DNA of 64,000 bases, taken from positions 1-64,000 of the forward strand of contig JAJFIC010000064.1 in assembly GCA_021775315.1 (NCBI GenBank), written 5' to 3'. Positions within the stretch are counted from its first letter, which is position 1. Each line of letters starts with the position of its first letter. This stretch comes from Paracoccaceae bacterium (lineage in GTDB: Bacteria > Pseudomonadota > Alphaproteobacteria > Rhodobacterales > Rhodobacteraceae). The translations under genes were made by a program, and so were the position numbers. Below are positions 1-64,000 of this stretch, piece after piece. The notes beneath the pieces were generated by a model. It was not told the origin of the DNA, did not search any database, and worked only from the letters and a program-made list of their open reading frames with translations.

Positions 1-342
1 TTGAGACAGCATGGTGTTGTAATTCAGGTCTTGTTCCATGCCTTCCCACAATTTCAGGGAATGCGAGTAGAATTGCGAATTGCCTTCCAGCATGTAATTT
101 GCGCGCACAATCGTGGTGTTGCGTCCGACATTGCCACCCCCAAGATAGCCACGTTCCAGCACCGCCACATTGGTCAGGCCATGATTTTTGGCCAGATAAT
201 ACGCCGTCGACAAGCCATGCCCGCCGCCGCCGATAATTATCGCATCGTAATGGGATTTCGGTTCAGGGTTTCGCCAGACTGGTTTCCAGCCCTTGTTTCC
301 GGTCAAACCGTTTTTGAATATTTCCCAGGCCGAATAACGCAT
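1..342 (-). CDS. soxB: Sarcosine oxidase beta subunit, 5' part only
   Basis: This is the first 114 codons of a gene that runs off the left edge of the window. The protein begins [13 protein letters not shown] and has an FAD-binding Rossmann motif ([19 protein letters not shown]) near residues 33-51, followed by [17 protein letters not shown]. This matches the N-terminus of the beta subunit of heterotetrameric sarcosine oxidase, which oxidatively demethylates sarcosine to glycine and passes one-carbon units to tetrahydrofolate. A GGGGG stretch precedes the ATG. The delta, alpha and gamma subunits would be expected beyond the left edge; this is inference. Family call is strong even though only the N-terminus is visible. 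Confidence 0.85.
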
Positions 343-447
343 TTGTTCCCCCGATCAAGCCACAAGCACAGAACCAGCAGTCACAAGGATATTCAACCTG
401 AAAATGACAAATCCGCGCCTGTTCGGGACAAAAACCGCGCCTTAAAA

Positions 448-1002
448 TCAGAAATCGGCGTTGGCCAGTTGGGATGTGAATCTGGGTCGCGTCACCACAA
501 CATTCGACCATGTGCGAGCCAGCAGGCCAACATCGTATGATGGGAAATACGGCACATAGGTTTCTGACAGAATGACAGTTTCCCCTGAGGCCATAAGCGG
601 CAGATAATTTTCATCCAACTCGCGTGTATAAATCTCGGCCGTTGTCAGGCTGCTGGCGGTGCCTGTGCTATAGCTCCACTCGATTGAATAGCCCTGATCC
701 GAGGTATATTTGACGCTGCTGACCCGGATCCAGACATCGGTTTCAATTCGGGTCATAAATTTCAGCATGGTTTCCATGCCGTCCAGATAATCGTTATCCA
801 CCTGAATTTGCCGCGACAGAATATCCCCAATCATATAGGATGCTTTCACGGATGTGTTGTGCGTGCGGAACGCATCAAAGAACGAGAAGCTGGCGGCGTA
901 CCACCAGAATAACATCGGCAAAACCAGCATAAACTCAACCGAAACCGAACCACTGTGTTCAGCCCTGAAGATGCGTAGCCGTGTGATGAAATCTTTGAAC
1001 AT
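448..1002 (-). CDS. TadE-family pilus assembly (pseudopilin-like) protein
   Basis: A 184-residue protein with a short cytoplasmic N-terminus, the TadE-like box GSVSVEFMLVLP and one membrane helix (about residues 17-38), then a periplasmic domain. TadE/TadF-type minor pseudopilins work with the Tad (Flp) pilus machine. I chose the ATG at 1002 because GAGG lies just upstream and because it places the protein directly after the preceding gene (4 bp gap); an in-frame start further upstream would overlap that gene. It is the last of three same-strand genes (1552-3249, 1007-1546, 448-1002) of the Tad type. No TadA ATPase, secretin or Flp pilin lies in this window, so the rest of the machine must be elsewhere. 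Confidence 0.8.
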   Translation of the reverse strand: MFKDFITRLRIFRAEHSGSVSVEFMLVLPMLFWWYAASFSFFDAFRTHNTSVKASYMIGDILSRQIQVDNDYLDGMETMLKFMTRIETDVWIRVSSVKYTSDQGYSIEWSYSTGTASSLTTAEIYTRELDENYLPLMASGETVILSETYVPYFPSYDVGLLARTWSNVVVTRPRFTSQLANADF

Positions 1003-1006
1003 CACG

Positions 1007-1546
1007 CTACCTCGGCTCATTTGCAAAAGCAGATGTTGCAAGAATGCGCACGCCACCGCTTGCGTCTTTGGTCAATGCCAGGCCCAAACCGGATGTCGGG
1101 AACAATGGTTCAATCACAACGCAGGCACGCACGAACATGATGTCGTTTTCGCCGCCGGCATTGAAAGAAACCACTGGCTCGACCTCAGATTCGCGATCAA
1201 TACAATCGGCGGATTTGTCCGGCATATCCCATGTGGCAGACGAAATTGGTGTCATTTCGATCTGAATGACCTCGACGCAATCTTGCAAGATCAACGCATT
1301 TTCGCAGATCATTTCTTTGACCGCGTCATGGGTGATATCAGCGGAACCGGGTGCCAGCCGGATTGCACGCACCGTAATATCCAGCCCGCGATCCAGCATA
1401 ACCATTTTGGTCATCAGCAACCCACCCTCGAACACCGACAGAAAAATGGTCATAAAAACCGGAAAGACGATGGCAAATTCCACCGTCACTGAACCGTCTT
1501 CACCTTTGGTGAAACGCCGTATCAGTTTTCCAATTCGCCTAAGCAT
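1007..1546 (-). CDS. TadE-family pilus assembly protein
   Basis: A 179-residue protein with a basic N-terminus, the TadE motif GSVTVEFAIVFPVF and one membrane helix at about residues 18-45. The rest is periplasmic with four or so cysteines that could form disulphides. It is a second TadE-like pseudopilin in the same operon as its neighbours: 5 bp after the vWA gene (1552-3249) and 4 bp before the third gene. The two TadE-like proteins share only the N-terminal box, so they are paralogues of the family and not a recent duplication. Confidence 0.82.
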   Translation of the reverse strand: MLRRIGKLIRRFTKGEDGSVTVEFAIVFPVFMTIFLSVFEGGLLMTKMVMLDRGLDITVRAIRLAPGSADITHDAVKEMICENALILQDCVEVIQIEMTPISSATWDMPDKSADCIDRESEVEPVVSFNAGGENDIMFVRACVVIEPLFPTSGLGLALTKDASGGVRILATSAFANEPR

Positions 1547-1551
1547 TTTCG

Positions 1552-3249
1552 CTATTGCACCAGTTTGAGTTTTTGAATTGTTGCAGCGATGGCGCTGAAC
1601 GCATCGCCAATTTCCAGACCATCAACGTCGTAGTAATGCGCGCTGGACGAAGCGCAGGCTTCCATCACGTCTTCCCCATGTGACGGCGCTTCAAAACCGA
1701 TTGTGAACACCGTAATCCCGGCAGATCTGGCAGCAGAACACACGTCAAGCAGGCGGTCATCTGAACTGTCGCCGTCAACGATGGTTTCGTAGGAATAGTA
1801 GTAGTCGTAATAATTCGAGCTGTTCCAATCGTAGAAATAACTCGCCACATAACGCGTGCTGAACAGCGCCCATAATTCAGGGTATGACAATTGTACGGCT
1901 GTGCTGGTGCCACTTGATCCAATCGAAACCTCGGTGCAGGACCAGTACCAGCGCCAGCCCCATCTTTCCCAGCCGCAGACGGTCTCGGTGCTGGCGGAAG
2001 CACCAATCGGTTCGTCATTCCAAGTGCTGTTGTGCGGATAGTAATATTGATCATACCCGGCGTCATAAACTGAATATTTCTGCGTTGAACTGGCCGAGGC
2101 CGAACTGTCGACCCAGATATTAGATGCCCCGCTTTTACGGCTTTGTTTGATGTCATACTGACTGGTGTTTTCGCCATCGGTCATCAGAATGATGACTTTC
2201 ATGGTGTCCGCTTCGGTATAGGCCGCTGGCCGATCGCTAAGGCCCGCTGCAATGTCGCCCGAAGTGACCATGCTGGCCACAACCGGTTGGCTGGATGGGT
2301 CAAGCAGGGCCACGCCCCATTTCATGCCGATGTCCGCCGCTGTGTTGCCATCGGCGACCAGATCATCAATCCGGTCATCCAGATCGGTTTCGCTGATCGA
2401 CAACGCAAGAATACCCAGACTGTCGCTTGTCTGACACCACGGATCGCCGATTGGCGAGGTGCTGTTGTTGGTTGAAAGATCGAAATGCGCCAACCGCTCA
2501 AGCGATTGATCCGGCGTCAGCGCGGCCGAGGCGAAATCTTCGTCGTCAAACCGCACGCAGTTCGACGAGCTATGTTCTGAACTGACATTGTATTCCTCAA
2601 TCAACCTAGAGCCAACATTGACGTTGGCATTGTAAGGCACAATCGAGATGGAGACCTGCCCCGGGTCGCTGGCGCTTAGCAGGGTTTCAACGAAATCCTT
2701 GGCGGCACTTTTCATGTTATAAAGCCGCGAATACCAAGCCATCGAGCCAGAAATATCCAGTACAATTGAAATCTCGACATTCTGAATGCGTTCTTCGGCT
2801 GTGGCATCTGACAGCGCGGTCATTGAATCAATGCCAACCATATTCAGGAAAATGCTATCGACCGTCGAAGATACCGTGGCCGTTACCGTGCGATAATTCA
2901 GGCCCTCATCCACGTTAACCGTCAATTCGTAATTCGTCAGGCCCGATTTGGCGAAATAATCAACAACCACATCTTCAGCGTCCAACGTTTGGTTCAGCGA
3001 CGCCGCCGCCAGCAAAGAGCGATCCAAAGTGGCCTGCATCCGGGTGCGGGTGTTTTCAAAACGCATGAAATCAACGGCCATTCCGGCCCCAGCCAACATG
3101 CCAATCAGGCAGATCAGCGCAAACACCACCATCGCGCCACGTTCGTCGCTGTGAAATTTCGCCACCCTATTACGGGCCGCACACAACAGGCCCGGCGTCA
3201 CCGCCAGCCCCGCGCGTTTTTGCCCCGCCATCAGGTCTGTGAATTTCAT
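1552..3249 (-). CDS. TadG-like protein with von Willebrand factor A domain
   Basis: A 565-residue protein. Residues about 35-63 hold a TadE/G-like segment (ERGAMVVFALICLIGML) with one membrane helix. A vWA domain starts near residue 157, with the MIDAS metal motif LDISGSM (Asp165, Ser167, Ser169) and a later IILMTDGENT strand; it ends near the C-terminus with the AHYYDVDG segment. Inside the vWA domain is an insertion exceptionally rich in Tyr and Trp with one Cys pair. TadG proteins tether or organise Tad pili at the envelope. I chose the ATG at 3249 (GGAG upstream); the longer reading frame adds 69 unlikely residues. First gene of the three-gene operon. Confidence 0.85.
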   Translation of the reverse strand: MKFTDLMAGQKRAGLAVTPGLLCAARNRVAKFHSDERGAMVVFALICLIGMLAGAGMAVDFMRFENTRTRMQATLDRSLLAAASLNQTLDAEDVVVDYFAKSGLTNYELTVNVDEGLNYRTVTATVSSTVDSIFLNMVGIDSMTALSDATAEERIQNVEISIVLDISGSMAWYSRLYNMKSAAKDFVETLLSASDPGQVSISIVPYNANVNVGSRLIEEYNVSSEHSSSNCVRFDDEDFASAALTPDQSLERLAHFDLSTNNSTSPIGDPWCQTSDSLGILALSISETDLDDRIDDLVADGNTAADIGMKWGVALLDPSSQPVVASMVTSGDIAAGLSDRPAAYTEADTMKVIILMTDGENTSQYDIKQSRKSGASNIWVDSSASASSTQKYSVYDAGYDQYYYPHNSTWNDEPIGASASTETVCGWERWGWRWYWSCTEVSIGSSGTSTAVQLSYPELWALFSTRYVASYFYDWNSSNYYDYYYSYETIVDGDSSDDRLLDVCSAARSAGITVFTIGFEAPSHGEDVMEACASSSAHYYDVDGLEIGDAFSAIAATIQKLKLVQ

Positions 3250-3518
3250 CGGTAGCACTCCGCTGTTTTCGCTGGTCTGACACCGGCCCAAGGGCGGCCT
3301 CAATTCAGCGCATAGTCCCACCCAAAAACCCCATCCAGACCTGAGTCGGACGGATTTCGGGATAGTTCTATTTACAGCGCGATCTGTGTCCGAATTTTGG
3401 CTGGATTGCGCCTTTTTGCGACAGATATTTAGGCAAATGCTGAAATATTGTACCAATCTTAAGCATTAATCATGTTAGGTCTGGCGCTTGAACAGCGATA
3501 AAAAACCGGGGAAATGCA

Positions 3519-4949
3519 ATGGATAATCATCAGGAACCGTCCTTTCGACAATCTGTGGACATCATGTTTAACCGGGCGGTTGCCCTGATGGACTTGCCCC
3601 CCGGACTGGAAGAAAAAATAAGGGTGTGCAACGCCACATACACGGTGCGTTTCGGGGTGCGCCTGCGCGGCCAGATACAGACCTTTACCGGTTACCGATC
3701 CGTCCATTCAGAACATATGGAACCTGTCAAAGGCGGCGTCCGCTATGCAATGGGCGTCAATCAGGACGAGGTTGAAGCGTTGGCTGCCCTGATGACCTAT
3801 AAATGCGCGCTGGTGGAAACGCCCTTTGGCGGCTCCAAAGGCGGTTTGCGGATTGATCCGCGCGAATACGAAGAATACGAACTTGAAATGATCACCCGGC
3901 GCTTTGCCTATGAGCTGATCAAACGCGACCTGATCAACCCGTCACAAAACGTGCCCGCCCCCGATATGGGAACTGGCGAGCGTGAAATGGCCTGGATCGC
4001 GGATCAGTTTGCCCGCATGAACACCACCGATATCAACAGCCGCGCCTGCGTTACAGGCAAGCCACTGAACGCTGGCGGTATTCAGGGCCGGGTCGAAGCA
4101 ACAGGGCGCGGCGTGCAATATGCGCTACAGGAATTTTTCCGCTATGACGAAGACAAGTCCCAAGCGGGGTTGACCGGCAGCCTCGATGGCAAGCGCATCA
4201 TCGTTCAGGGGCTGGGCAATGTAGGATATCACGCCGCGCAATTTCTATCGACTGAAGATGGCGTTCTGATCACTGGTATTGTTGAACGCGACGGCGCACT
4301 GGTCAATGAAAGCGGCATGAATGTCGATGCCGTTCGCGCCCATCTGGCCGAAACCGGCGGCGTCAAAGGCTGTAGCGAAGGCACCTATGTCGCCGATGGT
4401 GCGCTGGTGCTGGAAAATGACTGCGACATCCTGATCCCGGCAGCCCTTGAAGGCGTGATCAACATGCGAAACGCGGCAAATATCAAAGCACCGCTGATTA
4501 TCGAGGCCGCCAACGGCCCGGTCACCTCTGGTGCTGATGAAATTCTACGCAATCGCGGCTGCGTCATCATCCCGGATATGTACGCCAACGCAGGCGGGGT
4601 GACCGTGTCATATTTCGAATGGGTCAAAAACCTCAGCCATATCCGCTTTGGCAGGATGCAGCGCCGCCAGGAAGAATCGCGCCATTTGCTGCTGGTCGAG
4701 GAATTGCAGCGCATAGCAGGCGAAAGCGGGCAGAAGAACAAACTTTCTGACGATTTCGTGCGCAAATACCTGCATGGCGCGGGTGAATTGGAACTGGTCC
4801 GTTCAGGATTGGACGACACAATGCGCGCCGCCTATCAGGCCATGCGAGAGGTTTGGCACGGCCGAAACGATGTGACGGACTTGCGGGTCGCGGCCTATCT
4901 GGTGTCAATCGGACGGGTGGCGGCGAGTTATCGCGCGAAGGGTTTATAG
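3519..4949 (+). CDS. Glutamate dehydrogenase (Glu/Leu/Phe/Val family)
   Basis: A 476-residue Glu/Leu/Phe/Val dehydrogenase, which interconverts glutamate and 2-oxoglutarate plus ammonia with NAD(P). The dimerisation/catalytic domain carries PVKGGVRYA (Lys71), the signature MTYKCALVETPFGGSKGGL (Lys95, Lys107) and PAPDMGTGEREMAW (Asp149). A Rossmann domain with VQGLGNVGYHAAQ follows in the middle of the protein. The length fits hexameric GDH and is too long for leucine dehydrogenase. Coenzyme preference cannot be read with confidence. The upstream 269 bp region separates it from the divergent Tad operon and must hold both promoters. Confidence 0.9.
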   Translation: MDNHQEPSFRQSVDIMFNRAVALMDLPPGLEEKIRVCNATYTVRFGVRLRGQIQTFTGYRSVHSEHMEPVKGGVRYAMGVNQDEVEALAALMTYKCALVETPFGGSKGGLRIDPREYEEYELEMITRRFAYELIKRDLINPSQNVPAPDMGTGEREMAWIADQFARMNTTDINSRACVTGKPLNAGGIQGRVEATGRGVQYALQEFFRYDEDKSQAGLTGSLDGKRIIVQGLGNVGYHAAQFLSTEDGVLITGIVERDGALVNESGMNVDAVRAHLAETGGVKGCSEGTYVADGALVLENDCDILIPAALEGVINMRNAANIKAPLIIEAANGPVTSGADEILRNRGCVIIPDMYANAGGVTVSYFEWVKNLSHIRFGRMQRRQEESRHLLLVEELQRIAGESGQKNKLSDDFVRKYLHGAGELELVRSGLDDTMRAAYQAMREVWHGRNDVTDLRVAAYLVSIGRVAASYRAKGL

Positions 4950-4970
4950 TACCAAGGGCCGACAAATAAA

Positions 4971-5819
4971 TCAGTCGATAAACGCATCATTACGCTGACC
5001 TGCCCGTTCATAGTGAATGGGCAGGACCCTGCCGTAAAGCTGCTGACAACGCTCAGGGGTCGCCACCATGCCGGGCTCTTCAACATACGAAAAGATACCG
5101 ACATAACGCGGGGTTGGCCCGTCAAGTGGCGCAACCCGATGCAATGAATACCGCCCACGAAACAGTTGCAGATCGCCCGGTTCCAGCCGCAGCGATGTCA
5201 CCAGATCCGAGGTGCCATCCAGCACGGATTTCACAGCCTCAAAATTCTCACCCTGCTGTCTGATATTGGGCGCATATTCAAATGCACCGCCTGAGTCCGC
5301 GTTTTGCACCGCCAGCGTGACCGTGAAATTATTTGTGTCGAAATGCCAAGGAAACCCGGTTCCGCCGACGGCCATATTCACCATCGCATCGGCCAAGGGA
5401 TCGGCGTAGCGATAAAAGCTCGGCTCTTGCAGGCACGCCTGAATGAGATCATCAAATCCCGGAAAATCCTGCACCCGGCGCAGCGGCCCGTCCTTGGCAA
5501 AATTGTCCGCCGGAATAAAGGCATTCGAGCGATCGAAAAACTGCCGTTTGGGATGGTCCGACGGCAGCGTTTCATCATCTTGCGTGAAATAGGCATTGGT
5601 GCGGTTAAAGGATTTATGCGCGTGCGCCGAGGCTTTGTCGGCCTCTTGCACCAACGCCGCAACCCCGTCTGGCGTCAGGAACCCTTTTAACACCGCGCAT
5701 CCGTCTGCTGCAAGTGCTGCACGTGTTTGCGCCAAAACCTCGCGATAGCGTTCGCTGTCTGGCAGATGGATCGGATAGCGTGTCAAATCGATCAGGTCTG
5801 TTGCGGTTTCAATCATCAT
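4971..5819 (-). CDS. Fe(II)/2-oxoglutarate-dependent dioxygenase, BesD/HalD-like family
   Basis: A 282-residue non-haem iron enzyme. The iron facial triad can be read as His159-x-Asp161 (PWHFDTNNF) and His227 (SLHRVAP), with Arg238 as the probable 2-oxoglutarate carboxylate binder. The surrounding text (HFDTNNFTVTLAVQ, GGAFEYAPNIR) recalls the family that includes the free-amino-acid radical halogenases BesD/HalD. Those halogenases lack the Asp ligand; here it is present, so hydroxylation is expected. Start is one of two tandem ATGs behind GGGGGA. It lies 8 bp after the dehydrogenase at 5828-6787 and is almost certainly cotranscribed with it. The substrate is unknown; an amino acid or similar small zwitterion is an inference. 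Confidence 0.75.
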   Translation of the reverse strand: MMIETATDLIDLTRYPIHLPDSERYREVLAQTRAALAADGCAVLKGFLTPDGVAALVQEADKASAHAHKSFNRTNAYFTQDDETLPSDHPKRQFFDRSNAFIPADNFAKDGPLRRVQDFPGFDDLIQACLQEPSFYRYADPLADAMVNMAVGGTGFPWHFDTNNFTVTLAVQNADSGGAFEYAPNIRQQGENFEAVKSVLDGTSDLVTSLRLEPGDLQLFRGRYSLHRVAPLDGPTPRYVGIFSYVEEPGMVATPERCQQLYGRVLPIHYERAGQRNDAFID

Positions 5820-5827
5820 AAATCCCC

Positions 5828-6787
5828 CTAGCGTGGCGTGTTCGTATTAACCTCGTATCCCGGCTCTTCCGGTTCATCGTCTGTCATTTCAGGCGGGAAT
5901 CCCGGCGCGCGAATGTCCAGACCGCTGGCCTCTTCCAGACGCCGAATGATGTTTGGCGAAAGTTCACGATCTCCAAACCGTTTGATGCCATCATCAAATA
6001 TATCAATCAGAACCGGGCTGATTTCCAACGGCACACCGGCCCTATCGGCCACGTCCTGAAACAGGCCAATATCCTTGCGGACCAGATCCATTGTGAAGGA
6101 AATATCGCGCGACCCGTTCAGGATCACCTGACTTTCGGTTTCATGCACAAAAGACGTTCCCGACGAAATCTTGATGGCCTCGTAGGTGGTGTTCAAATCC
6201 ATTCCCGCTGCCTTGGCCGTAACCAGAGCCTCGCAACAGGTGACCAGATTTGCGGTTGCCAGATAGTTTGTCATCACTTTCAAAACACTGGCCGAGCCGA
6301 GTTCGCCCGTGTGCAAAACCCGCCGCCCCATGGTTGTCAGCAACGGCAAAATCCGTTCAAACACCGCGCGTTCACAGCCCGCAAAGATTGAAATATTGCC
6401 CGTATCGGCCCGGTGGCAGCCACCCGAAACCGGACAATCAACCGCGGCACCACCTTTGGCGATCACCTTGGCACCCAGTCGCTTGACCTCGGCCTCGTCC
6501 GTGGTCGACATTTCCATCCAGATTTTGCCAGCCGAAATGCCTTCAAGCAAACCATCGGGTTCCTCCATCACCGCCGCCGAAATCGCGGGTGACGGCAGGC
6601 AAGTGATGACCGCATCGCAATCGCGCATCATCTGCGCCGGGCTTGCGCCCTTTTTCGCACCCAAATCAACAAATTTCTGAACCAGATCGTCGCTCAGATC
6701 ATGCACCGTCAGATCGACGCCGTTGCGCAGCAGGCTGCCTGATAGTTTGCTGCCGACATTACCCAGCCCAATAAAACCGATTTTCAT
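5828..6787 (-). CDS. NAD(P)-dependent beta-hydroxyacid dehydrogenase (3-hydroxyisobutyrate dehydrogenase family)
   Basis: A 319-residue protein starting MKIGFIGLGNVGSKL, the Rossmann motif of this family. The substrate-binding signature is DCPVSGG (about 117-123) and the catalytic lysine is Lys170 in LKVMTNYL. A short acidic, proline-containing tail ends the protein. Family members oxidise 3-hydroxyisobutyrate, tartronate semialdehyde and related beta-hydroxyacids. I chose the ATG at 6787 (GGAG 9 bases upstream), because the longer frame adds 47 unrelated residues. The gene precedes a 2OG dioxygenase by 8 bp, so one plausible scheme is hydroxylation by one enzyme and oxidation of the resulting alcohol by the other; that order is speculative. 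Confidence 0.82.
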   Translation of the reverse strand: MKIGFIGLGNVGSKLSGSLLRNGVDLTVHDLSDDLVQKFVDLGAKKGASPAQMMRDCDAVITCLPSPAISAAVMEEPDGLLEGISAGKIWMEMSTTDEAEVKRLGAKVIAKGGAAVDCPVSGGCHRADTGNISIFAGCERAVFERILPLLTTMGRRVLHTGELGSASVLKVMTNYLATANLVTCCEALVTAKAAGMDLNTTYEAIKISSGTSFVHETESQVILNGSRDISFTMDLVRKDIGLFQDVADRAGVPLEISPVLIDIFDDGIKRFGDRELSPNIIRRLEEASGLDIRAPGFPPEMTDDEPEEPGYEVNTNTPR

Positions 6788-6903
6788 CCATGACACTCCG
6801 AAAGTTTTCTGTTGCCCTAGGAACACCCGCGAAGCCGTCGGTTTTCTCGTCTGGTTGCGACACGGATATTTCGCATTTTGGCATCGACGGGATTTTATTG
6901 TTT

Positions 6904-6933
6904 TCAAAATGGAAACAGTAAGTTTCATTTTGA
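6904..6933. promoter_or_regulatory. Near-perfect palindrome, candidate operator
   Basis: TCAAAATGGAAAC and GTTTCATTTTGA form inverted arms around a 5-base centre, with a single extra G in the left arm. It lies in the divergent promoter region between the dehydrogenase/dioxygenase pair (start 6787) and the pirin gene (start 6991). The GGAAAC/GTTTC core resembles sites of RpiR- or GntR-type sugar/acid catabolism regulators, but no regulator gene is adjacent, so the family is a guess. Confidence 0.5.
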
Positions 6934-6990
6934 CTTATTGTTTACCTCGCTGACCCTCCCATATGGTATCCCGAACCAAGGAGAATCCAA

Positions 6991-7902
6991 ATGTCCGTCA
7001 GACCCGTCAAATCATTGACCCAAGCCCAGCCAACTATGGAAGGTGCCGGGGTGCATTTGCATCGCGCCTTTGGATTTCACGACCCGACAATGCTGGATCC
7101 GTTTTTGTTGTTCGACGATTTTCGCAATGAATCGCCCGAGGCCTATCTGCGCGGTTTTCCGTGGCATCCGCATCGTGGCATTGAAACCATCACTTACGTT
7201 CTGTCCGGCACGGTCGAACATGGGGATTCGCTGGGCAATAACGGCACATTGGGCGCTGGCGACATCCAGTGGATGACCGCCGGGTCCGGCATCATGCATC
7301 AGGAAATGCCCAAAGGGAACGCCAGCGGGCAGATGCACGGGTTTCAGTTATGGGCGAACCTGCCTGCCTCGCTGAAAATGACCGACCCGCGCTATCAGGA
7401 TGTGCCGTCGGTCGAGATTCCTGAGATATTCGAGGACGACGGCACAGTGGTTCGCGTCATTATCGGTGACTTCTGGGGCCGCAAAGGCCCGGTCGATGGC
7501 ATCGCCGCTGATCCACAGTATCTGGATATTTCGATCCCCGCCGGTGTCAAAAAGACATTTCCGATGGAGACCTATCGCAAAACATTCGCCTATATCTTTG
7601 AAGGCAGCGGCAGCTTCTCCGACGCCTCAGCGCCAAAAGGTGTGTTGTTGGAAAAAGAACTGGACGGTGTTGAGGTCAATATCCGCGATCTGTCCGGCGA
7701 CCGCACTTTGGTCGAATTTGACAGCGGTGATTCCGTCAGCGTTCAGGCCGGGCCCGAAGGTATTCGGTTTTTGCTGGTATCCGGCGCGCCAATCAAAGAA
7801 CCCGTCGCCTGGCACGGGCCGATTGTGATGAACACACGCGGCGAACTTAAAAAGGCGTTTCAGGATTTACAAAACGGGACGTTCATCCAGTCAAACGGCT
7901 AA
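6991..7902 (+). CDS. Pirin family protein (cupin)
   Basis: A 303-residue double-cupin protein. The N-terminal cupin has the pirin metal site: WHPHRGIET gives His59 and His61, and MHQEMP gives His103 and Glu105. A second cupin (pirin_C) follows after residue 170 (ISIPAGVKKTFP). Bacterial pirins have been reported as quercetin dioxygenases or as binding partners of metabolic enzymes; which applies here cannot be read. AAGGAG precedes the ATG by 8 bases. It is divergent from the dioxygenase/dehydrogenase pair and may share the palindrome at 6904-6933. Confidence 0.88.
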   Translation: MSVRPVKSLTQAQPTMEGAGVHLHRAFGFHDPTMLDPFLLFDDFRNESPEAYLRGFPWHPHRGIETITYVLSGTVEHGDSLGNNGTLGAGDIQWMTAGSGIMHQEMPKGNASGQMHGFQLWANLPASLKMTDPRYQDVPSVEIPEIFEDDGTVVRVIIGDFWGRKGPVDGIAADPQYLDISIPAGVKKTFPMETYRKTFAYIFEGSGSFSDASAPKGVLLEKELDGVEVNIRDLSGDRTLVEFDSGDSVSVQAGPEGIRFLLVSGAPIKEPVAWHGPIVMNTRGELKKAFQDLQNGTFIQSNG

Positions 7903-7918
7903 GCCGGCCCAAACGGCA

Positions 7919-8284
7919 TCACGCAACGTAGACGACGACAAGGATAAACAGAACCAAAAGCAGCGCAAGATTGACCACAAGGCCCGTCATCCAGCCGCCG
8001 CGCCGGCGGGTGCGGATGGCCTTGCGGTCGATTTTTTCCAAATGCTCAACACATTGTTTCCGCGCCTCAACCACCCGGGCGGGGTCATATAGATGTGCGT
8101 GTTTGGGGTTATTGCAGCGGGCTTCGGCTTCGACCAGATAGGCCGCTTGGGCGCGGATGTTCTTGGGCAATCGCCGACCGGCGCTCTTAACTTTCTGGTT
8201 TAAATCCCGGCCCTTAGCCGACATTTTCTCAACCAGCAATTCCTCGATCTCGGCGGTCACCGAGCCAAGCGATGTCTTGTACAT
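7919..8284 (-). CDS. Hypothetical protein with C-terminal membrane anchor
   Basis: A 121-residue protein I do not recognise by family. It is basic and helical over residues 1-95, with a Cys-Asn-Asn-Pro segment near 58 and a second Cys near 78, then RTRRRGGW and a single hydrophobic helix at the very C-terminus (about 100-120). This is the layout of a tail-anchored inner membrane protein. GGGAG lies 6 bases before the ATG, and codon usage matches neighbours, so the gene is likely real. It converges with the pirin gene. Confidence 0.65.
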   Translation of the reverse strand: MYKTSLGSVTAEIEELLVEKMSAKGRDLNQKVKSAGRRLPKNIRAQAAYLVEAEARCNNPKHAHLYDPARVVEARKQCVEHLEKIDRKAIRTRRRGGWMTGLVVNLALLLVLFILVVVYVA

Positions 8285-8422
8285 GCCTGTCTCCCGTCGG
8301 GGGTATTATAGCCGCCACAGGGGCAGCCTTCAACAACAGTAAGACCTCGAAAACAGGCAATAAATAAGGCATGGCAATGGCCATCGCGGGGCATTTTCAG
8401 CCCCGCGTGGTGCTTTCAGCCG

Positions 8423-8821
8423 TTACGCCAACGCGCTTGCAGCCGCCTTAATTTTTACGGCCGCTTCCGGACCGATGCGGGCCAAAGTCTCGTCCTGACC
8501 CAGATCGCCAAACTGCATCATCATCGCAGGATCAATGAACCGCACCAGACATTCGCCCGGATCGACCTGATCGACCACAACGTTGCACGGCAGCATCAAA
8601 CCAATATCGGGCCGGGCTGTGATCGCCTGATGCGCCAGAACCGGGTTGCACGCGCCAAGAATGACATAGGGTCGGAAATCGACATCAATTTTGGTCTTTA
8701 AAACGGTGTTCACGTCAATCCGGGTCAGAATGCCAAACCCCTGATCCTTAAGGGCAGCGGTTACCCGTTCGATCACTTCGTCCGGTGTTCCTTTGACGGT
8801 TACGTCAATGCTCATTTCCAT
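8423..8821 (-). CDS. DUF302 domain protein
   Basis: A 132-residue protein that is essentially one DUF302 domain: an alternating strand/helix fold with the typical run YVILGACNPVLAHQAI and a following LMLPCNVVV segment containing a second Cys. The function of DUF302 is not established; members are often found near redox and metal-stress genes. The start is the ATG at 8821, placed exactly 6 bases after AGGAG; a TTG two codons earlier directly abuts the Shine-Dalgarno sequence and is unlikely. Monocistronic and divergent from the hydrolase gene at 8955. Confidence 0.8.
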   Translation of the reverse strand: MEMSIDVTVKGTPDEVIERVTAALKDQGFGILTRIDVNTVLKTKIDVDFRPYVILGACNPVLAHQAITARPDIGLMLPCNVVVDQVDPGECLVRFIDPAMMMQFGDLGQDETLARIGPEAAVKIKAAASALA

Positions 8822-8954
8822 GGTCAACTCCTAATATTCAATTTTCCTAATATGAACTTGGGGCCAAACCATCCCGATTGCAACCGCCTTGCCGAAATGA
8901 TGCAAATTCAATTATACCGCACCGGCACCGCCAACGAAAAGTCAGGGATTTCTA

Positions 8955-9710
8955 ATGCTGCACCAAATCGAAAACGGCATTGGCGGTATGCCTTTGGTGA
9001 TCGCGCATGGCTTGTTCGGCTCGGCCCGAAACTGGGGTGTGTTGTCAAAACGACTGTCTGACAATCGCGCGGTCGTGGCGGTGGACATGCGAAACCACGG
9101 CGCAAGCCCATGGCATAACAGCCAAACCTATGCCGATATGGCCGATGATCTGGCGCAGGCGATTGAATTGCGTGGCCAGACCGACGTTCTGGGCCATTCG
9201 ATGGGTGGAAAGGCGGCTATGGTTCTGGCTTTGCACCGCCCCGAATTGGTCAATCGTTTGGTGGTCGCGGATATTGCGCCGGTGGGCTATGGCCACACCC
9301 AAAGCCATCTGATCGACGCCATGCAGTCCGTTGATCTGACGCAAGTGTCGTCGCGCCGGGATGCGGACAAGATGCTAAGCGAGCAAGTGCCCGAGGCTGG
9401 CGTCAGGGCATTCCTGCTGCAAAGTCTGAACCTGAAGGGTGACGTCGCAAAATGGGCCCTGAACCTAGATGTTCTGCAATCCAACATGCCGGATATTATT
9501 GGGTTTCCGGAAATCACCGGCCAGTTCGACGGCCCAACCCTGTTCCTGTCAGGCGGCGCGTCAGACTATGTGCAACCCGCGCATCACGAGCGCATATTGC
9601 ATCTGTTCCCCAAGGCCGAATTTCGCCAGATCGTTGGCGCAGGTCATTGGCTGCACGCCGAAAACCCCCGCCAATTCGAGGTTGAGATCCGGGGTTTTCT
9701 GGATGGCTAA
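8955..9710 (+). CDS. Alpha/beta hydrolase (YbfF-type esterase)
   Basis: A 251-residue cytoplasmic alpha/beta-fold hydrolase. The nucleophile elbow is GHSMGG with Ser82; the oxyanion region is HGLFGSARNW; the probable acid is Asp204 and the base His231 in GAGHWLHAENP. Length and motifs match the YbfF family of short-chain acyl esterases. AGGG lies 8 bases before the ATG. The physiological substrate cannot be deduced. Confidence 0.85.
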   Translation: MLHQIENGIGGMPLVIAHGLFGSARNWGVLSKRLSDNRAVVAVDMRNHGASPWHNSQTYADMADDLAQAIELRGQTDVLGHSMGGKAAMVLALHRPELVNRLVVADIAPVGYGHTQSHLIDAMQSVDLTQVSSRRDADKMLSEQVPEAGVRAFLLQSLNLKGDVAKWALNLDVLQSNMPDIIGFPEITGQFDGPTLFLSGGASDYVQPAHHERILHLFPKAEFRQIVGAGHWLHAENPRQFEVEIRGFLDG

Positions 9711-9746
9711 AGTGCGAGCGATATCAACCGACGCACCTGCCCGCCC

Positions 9747-10238
9747 CTAATCTTCAGGCTTCAACATCCGCCTCATCACGTCGGTTTTCAGAACGAAGTG
9801 GTGATAAATCGCCGCCAAAAAGTGCAGCCCCACGACGACAAGCAAAACGATCCGCATCACCCCATGCGCATCAGCCGCAGGCAGGATGCCACCAAACCAC
9901 GCCGACATGCCCGACAACGGAAGCAGGATCAAAAGAAGGTACAAAATTCCGTGGGTGGCGTGGGCCGCGATCTGCTGTGCCTTGGGTTCGTTTTCAGGCA
10001 AAGCGGGGGACCCTCGCTTAATCTTGATGGACACCCGCCAAAGGGTCAGCAACAGGATCAAAATGCCGCCAAAAACATGGCTGGCCACTAAAGGCGAGAA
10101 CGCAACGCTTTCACCTTTGCCAATCAGCTCCCACGCATCCGACATGGGTTCATGCAAGACAAATTGCACAATCACCAGCAGAACAATGATCCAGTGCAGA
10201 CGAATTTGACGACGCGTGTATCCGGTTGGCTTGGGCAT
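9747..10238 (-). CDS. Cytochrome b561 family membrane protein
   Basis: A 163-residue protein with four membrane helices and well-spaced histidines typical of bacterial cytochrome b561 (YodB/CybB-like): RLHWIIV near residue 15, ASHVFGG and AAHATHGILY in the middle, and GLHFLAAIYHH near the C-terminus. It binds two haems b and moves electrons from quinol; some members reduce superoxide. I chose the ATG at 10238 because AGGAAAG is 10 bases upstream; a TTG three codons earlier sits on top of that site. Confidence 0.85.
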   Translation of the reverse strand: MPKPTGYTRRQIRLHWIIVLLVIVQFVLHEPMSDAWELIGKGESVAFSPLVASHVFGGILILLLTLWRVSIKIKRGSPALPENEPKAQQIAAHATHGILYLLLILLPLSGMSAWFGGILPAADAHGVMRIVLLVVVGLHFLAAIYHHFVLKTDVMRRMLKPED

Positions 10239-10407
10239 TTGGTGCAATCTTTCCTAAGGTTTATCTTGTCGCATTTATTCTAAAACTTCAGGCAAGTTCA
10301 ACGGGCGTTTTGCAGCCCGGCCAAGTGTAAACCGAAGGTTTTGGCGAAAATCCGCTTTCATGCTATCCTTTGCGTGTAATTTTGGTCTGATTGTAAAGGG
10401 GAAATTC

Positions 10408-11190
10408 ATGAATCGTAGAAAATTGATGACGTCCGGCGCCATGTCCATCCTGGCATATGCCGGGTTTTCGCAGCAATTAATGGCCGATGGGCCACCCGTG
10501 GTGATATTTCCGGAAGACAGCAAGGCAAAAAAGAAGAAAAAGAAAACGTCAGGCAAAGTTTCGGTCCCGACCACAGCGGTCGGCATTATTACGACATGTG
10601 TCACCGGGTTGCGCATTTTGTGCCGGCAAATTCAGGCTGATATGGCCATCATAAACAACGTTTATAAATCAATGCTGAATGATACTGCCCGTCGGTTGAA
10701 AAGCAAAAAACTGACCGCTGGCGAGCGCGCCAACATTCTTGCGCTGCAAAAAAAGCTGATGAGCGAATACAACAACCTGCTGGAACTCTCGACCGGCAAA
10801 TCGGCGAAATTCGTTCCACAAGGCAAAAAGAATATCTCGGACAATTTCTGCAAAAAGGCCGAGGCCTATTTGAAGGCGGCCACAACGGACCGCAAGGCCT
10901 ATGCCAAAACCAAAAGCAAATCGACCAAGAAATCCCGCGCCAAAAGTGCCCGCAAAAACCTGAGCACGGCCTCGCGGATCATGCGGGACGCGCTGGATAA
11001 ATACACAAAACGCGCCAATAGAAATCACACGTCGCTGAAGAAAGCCAAAACCGCAGCGGGCACCAAAGACATTTACACCAAAGCCCGTGAAGCCAAGATA
11101 ACAGCGGCCCGCAAACGGCTGATGAACCGCACGCAGGACATCTTTAACGCCAACCGCAAGATCGACGGATTGCGTCCCTTCACGCGCTGA
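10408..11190 (+). CDS. Lysine-rich exported protein of unknown function
   Basis: A 260-residue protein I cannot place in a family. It starts MNRRKLMTSG followed by a hydrophobic stretch, a signal peptide with a twin-arginine-like but imperfect Tat motif. After cleavage comes a Lys run (KKKKKK near residue 42), a short TAVGIITTCVTGLRILCRQI segment with two Cys, and then a long, strongly basic, helical region rich in Lys, Ala, Ser and Arg (about 75-260). GGGG lies 6 bases before the ATG, and the frame is uninterrupted. The charge suggests binding to nucleic acid, LPS or another polyanion outside the cytoplasm, but that is speculation. Confidence 0.7.
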   Translation: MNRRKLMTSGAMSILAYAGFSQQLMADGPPVVIFPEDSKAKKKKKKTSGKVSVPTTAVGIITTCVTGLRILCRQIQADMAIINNVYKSMLNDTARRLKSKKLTAGERANILALQKKLMSEYNNLLELSTGKSAKFVPQGKKNISDNFCKKAEAYLKAATTDRKAYAKTKSKSTKKSRAKSARKNLSTASRIMRDALDKYTKRANRNHTSLKKAKTAAGTKDIYTKAREAKITAARKRLMNRTQDIFNANRKIDGLRPFTR

Positions 11191-11204
11191 AAGGGGCTGC
11201 CACG

Positions 11205-12038
11205 CTAGCCCAGTTCCAACGTCGCCATCGCTGAATAAACCGCCAGCGCTTGGGTGGGCGGCTTGCCGACATACATGCGCGCAGTTTCAAATCCCGGCGC
11301 GAACCCGGCTGCGGCCAAAATTTCGCTAAGGGCCGTGCTGGTCTTTGGCACGTCAATCATCACCTCGCTTGAGTTGCCAAACACCCCCGCCAGACCGCAT
11401 AGCAGGTCTTGGGCGTCCTTAAGGTTATTGGCGGCAAATGGCCCGATTTTGCATCCTGCACGGCACTGCCGGATCGTGCCATAGGCCACGATCCGGCCGT
11501 CACGTTCGATCACCAGACTTTGCCGGGTTTTGCTGTTTGACAGCCAGAGCGGCAGAAAATTCCGGCGATCAAACCCGTTCTGCCGGCGATCCCAATTGGC
11601 GATCGTGCAGATGTCCGCAGCGTCAAGCGGTCGTGGGCTGGCACCAGACCTACCGTCAAACCGCCCCTGCCAACGCGTGGTCTGACCGTGTAAAACAAAC
11701 CCGGATTTACGGTAATTCGCCTGCTGATCCGGAACACCGTCCAGCCCAACAGTCCTGTTGCCCGCATGTTTGAGTGCGGCATTCCAAACGTCAATCCCAT
11801 GCCCCTGCCCTCGGTGCAGGGGATGGCACAGATAGAGCCCGAGAAACGCAAACGCGTCGGAATGGTTGACGACGCTGATGGCCGAAACCGGCTCATCGTT
11901 GACGGTTTTGACAAAGAACCCCTGCGGGTCGGCCGCATAAAAAGCAGCGGCATCATCCAGACCCGGATTCCAACCCTCATCCGCCGCCCAATCAAGTATT
12001 TGCGGCAAGTCAGGGCCTGATATCTGTCGGATGGTCAT
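11205..12038 (-). CDS. GNAT family N-acetyltransferase with C-terminal acetyltransferase-like domain
   Basis: A 277-residue protein. Residues 1-130 form a GNAT domain: MTIRQISGPDLPQILDWAADEGWNPG at the start and HPLHRGQGHGIDVW, an acetyl-CoA-binding R-G-x-G-x-G-like loop, near residues 72-85. The C-terminal half (about 150-277) resembles the second GNAT-like domain (Acetyltransf_18) found in proteins of this two-domain class. The acceptor substrate is unknown. No clear ribosome binding site precedes the ATG. It converges with the lysine-rich gene upstream of it. Confidence 0.78.
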   Translation of the reverse strand: MTIRQISGPDLPQILDWAADEGWNPGLDDAAAFYAADPQGFFVKTVNDEPVSAISVVNHSDAFAFLGLYLCHPLHRGQGHGIDVWNAALKHAGNRTVGLDGVPDQQANYRKSGFVLHGQTTRWQGRFDGRSGASPRPLDAADICTIANWDRRQNGFDRRNFLPLWLSNSKTRQSLVIERDGRIVAYGTIRQCRAGCKIGPFAANNLKDAQDLLCGLAGVFGNSSEVMIDVPKTSTALSEILAAAGFAPGFETARMYVGKPPTQALAVYSAMATLELG

Positions 12039-12134
12039 GCGCCGATACCACGTGGCATTAGCGGGCCGTTAAGACAGAAGTGACGGCTTGGGTTGGGACT
12101 GAGACAGACTTGATGCACGTGGTTACCCACTCCC

Positions 12135-13934
12135 TCAATCATCCATCTTCAACGCCGAGATAAACGCCTGCTGCGGGATCTCTACTTTCCCGAACTGGCG
12201 CATCTTTTTCTTACCCTTTTTCTGCTTATCCAGCAGTTTGCGTTTGCGCGTCGCGTCGCCGCCATAGCATTTCGCGGTCACGTCTTTGCGCAGGGCTGAC
12301 AGGGTTTCGCGTGCGATGATCCGCCCGCCGATTGCCGCCTGAATCGGGATTTTGAACATGTGCTGCGGGATCAATTCCTTGAGCTTTTCGACCATGGCGC
12401 GGCCCCGCACCTCGGCCCGGTCGCGGTGGACCATGGTTGACAGCGCATCAACCGGTTCGTCATTCACAAGGATCTGCATCTTGACCAACGCGTCTTCGCG
12501 ATAGCCGCTCATCTGGTAGTCAAACGAAGCATACCCTTTGGTAACACTTTTCAGTCTATCATAAAAATCAAACACAACTTCGTTCAAAGGAAGGTCATAA
12601 ACCACCATCGCGCGGTTGCCGGCATAGGTCAGGTCGATCTGGATGCCCCGGCGATCCTGACACAGTTTCAGCACGTCGCCCAGATAATCATCCGGCACAA
12701 GAATCGTCGCTTTGATGCGCGGTTCTTCAATATGGTCGATATTCGTAGGGTCCGGCATGTCGGCAGGATTGTGCATTTCAATCTGGCTGCCATCGCGCAT
12801 ATGGATTTGATAAATCACACTGGGCGCGGTGGTGATCAATTCAATGTCATATTCGCGTTCCAGCCGGTCGCGGATAACTTCGAGGTGCAAAAGCCCCAGA
12901 AAACCGCAGCGAAAACCAAAACCAAGCGCGGCTGACGTTTCCATTTCGGTGGAAAAGCTGGCGTCGTTCAGGCTCAGCTTGCTGATCGCCTCGCGCAGGT
13001 CTTCAAACTCGGCATTATCAACCGGGAACAGCCCACAGAACACAACCGGTTGGCTGGGCGCAAAGCCCGGCAGCGCCTCGGCGCATCCCTTTTTCTCATG
13101 CGTGATCGTGTCACCCACGGCGGTGTCGCGCACCTGTTTAATTGACGCCGTCAGAAAGCCGATTTCGCCGGGGCCCAGTGCCGCGACCTGATCCATTTGC
13201 GGGCGAAATACGCCAATGCGATCAACCGGATAAGCCGCGCCCGTATTCATCATGCGAATACGGTCGCCCTTTTTCAACATGCCGTCGATGACACGCACCA
13301 GAACGACCACGCCAAGATAGGCGTCGTACCAGCTGTCGACCAGCATCGCCTTAAGTGGCCCATCAGGTTCGCCCTTTGGGGCAGGCAGGCGGGTCACAAT
13401 CGCTTCGAGCGTTTCGGGAATACCGATGCCGGACTTGGCCGAAACGAGAATTGCGTCGGACGCATCAATGCCGATCACGTCTTCGATCTGTTCGGCAACC
13501 CGTTCGGGTTCTGCCGCGGGCAGGTCGATCTTGTTCAGGATCGGCACAATCTCATGGTCGGCGTCCAGCGCGTGATAAACATTGGCCAGCGTCTGCGCCT
13601 CGACCCCCTGGCTGCTGTCCACCACCAAAAGTGAACCCTCAACCGCCCGCATGGAGCGTGAAACCTCATAAGCGAAATCGACATGGCCCGGCGTGTCGAT
13701 CAGGTTCAGCACGTAATGTTCGCCATCCTCGGCATCATATTCGATGCGCACCGTGTTGGCCTTGATGGTGATGCCGCGCTCTTTTTCGATATCCATCGTA
13801 TCGAGCAGTTGCGCCTCCATATCACGATCAGCAACCGTGCCGGTTGACTGGATCAGCCGGTCAGCAAGGGTGGATTTGCCGTGGTCGATATGGGCCACGA
13901 TGGAGAAATTGCGGATATGGGCGAGGTCTGTCAT
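12135..13934 (-). CDS. lepA: Elongation factor 4
   Basis: A 599-residue translational GTPase, full length for LepA/EF4, which acts on ribosomes to promote back-translocation or correct subunit biogenesis. The G1 loop AHIDHGKST is at residues 14-22, the RGITIKA switch and DTPGHVDF (G3) follow, and NKIDLP is G4. The C-terminal LepA-specific domain includes [22 protein letters not shown] near the end. The ATG at 13934 yields the canonical start [20 protein letters not shown]. Confidence 0.97.
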
Positions 13935-13955
13935 GGCGTCGATATGCGGTGGAAA

Positions 13956-14138
13956 TCAGAGTTGGTCAAGGGGCAGCGAAGGTGATCGGCAAACCGTTGC
14001 ATCGGTGTAGCGGCCCCGCAGGTCTATCCGGTCGCCATGCATTCGATGGATTGCGCCAAGAAAGGTGGTTTCACGCCATATCATAGCCGCATCAACCGGG
14101 CCGCACGACTTGCATTTTATTTCAATTCCAGCACCCAA
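13956..14138 (-). CDS. Possible small protein upstream of lepA
   Basis: A 60-codon frame with a TTG start placed 5 bases after AGTAGGG and a stop 21 bp before lepA. The product contains a Cys-x-x-Cys pair (KCKSCG) near the start, a WRETTFLGAIHRMHGD segment and a third Cys late in the chain. Codon choice looks reasonable for the region, but I do not recognise the protein, and the TTG start makes it doubtful. It could be a short leader or a real small metal-binding protein; it could also be chance. Confidence 0.25.
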   Translation of the reverse strand: MGAGIEIKCKSCGPVDAAMIWRETTFLGAIHRMHGDRIDLRGRYTDATVCRSPSLPLDQL

Positions 14139-14168
14139 AAAATCCCTACTACTGGAAATTTGCGCTCT

Positions 14169-14206
14169 GTTAACCTAAGTTAACAAATAGTTAACGATAG
14201 GTTAAC
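14169..14206. promoter_or_regulatory. Four GTTAAC repeats; tandem CtrA-type boxes
   Basis: GTTAAC occurs at 14169, 14179, 14190 and 14201. The last three give two overlapping exact TTAA-N7-TTAA arrangements (14180-14194 and 14191-14205), the consensus for the alphaproteobacterial cell-cycle/motility regulator CtrA; the first pair has a 6-base gap. The array ends 12 bases before the TTG start of the exported nuclease gene, overlapping where its promoter and 5' leader should be. CtrA binding is inferred from motif only. Confidence 0.55.
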
Positions 14207-14218
14207 GGGGAGCGACCA

Positions 14219-14794
14219 TTGCTACGCCGGTTTTTACCACTATTCCTGATCCTGATCGCCGTGGGCAATTTTGCCCATGCACAAGGATATCAGGCGTATG
14301 AGCGCGTATTCTTTGGGTCCGGCTGGCAGGACAGCGACAAAGATTGCCTGAACACCCGCCATGAAATCCTGCAAAAACTGTCGACAAACACGCCGTCCCT
14401 GAACCCAAAGGGATGCCGCGTCATTCACGGCCAGTGGCACGATTCCTTTAGCGACAAGACATTCAGCGAGGCAAGCGCGCTGGATATTGACCATCTGGTT
14501 CCTTTGAAATGGGCGTGGACGCATGGCGCTGACAAATGGACGCGTGCACAGCGGTTGCAGTTTGCCAATGACTTGCGGTTTATCTTTCCTGTTGAAAAGG
14601 GGCTGAACCGCAGCAAGGGTGCCAAACCGCCCATGGAATGGTTGCCGCCGAACGTGTCCTATCATTGCCAATATGTCGTCAGATTCTACCGGGCCGTTCT
14701 GGTCTATGATTTTGAACTGTCCCTGCAAGAGCGCGATAATCTGCTGCGTCTGAAAGGCAATGTTTGCGCGAAACCCACTGGTGGCACTACCTGA
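14219..14794 (+). CDS. Exported HNH/DUF1524-type endonuclease
   Basis: A 191-residue protein with a classic signal peptide (LRRFLPLFLILIAVGNFAHA, cleavage after about residue 22). The mature part carries the HNH-family box DIDHLVPLKWAW (Asp-His near residues 90-91) followed by an Asn-containing segment (RLQFANDLRFIFPVEKGLNRSKG), which matches the DUF1524/HNH metal-dependent nuclease fold of secreted DNases. Cys46, Cys66 and further Cys could form disulphides. The start is TTG 6 bases after GGGGAG. Likely role: degrading external DNA for nutrients or in competition; inference. Preceded by tandem CtrA-like boxes. Confidence 0.78.
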   Translation: MLRRFLPLFLILIAVGNFAHAQGYQAYERVFFGSGWQDSDKDCLNTRHEILQKLSTNTPSLNPKGCRVIHGQWHDSFSDKTFSEASALDIDHLVPLKWAWTHGADKWTRAQRLQFANDLRFIFPVEKGLNRSKGAKPPMEWLPPNVSYHCQYVVRFYRAVLVYDFELSLQERDNLLRLKGNVCAKPTGGTT

Positions 14795-14866
14795 TCGTCT
14801 AGGTTTAGAAAGATTAGACCGCATCGCAATGGCACAAGAACTGCTGATGTGCGGCACGCCGCCCGC

Positions 14867-15964
14867 TTAGAACCCCGCTTGTTGTCTGGCCTGTTCCATC
14901 ACGCGGCGCAATTTGCTCGCGGATATGCCCAGCTTTTTCGCGGCTGATTTGAAGTCAGGTGGCGGTGCGCCAAGGGCGCGGCGCAAGCGCTCGGCAGATA
15001 TACGCAGTTCCTGAGCCGCGATTTTCAGGGCAGCCTCGGGGCCTTTGCTGCCACCCTGACGTGGTGGCTGACCACTTTTCTGGCCCTGCCGCTGACCAGA
15101 CGCGCTTGGCGTGCCTTTGAAACAGCCAAGCGTATAGGGGTATTCGTCGGTCAGGTGGTAATGGTACATTTTGCGTGATTTACCGTCCCAGACCACGGTT
15201 TCGACATGTCCGTGGCAGGCATCAAGGTTGGCGTTTGACATGTGTCTGCCACCGCCACCCGACAGACCATAAATCCCGAACCCGTCAAGCGCGTATCCGA
15301 TCAACCCGGAATGGCCGTCAGCACCGCGACCAACCTCGATCAGGCAATCTGATGGGCCATGATAATGGTATTGCCCGCCGCGTTCCGGATGTCCGCTGCA
15401 CGCATCCTGTATCTCGTGTGCGACCGCATCCCGACCCGGCGCATCCAGCGCGTTAAAGATCGCAGCCCCGGTCAGCGACACCCCGATCATGCCCATCGGC
15501 CCGCAAGACGCCCGCGCCGCCTGTTGTGGTTCCGCAGGCAGGGTCAGGCTGATCTTTTGGGTGCGAATGCGGTTTGGGTTGCGGTCGTATTTATAGGCGT
15601 CATCGACTTTGCTGATGGGATAGACGCCGGTGGTGTGGGTCGGAATACCTTTGCCGGTGATCTTGCGTTTGGCTCCACTGACCTTCACCTTTGCGCCACC
15701 GCCTGACCAACTGACAGCGCCGTCAACTGTGGGCTTAAGGCTGGGATACCAGTAATTGCCCTTGATCCAGTCCCCAGACTGCCACGCCCCCGGCGCGTTT
15801 GGGTTGAACCGGGTTTGGCAGGACATCACATAGCCCTTTCGTGGGCTGGTCGATACTTTGCCATCACCGATCGGGATTTTGTTGCCATGCGCCGTGGCGG
15901 CGCCGGTCAGCAGCGTGGTTATCAGGATTGCCAGTGCGGCGGGTTTTGCAGCCGTGATTTTCAT
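14867..15964 (-). CDS. YHYH domain exported protein
   Basis: A 365-residue protein with a signal peptide (about 1-25). The central part holds the YHYH motif twice (GGQYHYHGPSDC and KMYHYHLTDEYPY), with conserved Cys and His residues and GYALDGFGIYGL between them, as in the YHYH protein family. After a Gln/Gly-rich linker near 300 come two similar helical units, IAAQELRISAERLRRALG and AAKKLGISASKLRRVMEQ, which read like a tandem repeat. Function is unknown; the His/Cys content suggests metal binding. It converges with the nuclease gene. Confidence 0.8.
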   Translation of the reverse strand: MKITAAKPAALAILITTLLTGAATAHGNKIPIGDGKVSTSPRKGYVMSCQTRFNPNAPGAWQSGDWIKGNYWYPSLKPTVDGAVSWSGGGAKVKVSGAKRKITGKGIPTHTTGVYPISKVDDAYKYDRNPNRIRTQKISLTLPAEPQQAARASCGPMGMIGVSLTGAAIFNALDAPGRDAVAHEIQDACSGHPERGGQYHYHGPSDCLIEVGRGADGHSGLIGYALDGFGIYGLSGGGGRHMSNANLDACHGHVETVVWDGKSRKMYHYHLTDEYPYTLGCFKGTPSASGQRQGQKSGQPPRQGGSKGPEAALKIAAQELRISAERLRRALGAPPPDFKSAAKKLGISASKLRRVMEQARQQAGF

Positions 15965-16149
15965 TGTTGTCTTCCCTGTCTTGTTTAGCGCTTGTGCGCT
16001 TTGATTACAGGATCAAACGGTGGACTGCGGCATTTCCGTCGCAAAAAGTCGCAACAGTTTGCTGGCAGGCGCTAGTTCTGGGTCTATTCCGGCGGTGCGA
16101 TTTGTGGTAATCGTTGCACAACACGCATTGGTAAGTCAGAGTTGATGTC

Positions 16150-16464
16150 ATGAAACCCCTCGTTCTTTCGCTCCTTCTTTTGACATTCGGTGCCAGTTCC
16201 GCACCAGCCGGTGATCTGATCCGCAAGGCCTGTTTGAAAGCCGCAAGACCCGCAGCTACCGCACAATTATGCCGCTGTATTCAACAAGTTGCCGACAAAC
16301 GCCTGAAACGCAAGGATCAGAAACTGGCCGCCAGCTTTTTCAAAGACCCGCACAAAGCGCAGGAAATCCGCCAGTCCGACAACAGCAATCACGAGGCGTT
16401 TTGGACCCGTTACAAAGCCTTTGGGGCCGCTGCCGAAGAAAGCTGTGCGTCTAAAGATAGTTAA
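16150..16464 (+). CDS. Small exported Cys-containing protein
   Basis: A 104-residue protein with a signal peptide (MKPLVLSLLLLTFGASSAPA). The mature part is short and helical, with Cys28, the pair Cys41 and Cys43 (LCRCIQ) and a Cys near the C-terminus, spaced to form two disulphides. I recall similar Rhodobacterales proteins that are loosely labelled arginine transporter, a name the sequence does not support. No transport or enzyme motif is visible. Confidence 0.68.
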   Translation: MKPLVLSLLLLTFGASSAPAGDLIRKACLKAARPAATAQLCRCIQQVADKRLKRKDQKLAASFFKDPHKAQEIRQSDNSNHEAFWTRYKAFGAAAEESCASKDS

Positions 16465-16500
16465 GTCGCCCAACCCACATCCAAGGTTTTCCCGGCGCGA

Positions 16501-16938
16501 TTACCGCAAGACCCCGGCGTCACGCATCCGCCTTGCATAATGTAGCAACAGCAACGCAAAAATTACGATGACGGATGTAAAGGCCAGCGCGCCCGGCCCT
16601 GCCACGTCCTGAATGCGCAGATCGGCGAGGACAAAACTGTAAAGCGTGTTCAAGAGCATCGCGAGCAGAGAAATGGCAAAAGCCGCCACCGCCCATTCGT
16701 TTCGCATCAGCAACAGCACAGAGCCAAGCACCGCGCCCCAGACAGCAACCGCCCAAGTGGCGTTGACCCATAGCGGAAAGCTGGTGAAATAGGCTTGTTC
16801 TGCCGCGCTCCACATTTCGGTATAAGCCGCGACCTGAAATTTGGCCATCAGGTAGTCAAACGCGGCCATCAGGTTCCAGATCAGGCCAATAATGCCAATG
16901 ATCCACAAATGTTTCGGCGTTTTCTGAACGTCTGTCAT
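16501..16938 (-). CDS. Four-helix membrane protein, unknown function
   Basis: A 145-residue protein with four predicted membrane helices and no known catalytic motif (starts MTDVQKTPKHLWIIGIIGLIWNL). Similar proteins are common in alphaproteobacteria, but I cannot name the family. I chose the ATG at 16938, preceded by AAGGGTA; a frame 30 codons longer lacks support. Neighbours encode a small exported protein and a copper chaperone, without an obvious shared operon. Confidence 0.65.
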   Translation of the reverse strand: MTDVQKTPKHLWIIGIIGLIWNLMAAFDYLMAKFQVAAYTEMWSAAEQAYFTSFPLWVNATWAVAVWGAVLGSVLLLMRNEWAVAAFAISLLAMLLNTLYSFVLADLRIQDVAGPGALAFTSVIVIFALLLLHYARRMRDAGVLR

Positions 16939-17038
16939 TACCCTTGCCCCCGCTGTTGCTTCAACATTCATAGCAAGATCAAAGGCAGAAATCGACCCCG
17001 GCCAGATCATTTGGCCGAGGTCAGTCATACAGTCGGGA

Positions 17039-17524
17039 TCAATTGTCCGCGTTGTGTTTATGCTTCATCGGCTTGCGTTCAAGATCGACGGGAACCATCA
17101 CCGTGACTTCGCCTGCCTGTTCAAATTGCAAGGTCAGCTCAACCGTACCACCCTGCAACATCGCGCCGGTCAGCCCCATCAGCATCACGTGATCGCCACC
17201 ACGCGCCAGCATATGCATGCCACCTGCAGGAATGGCGAAGCCGCCTTCGACCTCGCGCATTTTCATGATGCCATTGGCATCCTCGATATGGGTGTGAAGC
17301 TCGGCCTTTTTGGCGGCGGGTGTGCTGGCACCGATCAATTGATCGGCTTTATCGCCAGTATTCATGATTTCCATGAAGATCGCGCCGGATTTTGCCTTGG
17401 CCCCGCTTGAACGGGCGTAAGCCTCGTTGATCTTGATGTCACCGGCCAGAACGGACCCGGCCAGCGCCAGTGTTGCAACGGCGCCAAGGAATACCCCGCG
17501 CAGGGAAGGAGTGGATTTGGGCAT
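17039..17524 (-). CDS. Periplasmic copper chaperone PCu(A)C
   Basis: A 161-residue exported protein of the PCuAC (DUF461) family, which delivers Cu(I) to the CuA site of cytochrome c oxidase. A signal peptide covers about residues 1-27. The copper ligands fit the family pattern H-M...M...H-x-M: AELHTHIEDANGIMKM and later AGGMHMLARGGDHVMLM. The His-rich tail KHKHNADN could add metal capacity. AGGAGG lies 5 bases before the ATG. It is 45 bp downstream of the probable DUF2946 gene, which fits a copper-handling pair. Confidence 0.9.
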   Translation of the reverse strand: MPKSTPSLRGVFLGAVATLALAGSVLAGDIKINEAYARSSGAKAKSGAIFMEIMNTGDKADQLIGASTPAAKKAELHTHIEDANGIMKMREVEGGFAIPAGGMHMLARGGDHVMLMGLTGAMLQGGTVELTLQFEQAGEVTVMVPVDLERKPMKHKHNADN

Positions 17525-17569
17525 GAATGCCTCCTGAATTTAAAGTGGATTGATTTCGCGTTGGTGAAT

Positions 17570-17917
17570 TCAAATCCGGACAGGAGGGCCGCGCGCCAAA
17601 GCCCCGGCACTAAATCGGGCAAGAACCGGACGGACAGGATGCGCCGCCGGATGCGCGGGTTGCAGACGCCAGATGGCAGCGGGCAAAGCCACAGCATCGA
17701 CCAGCGAAGCCGCGACAAGACTGCAATCCAGACAGAAATGCGTTGTCTCAACCGGTTCGCCGTACTGATCGATGCTGATGGTTTTCTGGCCACCCTCAGA
17801 ACACAGCGTTAGGGTAAACACAGCCCCCGCCGGGCTTTGCGCCTTATCAGCGGCAACCGGGGCGATGGCCAGTGCAAAAGACAGCACCAGCGTCAAAAGA
17901 TGTGACAGGCGTTTCAT
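17570..17917 (-). CDS. Exported protein, probable DUF2946 family
   Basis: A 115-residue protein with a signal peptide (about 1-23), a LTLCSEGGQKTISID segment and the pair HFCLDCSLV near residues 60-68. Cys placement, length and the neighbouring PCuAC gene match DUF2946 proteins, which are often found near copper genes. The C-terminal 40 residues are rich in Ala, Pro and Arg. Family call is from pattern and context, so moderate only. The Shine-Dalgarno site is weak. Confidence 0.55.
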   Translation of the reverse strand: MKRLSHLLTLVLSFALAIAPVAADKAQSPAGAVFTLTLCSEGGQKTISIDQYGEPVETTHFCLDCSLVAASLVDAVALPAAIWRLQPAHPAAHPVRPVLARFSAGALARGPPVRI

Positions 17918-17965
17918 AGGCTTTATGTAGGGCGGTAATCACCGCATGTCACCGGACAAAATGAA

Positions 17966-17992
17966 GCGGCCCCGCCGATCAGGCAGGGCCGC
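17966..17992 (-). terminator. Hairpin downstream of rpmB
   Basis: GCGGCCC and GGGCCGC pair with extra GCC/GGC pairing after a one-base mismatch, around a short loop. Read on the minus strand it follows the rpmB stop (18018) by about 25 bases and is followed by TTCATTTTGT, a weak U-tract. A terminator for the ribosomal protein gene is the simplest reading. Confidence 0.6.
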
Positions 17993-18017
17993 TCAAAAAA
18001 CCAAAACTGCGAAAGAA

Positions 18018-18305
18018 TCAGGCTGCTGTCAGCGCTTTCGCAATGTCTTTTTTGACTTTCAACGCACGGGTCGAAAGTTCGTCATCTTTGGATTTAGCCA
18101 AGAACGCATCCAGACCACCACGGTGATCAACGCTACGCAGGGCAGCCGCCGAGATACGGAATTTGAAAGCGCGGCCAAGCGTTTCCGAGGCCAGCGTCAC
18201 ATCATTCAGGTTCGGCAGAAAGCGGCGGCGGGTTTTGTTATTGGCGTGGCTGACGTTGTTGCCAACCATCACACCCTTACCAGTCAGTTCACAACGGCGA
18301 GACAT
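18018..18305 (-). CDS. rpmB: 50S ribosomal protein L28
   Basis: A 95-residue protein starting [33 protein letters not shown]-like, the L28 signature, which binds 23S rRNA in the large subunit. The longer C-terminus (to [11 protein letters not shown]) is usual for alphaproteobacterial L28. I chose the ATG at 18305 because the start [10 protein letters not shown] is invariant in the family; the longer frame adds 32 residues of leader. A hairpin terminator follows at 17966-17992. Confidence 0.97.
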
Positions 18306-18427
18306 ATCGGTAGTCCTTGAGTAATAGTGTGTTGGGTGCGCCGCAACGCGACACAGCTGAATTTCGAGCCGCTTATTAGGCCGATGCCACAACCGCGTCA
18401 AGGGATTCTGTTGCGGATATGTGCGAC

Positions 18428-19429
18428 CTAGCCCGCATTCCGCCCCTTTAGGGCCTGCAATACGGTTTCTGCGGCCTTTTCGGGACTTAAAGCGCCTTTG
18501 CCGACCTCGATATCCAACGCCTTGCGCAAATCCGCAATGGCCTTATCGTCGTCAAGTTGGGCCAAAACGCCCCGCTTTACCTCTTGGTCAAACCAGATGC
18601 GGGCCTGATTTGCCCGAATACGATCCCAGTGCCCGTGTTCTTTGCGCCAGTCCGCCAAAGTCGTAATTTGCCCCCAAGCCTCGGCCAGACCATCGCCGGA
18701 AATAGCCGAAACCGGTTTGGCATTTGGAAAGCCTTCGGGGTCTTGCCGACGTTTGCGCAGCAGGCTAAGCGCGCCGGCGTAATCCGCACAAGTCCGACGC
18801 GCGGTCGCCAACAGGTCGCCATCCGCCTTGTTGATCAGAATCATGTCAGCGATTTCCATGATGCCGCGCTTGACGCCCTGTAATTCGTCGCCACCCGCCG
18901 GGGCCAGCAGCAAAACAAAGACATCAGACATGTCCGCAACCATAGTTTCGGATTGTCCGACGCCCACGGTTTCAATCAGGATCACGTCAAAACCTGCAGC
19001 CTCGCACAGGCTGATCGCTTCGCGGGTGCGGCGCGCCACGCCACCAAGGGCGGTTTGACTGGGCGATGGTCGGATAAAGGCGTTTGGCTCGCGGCTTAGA
19101 CGTTCCATCCGGGTTTTATCGCCCAGAATAGATCCACCCGAACGGGTCGAGGACGGATCGACCGCCAGCACCGCGACCCGCAAGCCCTGTGCGATCAGCA
19201 TCATGCCAAACGATTCTGTAAAGGTCGACTTTCCTACGCCCGGTGTACCAGATAGACCGATGCGCAACGCCTGTTTCGGGGTGGTTTTGCGCATCGCTTC
19301 CAGCAATTCCAGTGCTTTGATACGATGATCCGCGCGGCTGCTTTCAACCAGTGTAATGCCGCGCGCAAGGGCGCGACGCCGGCCGCCTAGGATGTCACGG
19401 GCTAGGGTGCTGGTATCGTGCGCAGTCAT
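18428..19429 (-). CDS. meaB: Methylmalonyl-CoA mutase-associated GTPase MeaB
   Basis: A 333-residue G3E-type GTPase of the MeaB/ArgK family, a chaperone that gates cobalamin loading and protects adenosylcobalamin-dependent mutases such as methylmalonyl-CoA or ethylmalonyl-CoA mutase. Walker A is GTPGVGKST (residues 61-69); ETVGVGQSE and NKADGD are the switch and G4 boxes. The ATG at 19429 sits after GGAAAG. No mutase gene is adjacent. With L-malyl-CoA lyase at 27.5 kb it fits an ethylmalonyl-CoA pathway organism. Confidence 0.92.
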
Positions 19430-19561
19430 CGTCAACTTTCCAGTGGGCGGGCTTGTTTTCACAAATCTTAAGGCTCCGTTTTGCCTTTTTGCGCGGATTT
19501 GTCCAGCAAGGATAGCATCAAAGGCCCTGCCGTTAATGCCCTGTTAATAGGGGGCGGGACA

Positions 19562-22117
19562 ATGGTAGCCTTGCCGCTCAACAGCCATTTGCCCCAATTG
19601 CGGACCCGCCCCGTGCCGACCACTTTGCCAATCGAGACCGCGCTGCCCGACTTGTTGGCCGCACTCAAAACTCATCGGCAGGCGGTTCTGCAAGCCCCGC
19701 CGGGGGCTGGTAAAACGACGCTTGTTCCACTTGCGGTACTCAGGGCCGGATTGATCAAAGGCCGGATTCTGATGCTTGAGCCGCGCCGTCTGGCCACCCG
19801 CGCCGCGGCTGAACGGATGGCGCAAACGCTAGGGCAAAAGCTGGGCGAAACCGTCGGCTATCGCATTCGCGGCGAAAACACCTGCAACAAACACACCAAA
19901 ATCGAAGTGGTGACCGAAGGGATTTTGACCCGGATGATCCAGTCAGACCCGGAACTGCCCGGCATCGGCATGGTCATATTCGACGAATTCCACGAACGGT
20001 CCATGCAGGCCGATCTCGGCCTTGCGCTGTGTCTGGAAATCCGTGCAGCCTTGCGTGACGATCTGGTGCTGTTGGTCATGTCAGCCACGCTTGACGCGGC
20101 ACCCGTGGCAGATCTGATGGGCGACGCCCCGGTCATCACCTCAAAAGGCCGGGCGTTTGCGGTTGAAACCCATTGGCTGGCGCAACCGTGGTCGCGCCCC
20201 GCGCAGCAGACGGGCGGACACCGTGGGGGCAACGGGCGCGCGTTTGAAGCCGCGATGACCGATCTTGTCGAAAAAGCGGTGCACGAAACCGAAGGCGGTG
20301 TTCTGGTGTTTTTACCCGGCGAGGGCGAAATTCGCCGCGTTGAAGCCCGATTAAAGGGGCGGCTGGCCGGATCGGTGTCTGTGCATCCGCTGTTTGGCGC
20401 GATGGATTTTAAGGCCCAGCGCGCGGCAATTGCGCCGGTTCATTCGGGGCGTAAGATTGTGCTGGCAACCGCGATTGCAGAAACCTCGTTAACGATCGAA
20501 GACGTGCGGGTTGTGGTCGACGGCGGGCGGGCGCGACGGGCCCGGTTTGACGTGGCCTCGGGCATGTCGCGGTTGGTGACGGAAAAGGTGACCAAGGCCG
20601 AGGCAACCCAGCGTCAGGGCCGCGCCGGGCGCGTGGCCGAAGGCGTCTGCTACCGGCTGTGGACCAAGGGCGAAGAAGGTGGACTTGCACCATTTCCACC
20701 AGCGGAGATCGAGGCCGCTGATCTGGCGCCTTTGGTTCTGGAATGTGCTCTGTGGGGCGTGACAGAACCCGGCGATCTGCCGTTTTTGACCCAGCCCAAT
20801 GCCGGTGGCATCGCGCGCGCCCGGTCGCTATTGAAAGCGCTTGGCGCGTTGGACACGGCAGGTCGCATCACCCGCCATGGCAAGGACATGGTCCGCCAAC
20901 CGCTGCATCCACGATTGGCACATATGTTGCTGAAAGGCGGATCAGACGCGCCGCAATTTGCCGCCATGCTGGCGGAACGCGATGTGCTGGCAGGGGCCGG
21001 GTCACGCCCACCTGCCGATTTGACACTGCGCTGGCAGGCGGTCAGGGATGCTCGAAAATTTGCAAACGAGCACCTCTATGCGATCAACCACGCAGTTCTT
21101 GGCCGCATCAAGCAAGAGGCTCGGCGGCTCCCAACAGGCAAAGGTCAGCGGCTTTCTCCCGGTGAAATGGCCGCACTGGCCTATCCCGACCGCATTGGAC
21201 AAAGACGAAAAGGCGGGGCCGCGCGTTACGTGCTGTCAGGCGGCAAGGGCGCGTTTTTCGACGAGGCCGAGCCGATGGCGACCAGCCCCATGATCATCGC
21301 CACCGATCTGGATGGCGATACCAGCGAAGCGCGCATTCGTGTTGCCGTGAATTATTCAGAAAACACGCTGCGCCAACAATATGGGGATCAGATCGAGGCG
21401 CGCGATATTTGCATCTGGTCGCGACGTCTGCGCGCGGTGCAAACCTTAAAACAAGACCGGTTCGGTGCGCTGATCCTGCGCGAACAAAACTGGAAAGGCT
21501 GCCCGCCTGATCAGATTGCGGCCGCGATGTGTGACGGATTGCGCGATCTTGGTTTTGACGCGCTGCCCTTTAACAAAGCCGCGCATCTGCTGTTGGGCCG
21601 CCTTGAGTGGTTGCGCACGCGCGGCGCCTTGATGCCGGATTGTTCTGCCGACGGTTTGCTGGGCGATCTGGAAAACTGGCTGTCCCCGCATCTGGGCAAA
21701 TGCCGCAAACCCGAAGATATCAGGCAGATCGACCTGACTGCCGCCCTGATGGCACGGTTAAGCTGGGAACAGACCCAGGATCTTGATCGGCTGGCCCCAG
21801 CGGCCATCAAAGCCCCGACAGGCACCCGTCTGGCGGTTGATTACACAGGTGCCCAGCCATCTGTATCTGTGCGCCTGCAGGAAATGTTTGGGCTGGCGTC
21901 ACATCCAACACTCGGCCCGGATCACCTGCCGGTGCTGATCGAATTGCTGTCGCCTGCCGGGCGCGCCGTGCAGGTCACCGCCGATTTGCCGGGGTTTTGG
22001 CGTAATTCTTACAGCGATGTGCGCAAAGATCTGCGCGGACGATACCCAAAACATCCATGGCCGGAAGACCCGACAAAGGCCGAACCAACGCGGCGGCGCA
22101 AACCTAAGGGCCAATAA
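19562..22117 (+). CDS. hrpB: ATP-dependent RNA helicase HrpB
   Basis: An 851-residue DExH-box helicase. The core holds APPGAGKTT (Walker A), FDEFHERS (DExH box), SATLD (motif III) and TQRQGRAGRVAEG (motif VI), then the HrpB-specific C-terminal region ending FWRNSYSDVRKDLRGRYPKHPWPEDP. Its RNA target in bacteria is not settled. The start is uncertain: the ATG at 19562 follows GGGGGCGGG, but later in-frame GTG or TTG codons would give the shorter N-terminus usual in the family. A TTAA-N7-TTAA pair sits at 19533-19547 just before this start. Confidence 0.93.
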   Translation: MVALPLNSHLPQLRTRPVPTTLPIETALPDLLAALKTHRQAVLQAPPGAGKTTLVPLAVLRAGLIKGRILMLEPRRLATRAAAERMAQTLGQKLGETVGYRIRGENTCNKHTKIEVVTEGILTRMIQSDPELPGIGMVIFDEFHERSMQADLGLALCLEIRAALRDDLVLLVMSATLDAAPVADLMGDAPVITSKGRAFAVETHWLAQPWSRPAQQTGGHRGGNGRAFEAAMTDLVEKAVHETEGGVLVFLPGEGEIRRVEARLKGRLAGSVSVHPLFGAMDFKAQRAAIAPVHSGRKIVLATAIAETSLTIEDVRVVVDGGRARRARFDVASGMSRLVTEKVTKAEATQRQGRAGRVAEGVCYRLWTKGEEGGLAPFPPAEIEAADLAPLVLECALWGVTEPGDLPFLTQPNAGGIARARSLLKALGALDTAGRITRHGKDMVRQPLHPRLAHMLLKGGSDAPQFAAMLAERDVLAGAGSRPPADLTLRWQAVRDARKFANEHLYAINHAVLGRIKQEARRLPTGKGQRLSPGEMAALAYPDRIGQRRKGGAARYVLSGGKGAFFDEAEPMATSPMIIATDLDGDTSEARIRVAVNYSENTLRQQYGDQIEARDICIWSRRLRAVQTLKQDRFGALILREQNWKGCPPDQIAAAMCDGLRDLGFDALPFNKAAHLLLGRLEWLRTRGALMPDCSADGLLGDLENWLSPHLGKCRKPEDIRQIDLTAALMARLSWEQTQDLDRLAPAAIKAPTGTRLAVDYTGAQPSVSVRLQEMFGLASHPTLGPDHLPVLIELLSPAGRAVQVTADLPGFWRNSYSDVRKDLRGRYPKHPWPEDPTKAEPTRRRKPKGQ

Positions 22118-22132
22118 GGGGCCCTCATTGGT

Positions 22133-22210
22133 CGAAAAATACTCTCGCCGAAAGCCAGAAAGTTTCGTCCTCACCCAAAAGACAAGATGCCTTCGGCGAG
22201 AGTATTTTCG
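22133..22210. repeat. Long inverted repeat after hrpB (AAAATACTC-type element)
   Basis: Arms of about 19 bases, CGAAAAATACTCTCGCCGAA (22133-22152) and its complement (22192-22210), differ only by one A in the A-run and flank a 39-base centre. The repeat starts 16 bases after the hrpB stop. It probably acts as a two-way terminator or mRNA 3' end structure between hrpB and the convergent membrane protein gene at 22229. Single copies of the same core occur after other genes in the window. Confidence 0.7.
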
Positions 22211-22228
22211 TTCAATAAGGAAAAGGGA

Positions 22229-22474
22229 TCAGTCTTTTTTCTTGGCGATATAGGTTTGGTACAGCCAGATCAGCACAAGTGCCCCAAGAATTGCGCCGAT
22301 AAACCCGGCAGCCATGCCAAGCACCGCCAGAAGGGCGGTCAGCACCAACCCGCCGACAAGCGCGCCAAGCACACCGATGGCGATCGTCACAGGGACGCTG
22401 GTTTCAAGATCCATAATCCGCGTTGCGATATATCCTGCTGCAGCGCCAATAATCAGCAAATAGACGACACCCAT
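22229..22474 (-). CDS. GlsB/YeaQ/YmgE family membrane protein
   Basis: An 81-residue, very hydrophobic, Gly-rich protein with three membrane helices and a basic tail (AKKKD). It matches the transglycosylase-associated/GlsB family of small stress-related membrane proteins whose biochemical role is unknown. GGAGGGG lies shortly before the ATG. Confidence 0.8.
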   Translation of the reverse strand: MGVVYLLIIGAAAGYIATRIMDLETSVPVTIAIGVLGALVGGLVLTALLAVLGMAAGFIGAILGALVLIWLYQTYIAKKKD

Positions 22475-22551
22475 TGAACCCCTCCGGTTTTGTGACTTCG
22501 CTTAGTATATGGGTAGGTGTGCCATGATTTGAAGGGCCTCCGGAGTGTATT

Positions 22552-23460
22552 CTAGGTTAGGGCCCCACCCACAGGAATGTGAAAGCCCAGCAAAAGCGTT
22601 GCGGGGTCCATTGCCGCCTTGCCCGGACGCTGAAGCTTTTTGAGGCGCAGCGCACCAGTTCCGCAGGCGATTGTTAAATCGCTGTCCAGCACTTGCCCGG
22701 GCGTGCCGTGACCAGCGGCGATCTGGCTGTCGAGCAGTTTCAACCGCTCGCCTTCAAACAGGCACCATGCGCCGGGAAAGGGCGACAGACCACGGATTTG
22801 CCGATCCAGTGTCTCGGCAGATTGGTGCCAATCGATCCGCGCCTCAGCCTTGTCGATTTTGGCAGCGTAGGTCACACCATCCGCGGATTGTGGCACCGCC
22901 GTCAGGGTTTCCAGCCGGGCCAATGCGTCGGTTATTGCCGTGGCACCTAGGGTCGCCAGACGGTCGTGCAGACGCGCTGTTGTATCCTCAGACGCAATGG
23001 CGGTCTCAACACGTAGCAGGACCGGACCGGTGTCAAGCCCCGCCTCCATCTGCATCACGCAGATGCCGGTTTTCGCGTCCCCGGCCATGATTGCGCGGTG
23101 GATCGGCGCGGCACCCCGCCAGCGCGGCAGCAGAGAGGCGTGGATGTTAAGGCAGCCGTTCTTTGGCGCATCAAGCAGCGCCTGCGGCAGGATCAGGCCA
23201 TAAGCGACCACCACTGCCACATCGGCGTTCAGCGCAGCAAATGCGGCGATTTCTGCGCTGTCTTTAAAGTTCAGCGGATGGCGCACTGGCAGACCCAATG
23301 CATAGGCGCGGGCTTGCACTGGCGAGGGGCGCTCTTTCTTGCCGCGACCGGCGGGGCGGGGTGGTTGGCAATAGACCGCCGCGATCTCGTGGCCTGCCGC
23401 GACCAGCGCGTTCAGCACCGGAACCGAAAAATCCGGCGTGCCCATAAAGATCACGCGCAT
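22552..23460 (-). CDS. fmt: Methionyl-tRNA formyltransferase
   Basis: A 302-residue enzyme that formylates initiator Met-tRNA with 10-formyl-tetrahydrofolate. It starts [16 protein letters not shown]; the catalytic residues are Asn105 and His107 in [14 protein letters not shown] and Asp143 in [14 protein letters not shown]-terminal OB-like domain follows after about residue 205. It begins 3 bases after the stop of the deformylase-like gene, so the order is def, def-like, fmt in one transcript. The ATG at 23460 is preferred to the GTG one codon earlier. Confidence 0.96.
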
Positions 23461-23463
23461 CAC

Positions 23464-23970
23464 CTAGTCCCCGCGTTTGGCCAGCTTGGCCGCTTTGGCC
23501 AGCAGCATTTTGCGTTTCACTGCACTTAGATTGTCAAAATACATTCGACCGTTCAAATGGTCGATCTGATGTTGTACCGAGACCGCCCAGAGCCCAACAA
23601 AGTCCTGCCGCACGCGAATGCCATGATGGTCAATAAACGATACCGTCAGTCCGCGCGGGCGGATGATTTTTGCGCTAGCGCCGGGCAGGTTTGGCGATGC
23701 TTCGTCATGTGGCACCAGCTTTTCACTGACATGCAGGATTTCAGGATCGGCCATGCGGACGACCTGACCTTTGCCTTGCGAACAATCGACCACAGCCAAC
23801 CGCTGCATCACGCCGATTTGCGGTGCGGCAAGCCCGATACCGGGCATCGCATACATAGTCTCGATCATATCATCCCACAGCGCACGCACCTGATCTGTCA
23901 GCACACCAACAGGTTCAGCCACTGACCGCAGACGCTGATCTGGCCAAGGGACAAAAGGCCGGACCGCCAT
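23464..23970 (-). CDS. Peptide deformylase-like protein lacking catalytic residues
   Basis: A 168-residue protein of the peptide deformylase fold. The first motif, GIGLAAPQIG (44-53), is intact. The second motif, normally EGCLS with the metal-ligand Cys, reads DEASPNLP, with Ser92 where the Cys should be. The third, normally HExxDH, reads HQIDH (134-138): both His ligands remain but the catalytic Glu is Gln135. It should therefore not deformylate by the known mechanism. It is 168 residues, full length, and starts inside the def stop (TAATG overlap), 3 bases before fmt. A ribosome-binding or regulatory role is possible. Confidence 0.85.
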   Translation of the reverse strand: MAVRPFVPWPDQRLRSVAEPVGVLTDQVRALWDDMIETMYAMPGIGLAAPQIGVMQRLAVVDCSQGKGQVVRMADPEILHVSEKLVPHDEASPNLPGASAKIIRPRGLTVSFIDHHGIRVRQDFVGLWAVSVQHQIDHLNGRMYFDNLSAVKRKMLLAKAAKLAKRGD

Positions 23971-24488
23971 TACAACAGCGCCCGTTCTTTTTTCAGCTTT
24001 TTCATTTTGTTTGTGATCATCGAGCGTTTGATCCGGCTGAGGTAGTCAATGAACAGCTTGCCATTCAAATGGTCGATTTCGTGTTGCGCACAGGTCGCGC
24101 CCAACCCGTCTAGCTGCATTTCCTGTGTCTTTCCGTCCAGATCAAGATACCGCACCTTGACCTCGGCGGGGCGGGTTACCTCTTCGTACATGTCGGGGAT
24201 AGACAGGCAGCCTTCTTCATAGGTGTTCTTTTCTTCAGATGCCCAGATCACTTCGGGGTTAAACAGCGCCATAGGGTCTGGTGGCGTATCTTTGCCTGAA
24301 AAATCCATCACGAACAGGCGTTGCAATACGCCGATCTGTGGCGCCGCAAGCCCGATGCCGGGTGCGTCATACATGGTTTCCATCATGTCATCTGCCAGCT
24401 TGCGCAGGCTTGGGTCCACGCCCTCGACCGGGGCGCAGATTTTCTTGAGGCGCGGGTCGGGGTGGATCAGGATAGGTCGAATGCTCAT
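23970..24488 (-). CDS. def: Peptide deformylase
   Basis: A 172-residue Fe/Zn deformylase that removes the formyl group from nascent N-termini. All three motifs are intact: GIGLAAPQ (44-51), EEGCLS with Cys94, and QHEIDH with His136, Glu137 and His140. The basic tail (MKKLKKERALL) is typical of ribosome-associated deformylases. It is the first gene of the def, def-like, fmt cluster and overlaps the next start by one base. Confidence 0.96.
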   Translation of the reverse strand: MSIRPILIHPDPRLKKICAPVEGVDPSLRKLADDMMETMYDAPGIGLAAPQIGVLQRLFVMDFSGKDTPPDPMALFNPEVIWASEEKNTYEEGCLSIPDMYEEVTRPAEVKVRYLDLDGKTQEMQLDGLGATCAQHEIDHLNGKLFIDYLSRIKRSMITNKMKKLKKERALL

Positions 24489-24763
24489 GGCACCGATTTA
24501 ACGCCGCCCGTCACAAGTTTCAAGCATGTGTGGCGAAGTGGAAAATACCTGACGGGCGTGGCGTATCCGCCGCGCGAGCCGCCCCCTTTTATTGCCAGTC
24601 GCATGCGCAAATCGCTGTAGGATTGCCTTGCGCCCTTAAAATCATCGGGCGCTTTTCAGTCCGGTTTCATGTGTTTCCGTTCATACCCACAAATAATTCC
24701 GAAAACCGTTTCACACTTATTAGTTTGCGTTCTAATGTGACCCAAACTGAACGGAGCCAACCA

Positions 24764-25936
24764 ATGAATTTCGACGAGATTATCGACCGCCGTGGCACCC
24801 ATTCTGCGAAATGGGACCTGATGGAAACCTTGCACGGCGTTTCGCCCGAAGACGGGATTTCGATGTGGGTGGCCGATATGGATTTTCGCCCACCCCAATG
24901 CGTCAACACCGCGCTGCAAGCGATGCTGAACCACGGCATATTCGGCTATTTTGGCGATGATGCGGCCTATCGCAATTCGATCCAATGGTGGATGAAAAAC
25001 CGCCATGGCTGGGATATCGACACGGATTGGATTTTTTCGACCCACGGGTTGGTGAATGGCACTGCCTTGTGCGTGCAAACATGGACCGAGCCGGGCGATG
25101 GCGTTATTCTGTTCACGCCGGTTTACTATGTGTTTCACAAGATTCTGAACGCTGCGGGTCGCCAGATCGTGGAATGTCCGCTGGCCAATAATGATGGCCG
25201 CTATGAGATGGATCTGGATCTTGCGCAAAGCCTGCTGACCGGCAACGAAAAAATGGTGATCCTGTGTTCGCCACACAATCCCGGTGGCCGTGTCTGGACG
25301 GTCGAAGAATTGCGCGGCTTGGCAGATTTCTGTGTCAAAAATGATCTGATTCTGGTCAGCGACGAAATCCACCACGATCTGGTCTTTCCCGGCGAAAAAC
25401 ACACGATCATGCAGCGCGCCGCACCCGAAATCAGCGACCGGTTGGTGATGCTGACCGCTGCGACCAAGACCTTTAATATGGCCGGGGCGCATACCGGTAA
25501 CATCATCATTCAAGACGCCAAGCTGCGCGCGGATTTCGCCCGCACAATGGACGCGACCGGCACGTCCCCAAATGCGTTCGGACTGCATGCGATCACGGCT
25601 GCTTACAGTGCCGAAGGTGCGGCGTGGATTGATGCGTTGATGGCGTATCTTGATGAAAACCGCCGGATTTTTGACGCGGGTGTCAATGCCATTCCCGGCG
25701 CGAAATCCATGCCGATGGAGGGCACGTATCTGTCCTGGGTCGACTTCACCGATACCGGCATGGAAGCCGACGAGGTAATCCGGCGGGTCAAGCAAGAGGC
25801 CAAACTGGCCGCCCACGGTGGCGCAATCTTTGGCAAAGGCGGCGAGACCTTTATGCGGTTTAATATCGGCATGCCAAAATCCTATATTCAAGAGGCCGTG
25901 ACCCGCCTGCAAGCGGCCTTTGCCGATCTGCAATAA
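24764..25936 (+). CDS. MalY/PatB-type cystathionine beta-lyase (PLP aminotransferase class I/II)
   Basis: A 390-residue fold-type I PLP enzyme. It begins MNFDEIIDRRGTHSAKWD, the MalY/PatB signature; VSDEIHHDLVF (Asp200) and TAATKTFNMAG (Lys235, the PLP Schiff base) are the cofactor site. These enzymes cleave C-S bonds in cystathionine and related thio-amino acids. The ATG at 24764 follows CGGAG. An 5-bp inverted repeat ATTAG-N8-CTAAT lies at 24719-24736 in the promoter region. The next gene starts 3 bases after its stop. Confidence 0.87.
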   Translation: MNFDEIIDRRGTHSAKWDLMETLHGVSPEDGISMWVADMDFRPPQCVNTALQAMLNHGIFGYFGDDAAYRNSIQWWMKNRHGWDIDTDWIFSTHGLVNGTALCVQTWTEPGDGVILFTPVYYVFHKILNAAGRQIVECPLANNDGRYEMDLDLAQSLLTGNEKMVILCSPHNPGGRVWTVEELRGLADFCVKNDLILVSDEIHHDLVFPGEKHTIMQRAAPEISDRLVMLTAATKTFNMAGAHTGNIIIQDAKLRADFARTMDATGTSPNAFGLHAITAAYSAEGAAWIDALMAYLDENRRIFDAGVNAIPGAKSMPMEGTYLSWVDFTDTGMEADEVIRRVKQEAKLAAHGGAIFGKGGETFMRFNIGMPKSYIQEAVTRLQAAFADLQ

Positions 25937-25939
25937 GCC

Positions 25940-26476
25940 ATGCTCAGGCAGCTTATAAAACGGCTGCTGCTGCTTGCCATTGTGTTTCTGGCAAGTGTCT
26001 GGATCTTGTCGATTTACCGCAGCAATCAACCGCCGCCGCCGCTTGCTGCCATTGAAGGGCAAATCGACCGCATATTGATTGAAAAGGCAGCACGGCGGAT
26101 GCTGTTGTTTCAGGATGGGCGACAAGTGCGGGAATACAAGATCGCGCTTGGCTTTTCCCCGTCGGGGGACAAGGAAATTCAGGGCGACGGCAAAACCCCT
26201 GAGGGCACTTTCAAAATCAACCGACGCAACCCAAACTCGGCCTATCACCTGTCGTTGGGTATTGATTACCCCAAACCAGATGATCGCGCCCGCGCAGCGG
26301 CCAGTGGCAGCGACCCCGGTGGTGATATTTTCATCCACGGCCAGCCCAATCGTTTGGCCGGGCTTGGCACCTTGCCTTATGACTGGACGGCAGGCTGTAT
26401 TTCCGTTTCTGACAAACAGATCGAAGAGATCTGGCAACTAACCCCGATTGGTACTGAGGTTGAGATCAGGCCGTGA
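25940..26476 (+). CDS. L,D-transpeptidase (YkuD domain)
   Basis: A 178-residue protein with an N-terminal membrane anchor (about 7-26) and a YkuD domain. The active site reads IHGQPN (His133) and TAGCISVSDKQIEEIW (Cys153), the variant seen in ErfK/YafK-like enzymes. It would cross-link or modify peptidoglycan in the periplasm. It starts 3 bases after the MalY stop and is probably translationally coupled to it. Confidence 0.87.
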   Translation: MLRQLIKRLLLLAIVFLASVWILSIYRSNQPPPPLAAIEGQIDRILIEKAARRMLLFQDGRQVREYKIALGFSPSGDKEIQGDGKTPEGTFKINRRNPNSAYHLSLGIDYPKPDDRARAAASGSDPGGDIFIHGQPNRLAGLGTLPYDWTAGCISVSDKQIEEIWQLTPIGTEVEIRP

Positions 26477-26564
26477 TTTGACTTGAGCAAAACCGGTCTG
26501 CGTGGCACGATCTCAACAAATCCGCGTGCTATTTAGACAGTTTGACCATATTTCGGAGGCATCC

Positions 26565-27410
26565 GTGAGAAACAGCATCTGCGTCTTGGCAATATTAGTC
26601 TTTTCGACCGTGCTGGCCGGCGCGGTTCCAACTTGGGCCGCGCAATCATTACCTCGTGTCGACGGTCACATGACCCCATTGAGAGAGTTTGGCGGCAAAT
26701 CCACCGATTGCGAACCGCTGGCCATCCTGTCACCGGGATTTGGCGGCACGGAAAATGGTCTGGCATTGCTCGCGCGCGAACTGACCAGCGCCGGGTATCA
26801 CGTGCTGGTCATGGGCCATGTGGAAAGTGGCCGGGTACAATTGCGCGAAGTTCTGCAAGCCGTTGATCGGCGCAGCGCACTGATCGCCCGCGTCGGTGAT
26901 CCGGCGGCCCATCGCGCCCGGTTTATGGATCTTGACGCCACATGGACCCACGCGATGGACGCCTGCACACCGCCATTCACCGTGCTGATCGGGCATTCGA
27001 TGGGCGCGCAAACCACGATGATCGAGGCCGGAGCCAACGCGATGATCGGCCCGATGGGGGCAAACCGGTTCGACGCCTATGTGGCACTATCGCCCTCAGG
27101 CGTCGGCTTGTGGTTCTCAATCGGACCTTGGCGGGCAATTTCCAAGCCTGTCCTGATGGTCACAGGCACGCTCGACCGCGGAATTGACGGCGATTACACC
27201 ACCCGCGCCGCGGCGTTTGATAGCCTGCCAGCGGGTCGAAAACGGCTAGCGGTGATCAAAGGCGCGACGCACATGAATGTCGGAACGCGCGGCAATCGCG
27301 CGCTGGCGGGACTGGTGCCCAAGATCGTCCTTGCGTTCCTTGCCGATATCCGCGCCGGGCGAAACGGGCCGATTACCCCACTACCCGGCGTGACTTTTCG
27401 CATCAAATAG
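26565..27410 (+). CDS. Exported alpha/beta hydrolase
   Basis: A 281-residue hydrolase with a signal peptide (about 1-26, ending PTWAA). The nucleophile is Ser145 in LIGHSMGAQT; LSPGFGGTENG gives the oxyanion loop; VTGTLDRGI and GATHMNVG supply the likely Asp and His. The fold resembles platelet-activating-factor acetylhydrolase/dienelactone hydrolase relatives. The start is GTG 5 bases after CGGAGG, which clearly beats the upstream in-frame start. The substrate is unknown. Confidence 0.8.
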   Translation: MRNSICVLAILVFSTVLAGAVPTWAAQSLPRVDGHMTPLREFGGKSTDCEPLAILSPGFGGTENGLALLARELTSAGYHVLVMGHVESGRVQLREVLQAVDRRSALIARVGDPAAHRARFMDLDATWTHAMDACTPPFTVLIGHSMGAQTTMIEAGANAMIGPMGANRFDAYVALSPSGVGLWFSIGPWRAISKPVLMVTGTLDRGIDGDYTTRAAAFDSLPAGRKRLAVIKGATHMNVGTRGNRALAGLVPKIVLAFLADIRAGRNGPITPLPGVTFRIK

Positions 27411-27452
27411 CGATTGGCTCGCCTGCATTTGCGCCCATCATGATGTGTTTTT

Positions 27453-27463
27453 CTGCATTGCAG
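27453..27463. promoter_or_regulatory. CTGC-N3-GCAG palindrome, candidate PhaR operator
   Basis: CTGCATTGCAG is a perfect inverted repeat 77 bases before the L-malyl-CoA lyase start. PhaR, the polyhydroxybutyrate regulator of Paracoccus and Rhodobacter, is reported to bind CTGC-N3/4-GCAG sequences. The flanks are also TGC-rich (TTGCACAGCGCTGCGCAA). The identical form occurs before phaA at 44710-44720. Confidence 0.5.
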
Positions 27464-27540
27464 CACTTGCACAGCGCTGCGCAACATTATACCCAAAGCC
27501 TCAACAAAAACGTAACATCCTTACGCCTTGAGGTATTATC

Positions 27541-28518
27541 ATGAGCTTTGTCACCCAACCCCCGGCCCCTGCCCGCCCGAACCGCTGCCAGCTTTTCGGC
27601 CCGGCCTCGCGCCCTGCGCTGTTTGAAAAAATGGCCAGTTCCGCCGCAGATGTGATCAATATCGACCTGGAAGACAGCGTCGCCCCGGACGACAAGGATC
27701 AGGCCCGCAGAAACGCGATTGCCGCGATCAATGATGTCGATTGGGGCAATAAATACATGTCGGTGCGGATCAACGGGCTGGACAGCCCTTATTGGTACCG
27801 CGATGTGGTTGACCTGCTGGAACAGACCAACGGGCGGTTGGACCAAATCATGATCCCAAAGGCCGGAAACGGTATGGACATCTACGCGGTTGATGCGCTG
27901 GTCAGCGGCATCGAAATGGCCAAGGGTCGGCAAAAACACATTAGCTTTGAGGCGATTATCGAAACCGCCGCCGGTCTGGCCCATGTCGAACAGATCGCCG
28001 CCGCCAGCCCCCGAATGCAGGCACTGTCACTGGGTGCTGCGGACTTCGCAGCCTCGATGGGCATGCAAACCACCGGCATCGGCGGCACGCAATCAGATTA
28101 CTACATGCTGGAAAACGCAGAACCCGGCACGCCTCGGGCAGTACATTTCGCCGACCCTTGGCACATGGCGACGGTTGCCATCGTCTCGGCCTGTCGCACC
28201 CACGGCCTGCTGCCGGTTGACGGCCCGTTCGGGGATTTCTCGGACGAGGAAGGTTTCCGCGCCCAAGCCCGCCGCTGTGCAACCCTTGGGATGGTCGGCA
28301 AATGGGCCATCCACCCAAAACAAATCGCACTGGCCAACGAGGTTTTCACCCCATCGGCCGAAAAAGTCGCCGAGGCGCGCGAAATATTAGCGGCAATGGA
28401 ACAGGCGAAGGCCGATGGTCAGGGCGCTACGGTTTACAAGGGCCGGTTGGTTGACATCGCGTCGATAAAACAGGCCGAAGTGATTGTAAAACAATCAGAA
28501 ATGATAACGAACAGTTAA
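27541..28518 (+). CDS. mcl1: L-malyl-CoA/beta-methylmalyl-CoA lyase
   Basis: A 325-residue HpcH/HpaI (CitE-like) lyase. The start region RPNRCQLFGPASRPALFEKMA and INIDLEDSVAPDDKDQAR, the Glu/Asp metal site around FEAIIETAAG and GAADFAASMG, and KWAIHPKQIALANEVF all match Rhodobacter-type Mcl1. The enzyme cleaves beta-methylmalyl-CoA to glyoxylate and propionyl-CoA and acts on L-malyl-CoA, the hallmark steps of the ethylmalonyl-CoA pathway used for acetate growth without isocitrate lyase. GAGG precedes the ATG. A PhaR-type palindrome lies upstream. Confidence 0.9.
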   Translation: MSFVTQPPAPARPNRCQLFGPASRPALFEKMASSAADVINIDLEDSVAPDDKDQARRNAIAAINDVDWGNKYMSVRINGLDSPYWYRDVVDLLEQTNGRLDQIMIPKAGNGMDIYAVDALVSGIEMAKGRQKHISFEAIIETAAGLAHVEQIAAASPRMQALSLGAADFAASMGMQTTGIGGTQSDYYMLENAEPGTPRAVHFADPWHMATVAIVSACRTHGLLPVDGPFGDFSDEEGFRAQARRCATLGMVGKWAIHPKQIALANEVFTPSAEKVAEAREILAAMEQAKADGQGATVYKGRLVDIASIKQAEVIVKQSEMITNS

Positions 28519-28541
28519 CAAACAGCGGGGCGGTCACGTGA

Positions 28542-28922
28542 TTATCGCCCTGCCACAGCCCCCATTGCCATCGCCATGATCGGCATCAAAAAATAGCGCA
28601 AACCGATATCCTGAAACCACGCGCCAACGCTTTGCCCTGACATCGGCAACAACAGTGCCAGATCAAGCGCAAGGTTCATCGCCAGCCAAAAACAGCCCAA
28701 CACGAACCCCGCCTGCACCGATTTGGGCACATGACGAAACGCCAACACCAACAGCCACACACCGACCGCGCCACCAATCACCACCATCAGGGATTTAAAC
28801 AAAGGTTCCGCAATGCTCAGCGCGCCGGACTGGTCGAAAAAGGCAAATGCCGCGACAAACGGAATGGCCCAGCTGGCAAGCCCCAGCAATGCAATGCGCA
28901 GGCTGAATATTTTTGAAAACAT
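28542..28922 (-). CDS. Four-helix membrane protein, unknown function
   Basis: A 126-residue integral membrane protein with four helices and no recognised family motif (starts MFSKIFSLRIALLGLASW). Helix three to four contains LNLALDLALLLPMSG. I chose the ATG at 28922, 8 bases after AAAGG; an ATG ten codons further upstream is possible. It converges with the malyl-CoA lyase gene and is divergent from accA. Confidence 0.65.
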   Translation of the reverse strand: MFSKIFSLRIALLGLASWAIPFVAAFAFFDQSGALSIAEPLFKSLMVVIGGAVGVWLLVLAFRHVPKSVQAGFVLGCFWLAMNLALDLALLLPMSGQSVGAWFQDIGLRYFLMPIMAMAMGAVAGR

Positions 28923-29147
28923 GGCTAGGGCCTTTCGTTTGCTCGCGCTCATGGTGTGCCATATCTTTTTCAAGGTCAATCAAACGCCGCGTATGATAAA
29001 CTTCACATCCCAGTGACGCGGGCCAGCGGCAAACGACAACCTTGCCCGATCCGATGCCCGTCAAAAGCTGCATTTTGCGCGACCAAAGCGTTGCAAAACC
29101 CGCGTCCCGCGGTCATATAGTTACAACATTCGGCGCAGGAGCAAGTG

Positions 29148-30110
<963 letters not shown>

Positions 30111-30221
30111 CACCGCTTCGCCGCACGTACAATTCGGCTCGCTTTGCACCTTTGGCCTATCAGCGTTCCAAAAATACTCAAATCCAACGGTGACGGCACA
30201 AGAAACGGGCCGATGGCTGGC

Positions 30222-30857
30222 TTAGCTCTCGTCGCGCACCCAGAATTGTTCCCGGGCGCGATCCTCGTAAACCGCGTCATAATCTGTTCCGCCCTCAGCC
30301 CCGTTGGTCATCGCCTTGAGGAAATCACCAGCCGTCGGCAACCCATCGGGCAGATCACGCTTGTCGCTTTTATCCCCCCACAACCGTGCGCGCATGACAG
30401 CCTTGGCACATTGGAAATACACCTCTTCAACCGTCATAACCAAAACGGTTTTCGGCAGCATATTCTTGCGTGCAAACTGGCCGCAAAGTCCGGCGTCAGC
30501 GGTCAGTTTGCCCCGCCCGTTGACCCGCACCACATTGTTGCTGCCCCGCACCAGAAACATCAGCGACATCCGATCATCGCGCAGAATGTTGCGCAGGCTG
30601 TCATTACGGTTATTGCCAGCCCAGTCCGGCATCAGAATGGTCTTAGCGTCCTGAACCGCCACCACCGGGCCATCATCGCCGCGCGGCGTGCCATCCGTGC
30701 CCTCAGGACCGACGGTCGACAGCACACAGAATTTTGAGGCCTCAATCCAGCGGCGGTATTCCGGCGTCAGATGGTCAGCGACCTTGGCCAGCGAGGTCGG
30801 CACAGGCGTGCCATAAAGCGCTTCAAGCTGTGCAATGGTTTCCAGATATTCCATCAT
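30222..30857 (-). CDS. Pyridoxamine 5'-phosphate oxidase-family flavoprotein
   Basis: A 211-residue split-barrel FMN-binding protein of the PNPOx-like class with the text PRGDDGPVVAVQDAKTILMPDWAGNNRNDSL-type found in the MSMEG_1061 subfamily. Such proteins bind FMN or F420; their substrates are mostly unknown. It starts with ATGA overlapping the plsC stop, so it is the last gene of the ftsE-ftsX-plsC-PPOX operon. Confidence 0.82.
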   Translation of the reverse strand: MMEYLETIAQLEALYGTPVPTSLAKVADHLTPEYRRWIEASKFCVLSTVGPEGTDGTPRGDDGPVVAVQDAKTILMPDWAGNNRNDSLRNILRDDRMSLMFLVRGSNNVVRVNGRGKLTADAGLCGQFARKNMLPKTVLVMTVEEVYFQCAKAVMRARLWGDKSDKRDLPDGLPTAGDFLKAMTNGAEGGTDYDAVYEDRAREQFWVRDES

Positions 30858-31597
30858 TGCTGCCCCTTGGCCAGATCAAAACCGGCCTCTTCCATCAACC
30901 GGTTCGAACCGGACTCGACGGATTTTTCCAGCGCAACTGTAAACGCATCAACCGTCAGGCCCGGCGCGATTGGTGGCAAGAACTCGACCACCGCCAGCCC
31001 CGGTTTTCGCAATATCCCGTGACGAGGCCAGAACACCCCGACATTGGTGGCCGCGGGCACACAAGTCTGACCGGTTTCCTTATACAAAACCCCGGTGCCA
31101 ATCTTGTAAGGCTTGCTGGCCCCTGCAGCCACGCGCGTTCCTTGTGGAAAGATGATCAACTGGCCGGGCTGTTGCGCCCCTGACTTCACCTCGGATACCA
31201 TCTTTTTGATCGCCACACCGCGCTTGCCACGATCCACCGACACACAGCCCATGCGCTTGGCGTAAAAGCCCACAATCGGGGTCCAGATGATTTCCTTTTT
31301 CATGATGAATTTCGGTTCAGGCGTGGCATGAACGATCATGATGATGTCAAAAAAGCTTTGGTGTTTTGAGGCAACCAAAACCTCGCCCTGTGGTACTTCA
31401 CCCCGGATTTCCGAGCGCAGACCGACCATCAGATCCGCACTCCAACGAACCCAGCCGCAATAAGTGTGCACAGCACGAAAGGTCCATTTGCGCGAAAAAA
31501 ATGCGAGCGGGGTGAAAAACACCGCCATCAGGGCCATCATCAGATACATCTGCGTAATAAAGACCAGCGACATGAAATATTGCACCAGCAGCCCCAT
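30854..31597 (-). CDS. plsC: 1-acyl-sn-glycerol-3-phosphate acyltransferase
   Basis: A 247-residue membrane-bound acyltransferase that makes phosphatidic acid. The catalytic box is KHQSFFD (His79, Asp84), and IIFPQGTR is the glycerol-phosphate-binding motif. Two N-terminal helices anchor it. The ATG at 31597 overlaps the ftsX stop (TGATG). Pairing of phospholipid synthesis with FtsEX in one transcript may couple envelope growth to division; that is inference. Confidence 0.9.
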   Translation of the reverse strand: MGLLVQYFMSLVFITQMYLMMALMAVFFTPLAFFSRKWTFRAVHTYCGWVRWSADLMVGLRSEIRGEVPQGEVLVASKHQSFFDIIMIVHATPEPKFIMKKEIIWTPIVGFYAKRMGCVSVDRGKRGVAIKKMVSEVKSGAQQPGQLIIFPQGTRVAAGASKPYKIGTGVLYKETGQTCVPAATNVGVFWPRHGILRKPGLAVVEFLPPIAPGLTVDAFTVALEKSVESGSNRLMEEAGFDLAKGQQ

Positions 31598-32499
31598 CAG
31601 GTCACCCCTTTCAATGTTCTGAACGCCGCTGCACGGGTGGCCCAAAACGCCACGAACGCGGCAAAAGGTGGGATCAGAAACGGCAGCAACCAATGCCAGC
31701 CCCGAAATCCAAGCCCGGTCAGAAACGCCCCTTCATCCGCCGCCGCTGGCAACAACCAAACAGCGATCACCGCGATCAGCGTGCCAAATGCCGCGCCGCC
31801 AAAAGCACGCAGCGTGAACCGCCGCACAAAGGCCCGCGCGATATAGGTATCACGCGCACCCACCAGCCGCAGAACGGAAATGACCGTCGCATTTGCCGAC
31901 AAGGCCGCATTAGCCGCCAGCGTAATCATCGCCCCGGTTGAAACCGCAATAAGCGTCAGCGAAAAGGCTGCCAGCAGGCGCAATCGCGCTGCCGCGTCAA
32001 TCAACGGGCGTCGCCAGCGCGTGTGGTCGTCAAAAACAGCCCCCGGGGCCTCGCCCTTCAGCCGCAAACGCAACCCTTCGATATCGGGGCCTTCGGTGGT
32101 TTCGATCACTTCAATCAAGCGCGGGATGGGCAGGCTTTCGATCGGCAGGTCAGGGCCAAACCACGGCGCCAGCAATTCCCGTTGCTCCTGATCGCTCAAA
32201 ACCCTTGCCGAGACGATGCCGGGCGTGGTTTCCAGCACTTTCAGAACGGCTTGTGATTGCGCCTCCATCTGACCGGCGGGGGCCGATATCCGCACGGTCG
32301 CGGTCCGGGCCAGTTCAGCCGACCAGCGGTCCGCCAGACGCCCCGTGGCCAACGACAAGGCCATCGCGAACACCGCCAGAAAGGCCATTGCCCCAGCCGT
32401 GAACGTTGTTAGCTGCGCGGTATAACCAGATGGCGGCACCACTTTGCCAGCGTTCTGATCACCACCCAAAAGGTCGGATATGGCCCGAAACACAGCCAT
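31597..32499 (-). CDS. ftsX: Cell division ABC transporter permease FtsX
   Basis: A 300-residue membrane protein with a first helix near residue 35, a periplasmic domain (about 60-165) and three C-terminal helices, with the FtsX text VISVLRLVGARDTYIARAFVRRF between helices. It transmits ATP hydrolysis by FtsE to periplasmic amidase activators. The start ATG overlaps the ftsE stop (TGATG). The periplasmic loop sequence is divergent, as usual in alphaproteobacteria. Confidence 0.9.
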   Translation of the reverse strand: MAVFRAISDLLGGDQNAGKVVPPSGYTAQLTTFTAGAMAFLAVFAMALSLATGRLADRWSAELARTATVRISAPAGQMEAQSQAVLKVLETTPGIVSARVLSDQEQRELLAPWFGPDLPIESLPIPRLIEVIETTEGPDIEGLRLRLKGEAPGAVFDDHTRWRRPLIDAAARLRLLAAFSLTLIAVSTGAMITLAANAALSANATVISVLRLVGARDTYIARAFVRRFTLRAFGGAAFGTLIAVIAVWLLPAAADEGAFLTGLGFRGWHWLLPFLIPPFAAFVAFWATRAAAFRTLKGVT

Positions 32500-33176
32500 C
32501 ACAAATCCGCCCCGGCCAATTGCAGCCGCCTGTTATGGATGCGTAAAACCCGCGTCGTGGTCTGGCTTTTGGCGGTGCGGATCAGGTTCAGATCATGGGT
32601 GGCAATCAGAATTGTCTTACCCATCTTGTTCAGCTCCACCAGCAATTGCAGCAGGCGCAGCGCCATTTCCCAATCAATATTGCCGGTCGGTTCATCCGCG
32701 ATAATCACGTCCGGAGACATAATCACCGCCCGCGCCAGTGCCGCACGCTGACGCTCACCACCGGACAACTGCGGTGGCAGCGAATTGGCCTGCCCTGCTA
32801 GCCCAACCCAAGACAACAAGTCATTCAGGTTGCCCATCTCAGCCTCAGAATCGCGACCCGAAACATCCAGCGGCAGGGCGATATTTTCCGCCAGCGTCAA
32901 ATGATCCAGAAATTTACAATCCTGATGAACAACGCCAATGCGCCGTCTGGTCGTGGCCACCTGATCCCGGTTCATCGAACGCACATCAGTGTCAAAGATA
33001 TTCACCTGACCGGCACTTGGTAACAATTCCATATAACATAGCCGCAATAATGTGGTTTTGCCTGCCCCTGACGGCCCCGTTAAAAAGTGAAAAGACCCGG
33101 GCGCTAAGCGCAGGTTCAGCTCGGTCAGAATATCCCCGCCGCCATAAGAATAAGCGGCATTCGCCAGTTCGATCAA
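32499..33176 (-). CDS. ftsE: Cell division ATP-binding protein FtsE
   Basis: A 225-residue ABC ATPase: Walker A GPSGAGKTT (34-42), signature LSGGERQRAALARA (136-149), Walker B VIIADEP (156-162) and ATHDLNL. I chose the TTG at 33176, 6 bases after GGAG, because it gives MIELANAAYSYGGG, the usual FtsE N-terminus; the open frame continues far upstream but without support. It is divergent from the zinc-finger gene at 33340. Confidence 0.9.
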   Translation of the reverse strand: MIELANAAYSYGGGDILTELNLRLAPGSFHFLTGPSGAGKTTLLRLCYMELLPSAGQVNIFDTDVRSMNRDQVATTRRRIGVVHQDCKFLDHLTLAENIALPLDVSGRDSEAEMGNLNDLLSWVGLAGQANSLPPQLSGGERQRAALARAVIMSPDVIIADEPTGNIDWEMALRLLQLLVELNKMGKTILIATHDLNLIRTAKSQTTTRVLRIHNRRLQLAGADL

Positions 33177-33339
33177 TTTTAGCTCCGATTCCCTAAGCGC
33201 CGATACTTGCTCAACAACCAAAGGGTTGCAATCTTTTGGATTTGTACCAGATACTTGGAATGAATGGCAGGCCCCGTTACAAGGGTTTAACGGCCCGAAT
33301 CGGCCAACGTTCTGAGCAGAAACAAATCCTGGGGGTCGG

Positions 33340-34281
33340 ATGCGACTCGTTTGCCCAAATTGTGCCGCCCAATACGAGGTTGATGCAAATGCCATCCCCG
33401 AGGATGGACGCGATGTGCAATGCGCAAATTGCGGCAATACGTGGTTTCAGGATCGCGGCGAACCGGGCCAGGCCGCAACCCATGAACAACCTGACCACAC
33501 CGGTGACGATGCCGGTCCGGACACGTATGACGCAAATGGCGGCGAAGACGCGCAGGACGACGACGAAACCGCGCCTGACGAAGATCAACGTCAAACGCAT
33601 ATACGCCCGCAAGCCGCGCCAGTAGATCAGTCGGTCCTTGATATTCTGCGCCAAGAGGCCGATCTTGATGCGTCGACCCGCCAAGCAGGTGAAGCATCCC
33701 ACGCCGCCCCGGACGAACCTGAGGCCGAACCGGACGATGCATCAGACGACACGCCAGATGACCCAGCAGACGAAGACGACGGCCTCGCCCTGCGCGCCCG
33801 CGCCGCCCGCAGTCGACTGACATCAAACCCCGAGCGCGAACGTCGCCTGCATCTGTCACCGGAAACTGACGAGGATCAGTTCGACGACGATCTGCCCGAG
33901 GACGTAGTGTCCGTGGCCCCGGCCCCGCAACGCCGCGCCGCCGCTGAACATCCGCAGCACGAGTTGCCGGATGTTGATGCGCTGAATTCCAGCCTGCGGT
34001 CTGCCGACGACGACAGCCGGGTTGATGACGAACGCGCGCGCCGCCGCAAACCTGCGCCCGGGAAACGAAGCAACAGCTTAGGTTTCTATCTTGCTGTGCT
34101 GATTTTCCTGATACTGCTGGCGCTTTACGCGCTCAAACCACAAATCATCGCAGCACTACCGGGTGCTGCACCCTATCTTGACCAATACACCTTGCTGGTC
34201 GATGCGGCGCGTCATCGACTGGCCGAAGGCATGCTTGCCCTGATCGAGGCTGCGCGAAATCTGATGGCTCAGTATCTCTAA
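33340..34281 (+). CDS. MJ0042-type zinc-finger membrane protein
   Basis: A 313-residue protein. Residues 1-37 are a zinc ribbon with two Cys pairs (CPNC and CANC) of the MJ0042 type. The middle (about 40-235) is a long, low-complexity, very acidic stretch with islands such as QSVDILRQEA-like and ARAARSRL. One membrane helix sits at about 249-270, followed by a short C-terminal domain. Rhodobacterales often carry such a gene next to ftsE; its job is unknown. A cytoplasmic finger tethered to the membrane is the likely topology. Confidence 0.8.
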   Translation: MRLVCPNCAAQYEVDANAIPEDGRDVQCANCGNTWFQDRGEPGQAATHEQPDHTGDDAGPDTYDANGGEDAQDDDETAPDEDQRQTHIRPQAAPVDQSVLDILRQEADLDASTRQAGEASHAAPDEPEAEPDDASDDTPDDPADEDDGLALRARAARSRLTSNPERERRLHLSPETDEDQFDDDLPEDVVSVAPAPQRRAAAEHPQHELPDVDALNSSLRSADDDSRVDDERARRRKPAPGKRSNSLGFYLAVLIFLILLALYALKPQIIAALPGAAPYLDQYTLLVDAARHRLAEGMLALIEAARNLMAQYL

Positions 34282-34371
34282 ATCTTCTTATGGGTTTCAT
34301 CGTTGCAAAAATACTCCCACGCGGAGCGTATCGCCCCGCAGGGGCTGAAAGTAATGGCCCGAAGGGCCCCC
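34282..34371. repeat. Intergenic CAAAAATACTC element with short hairpins
   Basis: The 90 bases between two convergent genes hold CAAAAATACTCCC at 34306-34318, CCCCGCAGGGG at 34334-34344 and GGCCCGAAGGGCC at 34356-34368. The last is a tight hairpin next to the stop of the minus-strand gene, followed on that strand by ATTACTTT. Together they probably form the transcript ends of both genes. Confidence 0.5.
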
Positions 34372-36936
34372 TTAGAACCGGTCCAGCAACCGCTCAAGAT
34401 AATCAAGCTCGATCCTTGGGCGGCTTTTATCGCCCGAGCGACGTCGGATTTCTTCCAGCAGTTCACGCGAACGCATAAAAGGCGAATCGCCGTTCAGCAA
34501 CGAATCTTCTGATCCGATCCGACCCGTGGTTCCGCTTTGCCGCCCCAAGGGGTCGCGTTGTGAATTCGGGTCAGGACTGCCAGCCTGATCGCCCTGCCGA
34601 CCCATGTTTTGGTTTTGGTTCTGTGCCTGCTCCTGACCCAAATTTTCCAACCCTTCGCGCAACGCATCCAAAGCTTCGGCCTGATTATCAAGCGCCTGGG
34701 GCAAATCACCCTGACGCAAAGCCTCGGCCGCCTCGCCCATCTGGCGTTCCGCCCGGCGCAAGGCCTCGCGGGCCGCTTCACCTTCGTCGGTATTAGCGTT
34801 TGGCAAACCGTTTCGCTGGCTCTCCAGAAGTTGCCGCAAAGCCTGTTGCCGGTTGGCCAAATCTTGCTGACTTTCAGCACCGGGTTGGTTTTGACCGTTC
34901 TGACCTTGGCCCTGTGTCCCGTCTTGATTCTGCCCCGGCTGCTGGCCCGGTTGACGCTGGCCGTTGAATTCTTCCTGCATCTGCCGGAATGCATCGTCAG
35001 ACAAATCCTGCTGCTGACGCATGGTGTCGGCCAGATCGCGCATCGATTGCTGACCCTGCCCTTCGCCTTCACCTTGTGACCGACGTGCGGTTTGAATGTT
35101 TTCCATCAATTCACGCAGTTGTTCCAGCAATTGCTGGGCCTCTTCCATCCGACCTTCGCGCGTCAGTTCCTGAATCCTGTCCAGCATTTCCTGCAATTGA
35201 TCGCTGGTGATTTCACGCTGTTCACCGCTTTGCGCCTGATCTGGGTTCTGTTCTGCATCGCGCGCCATTTGTTCCAGATAGTCGCGCATTGCGCGGCGCA
35301 ATTCTTCCGCCAGTTCGGCAATTTCCTCGTCCGTGGCACCGTTTTCAATGGCTTCAGACAACCGCTCCTGCGCCCGGCGCAGACGCGCCTCAGCGTCAGA
35401 CAGATCGCCGTCTTCGATCAGCAACGCCGCCCGCCACAGCAGATCGGCAATCTCGTCGCGCAGCGCATCGGACACTGTGTCATCGCGCCGGTATTCCAGA
35501 CGACGAAGGGCCGAGCGCAGCACCAGATAAGCCTTTTCGTTGTCAAAAACATCCTCGGGCAAATAACTGACCGCGCGCAAAACCTGCGCAACCCGCGTGG
35601 CGTTTTCCCGGTTCCACAACAGATCGCGACGTTGCTCGACCACTGCTGCGGCCAGCGGGTCAAAAAACCGCCGACCCGGTAATATGATAGATTCAGGTTC
35701 GGCCCCGGCCTCTTGGCCAATGTCATCGACAACCGACATTCTCAGGGTCACCGGCAAGCCGACCCAGCGATGCAGCGACAGATCCTCGACCAAGACATCG
35801 TTGAATTTTCTGGTGCCGCCGGAAAACGGCAAAGGCAAATCCAGCGTTATATCCGACTGCGGCTCGGGCGGCAGCGCCAGCCCATAACGTCGATCAGTGG
35901 CATCAAGATCAAGCGATAGCGTAACCGTACCGCCAACCACCCCGTAATCGTCGGCGGCCTCAAAACTTAGCTTGGTTTCACCTGCCGGGCTGCGATCAAC
36001 CGGGCCGGTCAGCGCGATCATCGGCTGCTCATCCGGGATCATAGTGATTTGCCAGTTTGTCTCAACCCCATCACCTGCGCCGGTAATCCGCACCACACCG
36101 CTTTGCGCAACTTCAAAATCCTGCTCAGTGGCCAGCTCATCACTTTCCAGCGCTGGCTTGCCGGAAACCGTTTCACTAAAGCCGATGCCATCAGCGTCGC
36201 CATAGAACCTGAGGGTTATTTTACTACCAACCGGAACTGGCAGCGGATCACCCGAACTAATTTCGTTCAAATAAATACCCGGCAGACCAGTATAACGCGG
36301 CGGTTCAATCCAGCCTTCAAATATCGGGCCCGACGCAAGGGCAGCACCGCCATCAGGATCAAGCACCGCGTTCAGATCCGTGCGGCTGACCGAGCCAAAC
36401 ACCAAGGCGACCACCAATGCCGTCGCTGCAATATAGCGCAGCCCGAAAGGATCACGGTCCGAAATCCGCAAATCGGGTTCGACCGGACCAGCAGCGGCAG
36501 CCTGTTCCGCCATCCGCGCAACATGGGCGCGCCACACAGCGGTCGAAGCGCCGTCATCAGCGCCGATTGCCTGCGCGTCCCACAACGCGGTAAGTGGGCG
36601 ACCTTTAAGCGAGCGATCAATGCGATCGGCCACGGCATTGCTGTCGGGCCAGCGAAACCGACGCAGCCCGTAAACCAGCCCCGCCACAAGACCGGAAACA
36701 CCAATCAGCGCCAGAAAATAAGCTATTTCAACGGAAAGATGATCCATCAAACCAAATGACAAAACTGTCCAGATGGCAAACGCCCAGGACCAAAGCGGCC
36801 AAAAGGCCCGCGTGCCGCGTTCGGCAATCATGCCCAACCGGGTCAGCGTCATCGGCCTGCGCAACGATTTGAGCGCCCGCGCCTTTAGCATCAGCTGGGT
36901 CGACGAAATCTCAATTCTGCTTGCCGGTTTGCGCAT
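34372..36936 (-). CDS. TIGR02302 family (DUF4175) membrane protein
   Basis: An 854-residue protein of the alphaproteobacterial TIGR02302/DUF4175 family. Two N-terminal helices (about 43-90) and one near 165-185 anchor it; a beta-rich periplasmic region follows (GPIFEGWIEPPRYTG). Residues about 540-800 are charged and helical, then strongly Gln/Asn/Gly-rich (GQQPGQNQDGTQGQGQNGQN). The ending contains RSGDKSRPRIELDYLERLLDRF-like text typical of the family. Function is not known. The ATG follows AAGGA. Single frame, no frameshift. It lies 42 bp downstream of lysA. Confidence 0.88.
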   Translation of the reverse strand: MRKPASRIEISSTQLMLKARALKSLRRPMTLTRLGMIAERGTRAFWPLWSWAFAIWTVLSFGLMDHLSVEIAYFLALIGVSGLVAGLVYGLRRFRWPDSNAVADRIDRSLKGRPLTALWDAQAIGADDGASTAVWRAHVARMAEQAAAAGPVEPDLRISDRDPFGLRYIAATALVVALVFGSVSRTDLNAVLDPDGGAALASGPIFEGWIEPPRYTGLPGIYLNEISSGDPLPVPVGSKITLRFYGDADGIGFSETVSGKPALESDELATEQDFEVAQSGVVRITGAGDGVETNWQITMIPDEQPMIALTGPVDRSPAGETKLSFEAADDYGVVGGTVTLSLDLDATDRRYGLALPPEPQSDITLDLPLPFSGGTRKFNDVLVEDLSLHRWVGLPVTLRMSVVDDIGQEAGAEPESIILPGRRFFDPLAAAVVEQRRDLLWNRENATRVAQVLRAVSYLPEDVFDNEKAYLVLRSALRRLEYRRDDTVSDALRDEIADLLWRAALLIEDGDLSDAEARLRRAQERLSEAIENGATDEEIAELAEELRRAMRDYLEQMARDAEQNPDQAQSGEQREITSDQLQEMLDRIQELTREGRMEEAQQLLEQLRELMENIQTARRSQGEGEGQGQQSMRDLADTMRQQQDLSDDAFRQMQEEFNGQRQPGQQPGQNQDGTQGQGQNGQNQPGAESQQDLANRQQALRQLLESQRNGLPNANTDEGEAAREALRRAERQMGEAAEALRQGDLPQALDNQAEALDALREGLENLGQEQAQNQNQNMGRQGDQAGSPDPNSQRDPLGRQSGTTGRIGSEDSLLNGDSPFMRSRELLEEIRRRSGDKSRPRIELDYLERLLDRF

Positions 36937-36978
36937 GGCTTCCTTGATTAGAGGCCCTGAATGCCGCCCGTTACGAGG

Positions 36979-38244
36979 TCAGAGCCATTCTGGCACTGTA
37001 TCGCGGTTTATCATTTCGTCAAAGGTCGGACGACGTCGAATGACGGCAAATTGATCGCCCTGAACCAGAACCTCGGGGATCAGCGGGCGGGCGTTGTATT
37101 CAGACGCCATCGCAGCGCCATAAGCCCCGGCGGAACGAAAGGCGACCAGATCATCAGCACCAAGTGGTGGCATGTGGCGTTGACGCGCAAATGTGTCACC
37201 GCTTTCACAAACCGGGCCGACAATATCGACAAGCGATTGTTCGATGCCGGGTGAGGGTTCGGCCACCGGAATGATATCGTGATGCGCCTCATACATGGCC
37301 GGGCGGATCAGATCGTTCATTGCAGCATCAAGGATCAGAAAATCACGACCTTCACCGTGTTTAAGATAGATCACGGAACTGACCATCAGCCCGGCATTGC
37401 CAGCAATCAGGCGGCCCGGCTCGATCTCGATTTCACAGCCCAGGTCACCGACGGTTCTGCGGATGACGTCGCCATATTCCAACGGCAACGGTGGTGCCTC
37501 GTTTGAGCGCGCATAGGGAATGCCCAACCCGCCACCAAGGTCCAGCCGTTTAATAGTGTGGCCGTCGCTACGCAATTGATGCGTAAGCTCGGCGACTTTT
37601 GTAAACGCCGCCTCATAAGGCGTCAGATCGGTCAATTGCGAGCCGATATGCACATCAATACCGATCACCTCGATCCCCGGCAGGGCCGCCGCCTGTCGGT
37701 AGGCTTCGCGGGCTTTGGCGATCGGGATGCCGAATTTATTCTCGGACTTTCCGGTCGCAATCTTGGCATGGGTTTTGGCGTCAACATCCGGGTTGACCCG
37801 GATCGTGATGGGCGCGGTTTTACCAAGGCTTGTGGCGATCTGGCTGAGGGCGATCAGTTCCGGCTCGCTTTCAACATTGAACTGGCGGATGCCACCGTTC
37901 AGCGCCATTTGCATTTCTTCGCGGGTTTTGCCGACACCGGAAAACACGATACGATCACCGGGGACACCAGCCGCGCGGGCTTTGGCATATTCACCGCCGG
38001 ATACGACGTCAATGCCAGCCCCGAGATCCGCCATCAACTTGAGGATCGCAAGGTTTCCGTTCGCCTTCATCGCATAACAGATCAGGTGATCCATATCCGC
38101 CAACGCCTCTTCAAACAGGCGGTAGTGGCGGCGAAATGTGGCGGCAGAATACACATAAAACGGCGTGCCAACAGCGCGGGCAATGTCAGAAATTGCCACA
38201 TCTTCGGCGTGCAACTGGCCGTCACGATACAAAAAATGGTCCAT
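36979..38244 (-). CDS. lysA: Diaminopimelate decarboxylase
   Basis: A 421-residue fold-type III PLP enzyme that makes L-lysine from meso-diaminopimelate. The PLP lysine is Lys60 in CYAMKANGN; HIGSQLTD and GGGLGIPY bind the phosphate; VGPVCESGDTFA carries the active-site Cys contributed to the partner subunit. It starts 1 base after the DUF2834 gene stop and continues the argH-lptM-lysA block. Confidence 0.96.
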   Translation of the reverse strand: MDHFLYRDGQLHAEDVAISDIARAVGTPFYVYSAATFRRHYRLFEEALADMDHLICYAMKANGNLAILKLMADLGAGIDVVSGGEYAKARAAGVPGDRIVFSGVGKTREEMQMALNGGIRQFNVESEPELIALSQIATSLGKTAPITIRVNPDVDAKTHAKIATGKSENKFGIPIAKAREAYRQAAALPGIEVIGIDVHIGSQLTDLTPYEAAFTKVAELTHQLRSDGHTIKRLDLGGGLGIPYARSNEAPPLPLEYGDVIRRTVGDLGCEIEIEPGRLIAGNAGLMVSSVIYLKHGEGRDFLILDAAMNDLIRPAMYEAHHDIIPVAEPSPGIEQSLVDIVGPVCESGDTFARQRHMPPLGADDLVAFRSAGAYGAAMASEYNARPLIPEVLVQGDQFAVIRRRPTFDEMINRDTVPEWL

Positions 38245-38245
38245 G

Positions 38246-38563
38246 TCAGGTCACCGGGCGGGTTCGTAGAAAAAGAAAAAGCGGCAGGGCGCAGGAAACC
38301 CCGATCAAATAGATCGCGGGCAGGCAGATTAACACCCAATAATCCTTGCGAACGTAAGTTTCCGCAACGATCCAGACATTCAGCGCAATGGCCGAGATTA
38401 ACAGGTCGTAATAAAGACCAGTCGTGGCCCCATTTGCCTTCCACGCGGCGATCAGGCTGCTCAGATCAACGCCGTTTTCCTGCATCCACGGGAAATATGC
38501 CATCATCGGGACAATAGTGCCTAAAATGGCAAGGCCCAGATAAATCATGCGCAGAATTGACAT
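38246..38563 (-). CDS. DUF2834 membrane protein
   Basis: A 105-residue protein with three membrane helices matching DUF2834 (YLGLAILGTIVPMMAYFPWMQENG, then DLLISAIALNVWIVAE). Its function is unknown. GGGG precedes the ATG and lysA begins one base after the stop. Confidence 0.78.
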   Translation of the reverse strand: MSILRMIYLGLAILGTIVPMMAYFPWMQENGVDLSSLIAAWKANGATTGLYYDLLISAIALNVWIVAETYVRKDYWVLICLPAIYLIGVSCALPLFLFLRTRPVT

Positions 38564-38613
38564 TTTCGCCCCATTCCCCGGCGCAAGTGAAACGCCCGAG
38601 ACTGACGCCTACC

Positions 38614-39183
38614 CTATTCCACACGGATATGGAATATCGACCATATCCAATTGTCATCTGACATATCTGCCAGATCGGCGCGTTCAGCGCGGGCAAAAAC
38701 GATCTGGGTCGGGCCGAAATCGCCAATGCCAAACATTTTGCCATCACGCATGTAGGCTACGACCGCACCCTGTGCGATCATCTGTTCATACGATGTTTCA
38801 ACCGCATAACCGTCCAGCGCCTGAACGGTCACTGCGCCGCCAACGGCCCCGGCTGCGGCCAAAACATCAGCCAATAGCGGTCCGGTAAAGCTGTGAATCG
38901 GACCGCCTTTGGGAAAATCGGCCTTAACCGTTACGGCGTTCAGAGCTTTGAGGTCGTCAAAGGTGAACGTATAGGCGCGATCAAATTCGACATCAAAAAA
39001 CCCAAGGAATTTATCCGCTTCTTCATCAAAGCCGCCCCGGTTCGGGCTGCCGACCTGCCCGGTGACGGTCAGCAATACTGGCCCTTCGCCTGCCTGTGCA
39101 ATCGGCGCGCCGAACGGCAGCGTGGCAAGCAAAAGGGCAATTGTCAGGGCAACGAGTTTCAATAGTTCAGTAACAGCGCGCAT
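38614..39183 (-). CDS. Exported molybdopterin-binding-domain-like protein
   Basis: A 189-residue exported protein with a signal peptide (about 1-31). The mature part reads LLTVTGQVG...FDDLKALNAVTVKADFP...FTGPLLADVLAAAG...VQALDGYAVE, the layout of the oxidoreductase molybdopterin-binding (sulphite-oxidase-like) fold in its short, cofactor-poor form. The Cys that ligates Mo in true sulphite oxidases is absent, so it probably does not bind Mo. GGAG precedes the ATG. Confidence 0.78.
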   Translation of the reverse strand: MRAVTELLKLVALTIALLLATLPFGAPIAQAGEGPVLLTVTGQVGSPNRGGFDEEADKFLGFFDVEFDRAYTFTFDDLKALNAVTVKADFPKGGPIHSFTGPLLADVLAAAGAVGGAVTVQALDGYAVETSYEQMIAQGAVVAYMRDGKMFGIGDFGPTQIVFARAERADLADMSDDNWIWSIFHIRVE

Positions 39184-39210
39184 GGAATTCTCCGATGGTC
39201 AGGCCCGGCG

Positions 39211-39321
39211 TCAGCCCGTGGTTGTCGCGGTTTTCGCCGGGGGCGTCAGCGGCTCGCCGTCGATACCACAGCCAGCCAAAATTAAAGTTCCGCACAGCAC
39301 CAGTGCAAAAATCCGTGTCAT
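39211..39321 (-). CDS. lptM: Small LptM-like lipoprotein
   Basis: A 36-residue lipoprotein. A short signal sequence ([17 protein letters not shown]) ends in the lipobox LAGC, so Cys18 would be acylated; [11 protein letters not shown] follows, matching the LptM (YifL) pattern of Cys-Gly-x-x-Gly-x-Pro-Leu. LptM assists assembly of the LptD/E lipopolysaccharide translocon in enterobacteria. The ATG overlaps the argH stop (ATGA). The argH-lptM-lysA order is common in proteobacteria. Confidence 0.75.
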
Positions 39322-40712
39322 CCCAACACCTCTTTCCAGCGAGCGATCTGGGCGCGGACAAGGTCCGGGGCCGTGCCGCCATAGCTTGTTCTACTTTGGG
39401 TGGAATTGTAAACACCCAATACATCGTACACCTGTGGCGTGATCTCCGCACAGACGCTTTGCATATCTTCTAGCACCAAGTCCGGCAAATCACAGCCCTT
39501 GTCCTCGGCCAGTTTGACCAGCGCACCGGTGACGTGGTGCGCCTCGCGGAACGGCATGTTCAGGCTGCGCACCAACCAATCCGCCAGATCGGTGGCCGTG
39601 GAAAAACCGCTGGCTGCTGCGGTTTCCAGTTCCGCCTTGTTGGGCGTAAGGTCTTGAACCATGCCGGTCATCGCGGCCAGTGCCAGCATCAGGCTGTCAG
39701 CAGCGTCGAACACTTGTTCCTTATCTTCCTGCATGTCCTTGGAATAGGTCAGCGGCAAACCTTTCATGATCGTCAAAAGGGCGACCAATGCGCCGTTGAT
39801 GCGGCCAACCTTGGCCCGGATCAGCTCAGCCGCATCCGGGTTTTTCTTTTGCGGCATGATGCTGGAACCAGTGGAAAACCGGTCAGACAGCGTCACAAAA
39901 CGAAACTGGGCCGAGGACCAGATCACCAGTTCTTCGGCAAACCGCGACAGGTGCGTCGCGCAAATTGACGACGCCGCCAGAAAATCGAGCGCAAAGTCAC
40001 GATCAGATACCGCATCGAGCGAATTCGCAGAAGGTCGGTCAAAACCCAATGCCGCCGCCGTCATATGCCGATCTATGGGAAAAGACGTACCAGCAAGGGC
40101 AGCAGCCCCCAGCGGGCTTTCGTTCATGCGGGCGCGGGCATCTTTCATCCGCGACAGATCGCGGCCAAACATTTCCACATAGGCCATCATGTGATGACCC
40201 CAAGTCACCGGCTGGGCCACTTGCAGATGAGTGAAACCCGGCATGACCATATCAGCGCCTGCATCTGCCTGCGCCAGAAACGACCGGATCAGGGCCTGCA
40301 ATCCTTCAATCGCGGCATCCAGTTGGTCGCGGACCCACAGTTTGAAATCTGTCGCCACCTGATCGTTGCGCGACCGCGCCGTGTGCAAACGCCCGGCAGG
40401 TTCGCCGATCAGCGCGGTTAACCGTGCTTCGACGTTCATATGGATGTCTTCAAGCGCGGTTGAGTATTCAAACGTTCCGCTATCGATTTCTGACAACACT
40501 GTGAGCAGGCCTTCCCTGATGGCCTTTGCATCGTTATCGGTAATGATACCTTTGGCTGCCAACATCTGCGCATGGGCGCGCGAACCTTCAATGTCCTGAC
40601 GGGCCATACGCTTGTCAAAACCGATCGATGCGTTAATCGCCTCCATGATCGCATCAGGACCTTGGGCAAAGCGACCGCCCCACATTGCGTTAGATGATTT
40701 ACTGTTGGTCAT
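39318..40712 (-). CDS. argH: Argininosuccinate lyase
   Basis: A 464-residue fumarase/aspartase superfamily enzyme that splits argininosuccinate into arginine and fumarate. [10 protein letters not shown] starts the domain, [13 protein letters not shown] and [13 protein letters not shown] (the superfamily signature with the mobile catalytic loop) follow. The ATG at 40712 follows GAGAGAG; a longer frame adds 53 unlikely residues. It is divergent from the TlpA gene, with only 28 bp between the two start codons. Confidence 0.96.
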
Positions 40713-40740
40713 ATTTACTCTCTCGTGCAGGAGACCCGCG

Positions 40741-41316
40741 ATGATCCGAACTATTTCTTCAGCCGTGCTATACGTCGCCTTGGCGTTTGGTGCAAACCCT
40801 CTGCTGGCCGAACCCCTTAGTCGCGACGCGATGATGGAATTGCGGCAAGGCGACATGCGCAAACTGGCCATTCATGCTGAGGCTGAAAAGCTGCCGGTAT
40901 TCACATTACTGGACATGGACGAAGGTGAGCATTCGCTGGATGAATTCAAAGGCAAATATGTGCTGATGAATTTTTGGGCAACATGGTGCGCACCCTGTCG
41001 CAAAGAAATGCCAGCCCTTGATGCATTACAACGCGACCTTGGCAGTGATGCGTTTGAGGTGGTGCTGATCGCTGCCGGACGCAATCCGAAACCCGCAATC
41101 AAGAAATTCTTTGATGAGGCCGAGATTAATACCCTGAAAACGCTGCGGGACCCGACCCAGCAATTGGCCAACCTGATGGGTGTTTTTGGCTTGCCAGTTA
41201 CAGTTATTCTAGATCCCGAGGGCATGGAAATCGCACGTATGCGCGGCGACGCCAACTGGCATTCAGACGAGGCCGTGGCCTTTCTGACGGCATTGGTAGA
41301 AGGCGCGGCACCTTAA
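40741..41316 (+). CDS. TlpA-family thiol:disulphide interchange protein
   Basis: A 191-residue periplasmic thioredoxin-like protein. A signal peptide or anchor covers about residues 1-23. The active site is WCAPC (Cys83, Cys86) in [17 protein letters not shown], and the cis-Pro loop is [10 protein letters not shown]. It would reduce disulphides in exported proteins such as cytochromes c or copper proteins. AGGAG lies shortly before the ATG. Divergent from argH. Confidence 0.9.
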
Positions 41317-41445
41317 ACAACAAGCCCGCCGTTGGCTTGGATCGCTGCCTCCGGCCTTCCTCTAACGTCAGGGGCGTCCGTTATTGACAAGCCAGGGCGG
41401 CTGTTTCACCGTTCGCAATGTGTTCAACCGACCGAAAGGGCGACC

Positions 41446-41844
41446 GTGCCTCTTGAGATCCTTTTGCCGCTGGTTGTTTTAGGCATCAGCGGCATCGTTT
41501 TGCTGATCCGGCTGCTGCGCCCAACGCCCGACTTGCGTTTTGACGATACAGAAGTTGCAACCGTGATGTGGAACCACAGGAATCACGATGCCCCGGCCAT
41601 TGCGACCCATCTGAACATGGCGGGCAGCCACGCACTGATCGAAACCGCAAAGGGGTGTGGGTTGTTGTGGTCATTTGGGGCAGACCCGGTGTCGCGTCTG
41701 CTAGATCATCCCTTTGATCTGGTCGAGGCCGGTTTGCATGTCCAGATCAACACCCATGATTTCACCGCACCAGTGATAGATATTGGGTTTTCAGACGCGG
41801 CTGAGCAGGCTGAATGGGTAGAACTTTTGAAAGCTAAATCATGA
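41446..41844 (+). CDS. Hypothetical protein with N-terminal membrane anchor
   Basis: A 132-residue protein with one N-terminal helix (VPLEILLPLVVLGISGIVLLI) and a soluble domain of about 100 residues that I do not recognise (ATVMWNHRNHDAPAIATHLN, DFTAPVIDIGFSD). GTG start 5 bases after AAAGGG. It overlaps the next gene by ATGA, so it probably works with or beside the sterol desaturase-like enzyme. Confidence 0.7.
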   Translation: MPLEILLPLVVLGISGIVLLIRLLRPTPDLRFDDTEVATVMWNHRNHDAPAIATHLNMAGSHALIETAKGCGLLWSFGADPVSRLLDHPFDLVEAGLHVQINTHDFTAPVIDIGFSDAAEQAEWVELLKAKS

Positions 41845-42764
41845 GCACACTAAGTTATCCAGACGTGGTGAATTATACGGTGCCGCTTTTTATTGTCGCC
41901 ATTTTGATCGAGCTTGGTTGGATCAAATGGAAAGGTCGCGGCGGGCGTTGTGAAACCCGCGACGCGCTGACCTCGTTGCTGATGGGGGCCGGTAATGTGG
42001 CCTCGGGGATTGTTCTGGCCTTTGTTGCCTTGGGATTTTTCGGCTGGTTGTGGCAATTTCGTTTGCTCGATCTGGGTGCCAGCCTTTGGGTGGTGGCGCT
42101 GTGTTTTGTTCTTGATGACCTCAGATATTACTGGGTGCATCGCTATGGCCACACCATACGCTGGGTTTGGGCAAGCCATGTGAACCACCATTCCAGCCAG
42201 CATTACAATCTGTCGACGGCCTTGCGCCAGACATGGACCGGAACGTTCACCATGATGATGGTAATGCGTGCGCCACTTTTGTTGTTGGGGTTCCATCCGG
42301 CGATGATTGTTTTTGCTGGCGGACTGAACCTGATCTATCAGTTCTGGATCCATACCGAGGCAATCAACAAGATGCCCAAATGGTTTGAGGCGGTGATGAA
42401 CACCCCGTCGCACCACCGGGTGCATCACGGTCGCAACGCCCAGTATCTGGACGCGAATTATGCCGGGGTTTTCATTGTCTGGGACAAGATGTTCGGCACA
42501 TTTGTTCCTGAACAGGCGGATGAAAAGGTCGAATACGGGCTGGTGCAGAATCTTGCCACGTTCAACCCGTTAAGGGTGGCGTTTCATGAATGGATTGGCT
42601 TGTTTCGCGACGTTTTCCAGCCCGGTATCAATCTGCGCGCCCGGTTTTTATACGCCTTTGGCCCGCCCGGCTGGAGCCATGACAACAGCCGCGACACGTC
42701 TTTGGCGATCAAGGCCAAACATGTGGAACGACATCCCGAAGATGCCGGAAAGCCGGGGCTTTAG
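41841..42764 (+). CDS. Sterol desaturase/fatty acid hydroxylase family protein
   Basis: A 307-residue membrane di-iron enzyme. Four to five helices surround the histidine boxes: YYWVHRYGH, HVNHHSSQHYN, and HHRVHHGRN with a further His in FWIHTEAI. The family hydroxylates or desaturates sterols, carotenoids or ether lipids; which substrate applies cannot be read. Overlaps the preceding 132-residue gene by 4 bases. Confidence 0.87.
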   Translation: MSTLSYPDVVNYTVPLFIVAILIELGWIKWKGRGGRCETRDALTSLLMGAGNVASGIVLAFVALGFFGWLWQFRLLDLGASLWVVALCFVLDDLRYYWVHRYGHTIRWVWASHVNHHSSQHYNLSTALRQTWTGTFTMMMVMRAPLLLLGFHPAMIVFAGGLNLIYQFWIHTEAINKMPKWFEAVMNTPSHHRVHHGRNAQYLDANYAGVFIVWDKMFGTFVPEQADEKVEYGLVQNLATFNPLRVAFHEWIGLFRDVFQPGINLRARFLYAFGPPGWSHDNSRDTSLAIKAKHVERHPEDAGKPGL

Positions 42765-42937
42765 GGCCAGCGATGCGCTCACGCCTGTTTGTGATCTACA
42801 ATCAAAAACAGTTGCGCCGGGCCGACGACGCCTGAACGGCGCGTCGGCGGGAATGCCGATCTGACCGGGGGGATCATGTGGCGAATTTCGCAATATTCAG
42901 GTCGGATTGAGTATTTGTAGAACAATGAATTGCGCGG

Positions 42938-43504
42938 TTACAGACGTTGAACCGCCTTATGGCGCGGGCAGGTTGTGATGTGGTCGTTGACCATGCCGAC
43001 GGCCTCCATAAACGCATAGACGATTGTTGGGCCGCAGAATTTGAACCCCGCCTTCTTGAGGTCTTTGGATATTTGCGTTGAAAGCGGTGTTGAGGGTGGA
43101 ACTTCGCGTTCTGTTTTGAAGTTGGTTTGCAGGGGTTTGCCATCCATATAGCGCCAAAGAAATTGGTCGAACCCTTCTTTTGCGTCGATTTCCTGCCAGG
43201 CGCGGGCATTGCCGATCGTGGCTTCGATTTTTCCGCGATGGCGCACAATGCCTTTGTCCTGCAACAGCCGGGCGATTTCCTTTTCGCCGTATTCTGCAAC
43301 TTTGTTTGGGTCGAACTGGTCAAACCCGTCGCGAAACGCATCACGCTTTTTCAGGATGGTGATCCAGCTCAGGCCCGCCTGAAACCCGTCGAGAATCAGT
43401 TTCTCCCACAGGGCGCGGCTGTCGTATTCCGGCACACCCCATTCGGTATCGTGGTAATTCACATAAATCGCCTCGGTTCCGCACCAGCTGCAACTTTCCG
43501 CCAT
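42938..43504 (-). CDS. tag: DNA-3-methyladenine glycosylase I
   Basis: A 188-residue helix-hairpin-helix base-excision enzyme that removes 3-methyladenine from DNA. The Tag signature is present: SCSWCGTEAIYVNYHDTEWGVP at the N-terminus, DGFQAGLSWITIL, and the C-terminal zinc motif DHITTCPRH. GGAG precedes the ATG. Monocistronic, divergent from the EAL gene. Confidence 0.93.
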   Translation of the reverse strand: MAESCSWCGTEAIYVNYHDTEWGVPEYDSRALWEKLILDGFQAGLSWITILKKRDAFRDGFDQFDPNKVAEYGEKEIARLLQDKGIVRHRGKIEATIGNARAWQEIDAKEGFDQFLWRYMDGKPLQTNFKTEREVPPSTPLSTQISKDLKKAGFKFCGPTIVYAFMEAVGMVNDHITTCPRHKAVQRL

Positions 43505-43651
43505 TTAATGTCTCCGAATCAACCCGTTACGCCTTTGTAAAGCATTTTAGCAAAATTAGAACAAAAAGCGAATATTTACGGTTTCTTCAGATGTTTGTCG
43601 CCAATGTGACTTTGGTTATGCAGCTCGTTTGTTTTGAAAAGGAACCAAACC

Positions 43652-44482
43652 ATGGAAGCAGTGGCAGCGAATTTCGGCGCAGAGTTGGACAGCCCGTTGG
43701 CCTATGCGATGTCGGGCCGCGACAAGAACATCCATCAGATGATCGAAACTGCGATCCGGCAGAAAGATGTATTACTGGCTTATCAGCCCGTGGTTTCTGC
43801 AACCAACCCCGACAGACCTGCGTTTTATGAAGGGTTGATTCGCATTCTGGACGAAGATCACAATATTCTACCGGCCGGCGATTTCATGCACGTTGCCGAA
43901 ACCCGCGAGGTCGGGCGCATTATTGACTGTCTGGCGCTTGAACTTGGTTTAAACGAACTTTTGCACCAGCCGTCGCTGCGATTGTCGATCAACATGTCCG
44001 CGCGCAGTATCGGATATCCGCGCTGGATGGAGGTGCTGAACCAAGGTCTGTCACGTGACAGCACAATCGCCGAGCGGCTCATTCTGGAAATCACCGAATC
44101 GTCTGCCATGATCATGCCGGAGTTGGTGACAGTTTTTATGGCCGATATGCACCGGCGCGGCATCAGTTTTGCGCTGGACGATTTTGGCGCCGGATTCACG
44201 GCCTTTCGCTATCTCAAAGAATTCTATTTCGACATTGTAAAAATAGACGGCTCTTTCATCCGCGACATCCATCAGGACGCCAATAATCAGGTGCTGACCG
44301 CTGCTTTGGTTTCCATTGGCCAGCATTTTGACATGCTGACAGTTGCTGAAGCGGTCGAACAACCGGAAGAGGCTGCTTTTTTGCAAGCCGCCGGGTTTGA
44401 CTGTTTGCAGGGATATTATTTTGGTGTGCCAACGACGATGCCGGTTTGGCACAAAGACAAGGACCGCCGCGCCGCGTCGTAA
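43652..44482 (+). CDS. EAL-domain cyclic-di-GMP phosphodiesterase
   Basis: A 276-residue stand-alone EAL protein. Catalytic and metal residues are all present: YEGLIR (EAL position), INMSARS (Asn), LEITES (Glu), ALDDFGAGF (Asp-Asp), VKIDGSF (Lys), VAEAVEQ (Glu) and LQGYYFG (Gln). No GGDEF or sensor domain is attached, so its input must come from elsewhere. It should hydrolyse c-di-GMP and favour motility over attachment. I chose the ATG at 43652, 8 bases after AAGGA. Confidence 0.88.
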   Translation: MEAVAANFGAELDSPLAYAMSGRDKNIHQMIETAIRQKDVLLAYQPVVSATNPDRPAFYEGLIRILDEDHNILPAGDFMHVAETREVGRIIDCLALELGLNELLHQPSLRLSINMSARSIGYPRWMEVLNQGLSRDSTIAERLILEITESSAMIMPELVTVFMADMHRRGISFALDDFGAGFTAFRYLKEFYFDIVKIDGSFIRDIHQDANNQVLTAALVSIGQHFDMLTVAEAVEQPEEAAFLQAAGFDCLQGYYFGVPTTMPVWHKDKDRRAAS

Positions 44483-44652
44483 CTGACCGGCTACATGTCC
44501 GCGCCCGCGCCGCGCAAACTGTATGCAATGGTATATGATTCGCTGTGCGCTGCGTCATGAAACTGGCGGCAGAGGCACAAAACGGATCGGAAAAGTAATT
44601 TAATTTTCCTATCTTTTCTTCTTGCGCAACTTTTCAAAACATTCTATCCGGT

Positions 44653-44673
44653 TCTCGCAATTATGATGCGAGA
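44653..44673. promoter_or_regulatory. Inverted repeat in phaA upstream region
   Basis: TCTCGCA and TGCGAGA are perfect 7-base arms around a 7-base centre, about 84 bases before the phaA start. It could be an operator or a hairpin in the leader. It lies upstream of the PhaR-type palindrome at 44710. Confidence 0.35.
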
Positions 44674-44709
44674 CCGAATGTGCTGACAACTACTCCGAAT
44701 GGATTTATG

Positions 44710-44720
44710 CTGCACCGCAG
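44710..44720. promoter_or_regulatory. CTGC-N3-GCAG palindrome, candidate PhaR operator
   Basis: CTGCACCGCAG is a perfect inverted repeat of the form reported for PhaR binding in Paracoccus and Rhodobacter. It ends 36 bases before the phaA ATG, a position suited to repression of phaA-phaB. The same form is found before the malyl-CoA lyase gene at 27453. Confidence 0.6.
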
Positions 44721-44756
44721 AAACGAATCGGTTTCCGACATCAGAAAGGGTTGAAT

Positions 44757-45935
44757 ATGACCAATGTAGTTATCGCCTCGGCAGCACGAACAGCTGTTGG
44801 CAGTTTCAGTGGCTCCTTTGCCAACACGCCTGCCCACGATTTGGGTGCATCCGTACTTGAGGCCGTGGTCGAGCGCGCAGGCATTGCAAAGGACGAGGTT
44901 TCCGAAACGATCCTCGGGCAGGTTCTGACAGGCGGACAGGGTCAAAACCCGGCACGTCAGGCCCATATCAACGCCGGCTTGCCAATCGAAAGCGCTGCTT
45001 GGGGGATCAATCAGGTTTGTGGCTCAGGCTTACGGGCGGTCGCGCTTGGCGCACAGCATATTCAACTTGGCGACGCGGATATCGTAGCGGCAGGCGGTCA
45101 GGAAAATATGTCGATGTCACCGCATGTGGCAAACCTGCGCCCCGGTCAAAAAATGGGCGACATGAAATTCATCGATTCGATGATCCGCGACGGTCTGTGG
45201 GATGCCTTTAACGGCTACCATATGGGCAACACGGCTGAAAATGTTGCCAATCAATGGCAAATTTCGCGTGAAATGCAGGATGAATTCGCCGTTGCGTCGC
45301 AAAACAAAGCTGAAGCCGCACAAAAGGCCGGTAAGTTTGCTGATGAAATCGCCGCGTTTACTGTGAAAACCCGCAAGGGCGACATCGTGGTTGATCAGGA
45401 CGAATACATCCGCCACGGCGCCACGATGGAAGCCATGCAAAAGCTGCGCCCTGCATTCGTACGAGATGGCGGCAGCGTAACAGCGGCCAATGCGTCGGGT
45501 ATCAACGATGGCGCTGCGGCGACCTTGTTGATGAGCGCGGCCAACGCAGAAAAGCGCGGCATCCAGCCTTTGGCACGCATCGCGTCTTACGCAACCGTTG
45601 GCCTTGACCCATCCATAATGGGCGCGGGCCCGATCTTTGCGTCTCGCAAAGCGCTTGAAAAGGCCGGTTGGTCTGCCAGCGATCTTGATCTTGTGGAAGC
45701 CAACGAAGCCTTCGCAGCGCAAGCTTGTGCCGTTAACAAAGACATGGGCTGGGACCCGTCGATTGTTAACGTCAACGGCGGCGCAATCGCGATTGGCCAC
45801 CCCATCGGTGCCTCTGGTTGTCGTATTCTGAACACCCTGTTGTTTGAAATGCAGCGGCGCGATGCCAAGCGTGGCCTTGCTACGCTGTGTATCGGCGGCG
45901 GCATGGGTGTTGCCATGTGTCTTGAGCGGGACTGA
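44757..45935 (+). CDS. phaA: Acetyl-CoA acetyltransferase (beta-ketothiolase)
   Basis: A 392-residue thiolase that condenses two acetyl-CoA into acetoacetyl-CoA for polyhydroxybutyrate and the ethylmalonyl-CoA pathway. The acyl-enzyme Cys is Cys88 in [17 protein letters not shown] carries the His and [12 protein letters not shown] the second Cys. AAAGGG lies 6 bases before the ATG, which is favoured over a TTG two codons upstream. phaB follows 102 bp later. Confidence 0.95.
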
Positions 45936-45967
45936 TCCGCATAGCGGCCATTCCCAAATAACAACTC

Positions 45968-46005
45968 TGATCCGGGGCGCATTACGTTAAGGAAACCCCG
46001 GATCA
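45968..46005 (+). other. Hairpin between phaA and phaB
   Basis: TGATCCGGGG (45968-45977) and CCCCGGATCA (45996-46005) are perfect 10-base arms around an 18-base loop, in the spacer between phaA and phaB. It lacks a U-tract, so it is more likely an mRNA processing or stabilising structure than a full terminator. It could set different amounts of thiolase and reductase. Confidence 0.5.
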
Positions 46006-46037
46006 ATTAATCGAAAACGTTAAAAGGAATGGAAGAT

Positions 46038-46760
46038 ATGGGACGAGTTGCATTGGTAACGGGCGGCACGCGCGGTATTGGAGCGTCAATCGCCAAGGCT
46101 TTGCAGGCAGCAGGTTACACCGTTGCCGCCAATTACGCCGGAAATGACGAGGCCGCTGCCGCGTTCACCGCTGAAACCGGAATTGCCACCTATAAGTGGT
46201 CGGTTGCCGATTACGACGCTTGCACCGATGGCATTGCCAAGGTCGAAGCAGATCTTGGCCCGGTTGAGGTTCTGGTCAACAACGCGGGCATCACCCGCGA
46301 TGGCATGTTCCACAAAATGACACGCGATCAGTGGTCCCAGGTTATGGGCACCAATCTGGACGGCCTGTTTAACATGACACACCCATTGTGGAACGGCATG
46401 CGCGAACGGAAGTTTGGCCGTGTGATCAACATTTCGTCGATCAATGGTCAAAAAGGTCAGATGGGTCAGGCCAATTATTCAGCCGCCAAGGCTGGTGATC
46501 TGGGCTTTACCAAAGCCCTGGCGCAGGAAGGTGCTTTCAAAGGCATCACGGTCAACGCAATCTGCCCTGGCTATATCGGCACTGAAATGGTTATGGCTGT
46601 GCCGGAAAAAGTCCGCGACAGCATCGTGGCTCAGATTCCCGTGGGCCGTTTGGGCGAGCCTGAAGAAATCGCGCGCTGTGTGGTTTTCCTTGCATCTGAC
46701 GATGCCGGGTTCATCACCGGTTCGACTTTGACCGCCAATGGTGGCCAATTCGTGGTCTGA
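46038..46760 (+). CDS. phaB: Acetoacetyl-CoA reductase
   Basis: A 240-residue short-chain dehydrogenase/reductase that makes (R)-3-hydroxybutyryl-CoA with NADPH. TGGTRGIG (8-15) binds the cofactor; the catalytic set is Ser134, Tyr147 and Lys151 (NYSAAK), and CPGYIGTEMV follows, as in PhaB. I chose the ATG giving MGRVALVTGG, after GGAATGGAAG; an ATG three codons earlier is less consistent with the family. Confidence 0.94.
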   Translation: MGRVALVTGGTRGIGASIAKALQAAGYTVAANYAGNDEAAAAFTAETGIATYKWSVADYDACTDGIAKVEADLGPVEVLVNNAGITRDGMFHKMTRDQWSQVMGTNLDGLFNMTHPLWNGMRERKFGRVINISSINGQKGQMGQANYSAAKAGDLGFTKALAQEGAFKGITVNAICPGYIGTEMVMAVPEKVRDSIVAQIPVGRLGEPEEIARCVVFLASDDAGFITGSTLTANGGQFVV

Positions 46761-46782
46761 TTTCAGACCATCTGAGCTTCGT

Positions 46783-46819
46783 GAAAGCCGGCTGCCAATC
46801 AGTCGGCTTTCATGTTTTT
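46783..46819 (+). terminator. Rho-independent terminator after phaB
   Basis: GAAAGCCG and CGGCTTTC pair, extended by CTG/CAG after single-base bulges, around a short loop; ATGTTTTT follows. It lies 22 bases after the phaB stop and ends the phaAB transcript. Confidence 0.8.
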
Positions 46820-46835
46820 GATCGAGTGTTCGGGG

Positions 46836-47003
46836 TTAATTCACCTGAATTCGTTCAATCTCTTCTTTGAGCTTTAGTTTCTGCTTTTTCATCTCACCGA
46901 TAGCAAGATCATCTGTCCCCGGACTTCTTTGGGCAGTTTCGACCTGCTTTGATAGGGTGTCGTGTTTTTTCTGGAGTTCTTGAAGATGTGAACTCAAGCT
47001 CAT
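46836..47003 (-). CDS. YdcH/DUF465 family small protein
   Basis: A 55-residue helical protein: MSLSSHLQELQKKHDTLSKQ at the start, then EMKKQKLKLKEEIERIQ. The pattern, with a charged coiled helix and K-K-x-K-L-x-L-K-E-E-I near the end, is that of DUF465 (YdcH), whose role is unknown. AAGGGAG lies 8 bases before the ATG. Codon use and the ribosome site support a real gene. Confidence 0.8.
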   Translation of the reverse strand: MSLSSHLQELQKKHDTLSKQVETAQRSPGTDDLAIGEMKKQKLKLKEEIERIQVN

Positions 47004-47076
47004 GGTGTATCTCCCTTTTGGTAAATGCTGCCTGTAACTTACGTAGTGAGTGCATCACAGATTTCGAGTCGTGTCA

Positions 47077-48003
47077 TCAGGTGTTGGCAATATTTTGCCG
47101 CAAATTTGCACCGTTTCGCGCCAACCCCTTGATTTTGTTGCTGAGAAGTTTTGCCGCCTGCCCGGGCGGTAAAAGGCTGAACAATCCACCGAAAACGATG
47201 AAAGTCAGCCCGCTTAGCGTTGCGGTGGTGGGCATTTCGCCAAACCAGAAAATTCCAACCACGACTGCGACCACCAAATTGAAATAGAAAAACGGCGCAA
47301 GGCGCGCGGCCTCCGCACGCTGATACGCCGCTACGGTCAGAAAATGGGTGGCAGCAGTTACCAGACCAAGGCCAACCACCGCCGGAAAAAGCGTCGGGAT
47401 CTGCGCGGTTTGCACCCCGCTAAAAGACGGCAAGGCAAAGGGCAGGATCATGCCCGACCCAAGCAAGCATTGCACCGCAAGGGCCGAAATCGGGTGCCCT
47501 GCGGGCGGTGCGTAGCGCGACAAAGCCAAAAAACCACCCAGCAGAAGCCCGCCGCCAAGGGCAAACAACATACCCGGTGCCAGCCCTGCGTCGGGGCGCA
47601 GAATCAAAAGCGCACCAAAAAAGCTGCCGAATGCCCCGATGATTCGGGGAAATGTCAGCGCCTCGTGATGGATAAAGACCGACATCAGCATCGCAACGAT
47701 TGGCGCGATCAGAAAACCACCGACAGCATTGGCCAGTGGGATCATCGACAGCGCCACAATCAGGCAGGTCATGGCCCCCATCACCAGCGCGGTTCGGATC
47801 ACCATGCCAACGCGCCCGGCACGCGGCAGTTCAACCTTTGCGCCACATATGCGCGCCAATATTAGCGCAATCAGTCCGGCGGTAAAATATCGCAGAAAGA
47901 CAATGACAAATGGTGATTGGGTAGCGCCTAAATACTTGGACAAGGCATCACCCAAAGGGGTCAGGGACATCGACAAAAGTATCAGTAACACACCATTTTG
48001 CAT
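47077..48003 (-). CDS. DMT superfamily (EamA) transporter
   Basis: A 308-residue membrane protein with ten helices in two EamA repeats (about 1-140 and 150-290), a drug/metabolite-transporter architecture for export of amino acids or other small molecules. The substrate cannot be deduced. The start ATG has only a weak ribosome site (GGCAGGC). An exact TTAA-N7-TTAA pair lies 66 bases upstream. Confidence 0.85.
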   Translation of the reverse strand: MQNGVLLILLSMSLTPLGDALSKYLGATQSPFVIVFLRYFTAGLIALILARICGAKVELPRAGRVGMVIRTALVMGAMTCLIVALSMIPLANAVGGFLIAPIVAMLMSVFIHHEALTFPRIIGAFGSFFGALLILRPDAGLAPGMLFALGGGLLLGGFLALSRYAPPAGHPISALAVQCLLGSGMILPFALPSFSGVQTAQIPTLFPAVVGLGLVTAATHFLTVAAYQRAEAARLAPFFYFNLVVAVVVGIFWFGEMPTTATLSGLTFIVFGGLFSLLPPGQAAKLLSNKIKGLARNGANLRQNIANT

Positions 48004-48068
48004 GCCTGCCGCCCATTTTGCCGACCCGAGGAATGCCTGACCGGCCCCTAAACGCTAGGCATTCTGGG

Positions 48069-48083
48069 TTAACAAACTGTTAA
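48069..48083. promoter_or_regulatory. CtrA-type box TTAA-N7-TTAA
   Basis: GTTAACAAACTGTTAAC contains TTAA, seven bases, TTAA at 48069-48083, matching the full CtrA consensus including the trailing C. It lies between the end of the methyltransferase gene (48089) and the start of the EamA transporter (48003), on the transporter's promoter side. Confidence 0.5.
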
Positions 48084-48088
48084 CAGGT

Positions 48089-48844
48089 TCAAAACGCCAA
48101 TGCCGTCCCGTCGCGCAGAATGGCCCGCGCCGCATGGCTGGTACTGTCGCGATCCCCGTCATGCATGTCGCCGTCATGCACAACCAACGGTGCAAGCAAC
48201 TGAAAGGCTCCACGGCCACCTTTGCGCGCACGCACCACAACCCGCCCTGCCGCCTGCCCGCGACGAGGCGCAATCGGTTTGACAGTAATATCAGACAGGC
48301 GCGCATCAAAACACGCCAGAATATCAGGCAGACGGTCCGCCAGATGAATGACGCTCAGCACTCCCCTCGGTTTCAACCGCCGCACTGCGGTGTCGATCCA
48401 GACGGCAAGCGGCGTGTCCTCGCGAAAGGCGGTTTCTCGGCCCTGATCCGCCGCCGGGGTTCCGCCATCGGCGGTCAGATACGGCGGGTTGAACATCACA
48501 TGGTCAAAGGATTGCTGCACAAGGGTTGCTGGAAGCGCCGCCAAATCACACTCGGTCACCTGCAAATTCAAGTCGTTTTTTGTGCCATTCCGCCGCGCCA
48601 GAACCGCATAATCGCCCTGCACCTCAACCCCGCTCAGCGACAGACCGGCCACACGCCAGCCTAGGCACAACGACGCGACACCGACCCCACAGCCAAGTTC
48701 CAGCACCGATTGGCCGGGCTTGGCCGGAACGGACGCTGCCAGAAACACCGGATCGGTGGCGGCGCGGTAACCCTTGCGTGGCTGCCAGATCGATAATTTT
48801 CCATCCAGAAAACCGTCTTGGGTCAATTCATCATCGGCAAACAT
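48089..48844 (-). CDS. tRNA1(Val) A37 N6-methyltransferase-like protein
   Basis: A 251-residue class I SAM-dependent methyltransferase of the TrmN6/YfiC group. VLELGCGVGVASLCLG binds SAM and FNPPYLTADGG is the N6-adenine active site. A short His/Asp repeat (HDGDMHDGDRD) near the C-terminus is unusual. It probably methylates N6 of an adenine in tRNA or another RNA. Its ATG overlaps the DUF2007 stop. Confidence 0.82.
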   Translation of the reverse strand: MFADDELTQDGFLDGKLSIWQPRKGYRAATDPVFLAASVPAKPGQSVLELGCGVGVASLCLGWRVAGLSLSGVEVQGDYAVLARRNGTKNDLNLQVTECDLAALPATLVQQSFDHVMFNPPYLTADGGTPAADQGRETAFREDTPLAVWIDTAVRRLKPRGVLSVIHLADRLPDILACFDARLSDITVKPIAPRRGQAAGRVVVRARKGGRGAFQLLAPLVVHDGDMHDGDRDSTSHAARAILRDGTALAF

Positions 48845-49068
48845 CAGCGCTCAAGGTCCGGCAATTCTATCTGATTATCGGCAAGCACAGCGCGGGCACG
48901 GAACATATCGCGGTTGATCACCATCAACCGGCGCGGCATTATGCCAATGGACCCTTCAAGAACGCTCATGTGGACGTCCAATTCAAAGCAGTCTATACCC
49001 TCCCCGCTGAGGAGTGCTTTGGCAAAAGCGATGACCGTCGGGTCGTTGGTGCGCAAAAGCTCTTTCAT
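48844..49068 (-). CDS. DUF2007 domain protein
   Basis: A 74-residue protein matching DUF2007 (KELLRTNDPTVIAFAKALLSGEGIDCFELD), a short alpha/beta domain often described as a putative signal-transducing or ligand-binding module. Its function is unknown. It overlaps the methyltransferase start by one base, and the pair is divergent from the polyprenyl synthase gene. Confidence 0.85.
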   Translation of the reverse strand: MKELLRTNDPTVIAFAKALLSGEGIDCFELDVHMSVLEGSIGIMPRRLMVINRDMFRARAVLADNQIELPDLER

Positions 49069-49124
49069 GCCACAGGCTTAACGGCAGAGACGCATATTTG
49101 TCGAGAGATTTGAAAGACATCACT

Positions 49125-50126
49125 ATGGAAAATGTCGCCATCGAACGCAAACCGCATGATGCCCTTGCGCTGTTGCTTGGGACCGAAATGGCCGCCGTTG
49201 ACGGGCTGATCCGGGATCGAATGGCGTCGGACAATGCGCCGCGCATTCCGCAGGTTACCGCGCATCTGGTCGAGGCTGGCGGCAAACGGCTGCGCCCATT
49301 GCTAACGTTAGCGGCGGCGAAACTGTGCGGCTATGACGGGCCGTATCACGTGCATCTGGCGGCGACGGTTGAGTTTATACACACCGCGACCCTGTTGCAT
49401 GACGACGTGGTTGACGAAAGCGCACAGCGTCGCGGGCGACCCACCGCAAATCTGATGTGGGATAATAAAACGTCGGTTCTGGTGGGTGATTACCTGTTCT
49501 CACGTTCGTTTCAGTTGATGGTTGAAACCGGCTCGCTCAGGGTTTTGGATATTCTGGCGAATGCGTCGGCCACAATCGCGGAAGGCGAGGTTCTGCAACT
49601 TACCGCCGCGCAAGATCTGGCCACGAACGAGGCGATCTATCTGCAAGTTGTGCGCGGCAAAACCGCGGCATTATTTGCCGCCGCCACCGAAGTTGGCGGT
49701 GTGATTGCCAATGCGCCAGAATCAGAGGTTGCGGCACTTCGTGACTACGGTGACGCGCTGGGGATCAGCTTTCAGATCGTGGATGATTTGCTGGATTACG
49801 GCGGCTCGTCCGCCTCAATGGGCAAAAACACCGGCGACGATTTCCGCGAACGCAAGCTGACTCTGCCGGTGATCAAGGCGGTTGCATTGGCAGACGCCAA
49901 CGAGCGCGCCTTTTGGTCGCGCGTGATCGAGGATGGCGTACAGAAAGACGGTGATCTGGAACATGCCTTGGGTCTGTTGGCCAAGCATGGCACGCTTGCC
50001 GCCACGAAGGCCGACGCGCTTGGCTGGGCCGAAAAAGCCAAGGCTGCAATCACCCGACTGCCTGATACGGAAATCCGGGCTTTGCTGATTGGTTTGGCGG
50101 ATTATGTCGTGGCGCGAGTGGTTTAA
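49125..50126 (+). CDS. Polyprenyl diphosphate synthase (octaprenyl/decaprenyl type)
   Basis: A 333-residue trans-prenyltransferase that makes the side chain of ubiquinone. The two Asp-rich motifs are LLHDDVVDES (Asp93-Asp97) and QIVDDLLDYGG (Asp220-Asp224); GGKRLRPLL binds substrate. Rhodobacterales make ubiquinone-10, so decaprenyl is the likely product; chain length cannot be proven from sequence. I used the ATG at 49125; an in-frame TTG nine codons earlier is possible. The stop abuts that of ispE on the other strand. Confidence 0.92.
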   Translation: MENVAIERKPHDALALLLGTEMAAVDGLIRDRMASDNAPRIPQVTAHLVEAGGKRLRPLLTLAAAKLCGYDGPYHVHLAATVEFIHTATLLHDDVVDESAQRRGRPTANLMWDNKTSVLVGDYLFSRSFQLMVETGSLRVLDILANASATIAEGEVLQLTAAQDLATNEAIYLQVVRGKTAALFAAATEVGGVIANAPESEVAALRDYGDALGISFQIVDDLLDYGGSSASMGKNTGDDFRERKLTLPVIKAVALADANERAFWSRVIEDGVQKDGDLEHALGLLAKHGTLAATKADALGWAEKAKAAITRLPDTEIRALLIGLADYVVARVV

Positions 50127-50957
50127 TCAGCCCAGAACGGTCGTCTGAACCCACCATTCAGGGTGATCGACGCTAAGTGCTGTAGCTGCCTGCGCGGCCT
50201 GATCAATGGTCTCAAACAGTCCAAAGCAAGTGGCGCCGGAACCCGACATGCGCGCCAGTTTGCAATCCGCAAACCGCGCCAGCACATCCAGAACAGTCGC
50301 GATCTCAGGCGCCAAAGTTATGGCCGCTGATTGCAGATCATTGCGTTGCGCCAGCAAGAAATCCAGCCAAAGCGTAAAATCGTCCGAATTTGGCAAATCC
50401 GCTAGCGGCGGGTTGGTTTTTTGCGTCATAGCACCAAACACTGCCCGGGTTGCCAGCGCGCATCCGGGGTTGACCAGAACAGCCGGAAACTTTGGCATCT
50501 GCGGCACAGGCTGCAATCGCTCGCCGATCCCAAGCATCCGCACATTCTGCCCCATCAGGCAAACCGGAACGTCCGCGCCAAGCGCCAAAACCGCCGCCGG
50601 ATCAGGCAGGGGGGTTTGCCAAAGCTCTGCCAGCAAACGTAAACAAGCCGCCGCATCCGCCGAGCCGCCGCCGATGCCAGACGCGACCGGCAACTGTTTG
50701 TCCAATGTGATACACGCGCCTTTATCAGCGCCAAACAGCGCGGCCGCCCGCAGGATCAGATTGTCAGACCCCAATGGCACCGCCATACCAGCGGGGCCTG
50801 TGACCTCAAGCTTCAGGGTCTCTGCCTCCGCCACGGAAATGTGGTCACCAAAATCGGCAAAACACACCAGCGAATCCAACAGATGATAACCATCTGCCCG
50901 CTGCTGCGTGACATGCAGCGCCAGATTGACCTTGGCGGGGGCAAGACCGCGCAGCAT
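50127..50957 (-). CDS. ispE: 4-diphosphocytidyl-2-C-methyl-D-erythritol kinase
   Basis: A 276-residue GHMP kinase of the MEP isoprenoid pathway, phosphorylating CDP-methylerythritol. PAKVNLALHVTQQRADGYH binds substrate, LPVASGIGGGSADAAA is the ATP loop, and MSGSGATCFGLF is the third GHMP motif. It starts 5 bases after the TPR gene stop, so the two are cotranscribed. It meets the polyprenyl synthase gene tail to tail with no bases between. Confidence 0.94.
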   Translation of the reverse strand: MLRGLAPAKVNLALHVTQQRADGYHLLDSLVCFADFGDHISVAEAETLKLEVTGPAGMAVPLGSDNLILRAAALFGADKGACITLDKQLPVASGIGGGSADAAACLRLLAELWQTPLPDPAAVLALGADVPVCLMGQNVRMLGIGERLQPVPQMPKFPAVLVNPGCALATRAVFGAMTQKTNPPLADLPNSDDFTLWLDFLLAQRNDLQSAAITLAPEIATVLDVLARFADCKLARMSGSGATCFGLFETIDQAAQAATALSVDHPEWWVQTTVLG

Positions 50958-50962
50958 CGGTT

Positions 50963-52663
50963 TTAGTCGCTCGTTTCTTGGGTCTCTGCCTCGGATTTCA
51001 GGACTTCGTCCAGGCCGATTTCAAGCTTCAGCCGAATACGTTCGGCGTCTTTCTCTTCTGGTTTGAACGACAAAGCCCGACGCCACTGAAACGCGGCCTC
51101 AAGCTTGCGACCAACCTGCCAATAGCTGTCGCCCAAATGGTCGTTGATGATCGGATCAACCGGCATCAGTTCAACCGCACGCTCCAGATGTGGAACAGCT
51201 TCTTCGAATTTTTCGACCCGATACAGAACCCAACCCAAAGAATCGGTGATATATCCATCGTTCGGCCGCCTATCGACAGCGGTCTGGATCATCGCCTGTG
51301 CTTCTTCCAGTTTGATGCGTTTTTCGACCAGACCGTATCCCAGATAATTGAGGACCAATGGCTGATCGGGAGACAGTTCCAGCGCAAAACGGAAATCGGC
51401 CTCGGCGGCATCCCATGCGCCTTCGCGTTCATGGGTGATACCGCGTGCGTAATACAGGAACCAGTGGTTTGGCTGTGGTTCCGGCAGCAAAGCGATTGCC
51501 GCGTCATAGGCCACGGTCGCCTCGCCAAACCGGCTGTCACGACGCAGCGCGTCGCCAAGTGACGTGAACACCGTCGGGATGGTTTTGTGCGATTTTGACA
51601 ACCCGCGCAAAACCTCGATCGCTGCGTCCATTTTTTCGGACGCTTGCAAAGCCTCAGCACGCCCGATTTCAGCGCTGTAATAAGACGGATGGTCACCCGG
51701 CACCTTGTTGAAATTCTCGATCGCCAGATCATATTGGCCCTGCCCGTTGAGCTGATCCGCAACCAGCAGGACGGCACTGACCGAGTCTGGCCGCAAGAAC
51801 TCCGCCAGCCGACCATAAATAAGGCCAAAACGGTCGTTTTCTTCGCCCGCCAGTACGGCAGCAAGGGTCAGATACACCTCAGCCGCGCCTTCGACGGCGT
51901 TGGTCACAGTCGTAAACGGCAATGTTTCCCCGGCCATCAGCCGCGCCTGCATGTCGAGAATTTCCAAATCGCCCGAGCCGTTCAAAGCGTCCTCTATAAT
52001 CGCCAGCGCTTCGTCCTTGCGTTCAAGCTGCGATAAGACTTCGATATGTGCGATCAGGCTGCCACGTCCGATGCGGATCGGCTCACCGCCATTACCCGAC
52101 AAAATTTTCTCGGCACCCTCGAAATCACCGACCACGGCCAAGGCCAGCGCCTTGTGGTATTCGCTGAACACCCGCATCGCGTTATTGTTCGACATCGCAT
52201 CAAATCGCGCCGTTGCGTCAGACATTTGGCCAAGCCCAAGATAAATCCAACCTTGCACCAAACCGTCCAGCAACGGGCTGAACCCAATCTCGCTTTCAAA
52301 AAAGGCGTTTGCCGAGGCGAATTCGCCTATCTTAATGTCATTGGTCAAAAGGATCAGTTGCGCCAACTGGCTGTTTGCCGACAAACCTTCCATGCGGCGC
52401 GCAATGGCCAAACCCTGATCTACATCGCCCATATTCAAAAAGGCCAGCAGACCGTTTTGCATCAGGTCCAGATTGTCAGGGTCACCCGCCAGCGCACGGG
52501 CGTAATAATGCGCCGCTGCTTTGTAATCATTGTCAAAGTTTGCCTGAGTTGCCGCCAGATAATTCCCCGCCAGACTTTCAGCGCGGGCGGTCGAAACCGA
52601 CAAAGTGAAAGCGAACAAGGTCGAAGCGGCGGCGAGAATAATGGGCCTGAAAATCGAGGTCAC
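50963..52663 (-). CDS. Exported tetratricopeptide-repeat protein
   Basis: A 566-residue protein with a signal peptide (about 1-28, ending TARA) and TPR-like helical pairs through most of its length. The C-terminal repeats are clearest (YITDSLGWVLYRVEKFEEAV, then HLERAVELMPVDPIINDHLGD). TPR proteins of this kind assemble envelope complexes. GTG start after GGAG. It is immediately upstream of ispE, a pairing I would expect to be conserved in Rhodobacterales. Confidence 0.85.
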   Translation of the reverse strand: MTSIFRPIILAAASTLFAFTLSVSTARAESLAGNYLAATQANFDNDYKAAAHYYARALAGDPDNLDLMQNGLLAFLNMGDVDQGLAIARRMEGLSANSQLAQLILLTNDIKIGEFASANAFFESEIGFSPLLDGLVQGWIYLGLGQMSDATARFDAMSNNNAMRVFSEYHKALALAVVGDFEGAEKILSGNGGEPIRIGRGSLIAHIEVLSQLERKDEALAIIEDALNGSGDLEILDMQARLMAGETLPFTTVTNAVEGAAEVYLTLAAVLAGEENDRFGLIYGRLAEFLRPDSVSAVLLVADQLNGQGQYDLAIENFNKVPGDHPSYYSAEIGRAEALQASEKMDAAIEVLRGLSKSHKTIPTVFTSLGDALRRDSRFGEATVAYDAAIALLPEPQPNHWFLYYARGITHEREGAWDAAEADFRFALELSPDQPLVLNYLGYGLVEKRIKLEEAQAMIQTAVDRRPNDGYITDSLGWVLYRVEKFEEAVPHLERAVELMPVDPIINDHLGDSYWQVGRKLEAAFQWRRALSFKPEEKDAERIRLKLEIGLDEVLKSEAETQETSD

Positions 52664-52764
52664 GCGGGGGTATCTCCAGTCACTGAATGTTGGAGAAGAG
52701 CCTAGTGCCCCTCCTCCTTATTGGCAATGCACGCGCGGCCACATCCGGTGACAATGCTGCGAGG

Positions 52765-54420
52765 TTACATATTTGGATAGTTCGGCCCTTCGCCGCCCTG
52801 CGGCGTCTGCCAGTTAATATTCTGGCAAGGATCCTTGATATCGCAGGTTTTGCAATGCACGCAGTTTTGCGCGTTGATCTGAAAGCGCGGGTTTGACCCG
52901 TCATCGTCACGCAACACCTCATAAACGCCCGCCGGGCAATACCGTTGTGCCGGTTCCGCGTATTTCGGCAGGTTGACCGAAATCGGGATTGCGGCATCGG
53001 CCAACTGCAAATGGCACGGCTGATCCTCGGCATGGTTGGTTGCGGAAAAGCTGACATTTGTCAGACGATCAAACGACAGAACCCCATCGGGTCGCGGATA
53101 TTCCAGTATTTTGTGCTGGCTGGCGGGTTCGGTCGCCTCGGCATCCGATTTGCCGTGTTTGAGCGTACCAAAGGGATTCCAGCCGGTCAGATTGGCCACC
53201 CACATGTCAAACCCGCCCAGAATTAGCGACGGCAGCATACCGAATTTCGACCATAACGGTTTCACATTGCGCACCCGCTTCAGGTCTTTGGCAATCGGAC
53301 CAGAACGCAAATCGGCCTCATAGGCCGCCAGTTCGTCGCCCGAGCGGCCATCTTTGATCGCAGCAAATGCCGCTTCGGCGGCGGCCTTGCCTGACAGCAT
53401 CGCGTTGTGAATGCCCTTGATGCGCGGCACATTCACCAGACCCGCGGAGCATCCCAGCAGCGCACCGCCCGGGAAAACCACTTTGGGGATCGACTGCCAA
53501 CCACCTTCGGAAATTGCACGCGCCCCGTAAGCGACCCGTTTGCCGCCTTTCAGAATTTTGGCGACTTCAGGGTGATGTTTGAACCGCTGAAATTCCATGT
53601 AAGGAAACACATATGGGTTTTTGTAGTTCAGATGCACCACAAAACCGATGGAAATTTGGTTGTTTTCAAGATGATAAATGAACGATCCACCACCGGCATT
53701 ACCACCCAAGGGCCAGCCCATCGTATGGGTCACGGTGCCTTCGGAATGGTTTTCCGGCTTAATCTCCCAGATTTCTTTCATCCCGAGGCCAAATTTCTGC
53801 ACGTCTTTGCCAGCAGACAAATCGTATTTTCCGATCACCTGTTTGGCCAACGAGCCGCGCACGCCTTCCGACAGGAAAACATATTTGCCATAAAGCTCCA
53901 TCCCCGGTTCATAAGACGGGCCGGGATTGCCGTCGGGGTCGCGGCCAAATTCACCGGCAACCACGCCTTTGACTTCGCCATCATCGCCATAAACCAGTTC
54001 CGAGCAGGCCATACCCGGGAAAATTTCCACGCCCATTTCTTCGGCTTGCTCGGCCATCCAGCGACAGACATTGGCCAATGAAACGATGTAACTGCCGTGG
54101 TTGTTCATCAGGGGCGGCATCGGAAAATTCGGAATGCGGATCGAGCCGGCCTCGCCCAGCATCAGGAAATTATCTTTCTTGACTTTGACCTTAATCGGGG
54201 CTCCGCGTTTCTGCCAATCGGGCATCAGGGCATCAAGACCGCTGATATCCAGAGCCGCCCCTGACAGGATATGCGCACCAACTTCGCTGCCCTTTTCCAG
54301 AACGACCACATCCAGATCGGGATCAAGCTGTTTCAGGCGGATCGCTGCGGACAAACCCGATGGGCCAGCCCCAATAATCACAACGTCATAGTCCATAGAC
54401 TCGCGTGTCGTGTCGGCCAT
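52765..54420 (-). CDS. Electron transfer flavoprotein-ubiquinone oxidoreductase
   Basis: A 551-residue membrane-associated flavoprotein that passes electrons from ETF (fatty acid and amino acid dehydrogenases, sarcosine/dimethylglycine oxidation) to ubiquinone. VVIIGAGPSGLSAA (12-25) binds FAD; the C-terminal CVHCKTCDIKDPCQNINW holds the [4Fe-4S] ligands. The ATG at 54420 follows AAAGGGG. Full length for the family. Confidence 0.95.
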   Translation of the reverse strand: MADTTRESMDYDVVIIGAGPSGLSAAIRLKQLDPDLDVVVLEKGSEVGAHILSGAALDISGLDALMPDWQKRGAPIKVKVKKDNFLMLGEAGSIRIPNFPMPPLMNNHGSYIVSLANVCRWMAEQAEEMGVEIFPGMACSELVYGDDGEVKGVVAGEFGRDPDGNPGPSYEPGMELYGKYVFLSEGVRGSLAKQVIGKYDLSAGKDVQKFGLGMKEIWEIKPENHSEGTVTHTMGWPLGGNAGGGSFIYHLENNQISIGFVVHLNYKNPYVFPYMEFQRFKHHPEVAKILKGGKRVAYGARAISEGGWQSIPKVVFPGGALLGCSAGLVNVPRIKGIHNAMLSGKAAAEAAFAAIKDGRSGDELAAYEADLRSGPIAKDLKRVRNVKPLWSKFGMLPSLILGGFDMWVANLTGWNPFGTLKHGKSDAEATEPASQHKILEYPRPDGVLSFDRLTNVSFSATNHAEDQPCHLQLADAAIPISVNLPKYAEPAQRYCPAGVYEVLRDDDGSNPRFQINAQNCVHCKTCDIKDPCQNINWQTPQGGEGPNYPNM

Positions 54421-54543
54421 GATATTCCCCTTTATTCTCACCCGTTTTGTTGGTTTCTGACTAGCCCAAGCCGTGCCGCTTGGTCAATCACGACCAAACG
54501 TTGTTTGACCGTAAAATGTCATAAATCCGTGGGTTTCGCGGCG

Positions 54544-55128
54544 TCAGACGTTCAGCGACTCGTCTTCGGGCGGCAGAACACCCAATCGGCGGCCAAAATC
54601 CAGATAGGAATGCTGGCGGCGATTGCGCAATTCGCGGCGCACATCATCATTCTGGTCATAGTCAAACGAAACGCCAGCGCCCTCGACAATTCGGTTCATC
54701 AAATTGAACGCCGCACAGACCTGCACCGCCTCAAACAGCGCCTCTTCTGACCAGCCAACCGCAAAAACCGCATCTGCGTCGGCCTGCACCAGCTTTGACG
54801 GCAAGTCATTCAACTTGCGCACATAGCGCATCACAGGCTTCATATTCTCAGCAATGTCAGCGCTGTCGATATCGCGCAGCAGGGCATCAACCAGACCGCG
54901 CGGGATTCCGAACACCTCGGAATAGACCCGGTGCGAACCATAGCAAAACGTGCATGCATTCAGACCGGAAACATACGCCGCGATCAGTTCCCGCTGGCCG
55001 ATGGAAAACACCCCTTCGGCCCGCAATATCCCTTCAAGATAAACCATCAAAGGGCCCGCATTATCGGGAAAACGTTGAAAGACATCAGACAGGTGCGACT
55101 CGTCTGGAAGAGAGGGAAACAAAGCCAT
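54544..55128 (-). CDS. Carboxymuconolactone decarboxylase/AhpD-like protein
   Basis: A 194-residue alkylhydroperoxidase-like protein. The redox motif is NACTFCYGSH (Cys59, Cys62, His66), typical of peroxidase-related CMD proteins; FSIGQRELIAAYVSGLNACTF-type text surrounds it. It may reduce peroxides or act on a small substrate. I chose the ATG at 55128; the Shine-Dalgarno site is weak, and an ATG nine codons upstream is an alternative. The frame continuing further upstream is not supported. Confidence 0.82.
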   Translation of the reverse strand: MALFPSLPDESHLSDVFQRFPDNAGPLMVYLEGILRAEGVFSIGQRELIAAYVSGLNACTFCYGSHRVYSEVFGIPRGLVDALLRDIDSADIAENMKPVMRYVRKLNDLPSKLVQADADAVFAVGWSEEALFEAVQVCAAFNLMNRIVEGAGVSFDYDQNDDVRRELRNRRQHSYLDFGRRLGVLPPEDESLNV

Positions 55129-55318
55129 GTGCGACTCGCTTGTTTTTAGGTGCATCAGGGTGAATCTAGCCGAATTTTCCACTTTGGGCCAAATCATTCT
55201 TGGGCACGTCGCTGCGATCAAAAAGCATTGCCCCAACGCGCCACGGAATCCCTTGCCCTTCATGGCTCTAAACCATATGGTCAGCGTTTGAGAATTACGA
55301 AAAGGACACCTTGTTTCG

Positions 55319-55789
55319 ATGGAAAAGGTCCCCGTCACCCCGCGTGGCTTCAAAGCTATGGACGCAGAGCTAAGACAGCTGAAATCGACCGATCGCCCGG
55401 CAGTCATCCGGGCCATTGCCGAGGCGCGCGAGCATGGCGATTTATCTGAAAACGCCGAGTATCACGCCGCCCGCGAGCAGCAAAGCCATATCGAGGGCCG
55501 GATTAAGGAACTCGAAGGGCTCATTTCTTTGGCTGATGTGATTGACGTGACCAAGCTCAAAGGCTCGGTCAAGTTCGGCGCAACCGTGGAAATGGTGGAC
55601 GAAGACACCGACGTTGAAATGACCTATCAGATCGTGGGCGAGCCCGAGGCCGACGTTGACAACGGTCTGTTGAACATCCGCTCGCCAATTGCGCGGGCCT
55701 TGATTGGTAAAGACGAAGGTGACAGTGTCGAGGTCAAGACACCCGGCGGTACAAAAAGTTATGAGATTCTCAGTGTAAAATATATCTGA
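55319..55789 (+). CDS. greA: Transcription elongation factor GreA
   Basis: A 156-residue factor that restarts backtracked RNA polymerase. The N-terminal coiled coil carries the acidic tip ([18 protein letters not shown], with Asp and Glu), and the C-terminal FKBP-like domain ends in [16 protein letters not shown]. Full length. It is followed 29 bp later by a membrane protein gene. Confidence 0.97.
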
Positions 55790-55818
55790 GGTATACAGAC
55801 CTCAAAGGCAGCCAAGCC

Positions 55819-56853
55819 ATGAATTCAGGCAAACCCGAAGCCCCGCTCGACCTTGGAATCTATGGGCGGCAGGTAAAAAGTAAAGTCGAGATTGCTGACA
55901 TTGTTGCGGCAGTCCTAAGCTTGCTGTGGGTCGGTGTCGTCGCCGGATTCTGGTTCTTCATCGGTATTTCATCCGGGGACGGATCTCCTGGGTTCAACCC
56001 GATGACATTTGTGATGACGATGGTGTCGATCTTGCTGCCCATCGGTCTGATCTGGGTCGCCAGTGCCGGGGCCAAAACCGCCAAAGTCATGCGCGAAGAG
56101 GCGAACCGCCTGCAAACTTCCATCGACGCCATGCGCCACGCCTATGTTTCGCAACAACAAACAGCCGGGCAAACCGTAAAGCCATCGCTGGAGCACCAGT
56201 TGAACGAAATCGCCGCTTCGCAGAAACAAACGGAAACCGCGATTGCCACCTTCGCATCGCGGCGTGAACATGCAACGGTTCCCGCCTCGACTACCAAAGC
56301 CGCACTTGGCAAGAAGCCAGTGCCGGAACAAGACGAACAGCCCTCGCTGGCGCTTGGCACACCGGAACCCGAACTGCGTGATCCAATAACCATTGCCGAA
56401 TTTATCCGCGCGTTGAATTTTCCTGAAAACGAGGATGACGCCGAGGGATTTCGCACACTGCGCCGTGCTTTGGATGACCGCGACGTGGCCAAAATGATCC
56501 GCTCGTCGCAAGACGTGCTAACCTTGCTGTCACAAGACGGTATTTACATGGACGACCTGCGCCCTGACAAGCCACGCGCCGAAACATGGCGTCGGTTTGC
56601 CGGTGGTGAACGTGGCCCGGCGGTGGCAGGGCTGGGCGGTATCCGCGACCGATCCTGTCTGGCGCTTGCAGGTGGACGATTAAAGCAAGACCCGGTGTTT
56701 CGTGACGCGGCGCATCATTTTTTGCGTCAGTTCGATACGGTCCTGTCGGAATTTGAGGCCAACGCCACCGATCAGGAATTGGTTGAAATGGGCGAAACCC
56801 GAACCGCGCGGGCCTTTATGCTGCTGGGTCGGATCGCTGGAACATTTGACTAA
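55819..56853 (+). CDS. Conserved membrane protein, unknown function
   Basis: A 344-residue protein with two helices at about residues 25-50 and 60-82, a coiled segment (MREEANRLQTSIDAMRHAY), a variable Gln/Pro-rich linker (about 125-185) and a soluble C-terminal domain (EFIRALNFPENEDDAEGFRTLRRAL, GGIRDRSCLALAGGRLKQDPVFRDAAHHFLRQFD). I believe similar proteins occur beside greA in other Rhodobacterales, but I cannot name a family. Probably cotranscribed with greA. An AAATACTC-type element lies downstream at 56925. Confidence 0.75.
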   Translation: MNSGKPEAPLDLGIYGRQVKSKVEIADIVAAVLSLLWVGVVAGFWFFIGISSGDGSPGFNPMTFVMTMVSILLPIGLIWVASAGAKTAKVMREEANRLQTSIDAMRHAYVSQQQTAGQTVKPSLEHQLNEIAASQKQTETAIATFASRREHATVPASTTKAALGKKPVPEQDEQPSLALGTPEPELRDPITIAEFIRALNFPENEDDAEGFRTLRRALDDRDVAKMIRSSQDVLTLLSQDGIYMDDLRPDKPRAETWRRFAGGERGPAVAGLGGIRDRSCLALAGGRLKQDPVFRDAAHHFLRQFDTVLSEFEANATDQELVEMGETRTARAFMLLGRIAGTFD

Positions 56854-56952
56854 GTATTACCGTTTGGGTTTGGCTCAGTAGCGCTTAACCAGTGGCGCAG
56901 CTCCTGTTTCTTTAGTGCAAAAATGAGTATTTCAGGAACAATGAAGGCAGGG

Positions 56953-58209
56953 TTACAGCCCGAAGCTACCATAGGGATAATATGCGACTGGATCACCAAC
57001 TCTGATCTCGCGCGCGTCATCGCCAAGCTCCACCAAACCGTCAGCCCAGCTTAGCCCTGAAATCCGTCCCGAGCCCTCGGAATGATACGCCTGAGCATGC
57101 CCATCCCCATCCAACCGCGCCCGCAAATATTCGCGTCGCCCGGGTTTTTTTGACTTGGTGAATGCCGCTGGCACCTGAAACGCTTGCGGTTCCGTCCACA
57201 TTCCGCCCGCCAGCACGCTAAGGGCGGGACGCGCGAAAATCAGGGTGCAGACAAAGGCCGCAACCGGATTGCCCGGCAGACCAAAAATCGGCACACCGCA
57301 CCACAGGCCCAGCGCAAGCGGCCGTCCGGGTTTAAGGGCAATGCGCCAGGAATGCACCTCGCCCTCGGCTTGCAAAATGGCCGACAGGTGATCTTCTTGG
57401 CCGGCGGAGGCGCCACCAGATGTCAGAATAGCGTCGACCGTTTGGGCCGCCCGGTTCAGGCCGTCACGCAGCAAGTCTGTGTCATCACGCGCATGGCCAA
57501 GATCGACCGCCTGCATCCCCCAACGCCGCAGGATCGCCAGCAGCATCGGGCGGTTGGCATCAAAAATCTGATCAGGCCGGGCGGACGCGCCTGCCGCCAG
57601 CAGCTCGTCCCCAGTGGACAAAACACCGACCCTGAGCGGTTTGAAAACTTCGGCTTGCGCCAAGCCAACCGCCGCCATCAAGGCGATGTCTTGTGGCTGC
57701 AACTTGTGGCCGGGCTGGAATAAAACCGTCGTGGCGATGACATCCTCGCCTGCTTTTCGTGCGTTCGCACCAGGCTTTATTCCGCCATGAAAAGCAATCT
57801 GACCGTCCTGTTCAGTCACGTCCTCTTGCATGACGACGCTGTCAACACCGCCCGGCAACTGCGCCCCGGTCAGTATCCGGATCGCCTGCCCTAAGGGAAC
57901 CGTGCCCGCAAACGGCGTACCAGCGGCGGAGCGCCCGTCGACCAAGGACAAAACCTGCACACCTGTGCCAAGGCTGGCATGGGCAAAGCCAAAGCCATCC
58001 ACCGCGGAATTGGCCGTTGGTGGATTGTCTCGCACGGCTGCCAATGGCTGTGCCAGCACCCGGCCAGAAAGCTGTGCCAACGGTAAAACCTCGCTCGCCA
58101 CAACACCAGTCAAACGGGTGCGCAACAGTTCAAGCGCGGTATCTACCGGGGTCCAGTTCACACCGGGCGGCAGGGCAAAACAATCATCTGTCAGGCGCGG
58201 AGGCTGCAT
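56953..58209 (-). CDS. moeA: Molybdopterin molybdenumtransferase
   Basis: A 418-residue MoeA protein that inserts molybdate into adenylylated molybdopterin. Domain order is standard: NSAVDGFGFA, RILTGAQLPGGVDSVVMQED, VLSTGDELL, the Mo-site text DANRPMLLAILRRWG and TSGGASAGQEDH, and GLPGNPVAAFVC. The ATG overlaps the mobB stop (GTGATG); last gene of fdhD-mobA-mobB-moeA. Confidence 0.95.
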   Translation of the reverse strand: MQPPRLTDDCFALPPGVNWTPVDTALELLRTRLTGVVASEVLPLAQLSGRVLAQPLAAVRDNPPTANSAVDGFGFAHASLGTGVQVLSLVDGRSAAGTPFAGTVPLGQAIRILTGAQLPGGVDSVVMQEDVTEQDGQIAFHGGIKPGANARKAGEDVIATTVLFQPGHKLQPQDIALMAAVGLAQAEVFKPLRVGVLSTGDELLAAGASARPDQIFDANRPMLLAILRRWGMQAVDLGHARDDTDLLRDGLNRAAQTVDAILTSGGASAGQEDHLSAILQAEGEVHSWRIALKPGRPLALGLWCGVPIFGLPGNPVAAFVCTLIFARPALSVLAGGMWTEPQAFQVPAAFTKSKKPGRREYLRARLDGDGHAQAYHSEGSGRISGLSWADGLVELGDDAREIRVGDPVAYYPYGSFGL

Positions 58210-58706
58210 CACACCAATCCAACATGGCCAAGGATGAAATCGGCAATCGCGCTGGTGTCGTCGAGGCCAAAAACCGGTTGCTGCAACCCGTCAAGCGCCA
58301 CATCACTGGCCACCGCCAGAATGGTGTCATCGTCGCGCGCGATCAGCGGATGGGCATTGGCGGTGCGATGAGCCTCGATCTTGGCATGGCTGTCGCGTTT
58401 GTAACCTTCGATCAACACCAGATCGACCGGGGCAAGATGCGCCAAAAGCGACGGCAGGGAAGGCTCGGTCGCAGAATGCATTTCATGCATCAAAGCCCAG
58501 CGATGTCGCGAGGATAACAGAACCTCTTGCGCGCCAGCCTCGCGGTGGCGAAAACTGTCCTTGCCCTGATGGTCCACATCAAATGTGTGATGGGCGTGTT
58601 TGACTGTTGAAACCGAAAACCCGCGCCCGGTGATTTCGTTAACCAGCCGTTCCATCAACCCGGTTTTGCCGTTGTTTTTCCAGCCGACAACGCCAAACAC
58701 TTTCAC
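58209..58706 (-). CDS. mobB: Molybdopterin-guanine dinucleotide biosynthesis adaptor protein MobB
   Basis: A 165-residue P-loop GTPase that assists MobA. Walker A is GWKNNGKTGLMERL; HHTFDVDHQGKDSFRHREAGA and VLIEGYKRDSHAKIE follow, as in MobB. GTG start overlapping the mobA stop (GTGA). Confidence 0.93.
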   Translation of the reverse strand: MKVFGVVGWKNNGKTGLMERLVNEITGRGFSVSTVKHAHHTFDVDHQGKDSFRHREAGAQEVLLSSRHRWALMHEMHSATEPSLPSLLAHLAPVDLVLIEGYKRDSHAKIEAHRTANAHPLIARDDDTILAVASDVALDGLQQPVFGLDDTSAIADFILGHVGLV

Positions 58707-59323
58707 GATTTCGCCCTTTCAAGCAGTTCAATCGCGTCCAGCATATCTTGTGGCGTGTTAACGTTAAAGAACGGATCATACGGCACCACTGGAAATTCTG
58801 CATGCGCAACACCGTGCCGGTCGGTCCAGTCGATCACTTTGCGGGTGCCGTTGTTCAAGGCCCTGCGCAGATCATCGCGCAAGGCAACGGGCCACAGGCC
58901 AAACGTCGGATGGCGGGACATTCCACGTTTAGGGTCTGGTGTGGCGGCCATGGCAATCGGAGCACCATCCGTCACGGCGTTCTGCAAACGCTCCACCAGA
59001 TCATCCGGGAAAAATGGTGTGTCTGCAGCAGCCGTAACGATATGCGTTGCACCTTGGCTGGCGGCCCAGTCAAGCCCGGCCAGAACCCCGGCCAACGGCC
59101 CGACGAATCCGCCGACAGAGTCAGCGAGCACCGGCAGATCGTAACCCTGAAACCGCGCTGGGTCCCCATTAGCGTTCAGCGCCAGCTTGTCGACCTGCGT
59201 CGCCAGTCGCGCAACAACCCGCGCCAGCAAAGTCTGACCTTCAAGCATCAACAACGCTTTGTCGCCCCCGCCCATGCGTCGCGCCTGCCCACCGGCAAGG
59301 ATTACACCCAGTGGCGCGCTCAT
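58703..59323 (-). CDS. mobA: Molybdenum cofactor guanylyltransferase
   Basis: A 206-residue nucleotidyltransferase that attaches GMP to molybdopterin, producing the cofactor used by DMSO reductase-family enzymes such as formate dehydrogenases. The start LGVILAGGQARRMGGGDKALL is the GTP-binding signature; FFNVNTPQDM near the end is typical. ATGA overlap with fdhD and GTGA overlap with mobB. Confidence 0.94.
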   Translation of the reverse strand: MSAPLGVILAGGQARRMGGGDKALLMLEGQTLLARVVARLATQVDKLALNANGDPARFQGYDLPVLADSVGGFVGPLAGVLAGLDWAASQGATHIVTAAADTPFFPDDLVERLQNAVTDGAPIAMAATPDPKRGMSRHPTFGLWPVALRDDLRRALNNGTRKVIDWTDRHGVAHAEFPVVPYDPFFNVNTPQDMLDAIELLERAKS

Positions 59324-60222
59324 TTCCCGGCCCCTTTGCGGCGGGATTTGCCCGGCTCTTCCGCCACATTGTCAGGGTCGGCGTCCCAATCCAGCCGCCC
59401 GTCCCCACTCAAACAAACAAACCGTTTGCCGCGCATCCGCCCAATCAACGTCAGCCCGACCTCGCGCGCAATATCCACACCCCAAGCCGTGAAGCCCGAG
59501 CGTGAAGCCAGCACCGGTATCCCCATCATGGCGGTTTTAATCACCATTTCCGAGGTCAACCGCCCAGTTGTATAAAGGATCTTATCCGCAGCCTCGGCCC
59601 CTTCCAACAGCATCCAGCCCGCGATTTTGTCCACGGCATTGTGCCGCCCGACATCCTCCATATAAACCAGCGGCTTGTCCTGTTGGCACAACACGGTGCC
59701 GTGGATCGCGCCCGCCTCAAGATACAGGCTGGGCGTCGTGTTGATCTGATGCGCCAAGGCATAAAGCCACGATGTCCGAACCTTGCCTTCGGGCAGTTGC
59801 AGCCCCTCAAGTCCTTCCATCATATCACCAAAAACCGTGCCGACAGCGCAGCCACTGGTGCGGGTCTTTTTCGCCAGTTTTGCCTCGAAATCCGTCACGA
59901 CTTCGGTGCGCACAACAACGGTTTCCAGTTCTTCATCGTAATCAATGCCGGTGATAGTGTCGGCAGTCGACAACATGCCCTGATTGCGCAAAAACCCAAG
60001 CGCCAGATATTCGGGGTAGTCGCCAATCGTCATCGCCGTGACAATCTCGCGACCGTTCAAAAAGATCGTCAGGGGACGCTCTTCCACCACCGAGATATCC
60101 ATGGGCGCGCCGTTGTGGTCGATCCCGCGAACCGCGCGGGTCAACCGGGCAGCGCCCGGATCAGGGGCGATCAGATATTGTGATAGGTCAGTATGATTTA
60201 CCAAATTGACAGCCCCCGGCAT
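59320..60222 (-). CDS. fdhD: Formate dehydrogenase accessory sulphurtransferase FdhD
   Basis: A 300-residue sulphur carrier that sulphurates the molybdenum cofactor of formate dehydrogenase. EERPLTIFLNGREIVTAM, EDVGRHNAVDKIAGWML and LTSEMVIKTAMMGIPVLASRSG are diagnostic. The active loop reads TSGCAVG with Cys125 only, where E. coli has two Cys in a CxxC arrangement. A basic tail (GKSRRKGAGK) ends it. No formate dehydrogenase gene is in the window. Divergent from azlC with 39 bp between starts; overlaps mobA. Confidence 0.93.
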   Translation of the reverse strand: MPGAVNLVNHTDLSQYLIAPDPGAARLTRAVRGIDHNGAPMDISVVEERPLTIFLNGREIVTAMTIGDYPEYLALGFLRNQGMLSTADTITGIDYDEELETVVVRTEVVTDFEAKLAKKTRTSGCAVGTVFGDMMEGLEGLQLPEGKVRTSWLYALAHQINTTPSLYLEAGAIHGTVLCQQDKPLVYMEDVGRHNAVDKIAGWMLLEGAEAADKILYTTGRLTSEMVIKTAMMGIPVLASRSGFTAWGVDIAREVGLTLIGRMRGKRFVCLSGDGRLDWDADPDNVAEEPGKSRRKGAGK

Positions 60223-60261
60223 TTCAGCATACGCATGATGCGTCCAATTTAGAGATTAGCA

Positions 60262-60996
60262 ATGATTATCACCAACCCAAAATCCGCCTACCTGACGGGC
60301 TTTCGCGACGGCAGCCCGTTTATTCTGGTCGTTGTCCCGTTTGCCCTGCTGTTTGGCGTCATCGCGACCGAGGCCGGCCTTAACCTGATCGAAACCATGG
60401 CGATGACGATCATGGTGATTGCCGGAGCGGCCCAGTTCACCGCCGTGTCGTTGATGTTGGATCAGGCGCCGACATTTATCGTGCTGCTGACCGCCCTTGC
60501 GGTCAACCTGAGGATGGCGATGTATTCCGCCGCGCTGGTGCCCCATGTGGGCAAAGCCCCTTTGGGCATCAGAATGTTGATGGCGTATTTCATGGTCGAT
60601 CAGGCATTTGCCGTGGCGGTCAAGAAATACAACGAAGAACCACAGATGACCCTGCCGCAGAAAACCGCCTACTACTTTGGTTGCCTGTCGCCCATCGTGC
60701 CGCTGTGGTATTTATTTTCCTATATCGGCGCTGTTGTTGGCACCGCGATCCCACCGGAATATTCGCTCGATTTCGCCATACCGATCTGCTTCATCTCGCT
60801 AACCGCGCCAATGATGCGCAGCGCGCCGCATTTCCTTGCAGCCCTGGTATCAGTAGCTGCCACGCTGGCGCTGATCTGGGTGCCTTACAACCTCGGCCTG
60901 ATCGCGGCAGCAATGCTGGCGATGATGACCGGCGCTCAGGTCGAACTTATCCTGAAACGACGCGCACGCACCCCGACTGAAGGCCAAGCCGCATGA
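60262..60996 (+). CDS. azlC: AzlC family branched-chain amino acid exporter subunit
   Basis: A 244-residue membrane protein with about seven helices matching AzlC (VIAGAAQFTAVSLML, LRMAMYSAALVPHVG, MVDQAFAVAVKKYN). With AzlD it forms an exporter of branched-chain amino acids or similar compounds. Overlaps azlD by ATGA. Confidence 0.9.
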   Translation: MIITNPKSAYLTGFRDGSPFILVVVPFALLFGVIATEAGLNLIETMAMTIMVIAGAAQFTAVSLMLDQAPTFIVLLTALAVNLRMAMYSAALVPHVGKAPLGIRMLMAYFMVDQAFAVAVKKYNEEPQMTLPQKTAYYFGCLSPIVPLWYLFSYIGAVVGTAIPPEYSLDFAIPICFISLTAPMMRSAPHFLAALVSVAATLALIWVPYNLGLIAAAMLAMMTGAQVELILKRRARTPTEGQAA

Positions 60997-61322
60997 TCAC
61001 CGACAAAACCACGCTTTGGATCGTCATCATATTGCTGGGCCTTGGCACCTATCTTATCCGCTTTTCTTTCCTCGGCCTGATCGGCGGGCGCGAGATGCCG
61101 GAATGGGTGCTGCGCCATCTGCGGTATGTTGCGGTTGGCGTCATGCCCGGCCTTGTCGCACCTCTGGTGGTCTGGCCCGCCGCCAATCAGGGCAACACCG
61201 ATCCCGCACGCCTTCTGGCCGCCATCGCTGCCTTTGCCATCGGCATCTGGCTCAAAAGCGTGGTCGGCGCGGTTCTGGGCGGAATGATCGCGCTTTACAG
61301 CTTTCAATATCTACTGGGCTAA
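60993..61322 (+). CDS. azlD: AzlD family exporter subunit
   Basis: A 109-residue membrane protein with three to four helices, the small partner of AzlC (GTYLIRFSFLGLIG, EWVLRHLRYVAVGVMPGLVAPLV). ATGA overlap with azlC. A repeat and hairpin follow at 61348-61395. Confidence 0.9.
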   Translation: MITDKTTLWIVIILLGLGTYLIRFSFLGLIGGREMPEWVLRHLRYVAVGVMPGLVAPLVVWPAANQGNTDPARLLAAIAAFAIGIWLKSVVGAVLGGMIALYSFQYLLG

Positions 61323-61347
61323 GTCACACCGCCCTGCCTGCTTCATC

Positions 61348-61395
61348 TTTTTGAAAATATCCTCGGGGGTTTCAAGGGGGCAGACAGCCCCCTTG
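61348..61395. repeat. Rhodobacteraceae-type post-gene repeat with hairpin
   Basis: TTTTTGAAAATATCCTCGGG begins at 61348 and is followed by CAAGGGGGC, AGACA, GCCCCCTTG (61373-61395), a perfect 9-base-pair hairpin with a 5-base loop. It lies between convergent azlD and the Lrp gene. I recall near-identical sequences after genes in other Roseobacter genomes. It probably serves as a two-way transcript end. Confidence 0.65.
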
Positions 61396-61415
61396 CTGAC
61401 ATCAAAATGCCACCG

Positions 61416-61874
61416 CTAAATCGGCAGCGCCGTGGTCTTAAACACGGTGCGCAACGCAAAGGACGAATGCATTTGCGCCACCCCCGGCAGCCGGGCCAGA
61501 TGCTTGCGGTGAATACGCGCAAAATCATCGGTATCGCGCGCCACAACTTTCAGCAAATAATCTGCCGAACCCGCCATCAGGTGACATTCCAGAACATCCG
61601 GGATACGCGAAACACCTTTTTCAAACGCTTCCAAAACCTCATCGGCCTGCCCGGACAACGTGATTTCAACAAACACGGTTGAACGTCGATCGACCTCTCG
61701 CGCGTCCAGCATCGCGACATAACCGGTGATCACTTTGCCTTTTTCCAGCCGCTGCACACGGCGATGGCAGGCAGACGGCGACAAATTTATCCGCTCGGCC
61801 AGCTCCGCATTCGACATCCGCCCCTGCTTTTGCAACACAATCAGAATCCGACGATCTGTAGCATCAATCTCCAT
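61416..61874 (-). CDS. Lrp/AsnC family transcriptional regulator
   Basis: A 152-residue regulator: winged-helix DNA-binding domain (DRRILIVLQKQGRMSNAELAERINLS, then SACHRRVQRLEKGKVI) and a C-terminal RAM ligand-binding domain (about 68-140). It is divergent from alanine dehydrogenase and very likely activates it in response to alanine or another amino acid, as AldR/Lrp proteins do. The ATG at 61874 gives the usual start MEIDATDRRIL. Confidence 0.93.
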   Translation of the reverse strand: MEIDATDRRILIVLQKQGRMSNAELAERINLSPSACHRRVQRLEKGKVITGYVAMLDAREVDRRSTVFVEITLSGQADEVLEAFEKGVSRIPDVLECHLMAGSADYLLKVVARDTDDFARIHRKHLARLPGVAQMHSSFALRTVFKTTALPI

Positions 61875-61931
61875 AATTCGCACGATCCTTGCTTGAAACA
61901 CCAATATCTTCGCAGAACTTACCACAAAATC

Positions 61932-61946
61932 TGCTTTTGCAAAGCA
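61932..61946. promoter_or_regulatory. 15-bp palindrome, candidate Lrp/AldR box
   Basis: TGCTTTTGCAAAGCA has perfect 6-base arms (TGCTTT/AAAGCA) around TGC, the 15-bp symmetric form expected for Lrp/AsnC dimers. It is centred between the regulator start (61874) and the alanine dehydrogenase start (62022). Confidence 0.6.
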
Positions 61947-62021
61947 CAATTCGGAAAACTAGCCAATGCGCCTGATGCAGGATCACCAAAACGTGCCGCA
62001 TCATGAAACAGGAGAGCTAGG

Positions 62022-63140
62022 ATGCTGATCGGTTGCCCAAAAGAGATCAAAAATCAAGAGTACCGCGTCGGGATGACCCCGTCAGCGGCACAAGAGGCCA
62101 TTGCCCGAGGCCATTCCGTCATCATTGAAACCAATGCCGGTGCTGGTGCGGGCTTTCCCGATGACAGCTATACCGCCATCGGTGCAGAAATCGTTGACAC
62201 AGCGGCCGAAATATTCGCCCGCGCGGAAATGGTGGTAAAGGTCAAAGAACCGCAACCAGCCGAGCGCAAGCAATTGCACGAAGATCAGATTCTGTTCACC
62301 TATCTGCATCTGGCCCCGGACCCTGCCCAGACCAAAGACCTGCTGGACAGCGGCGTCACCGCTATCGCCTATGAAACCGTTACTGATCGCGCCGGTGGCC
62401 TGCCACTTCTGGCCCCAATGTCCGAGGTCGCCGGACGGCTGGCCCCACAGGTCGGCAGCTGGACCCTGCAAAAAGCCAATGGTGGTCGCGGCGTCCTGAT
62501 GGGCGGCGTTCCCGGCGTTCTACCAGCCAAGGTCGTCGTGATCGGCGGCGGTGTCGTTGGCACACATGCAGCCCGCATCGCGGCAGGCATGGGTGCGGAT
62601 GTGACCGTGCTGGACATGTCGATGCCACGCATGCGGTATCTGGACGATGTCTATGGCGGCGTGTTCAAAACCAATTATGCCTCTCGGGGAAACACCGCTG
62701 ATTTGATCCAAACCGCTGACATGATCATCGGCGCGGTTCTGATCCCCGGCGCTGCGGCCCCAAAACTGATCAGCCGCGAACAACTCGGCAGCATGAAGCC
62801 CGGTGCGGCACTGGTCGATGTTGCGATTGATCAGGGCGGATGCTTTGAAACCTCGCACGCAACAACCCATGATGATCCGATCTATGAAGTTGACGGCATC
62901 ATGCATTATTGCGTCGCCAACATGCCGGGCGCGGTTGCCCGCACTTCGACAATCGCCCTTGGCAACGCGACAATGCCATTCATGCTGGCGCTGGCCGACA
63001 AGGGCTGGCGGCAAGCCTGTGAAGACGACGCGCATTTGCTGAACGGGCTGAACACCCATGCTGGCAAGTTGACTTATTACGCGGTCGGCAAAGCCCTTGG
63101 GCTTGACGTTATCTCGCCCGCGCTGGCGCTTAAGATGTAA
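62022..63140 (+). CDS. ald: Alanine dehydrogenase
   Basis: A 372-residue NAD-dependent enzyme that interconverts alanine and pyruvate plus ammonia. It starts MLIGCPKEIKNQEYRVGMTP; VKVKEPQ carries the substrate Lys, LAPMSEVAGRLA follows, and VVIGGGVVGTHAARIAAGMGADVTVLD binds NAD. AGGAG lies 7 bases before the ATG. Divergent Lrp gene and palindrome suggest substrate-induced control. Confidence 0.96.
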   Translation: MLIGCPKEIKNQEYRVGMTPSAAQEAIARGHSVIIETNAGAGAGFPDDSYTAIGAEIVDTAAEIFARAEMVVKVKEPQPAERKQLHEDQILFTYLHLAPDPAQTKDLLDSGVTAIAYETVTDRAGGLPLLAPMSEVAGRLAPQVGSWTLQKANGGRGVLMGGVPGVLPAKVVVIGGGVVGTHAARIAAGMGADVTVLDMSMPRMRYLDDVYGGVFKTNYASRGNTADLIQTADMIIGAVLIPGAAAPKLISREQLGSMKPGAALVDVAIDQGGCFETSHATTHDDPIYEVDGIMHYCVANMPGAVARTSTIALGNATMPFMLALADKGWRQACEDDAHLLNGLNTHAGKLTYYAVGKALGLDVISPALALKM

Positions 63141-63152
63141 TATGAAACATAT

Positions 63153-63184
63153 GAACGCGGCCCAATCCTGAACGGGCCGCGTTC
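63153..63184. terminator. Bidirectional hairpin between ald and mscL
   Basis: GAACGCGGCCC and GGGCCGCGTTC form a perfect 11-base-pair stem with a 10-base loop, 12 bases after the ald stop and 9 bases after the mscL stop on the other strand. U-tracts are weak on both sides, but the position between convergent genes supports a shared terminator. Confidence 0.7.
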
Positions 63185-63193
63185 AAACAATGA

Positions 63194-63622
63194 TTATTTC
63201 GCCAATGAATCCCTGATCTCGATCAGCAATTCAACCTCGGTCGGCCCAGCAGGCGCAGCCGGCGCTTCCGCCTCTTGTTCTTCCCGCTCCATCTTGGCTT
63301 TTAGCCGGTTCACAAAGCGTACAAGCAAGAACACCACCCAAGCGATAATCAGAAAATTGATCACGGCCATAATGAACGAACCATAAGCAAAGGTTGCGAC
63401 CCCGGCTTCGCGCGCCTCGGCAAGCGTGACATACTCGCCCCCTCCCAGCACAACAAACCAGTTGATGAAATCCACGCCGCCCATGAAAAGGCTGATGAAC
63501 GGGTTAATCAGATCCCCGACCATGGACTTGACGATCGCGGTAAAGGCCGCCCCAATTATAATCCCAACCGCCATGTCCATGACATTGCCCTTGGCGATGA
63601 ATTCCCTGAACTCTTTCAACAT
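63194..63622 (-). CDS. mscL: Large-conductance mechanosensitive channel
   Basis: A 142-residue channel that opens on hypo-osmotic shock. [27 protein letters not shown] starts the first pore helix in family fashion; the second helix is [26 protein letters not shown]; an Ala/Pro-rich linker and [11 protein letters not shown] end it. I chose the ATG at 63622, 6 bases after GGAG; a start nine codons upstream is possible. Confidence 0.95.
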
Positions 63623-63782
63623 TTTACGCTCCGTTTTTTTGCTGCTCACCGGGCCGATTCTGCTTCAGGCCGTAGGGTAAATCAAGGAAACTTGAGCAAG
63701 GGGCCTGTTAATGCCGCGACAGCACCCTTAGGTTCTGTCGACAACAATCACAAACCGCGCCCGGCGCGAATGGGACAAGCAC

Positions 63783-64000
63783 ATGAAAAACCTGTCAGAT
63801 TTTGAAATCACCAAGCGTTGGCCGCCAGTTCACGACGACCGCATTCAGCTATATTCCCTGACCACGCCCAACGGCGTCAAAGTCTCGATCGCGCTCGAGG
63901 AAATGGCCCTGCCCTATGACGCTCATCTGGTCAATTTCGGCAATGACGACCAAATGACACCGGAGTTCCTGTCACTGTCACCGAACAACAAAATCCCGGC
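63783..64000 (+). CDS. Glutathione S-transferase, 5' part only
   Basis: The first 72 codons of a gene that runs off the right edge. IQLYSLTTPNGVKVSIALEEMALPYDAHLVNF followed by PEFLSLSPNNKIP is the thioredoxin-like N-terminal domain of YghU/YfcG-type (Nu class) glutathione transferases. The Thr-Pro-Asn-Gly stretch is the site that replaces the usual catalytic Ser/Cys/Tyr. The C-terminal helical domain lies outside the window. Confidence 0.82.
   Translation, partial: MKNLSDFEITKRWPPVHDDRIQLYSLTTPNGVKVSIALEEMALPYDAHLVNFGNDDQMTPEFLSLSPNNKIP

Follow-up and report, generated by a model that had tools for sequence, protein, structure and literature searches.

A 64,000-nucleotide stretch of Paracoccaceae bacterium DNA (contig JAJFIC010000064.1, hereafter the window) encodes, between an ordinary peptide deformylase (PDF) and methionyl-tRNA formyltransferase, a second PDF-like protein, DefL, in which catalytic residues are replaced. 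What does such a protein do at this place? The three genes lie on the minus strand in the order def, defL, fmt, with the following features:

23970..24488, minus strand: def, ordinary peptide deformylase (172 aa), EGCLS and QHEIDH both intact
23464..23970, minus strand: defL, putative pseudo-deformylase (168 aa), called from an ORF with an ATG start, a PF01327 match and orthologues
23818..23841, minus strand: motif I of defL, GIGLAAPQ (residues 44-51), unaltered
23689..23703, minus strand: motif II of defL, EASPN (residues 90-94), in place of EGCLS
23557..23574, minus strand: motif III of defL, QHQIDH (residues 133-138), in place of QHEIDH
23476..23523, minus strand: basic C-terminal helix of DefL (model residues 150-165), counterpart of the ribosome-binding helix of E. 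coli PDF
22552..23463, minus strand: fmt, methionyl-tRNA formyltransferase (TIGR00460, 286.8 bits)

An earlier, sequence-only reading of the locus had described defL as a full-length gene overlapping def by one base and separated from fmt by three. The gene is indeed a 168-aa ORF started by ATG, and in the sequence TAATG the def stop and the defL start have one base in common. The gap of three bases exists only if fmt starts at ATG (302 aa); a GTG directly after the defL TAG (303 aa) would leave no gap. A promoter and terminator scan of positions 22000-25000 returned counts close to shuffled means. DefL and the adjoining Def, the two PDF matches in the window's genome, are 42% identical (70/168). 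DefL matches the PF01327 profile with 128.7 bits (E 1.8e-37; curated cut-off 22.8). It also scores 121.8 bits against TIGR00079, the NCBI equivalog for peptide deformylase, above the cut-off of 103.95, so per-genome PDF counts may overstate the number of enzymes.

In PDFs the metal is bound by Cys90 and two histidines, Glu133 is the general base, and the backbone NH of Leu91 helps to hold the formyl oxygen (E. coli Def numbering, which omits the first Met). In DefL, in window numbering, Cys is replaced by Ser92, Leu by Pro93, a further Cys by Ser131 and Glu by Gln135, and both His are retained; the translated ORF thus bears out the exchanges at Ser92 and in HQIDH and the two His noted previously. 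Of the motifs by which an active peptide deformylase is recognized, DefL has motif I and lacks II and III. Replacement of Leu91 is a catalytic loss as well, because proline cannot supply the backbone NH. In published accounts Cys90 is a metal ligand next to Leu91 (PMC3101196), and a docked ligand forms bonds with Gln50 and the backbone of Leu91 (PMC4964514). Relative to E. coli Def, the family of DefL orthologues (DEFL) carries Cys90 to Ser, Leu91 to Pro, Cys129 to Ser and Glu133 to Gln changes, with Gly89 mostly Ala and Ser92 mostly Asn; Gln50, Glu88, His132 and His136 are retained.

To judge the constancy of these residues, 193 loci were reduced to 182 distinct intact proteins. Gln51, Glu90, Ser92, Pro93, Ser131, His134, Gln135 and His138 (window numbering) are invariant in 182/182, as are motif II in the form E[A/G]SP and motif III in the form HQxxH. 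Orthologues that mostly keep Cys and Glu had been named in advance as the finding that would speak against a dead paralogue; neither residue is kept in any (0/182). Eighty members of the set came from a scan with QHQ among its patterns and are therefore biased for Gln135, but the other sets agree: 71/71 in the family sample, 12/12 among the order's weakest-scoring genomes and 20/20 in one genus. In 19 additional loci QHQxDH and E[A/G]SP were found in 19/19. Given invariance in 182/182 distinct intact orthologues, the substitutions are not due to chance. Two interrupted copies were noted apart from this set. At locus L210 (genome G689), which was left out, a frameshift around residue 125 breaks defL in two, through either an early loss or a sequencing error, and in genome G492 (C1:970705-971196) the defL match is reported with one internal TAG.

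In the window's order, 378 of 390 genomes have a match to the DEFL profile (E <= 1e-56). Among the remaining 12, 11 have only Def or Def and a third paralogue, DEFM (E <= 1e-10), and one is G689 with its frameshifted copy. Absence from 11/390 genomes means that defL is not essential everywhere. Two of the 11, G147 and G723, have same-genus relatives that do match, which points to secondary loss. Since 76 of 80 named relatives in a defL scan are placed in Rhodobacterales by NCBI (3 are unplaced and 1 stands under Hyphomicrobiales), we take the order to be Rhodobacterales. Across 289 genomes sampled from the class, the best DEFL-profile score outside the window's family (284 genomes) was 185.9 bits, the level of ordinary Def, and five genomes of the family scored at least 272.7 bits. 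A phylum sample of 299 genomes (E <= 1e-56) contained no match outside the family: all 23 matches belong to it, and the 20 genomes listed among the 276 without a match are all of other families. No relative was found in viral contigs in one scan with the window DefL protein. A search of the open-licence literature yielded no essentiality data for defL.

Gene neighbourhoods were compared in the def regions of 80 of 199 family genomes, chosen by best Def scores, together with the window's own (81 loci, the family sample). The defL gene is present in 71 and absent in 10, and each of these 10 loci comes from a genome with a single PDF match. The next PDF or Fmt gene after defL is fmt in 69/71 loci, so the def/def-like/fmt order, which the sequence-only reading had proposed to look for in relatives, recurs there. 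With 12 weak-scoring loci of the order added to the family sample, fmt lies at most 100 bases from defL in 75/81 loci and 344-873 bases away in 6/81, leaving space for another gene; in some of these six (L024, L038, L042, L055, L062, L075) that space contains an open frame, at most 190 aa long. In two more loci (L070, L080) fmt was not found within about 1 kb. The gene upstream of defL ends -14 to +6 bases from its start in 71/83 loci, and from defL to the downstream gene starts are coupled or nearly so in 49/81. Loci without defL (n=21) have Def in 21/21 and an Fmt of more than 280 aa in 20/21. When the presence of defL is mapped on an Fmt tree of 114 rows, the best tree calls for 12 changes, and branches with good support enforce 2 of these. 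Among the 199 family genomes, G018 and G174 have no PDF match at all, and their completeness of 91 and 93% makes assembly gaps likely. At L016 (genome G049) the only PDF is a def without fmt in the fetched stretch; in the 95-row tree described below it branches close to the base of Def of this family.

In 28/81 loci (L003, L006, L012 and others) DEFM lies between def and defL. It retains Cys and Glu, has an Arg in motif I (GRGLAAPQ) and is without the basic ribosome helix, the region being often shortened; by these features it looks like a PDF freed from the ribosome. DEFM and DEFL are thus PDF paralogues of one cluster, of which DEFM, unlike DEFL, has Cys and Glu, lacks the basic helix and evolves fast.

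A tree of 95 rows (28 Def, 28 DEFL, 16 DEFM, 22 other alphaproteobacterial Defs and E. coli, drawn from 253 sequences), obtained by a quick search without bootstrap, separates DEFL from all other rows by a branch with SH-aLRT 100; the stem is 1.16 changes per column long. The clade sits near the base of the family's Def, the long stem making its exact attachment unsure. This pattern suggests a single origin, a burst of change and then constancy.

Selection was measured by pairwise Nei-Gojobori dN/dS with the same pairs for all three genes, pairs being dropped if dS fell outside 0.05-1.3 in any of Def, DEFL and Fmt. The respective values for Def, DEFL and Fmt were 0.048, 0.057 and 0.096 in genus g39 (108/190 pairs kept), 0.142, 0.169 and 0.220 in g425 (29/36), 0.054, 0.058 and 0.086 in g416 (only 2/10) and 0.146, 0.113 and 0.141 in g170 (10/10). 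In a wide set, far more saturated, mean dN/dS was 0.24 for Def, 0.29 for DEFL and 0.50 for DEFM. These values support purifying selection on defL, with dN/dS near that of active Def, and give the selection that had been deduced from gene spacing alone a footing in four genera. Together with the invariance of orthologues they rule out local decay. Over the same 60 genomes mean pairwise identity was 0.70 for Def, 0.65 for DEFL and 0.68 for Fmt; over 28 DEFM-bearing genomes it was 0.74 for Def, 0.71 for DEFL and 0.52 for DEFM. Dead DEFL is therefore kept far better than live-looking DEFM in the same genomes.

An AlphaFold2 model of DefL built with 41 aligned sequences (mean pLDDT 95.0, pTM 0.90) had PDFs as its best matches in the PDB, with TM 0.92 to E. 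coli PDF 1icj and 0.94 to 1bsj, so that model and PF01327 score agree with the previous assertion of a kept fold. Mean column entropy in DEFL was 0.52 bits at 23 positions, which we take from general knowledge of PDFs to form the pocket, against 1.19 elsewhere; one of the averaged positions, E. coli 86, is misplaced in the alignment by a one-residue loop shift. The same contrast in Def (0.25 vs 1.07) and DEFM (0.82 vs 1.68) means that the DEFL pocket is still constrained, not specially constrained. The invariant His pair and Gln51, with the new Ser, Pro and Gln, point to a pocket that still binds something.

The model ends in a C-terminal helix, residues 150-165. In E. coli PDF, L149, K150, R153 and K157 of this helix touch uL22, and K160 and R163 touch 23S rRNA (PMC12690207). 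DEFL has Lys or Arg at positions 150, 157 and 160 in 83/83 sequences, Arg or Lys at 163 in 28/83, Arg at 153 in 6/83 and Leu at 149 in 14/83; position 153 is mostly Met also in this clade's Def and in other alphaproteobacterial Defs. The net charge of the C-terminal part is +6.6 in DEFL, +8.2 in Def and -0.9 in DEFM. Judged by these residues, the basic ribosome-binding helix appears to be largely kept in DEFL.

With its catalytic residues replaced, DefL probably binds rather than cuts. The explanation that we prefer, with a probability of about 0.42, is that it is a pseudo-deformylase at the ribosome exit which binds nascent N-termini without cutting them. The def gene would have been duplicated once, near the base of the window's family; the duplicate would have lost the metal ligand Cys90, the general base Glu133 and Leu91 together and then become fixed as a pseudoenzyme. 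Coupled translation would keep the production of DefL in line with that of Def and Fmt. DefL may dock near uL22 via its C-terminal helix, as PDF does, hold the N-terminus of the nascent chain (formyl-Met or just-deformylated Met) without cleavage, and so adjust when, or in which order, deformylation and Met removal take place. This reading starts from invariant substitutions in a single clade under purifying selection, together with a conserved pocket, a basic helix and a fold predicted to be that of PDF. In its favour we count presence in 378/390 genomes, invariance, Def-like dN/dS, the one clade and TM of 0.92-0.94, as well as pocket entropy, the basic residues 150, 157 and 160, the C-terminal charge and upstream coupling in 71/83 loci. 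Against it we count position 163 (basic in 28/83), position 153 (Arg in 6/83), absence in 11/390 genomes, the lower mean identity of DEFL over the 60 genomes and a pocket less conserved by entropy than that of Def. A retained pocket and a basic helix that is mostly retained agree with the earlier suggestion of binding to formyl-Met peptides, the ribosome or Def/Fmt. A broader version seems doubtful to us, namely that DefL is an order-wide, PDF-derived dead reader of nascent N-termini at the ribosome exit whose Glu to Gln site is a natural substrate trap. In that capacity it would regulate N-terminal processing, or set its timing, beside ribosome-bound active Def and, in many species, also beside a second live-looking PDF without the ribosome helix.

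The main rival, which we consider unlikely, is a structural partner: DefL would join Def or Fmt in a hetero-oligomer and there activate, stabilise or scaffold its partner, itself binding no nascent chain. The position between def and fmt in 69/71 family-sample loci carrying defL and starts coupled or nearly so upstream (71/83) and downstream (49/81) agree with such a role, and the family-specific Trp32 (98%) and Met42 (100%) could be contacts. Yet a structural partner alone leaves the invariance of both His and Gln51 unexplained, loci without defL have Def (21/21) and an Fmt of more than 280 aa (20/21), and fmt is 344-873 bases off in 6/81 loci and was not found in two more. Some Fmt columns do differ with the presence of defL, for example Arg150 at 90% with and 30% without it (kinship ignored), but no Def or Fmt column switches cleanly; the one column examined on a tree, a Tyr before motif II of Def, gave no signal with defL presence (2 supported independent pairs, median p 1).

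A residual enzymatic activity is quite improbable. DefL would then be a hydrolase of altered chemistry, or an other-metal deformylase that resists oxidation, both active-site Cys being Ser. H2O2 oxidises the iron of E. coli PDF along with its Cys ligand (PMC10751367), a stress role of this kind has been suggested for type 3 PDFs (PMC12690207), and both His, Ser92, Gln135, Glu90 and Ser131 are invariant in 182/182. However, Cys90, Leu91 and Glu133 are altered together with no evident replacement for the general base, and a backup deformylase would be expected to retain Glu133. That DefL is a decoy, soaking up natural PDF inhibitors and shielding Def, is very improbable: an accessory PDF of Vibrio cholerae reduces actinonin susceptibility (PMC12690207), but hydroxamate inhibitors bind via the metal (PMC3101196), whose Cys is absent in 182/182, and occurrence in 378/390 genomes is unlike the patchy pattern that inhibitors would drive. 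A decaying leftover copy is scarcely credible. The catalytic residues are gone, and the gene is absent in 11/390 genomes and frameshifted in one; against this stand dN/dS of 0.06-0.17, invariant replacement residues and presence in 378/390. Relaxed dN/dS was looked for and not seen (0.057-0.169, four genera), a result that refutes decay to a pseudogene for the family taken together.

DefL, judged by its residues, is probably an inactive PDF paralogue, and so of a known kind; what is new is its fixation across an order. With E. coli Def (type 1, PDB 1bsj/1icj) it shares the predicted fold, motif I, both His, Glu88, the basic C-terminal helix and fmt as a neighbour, and it differs by Ser for Cys90, Pro for Leu91 and Gln for Glu133. 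Type 3 or inactive PDFs are described from S. aureus, S. pneumoniae, archaea and protists, type 3 being marked by changes in motifs I and II (PMC12690207). Like DefL, these are PDF homologues, reportedly weak or inactive, and in S. aureus and S. pneumoniae they occur beside an active PDF (PMC12690207). DefL differs from type 3 as described there: its motif I is largely intact, its changes fall in motifs II and III, and its gene has a fixed place next to def and fmt throughout an order. Earlier inactive accessory PDFs were reported in single species; defL occurs in almost every genome sampled from an order, with the same three-part catalytic loss in every intact orthologue examined, beside genes for adding and removing formyl-Met.

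Lamberioux et al. 2025 found clustered PDFs in 98.1% of their Rhodobacterales species, mostly (62.5%) three to a cluster, and called the rationale elusive (PMC12690207). Theirs is very probably the same gene cluster as def/defL. The fixation of defL is relevant to the question raised by such clusters, namely why PDF genes lie together in Rhodobacterales. Parts of the main text of that paper contain no mention of a dead Rhodobacterales copy, and none is described in the titles and abstract beginnings of the open-licence literature searched. The orthologues occur in tractable laboratory species, which makes the proposed role testable. Named carriers of defL include Ruegeria, Phaeobacter, Roseovarius, Sulfitobacter, Shimia, Salipiger, Paracoccus and Haematobacter. 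In a record named Maritalea mobilis and filed under Hyphomicrobiales (L084), defL is 71% identical to that of the window, reflecting either a misnamed record or a transfer.
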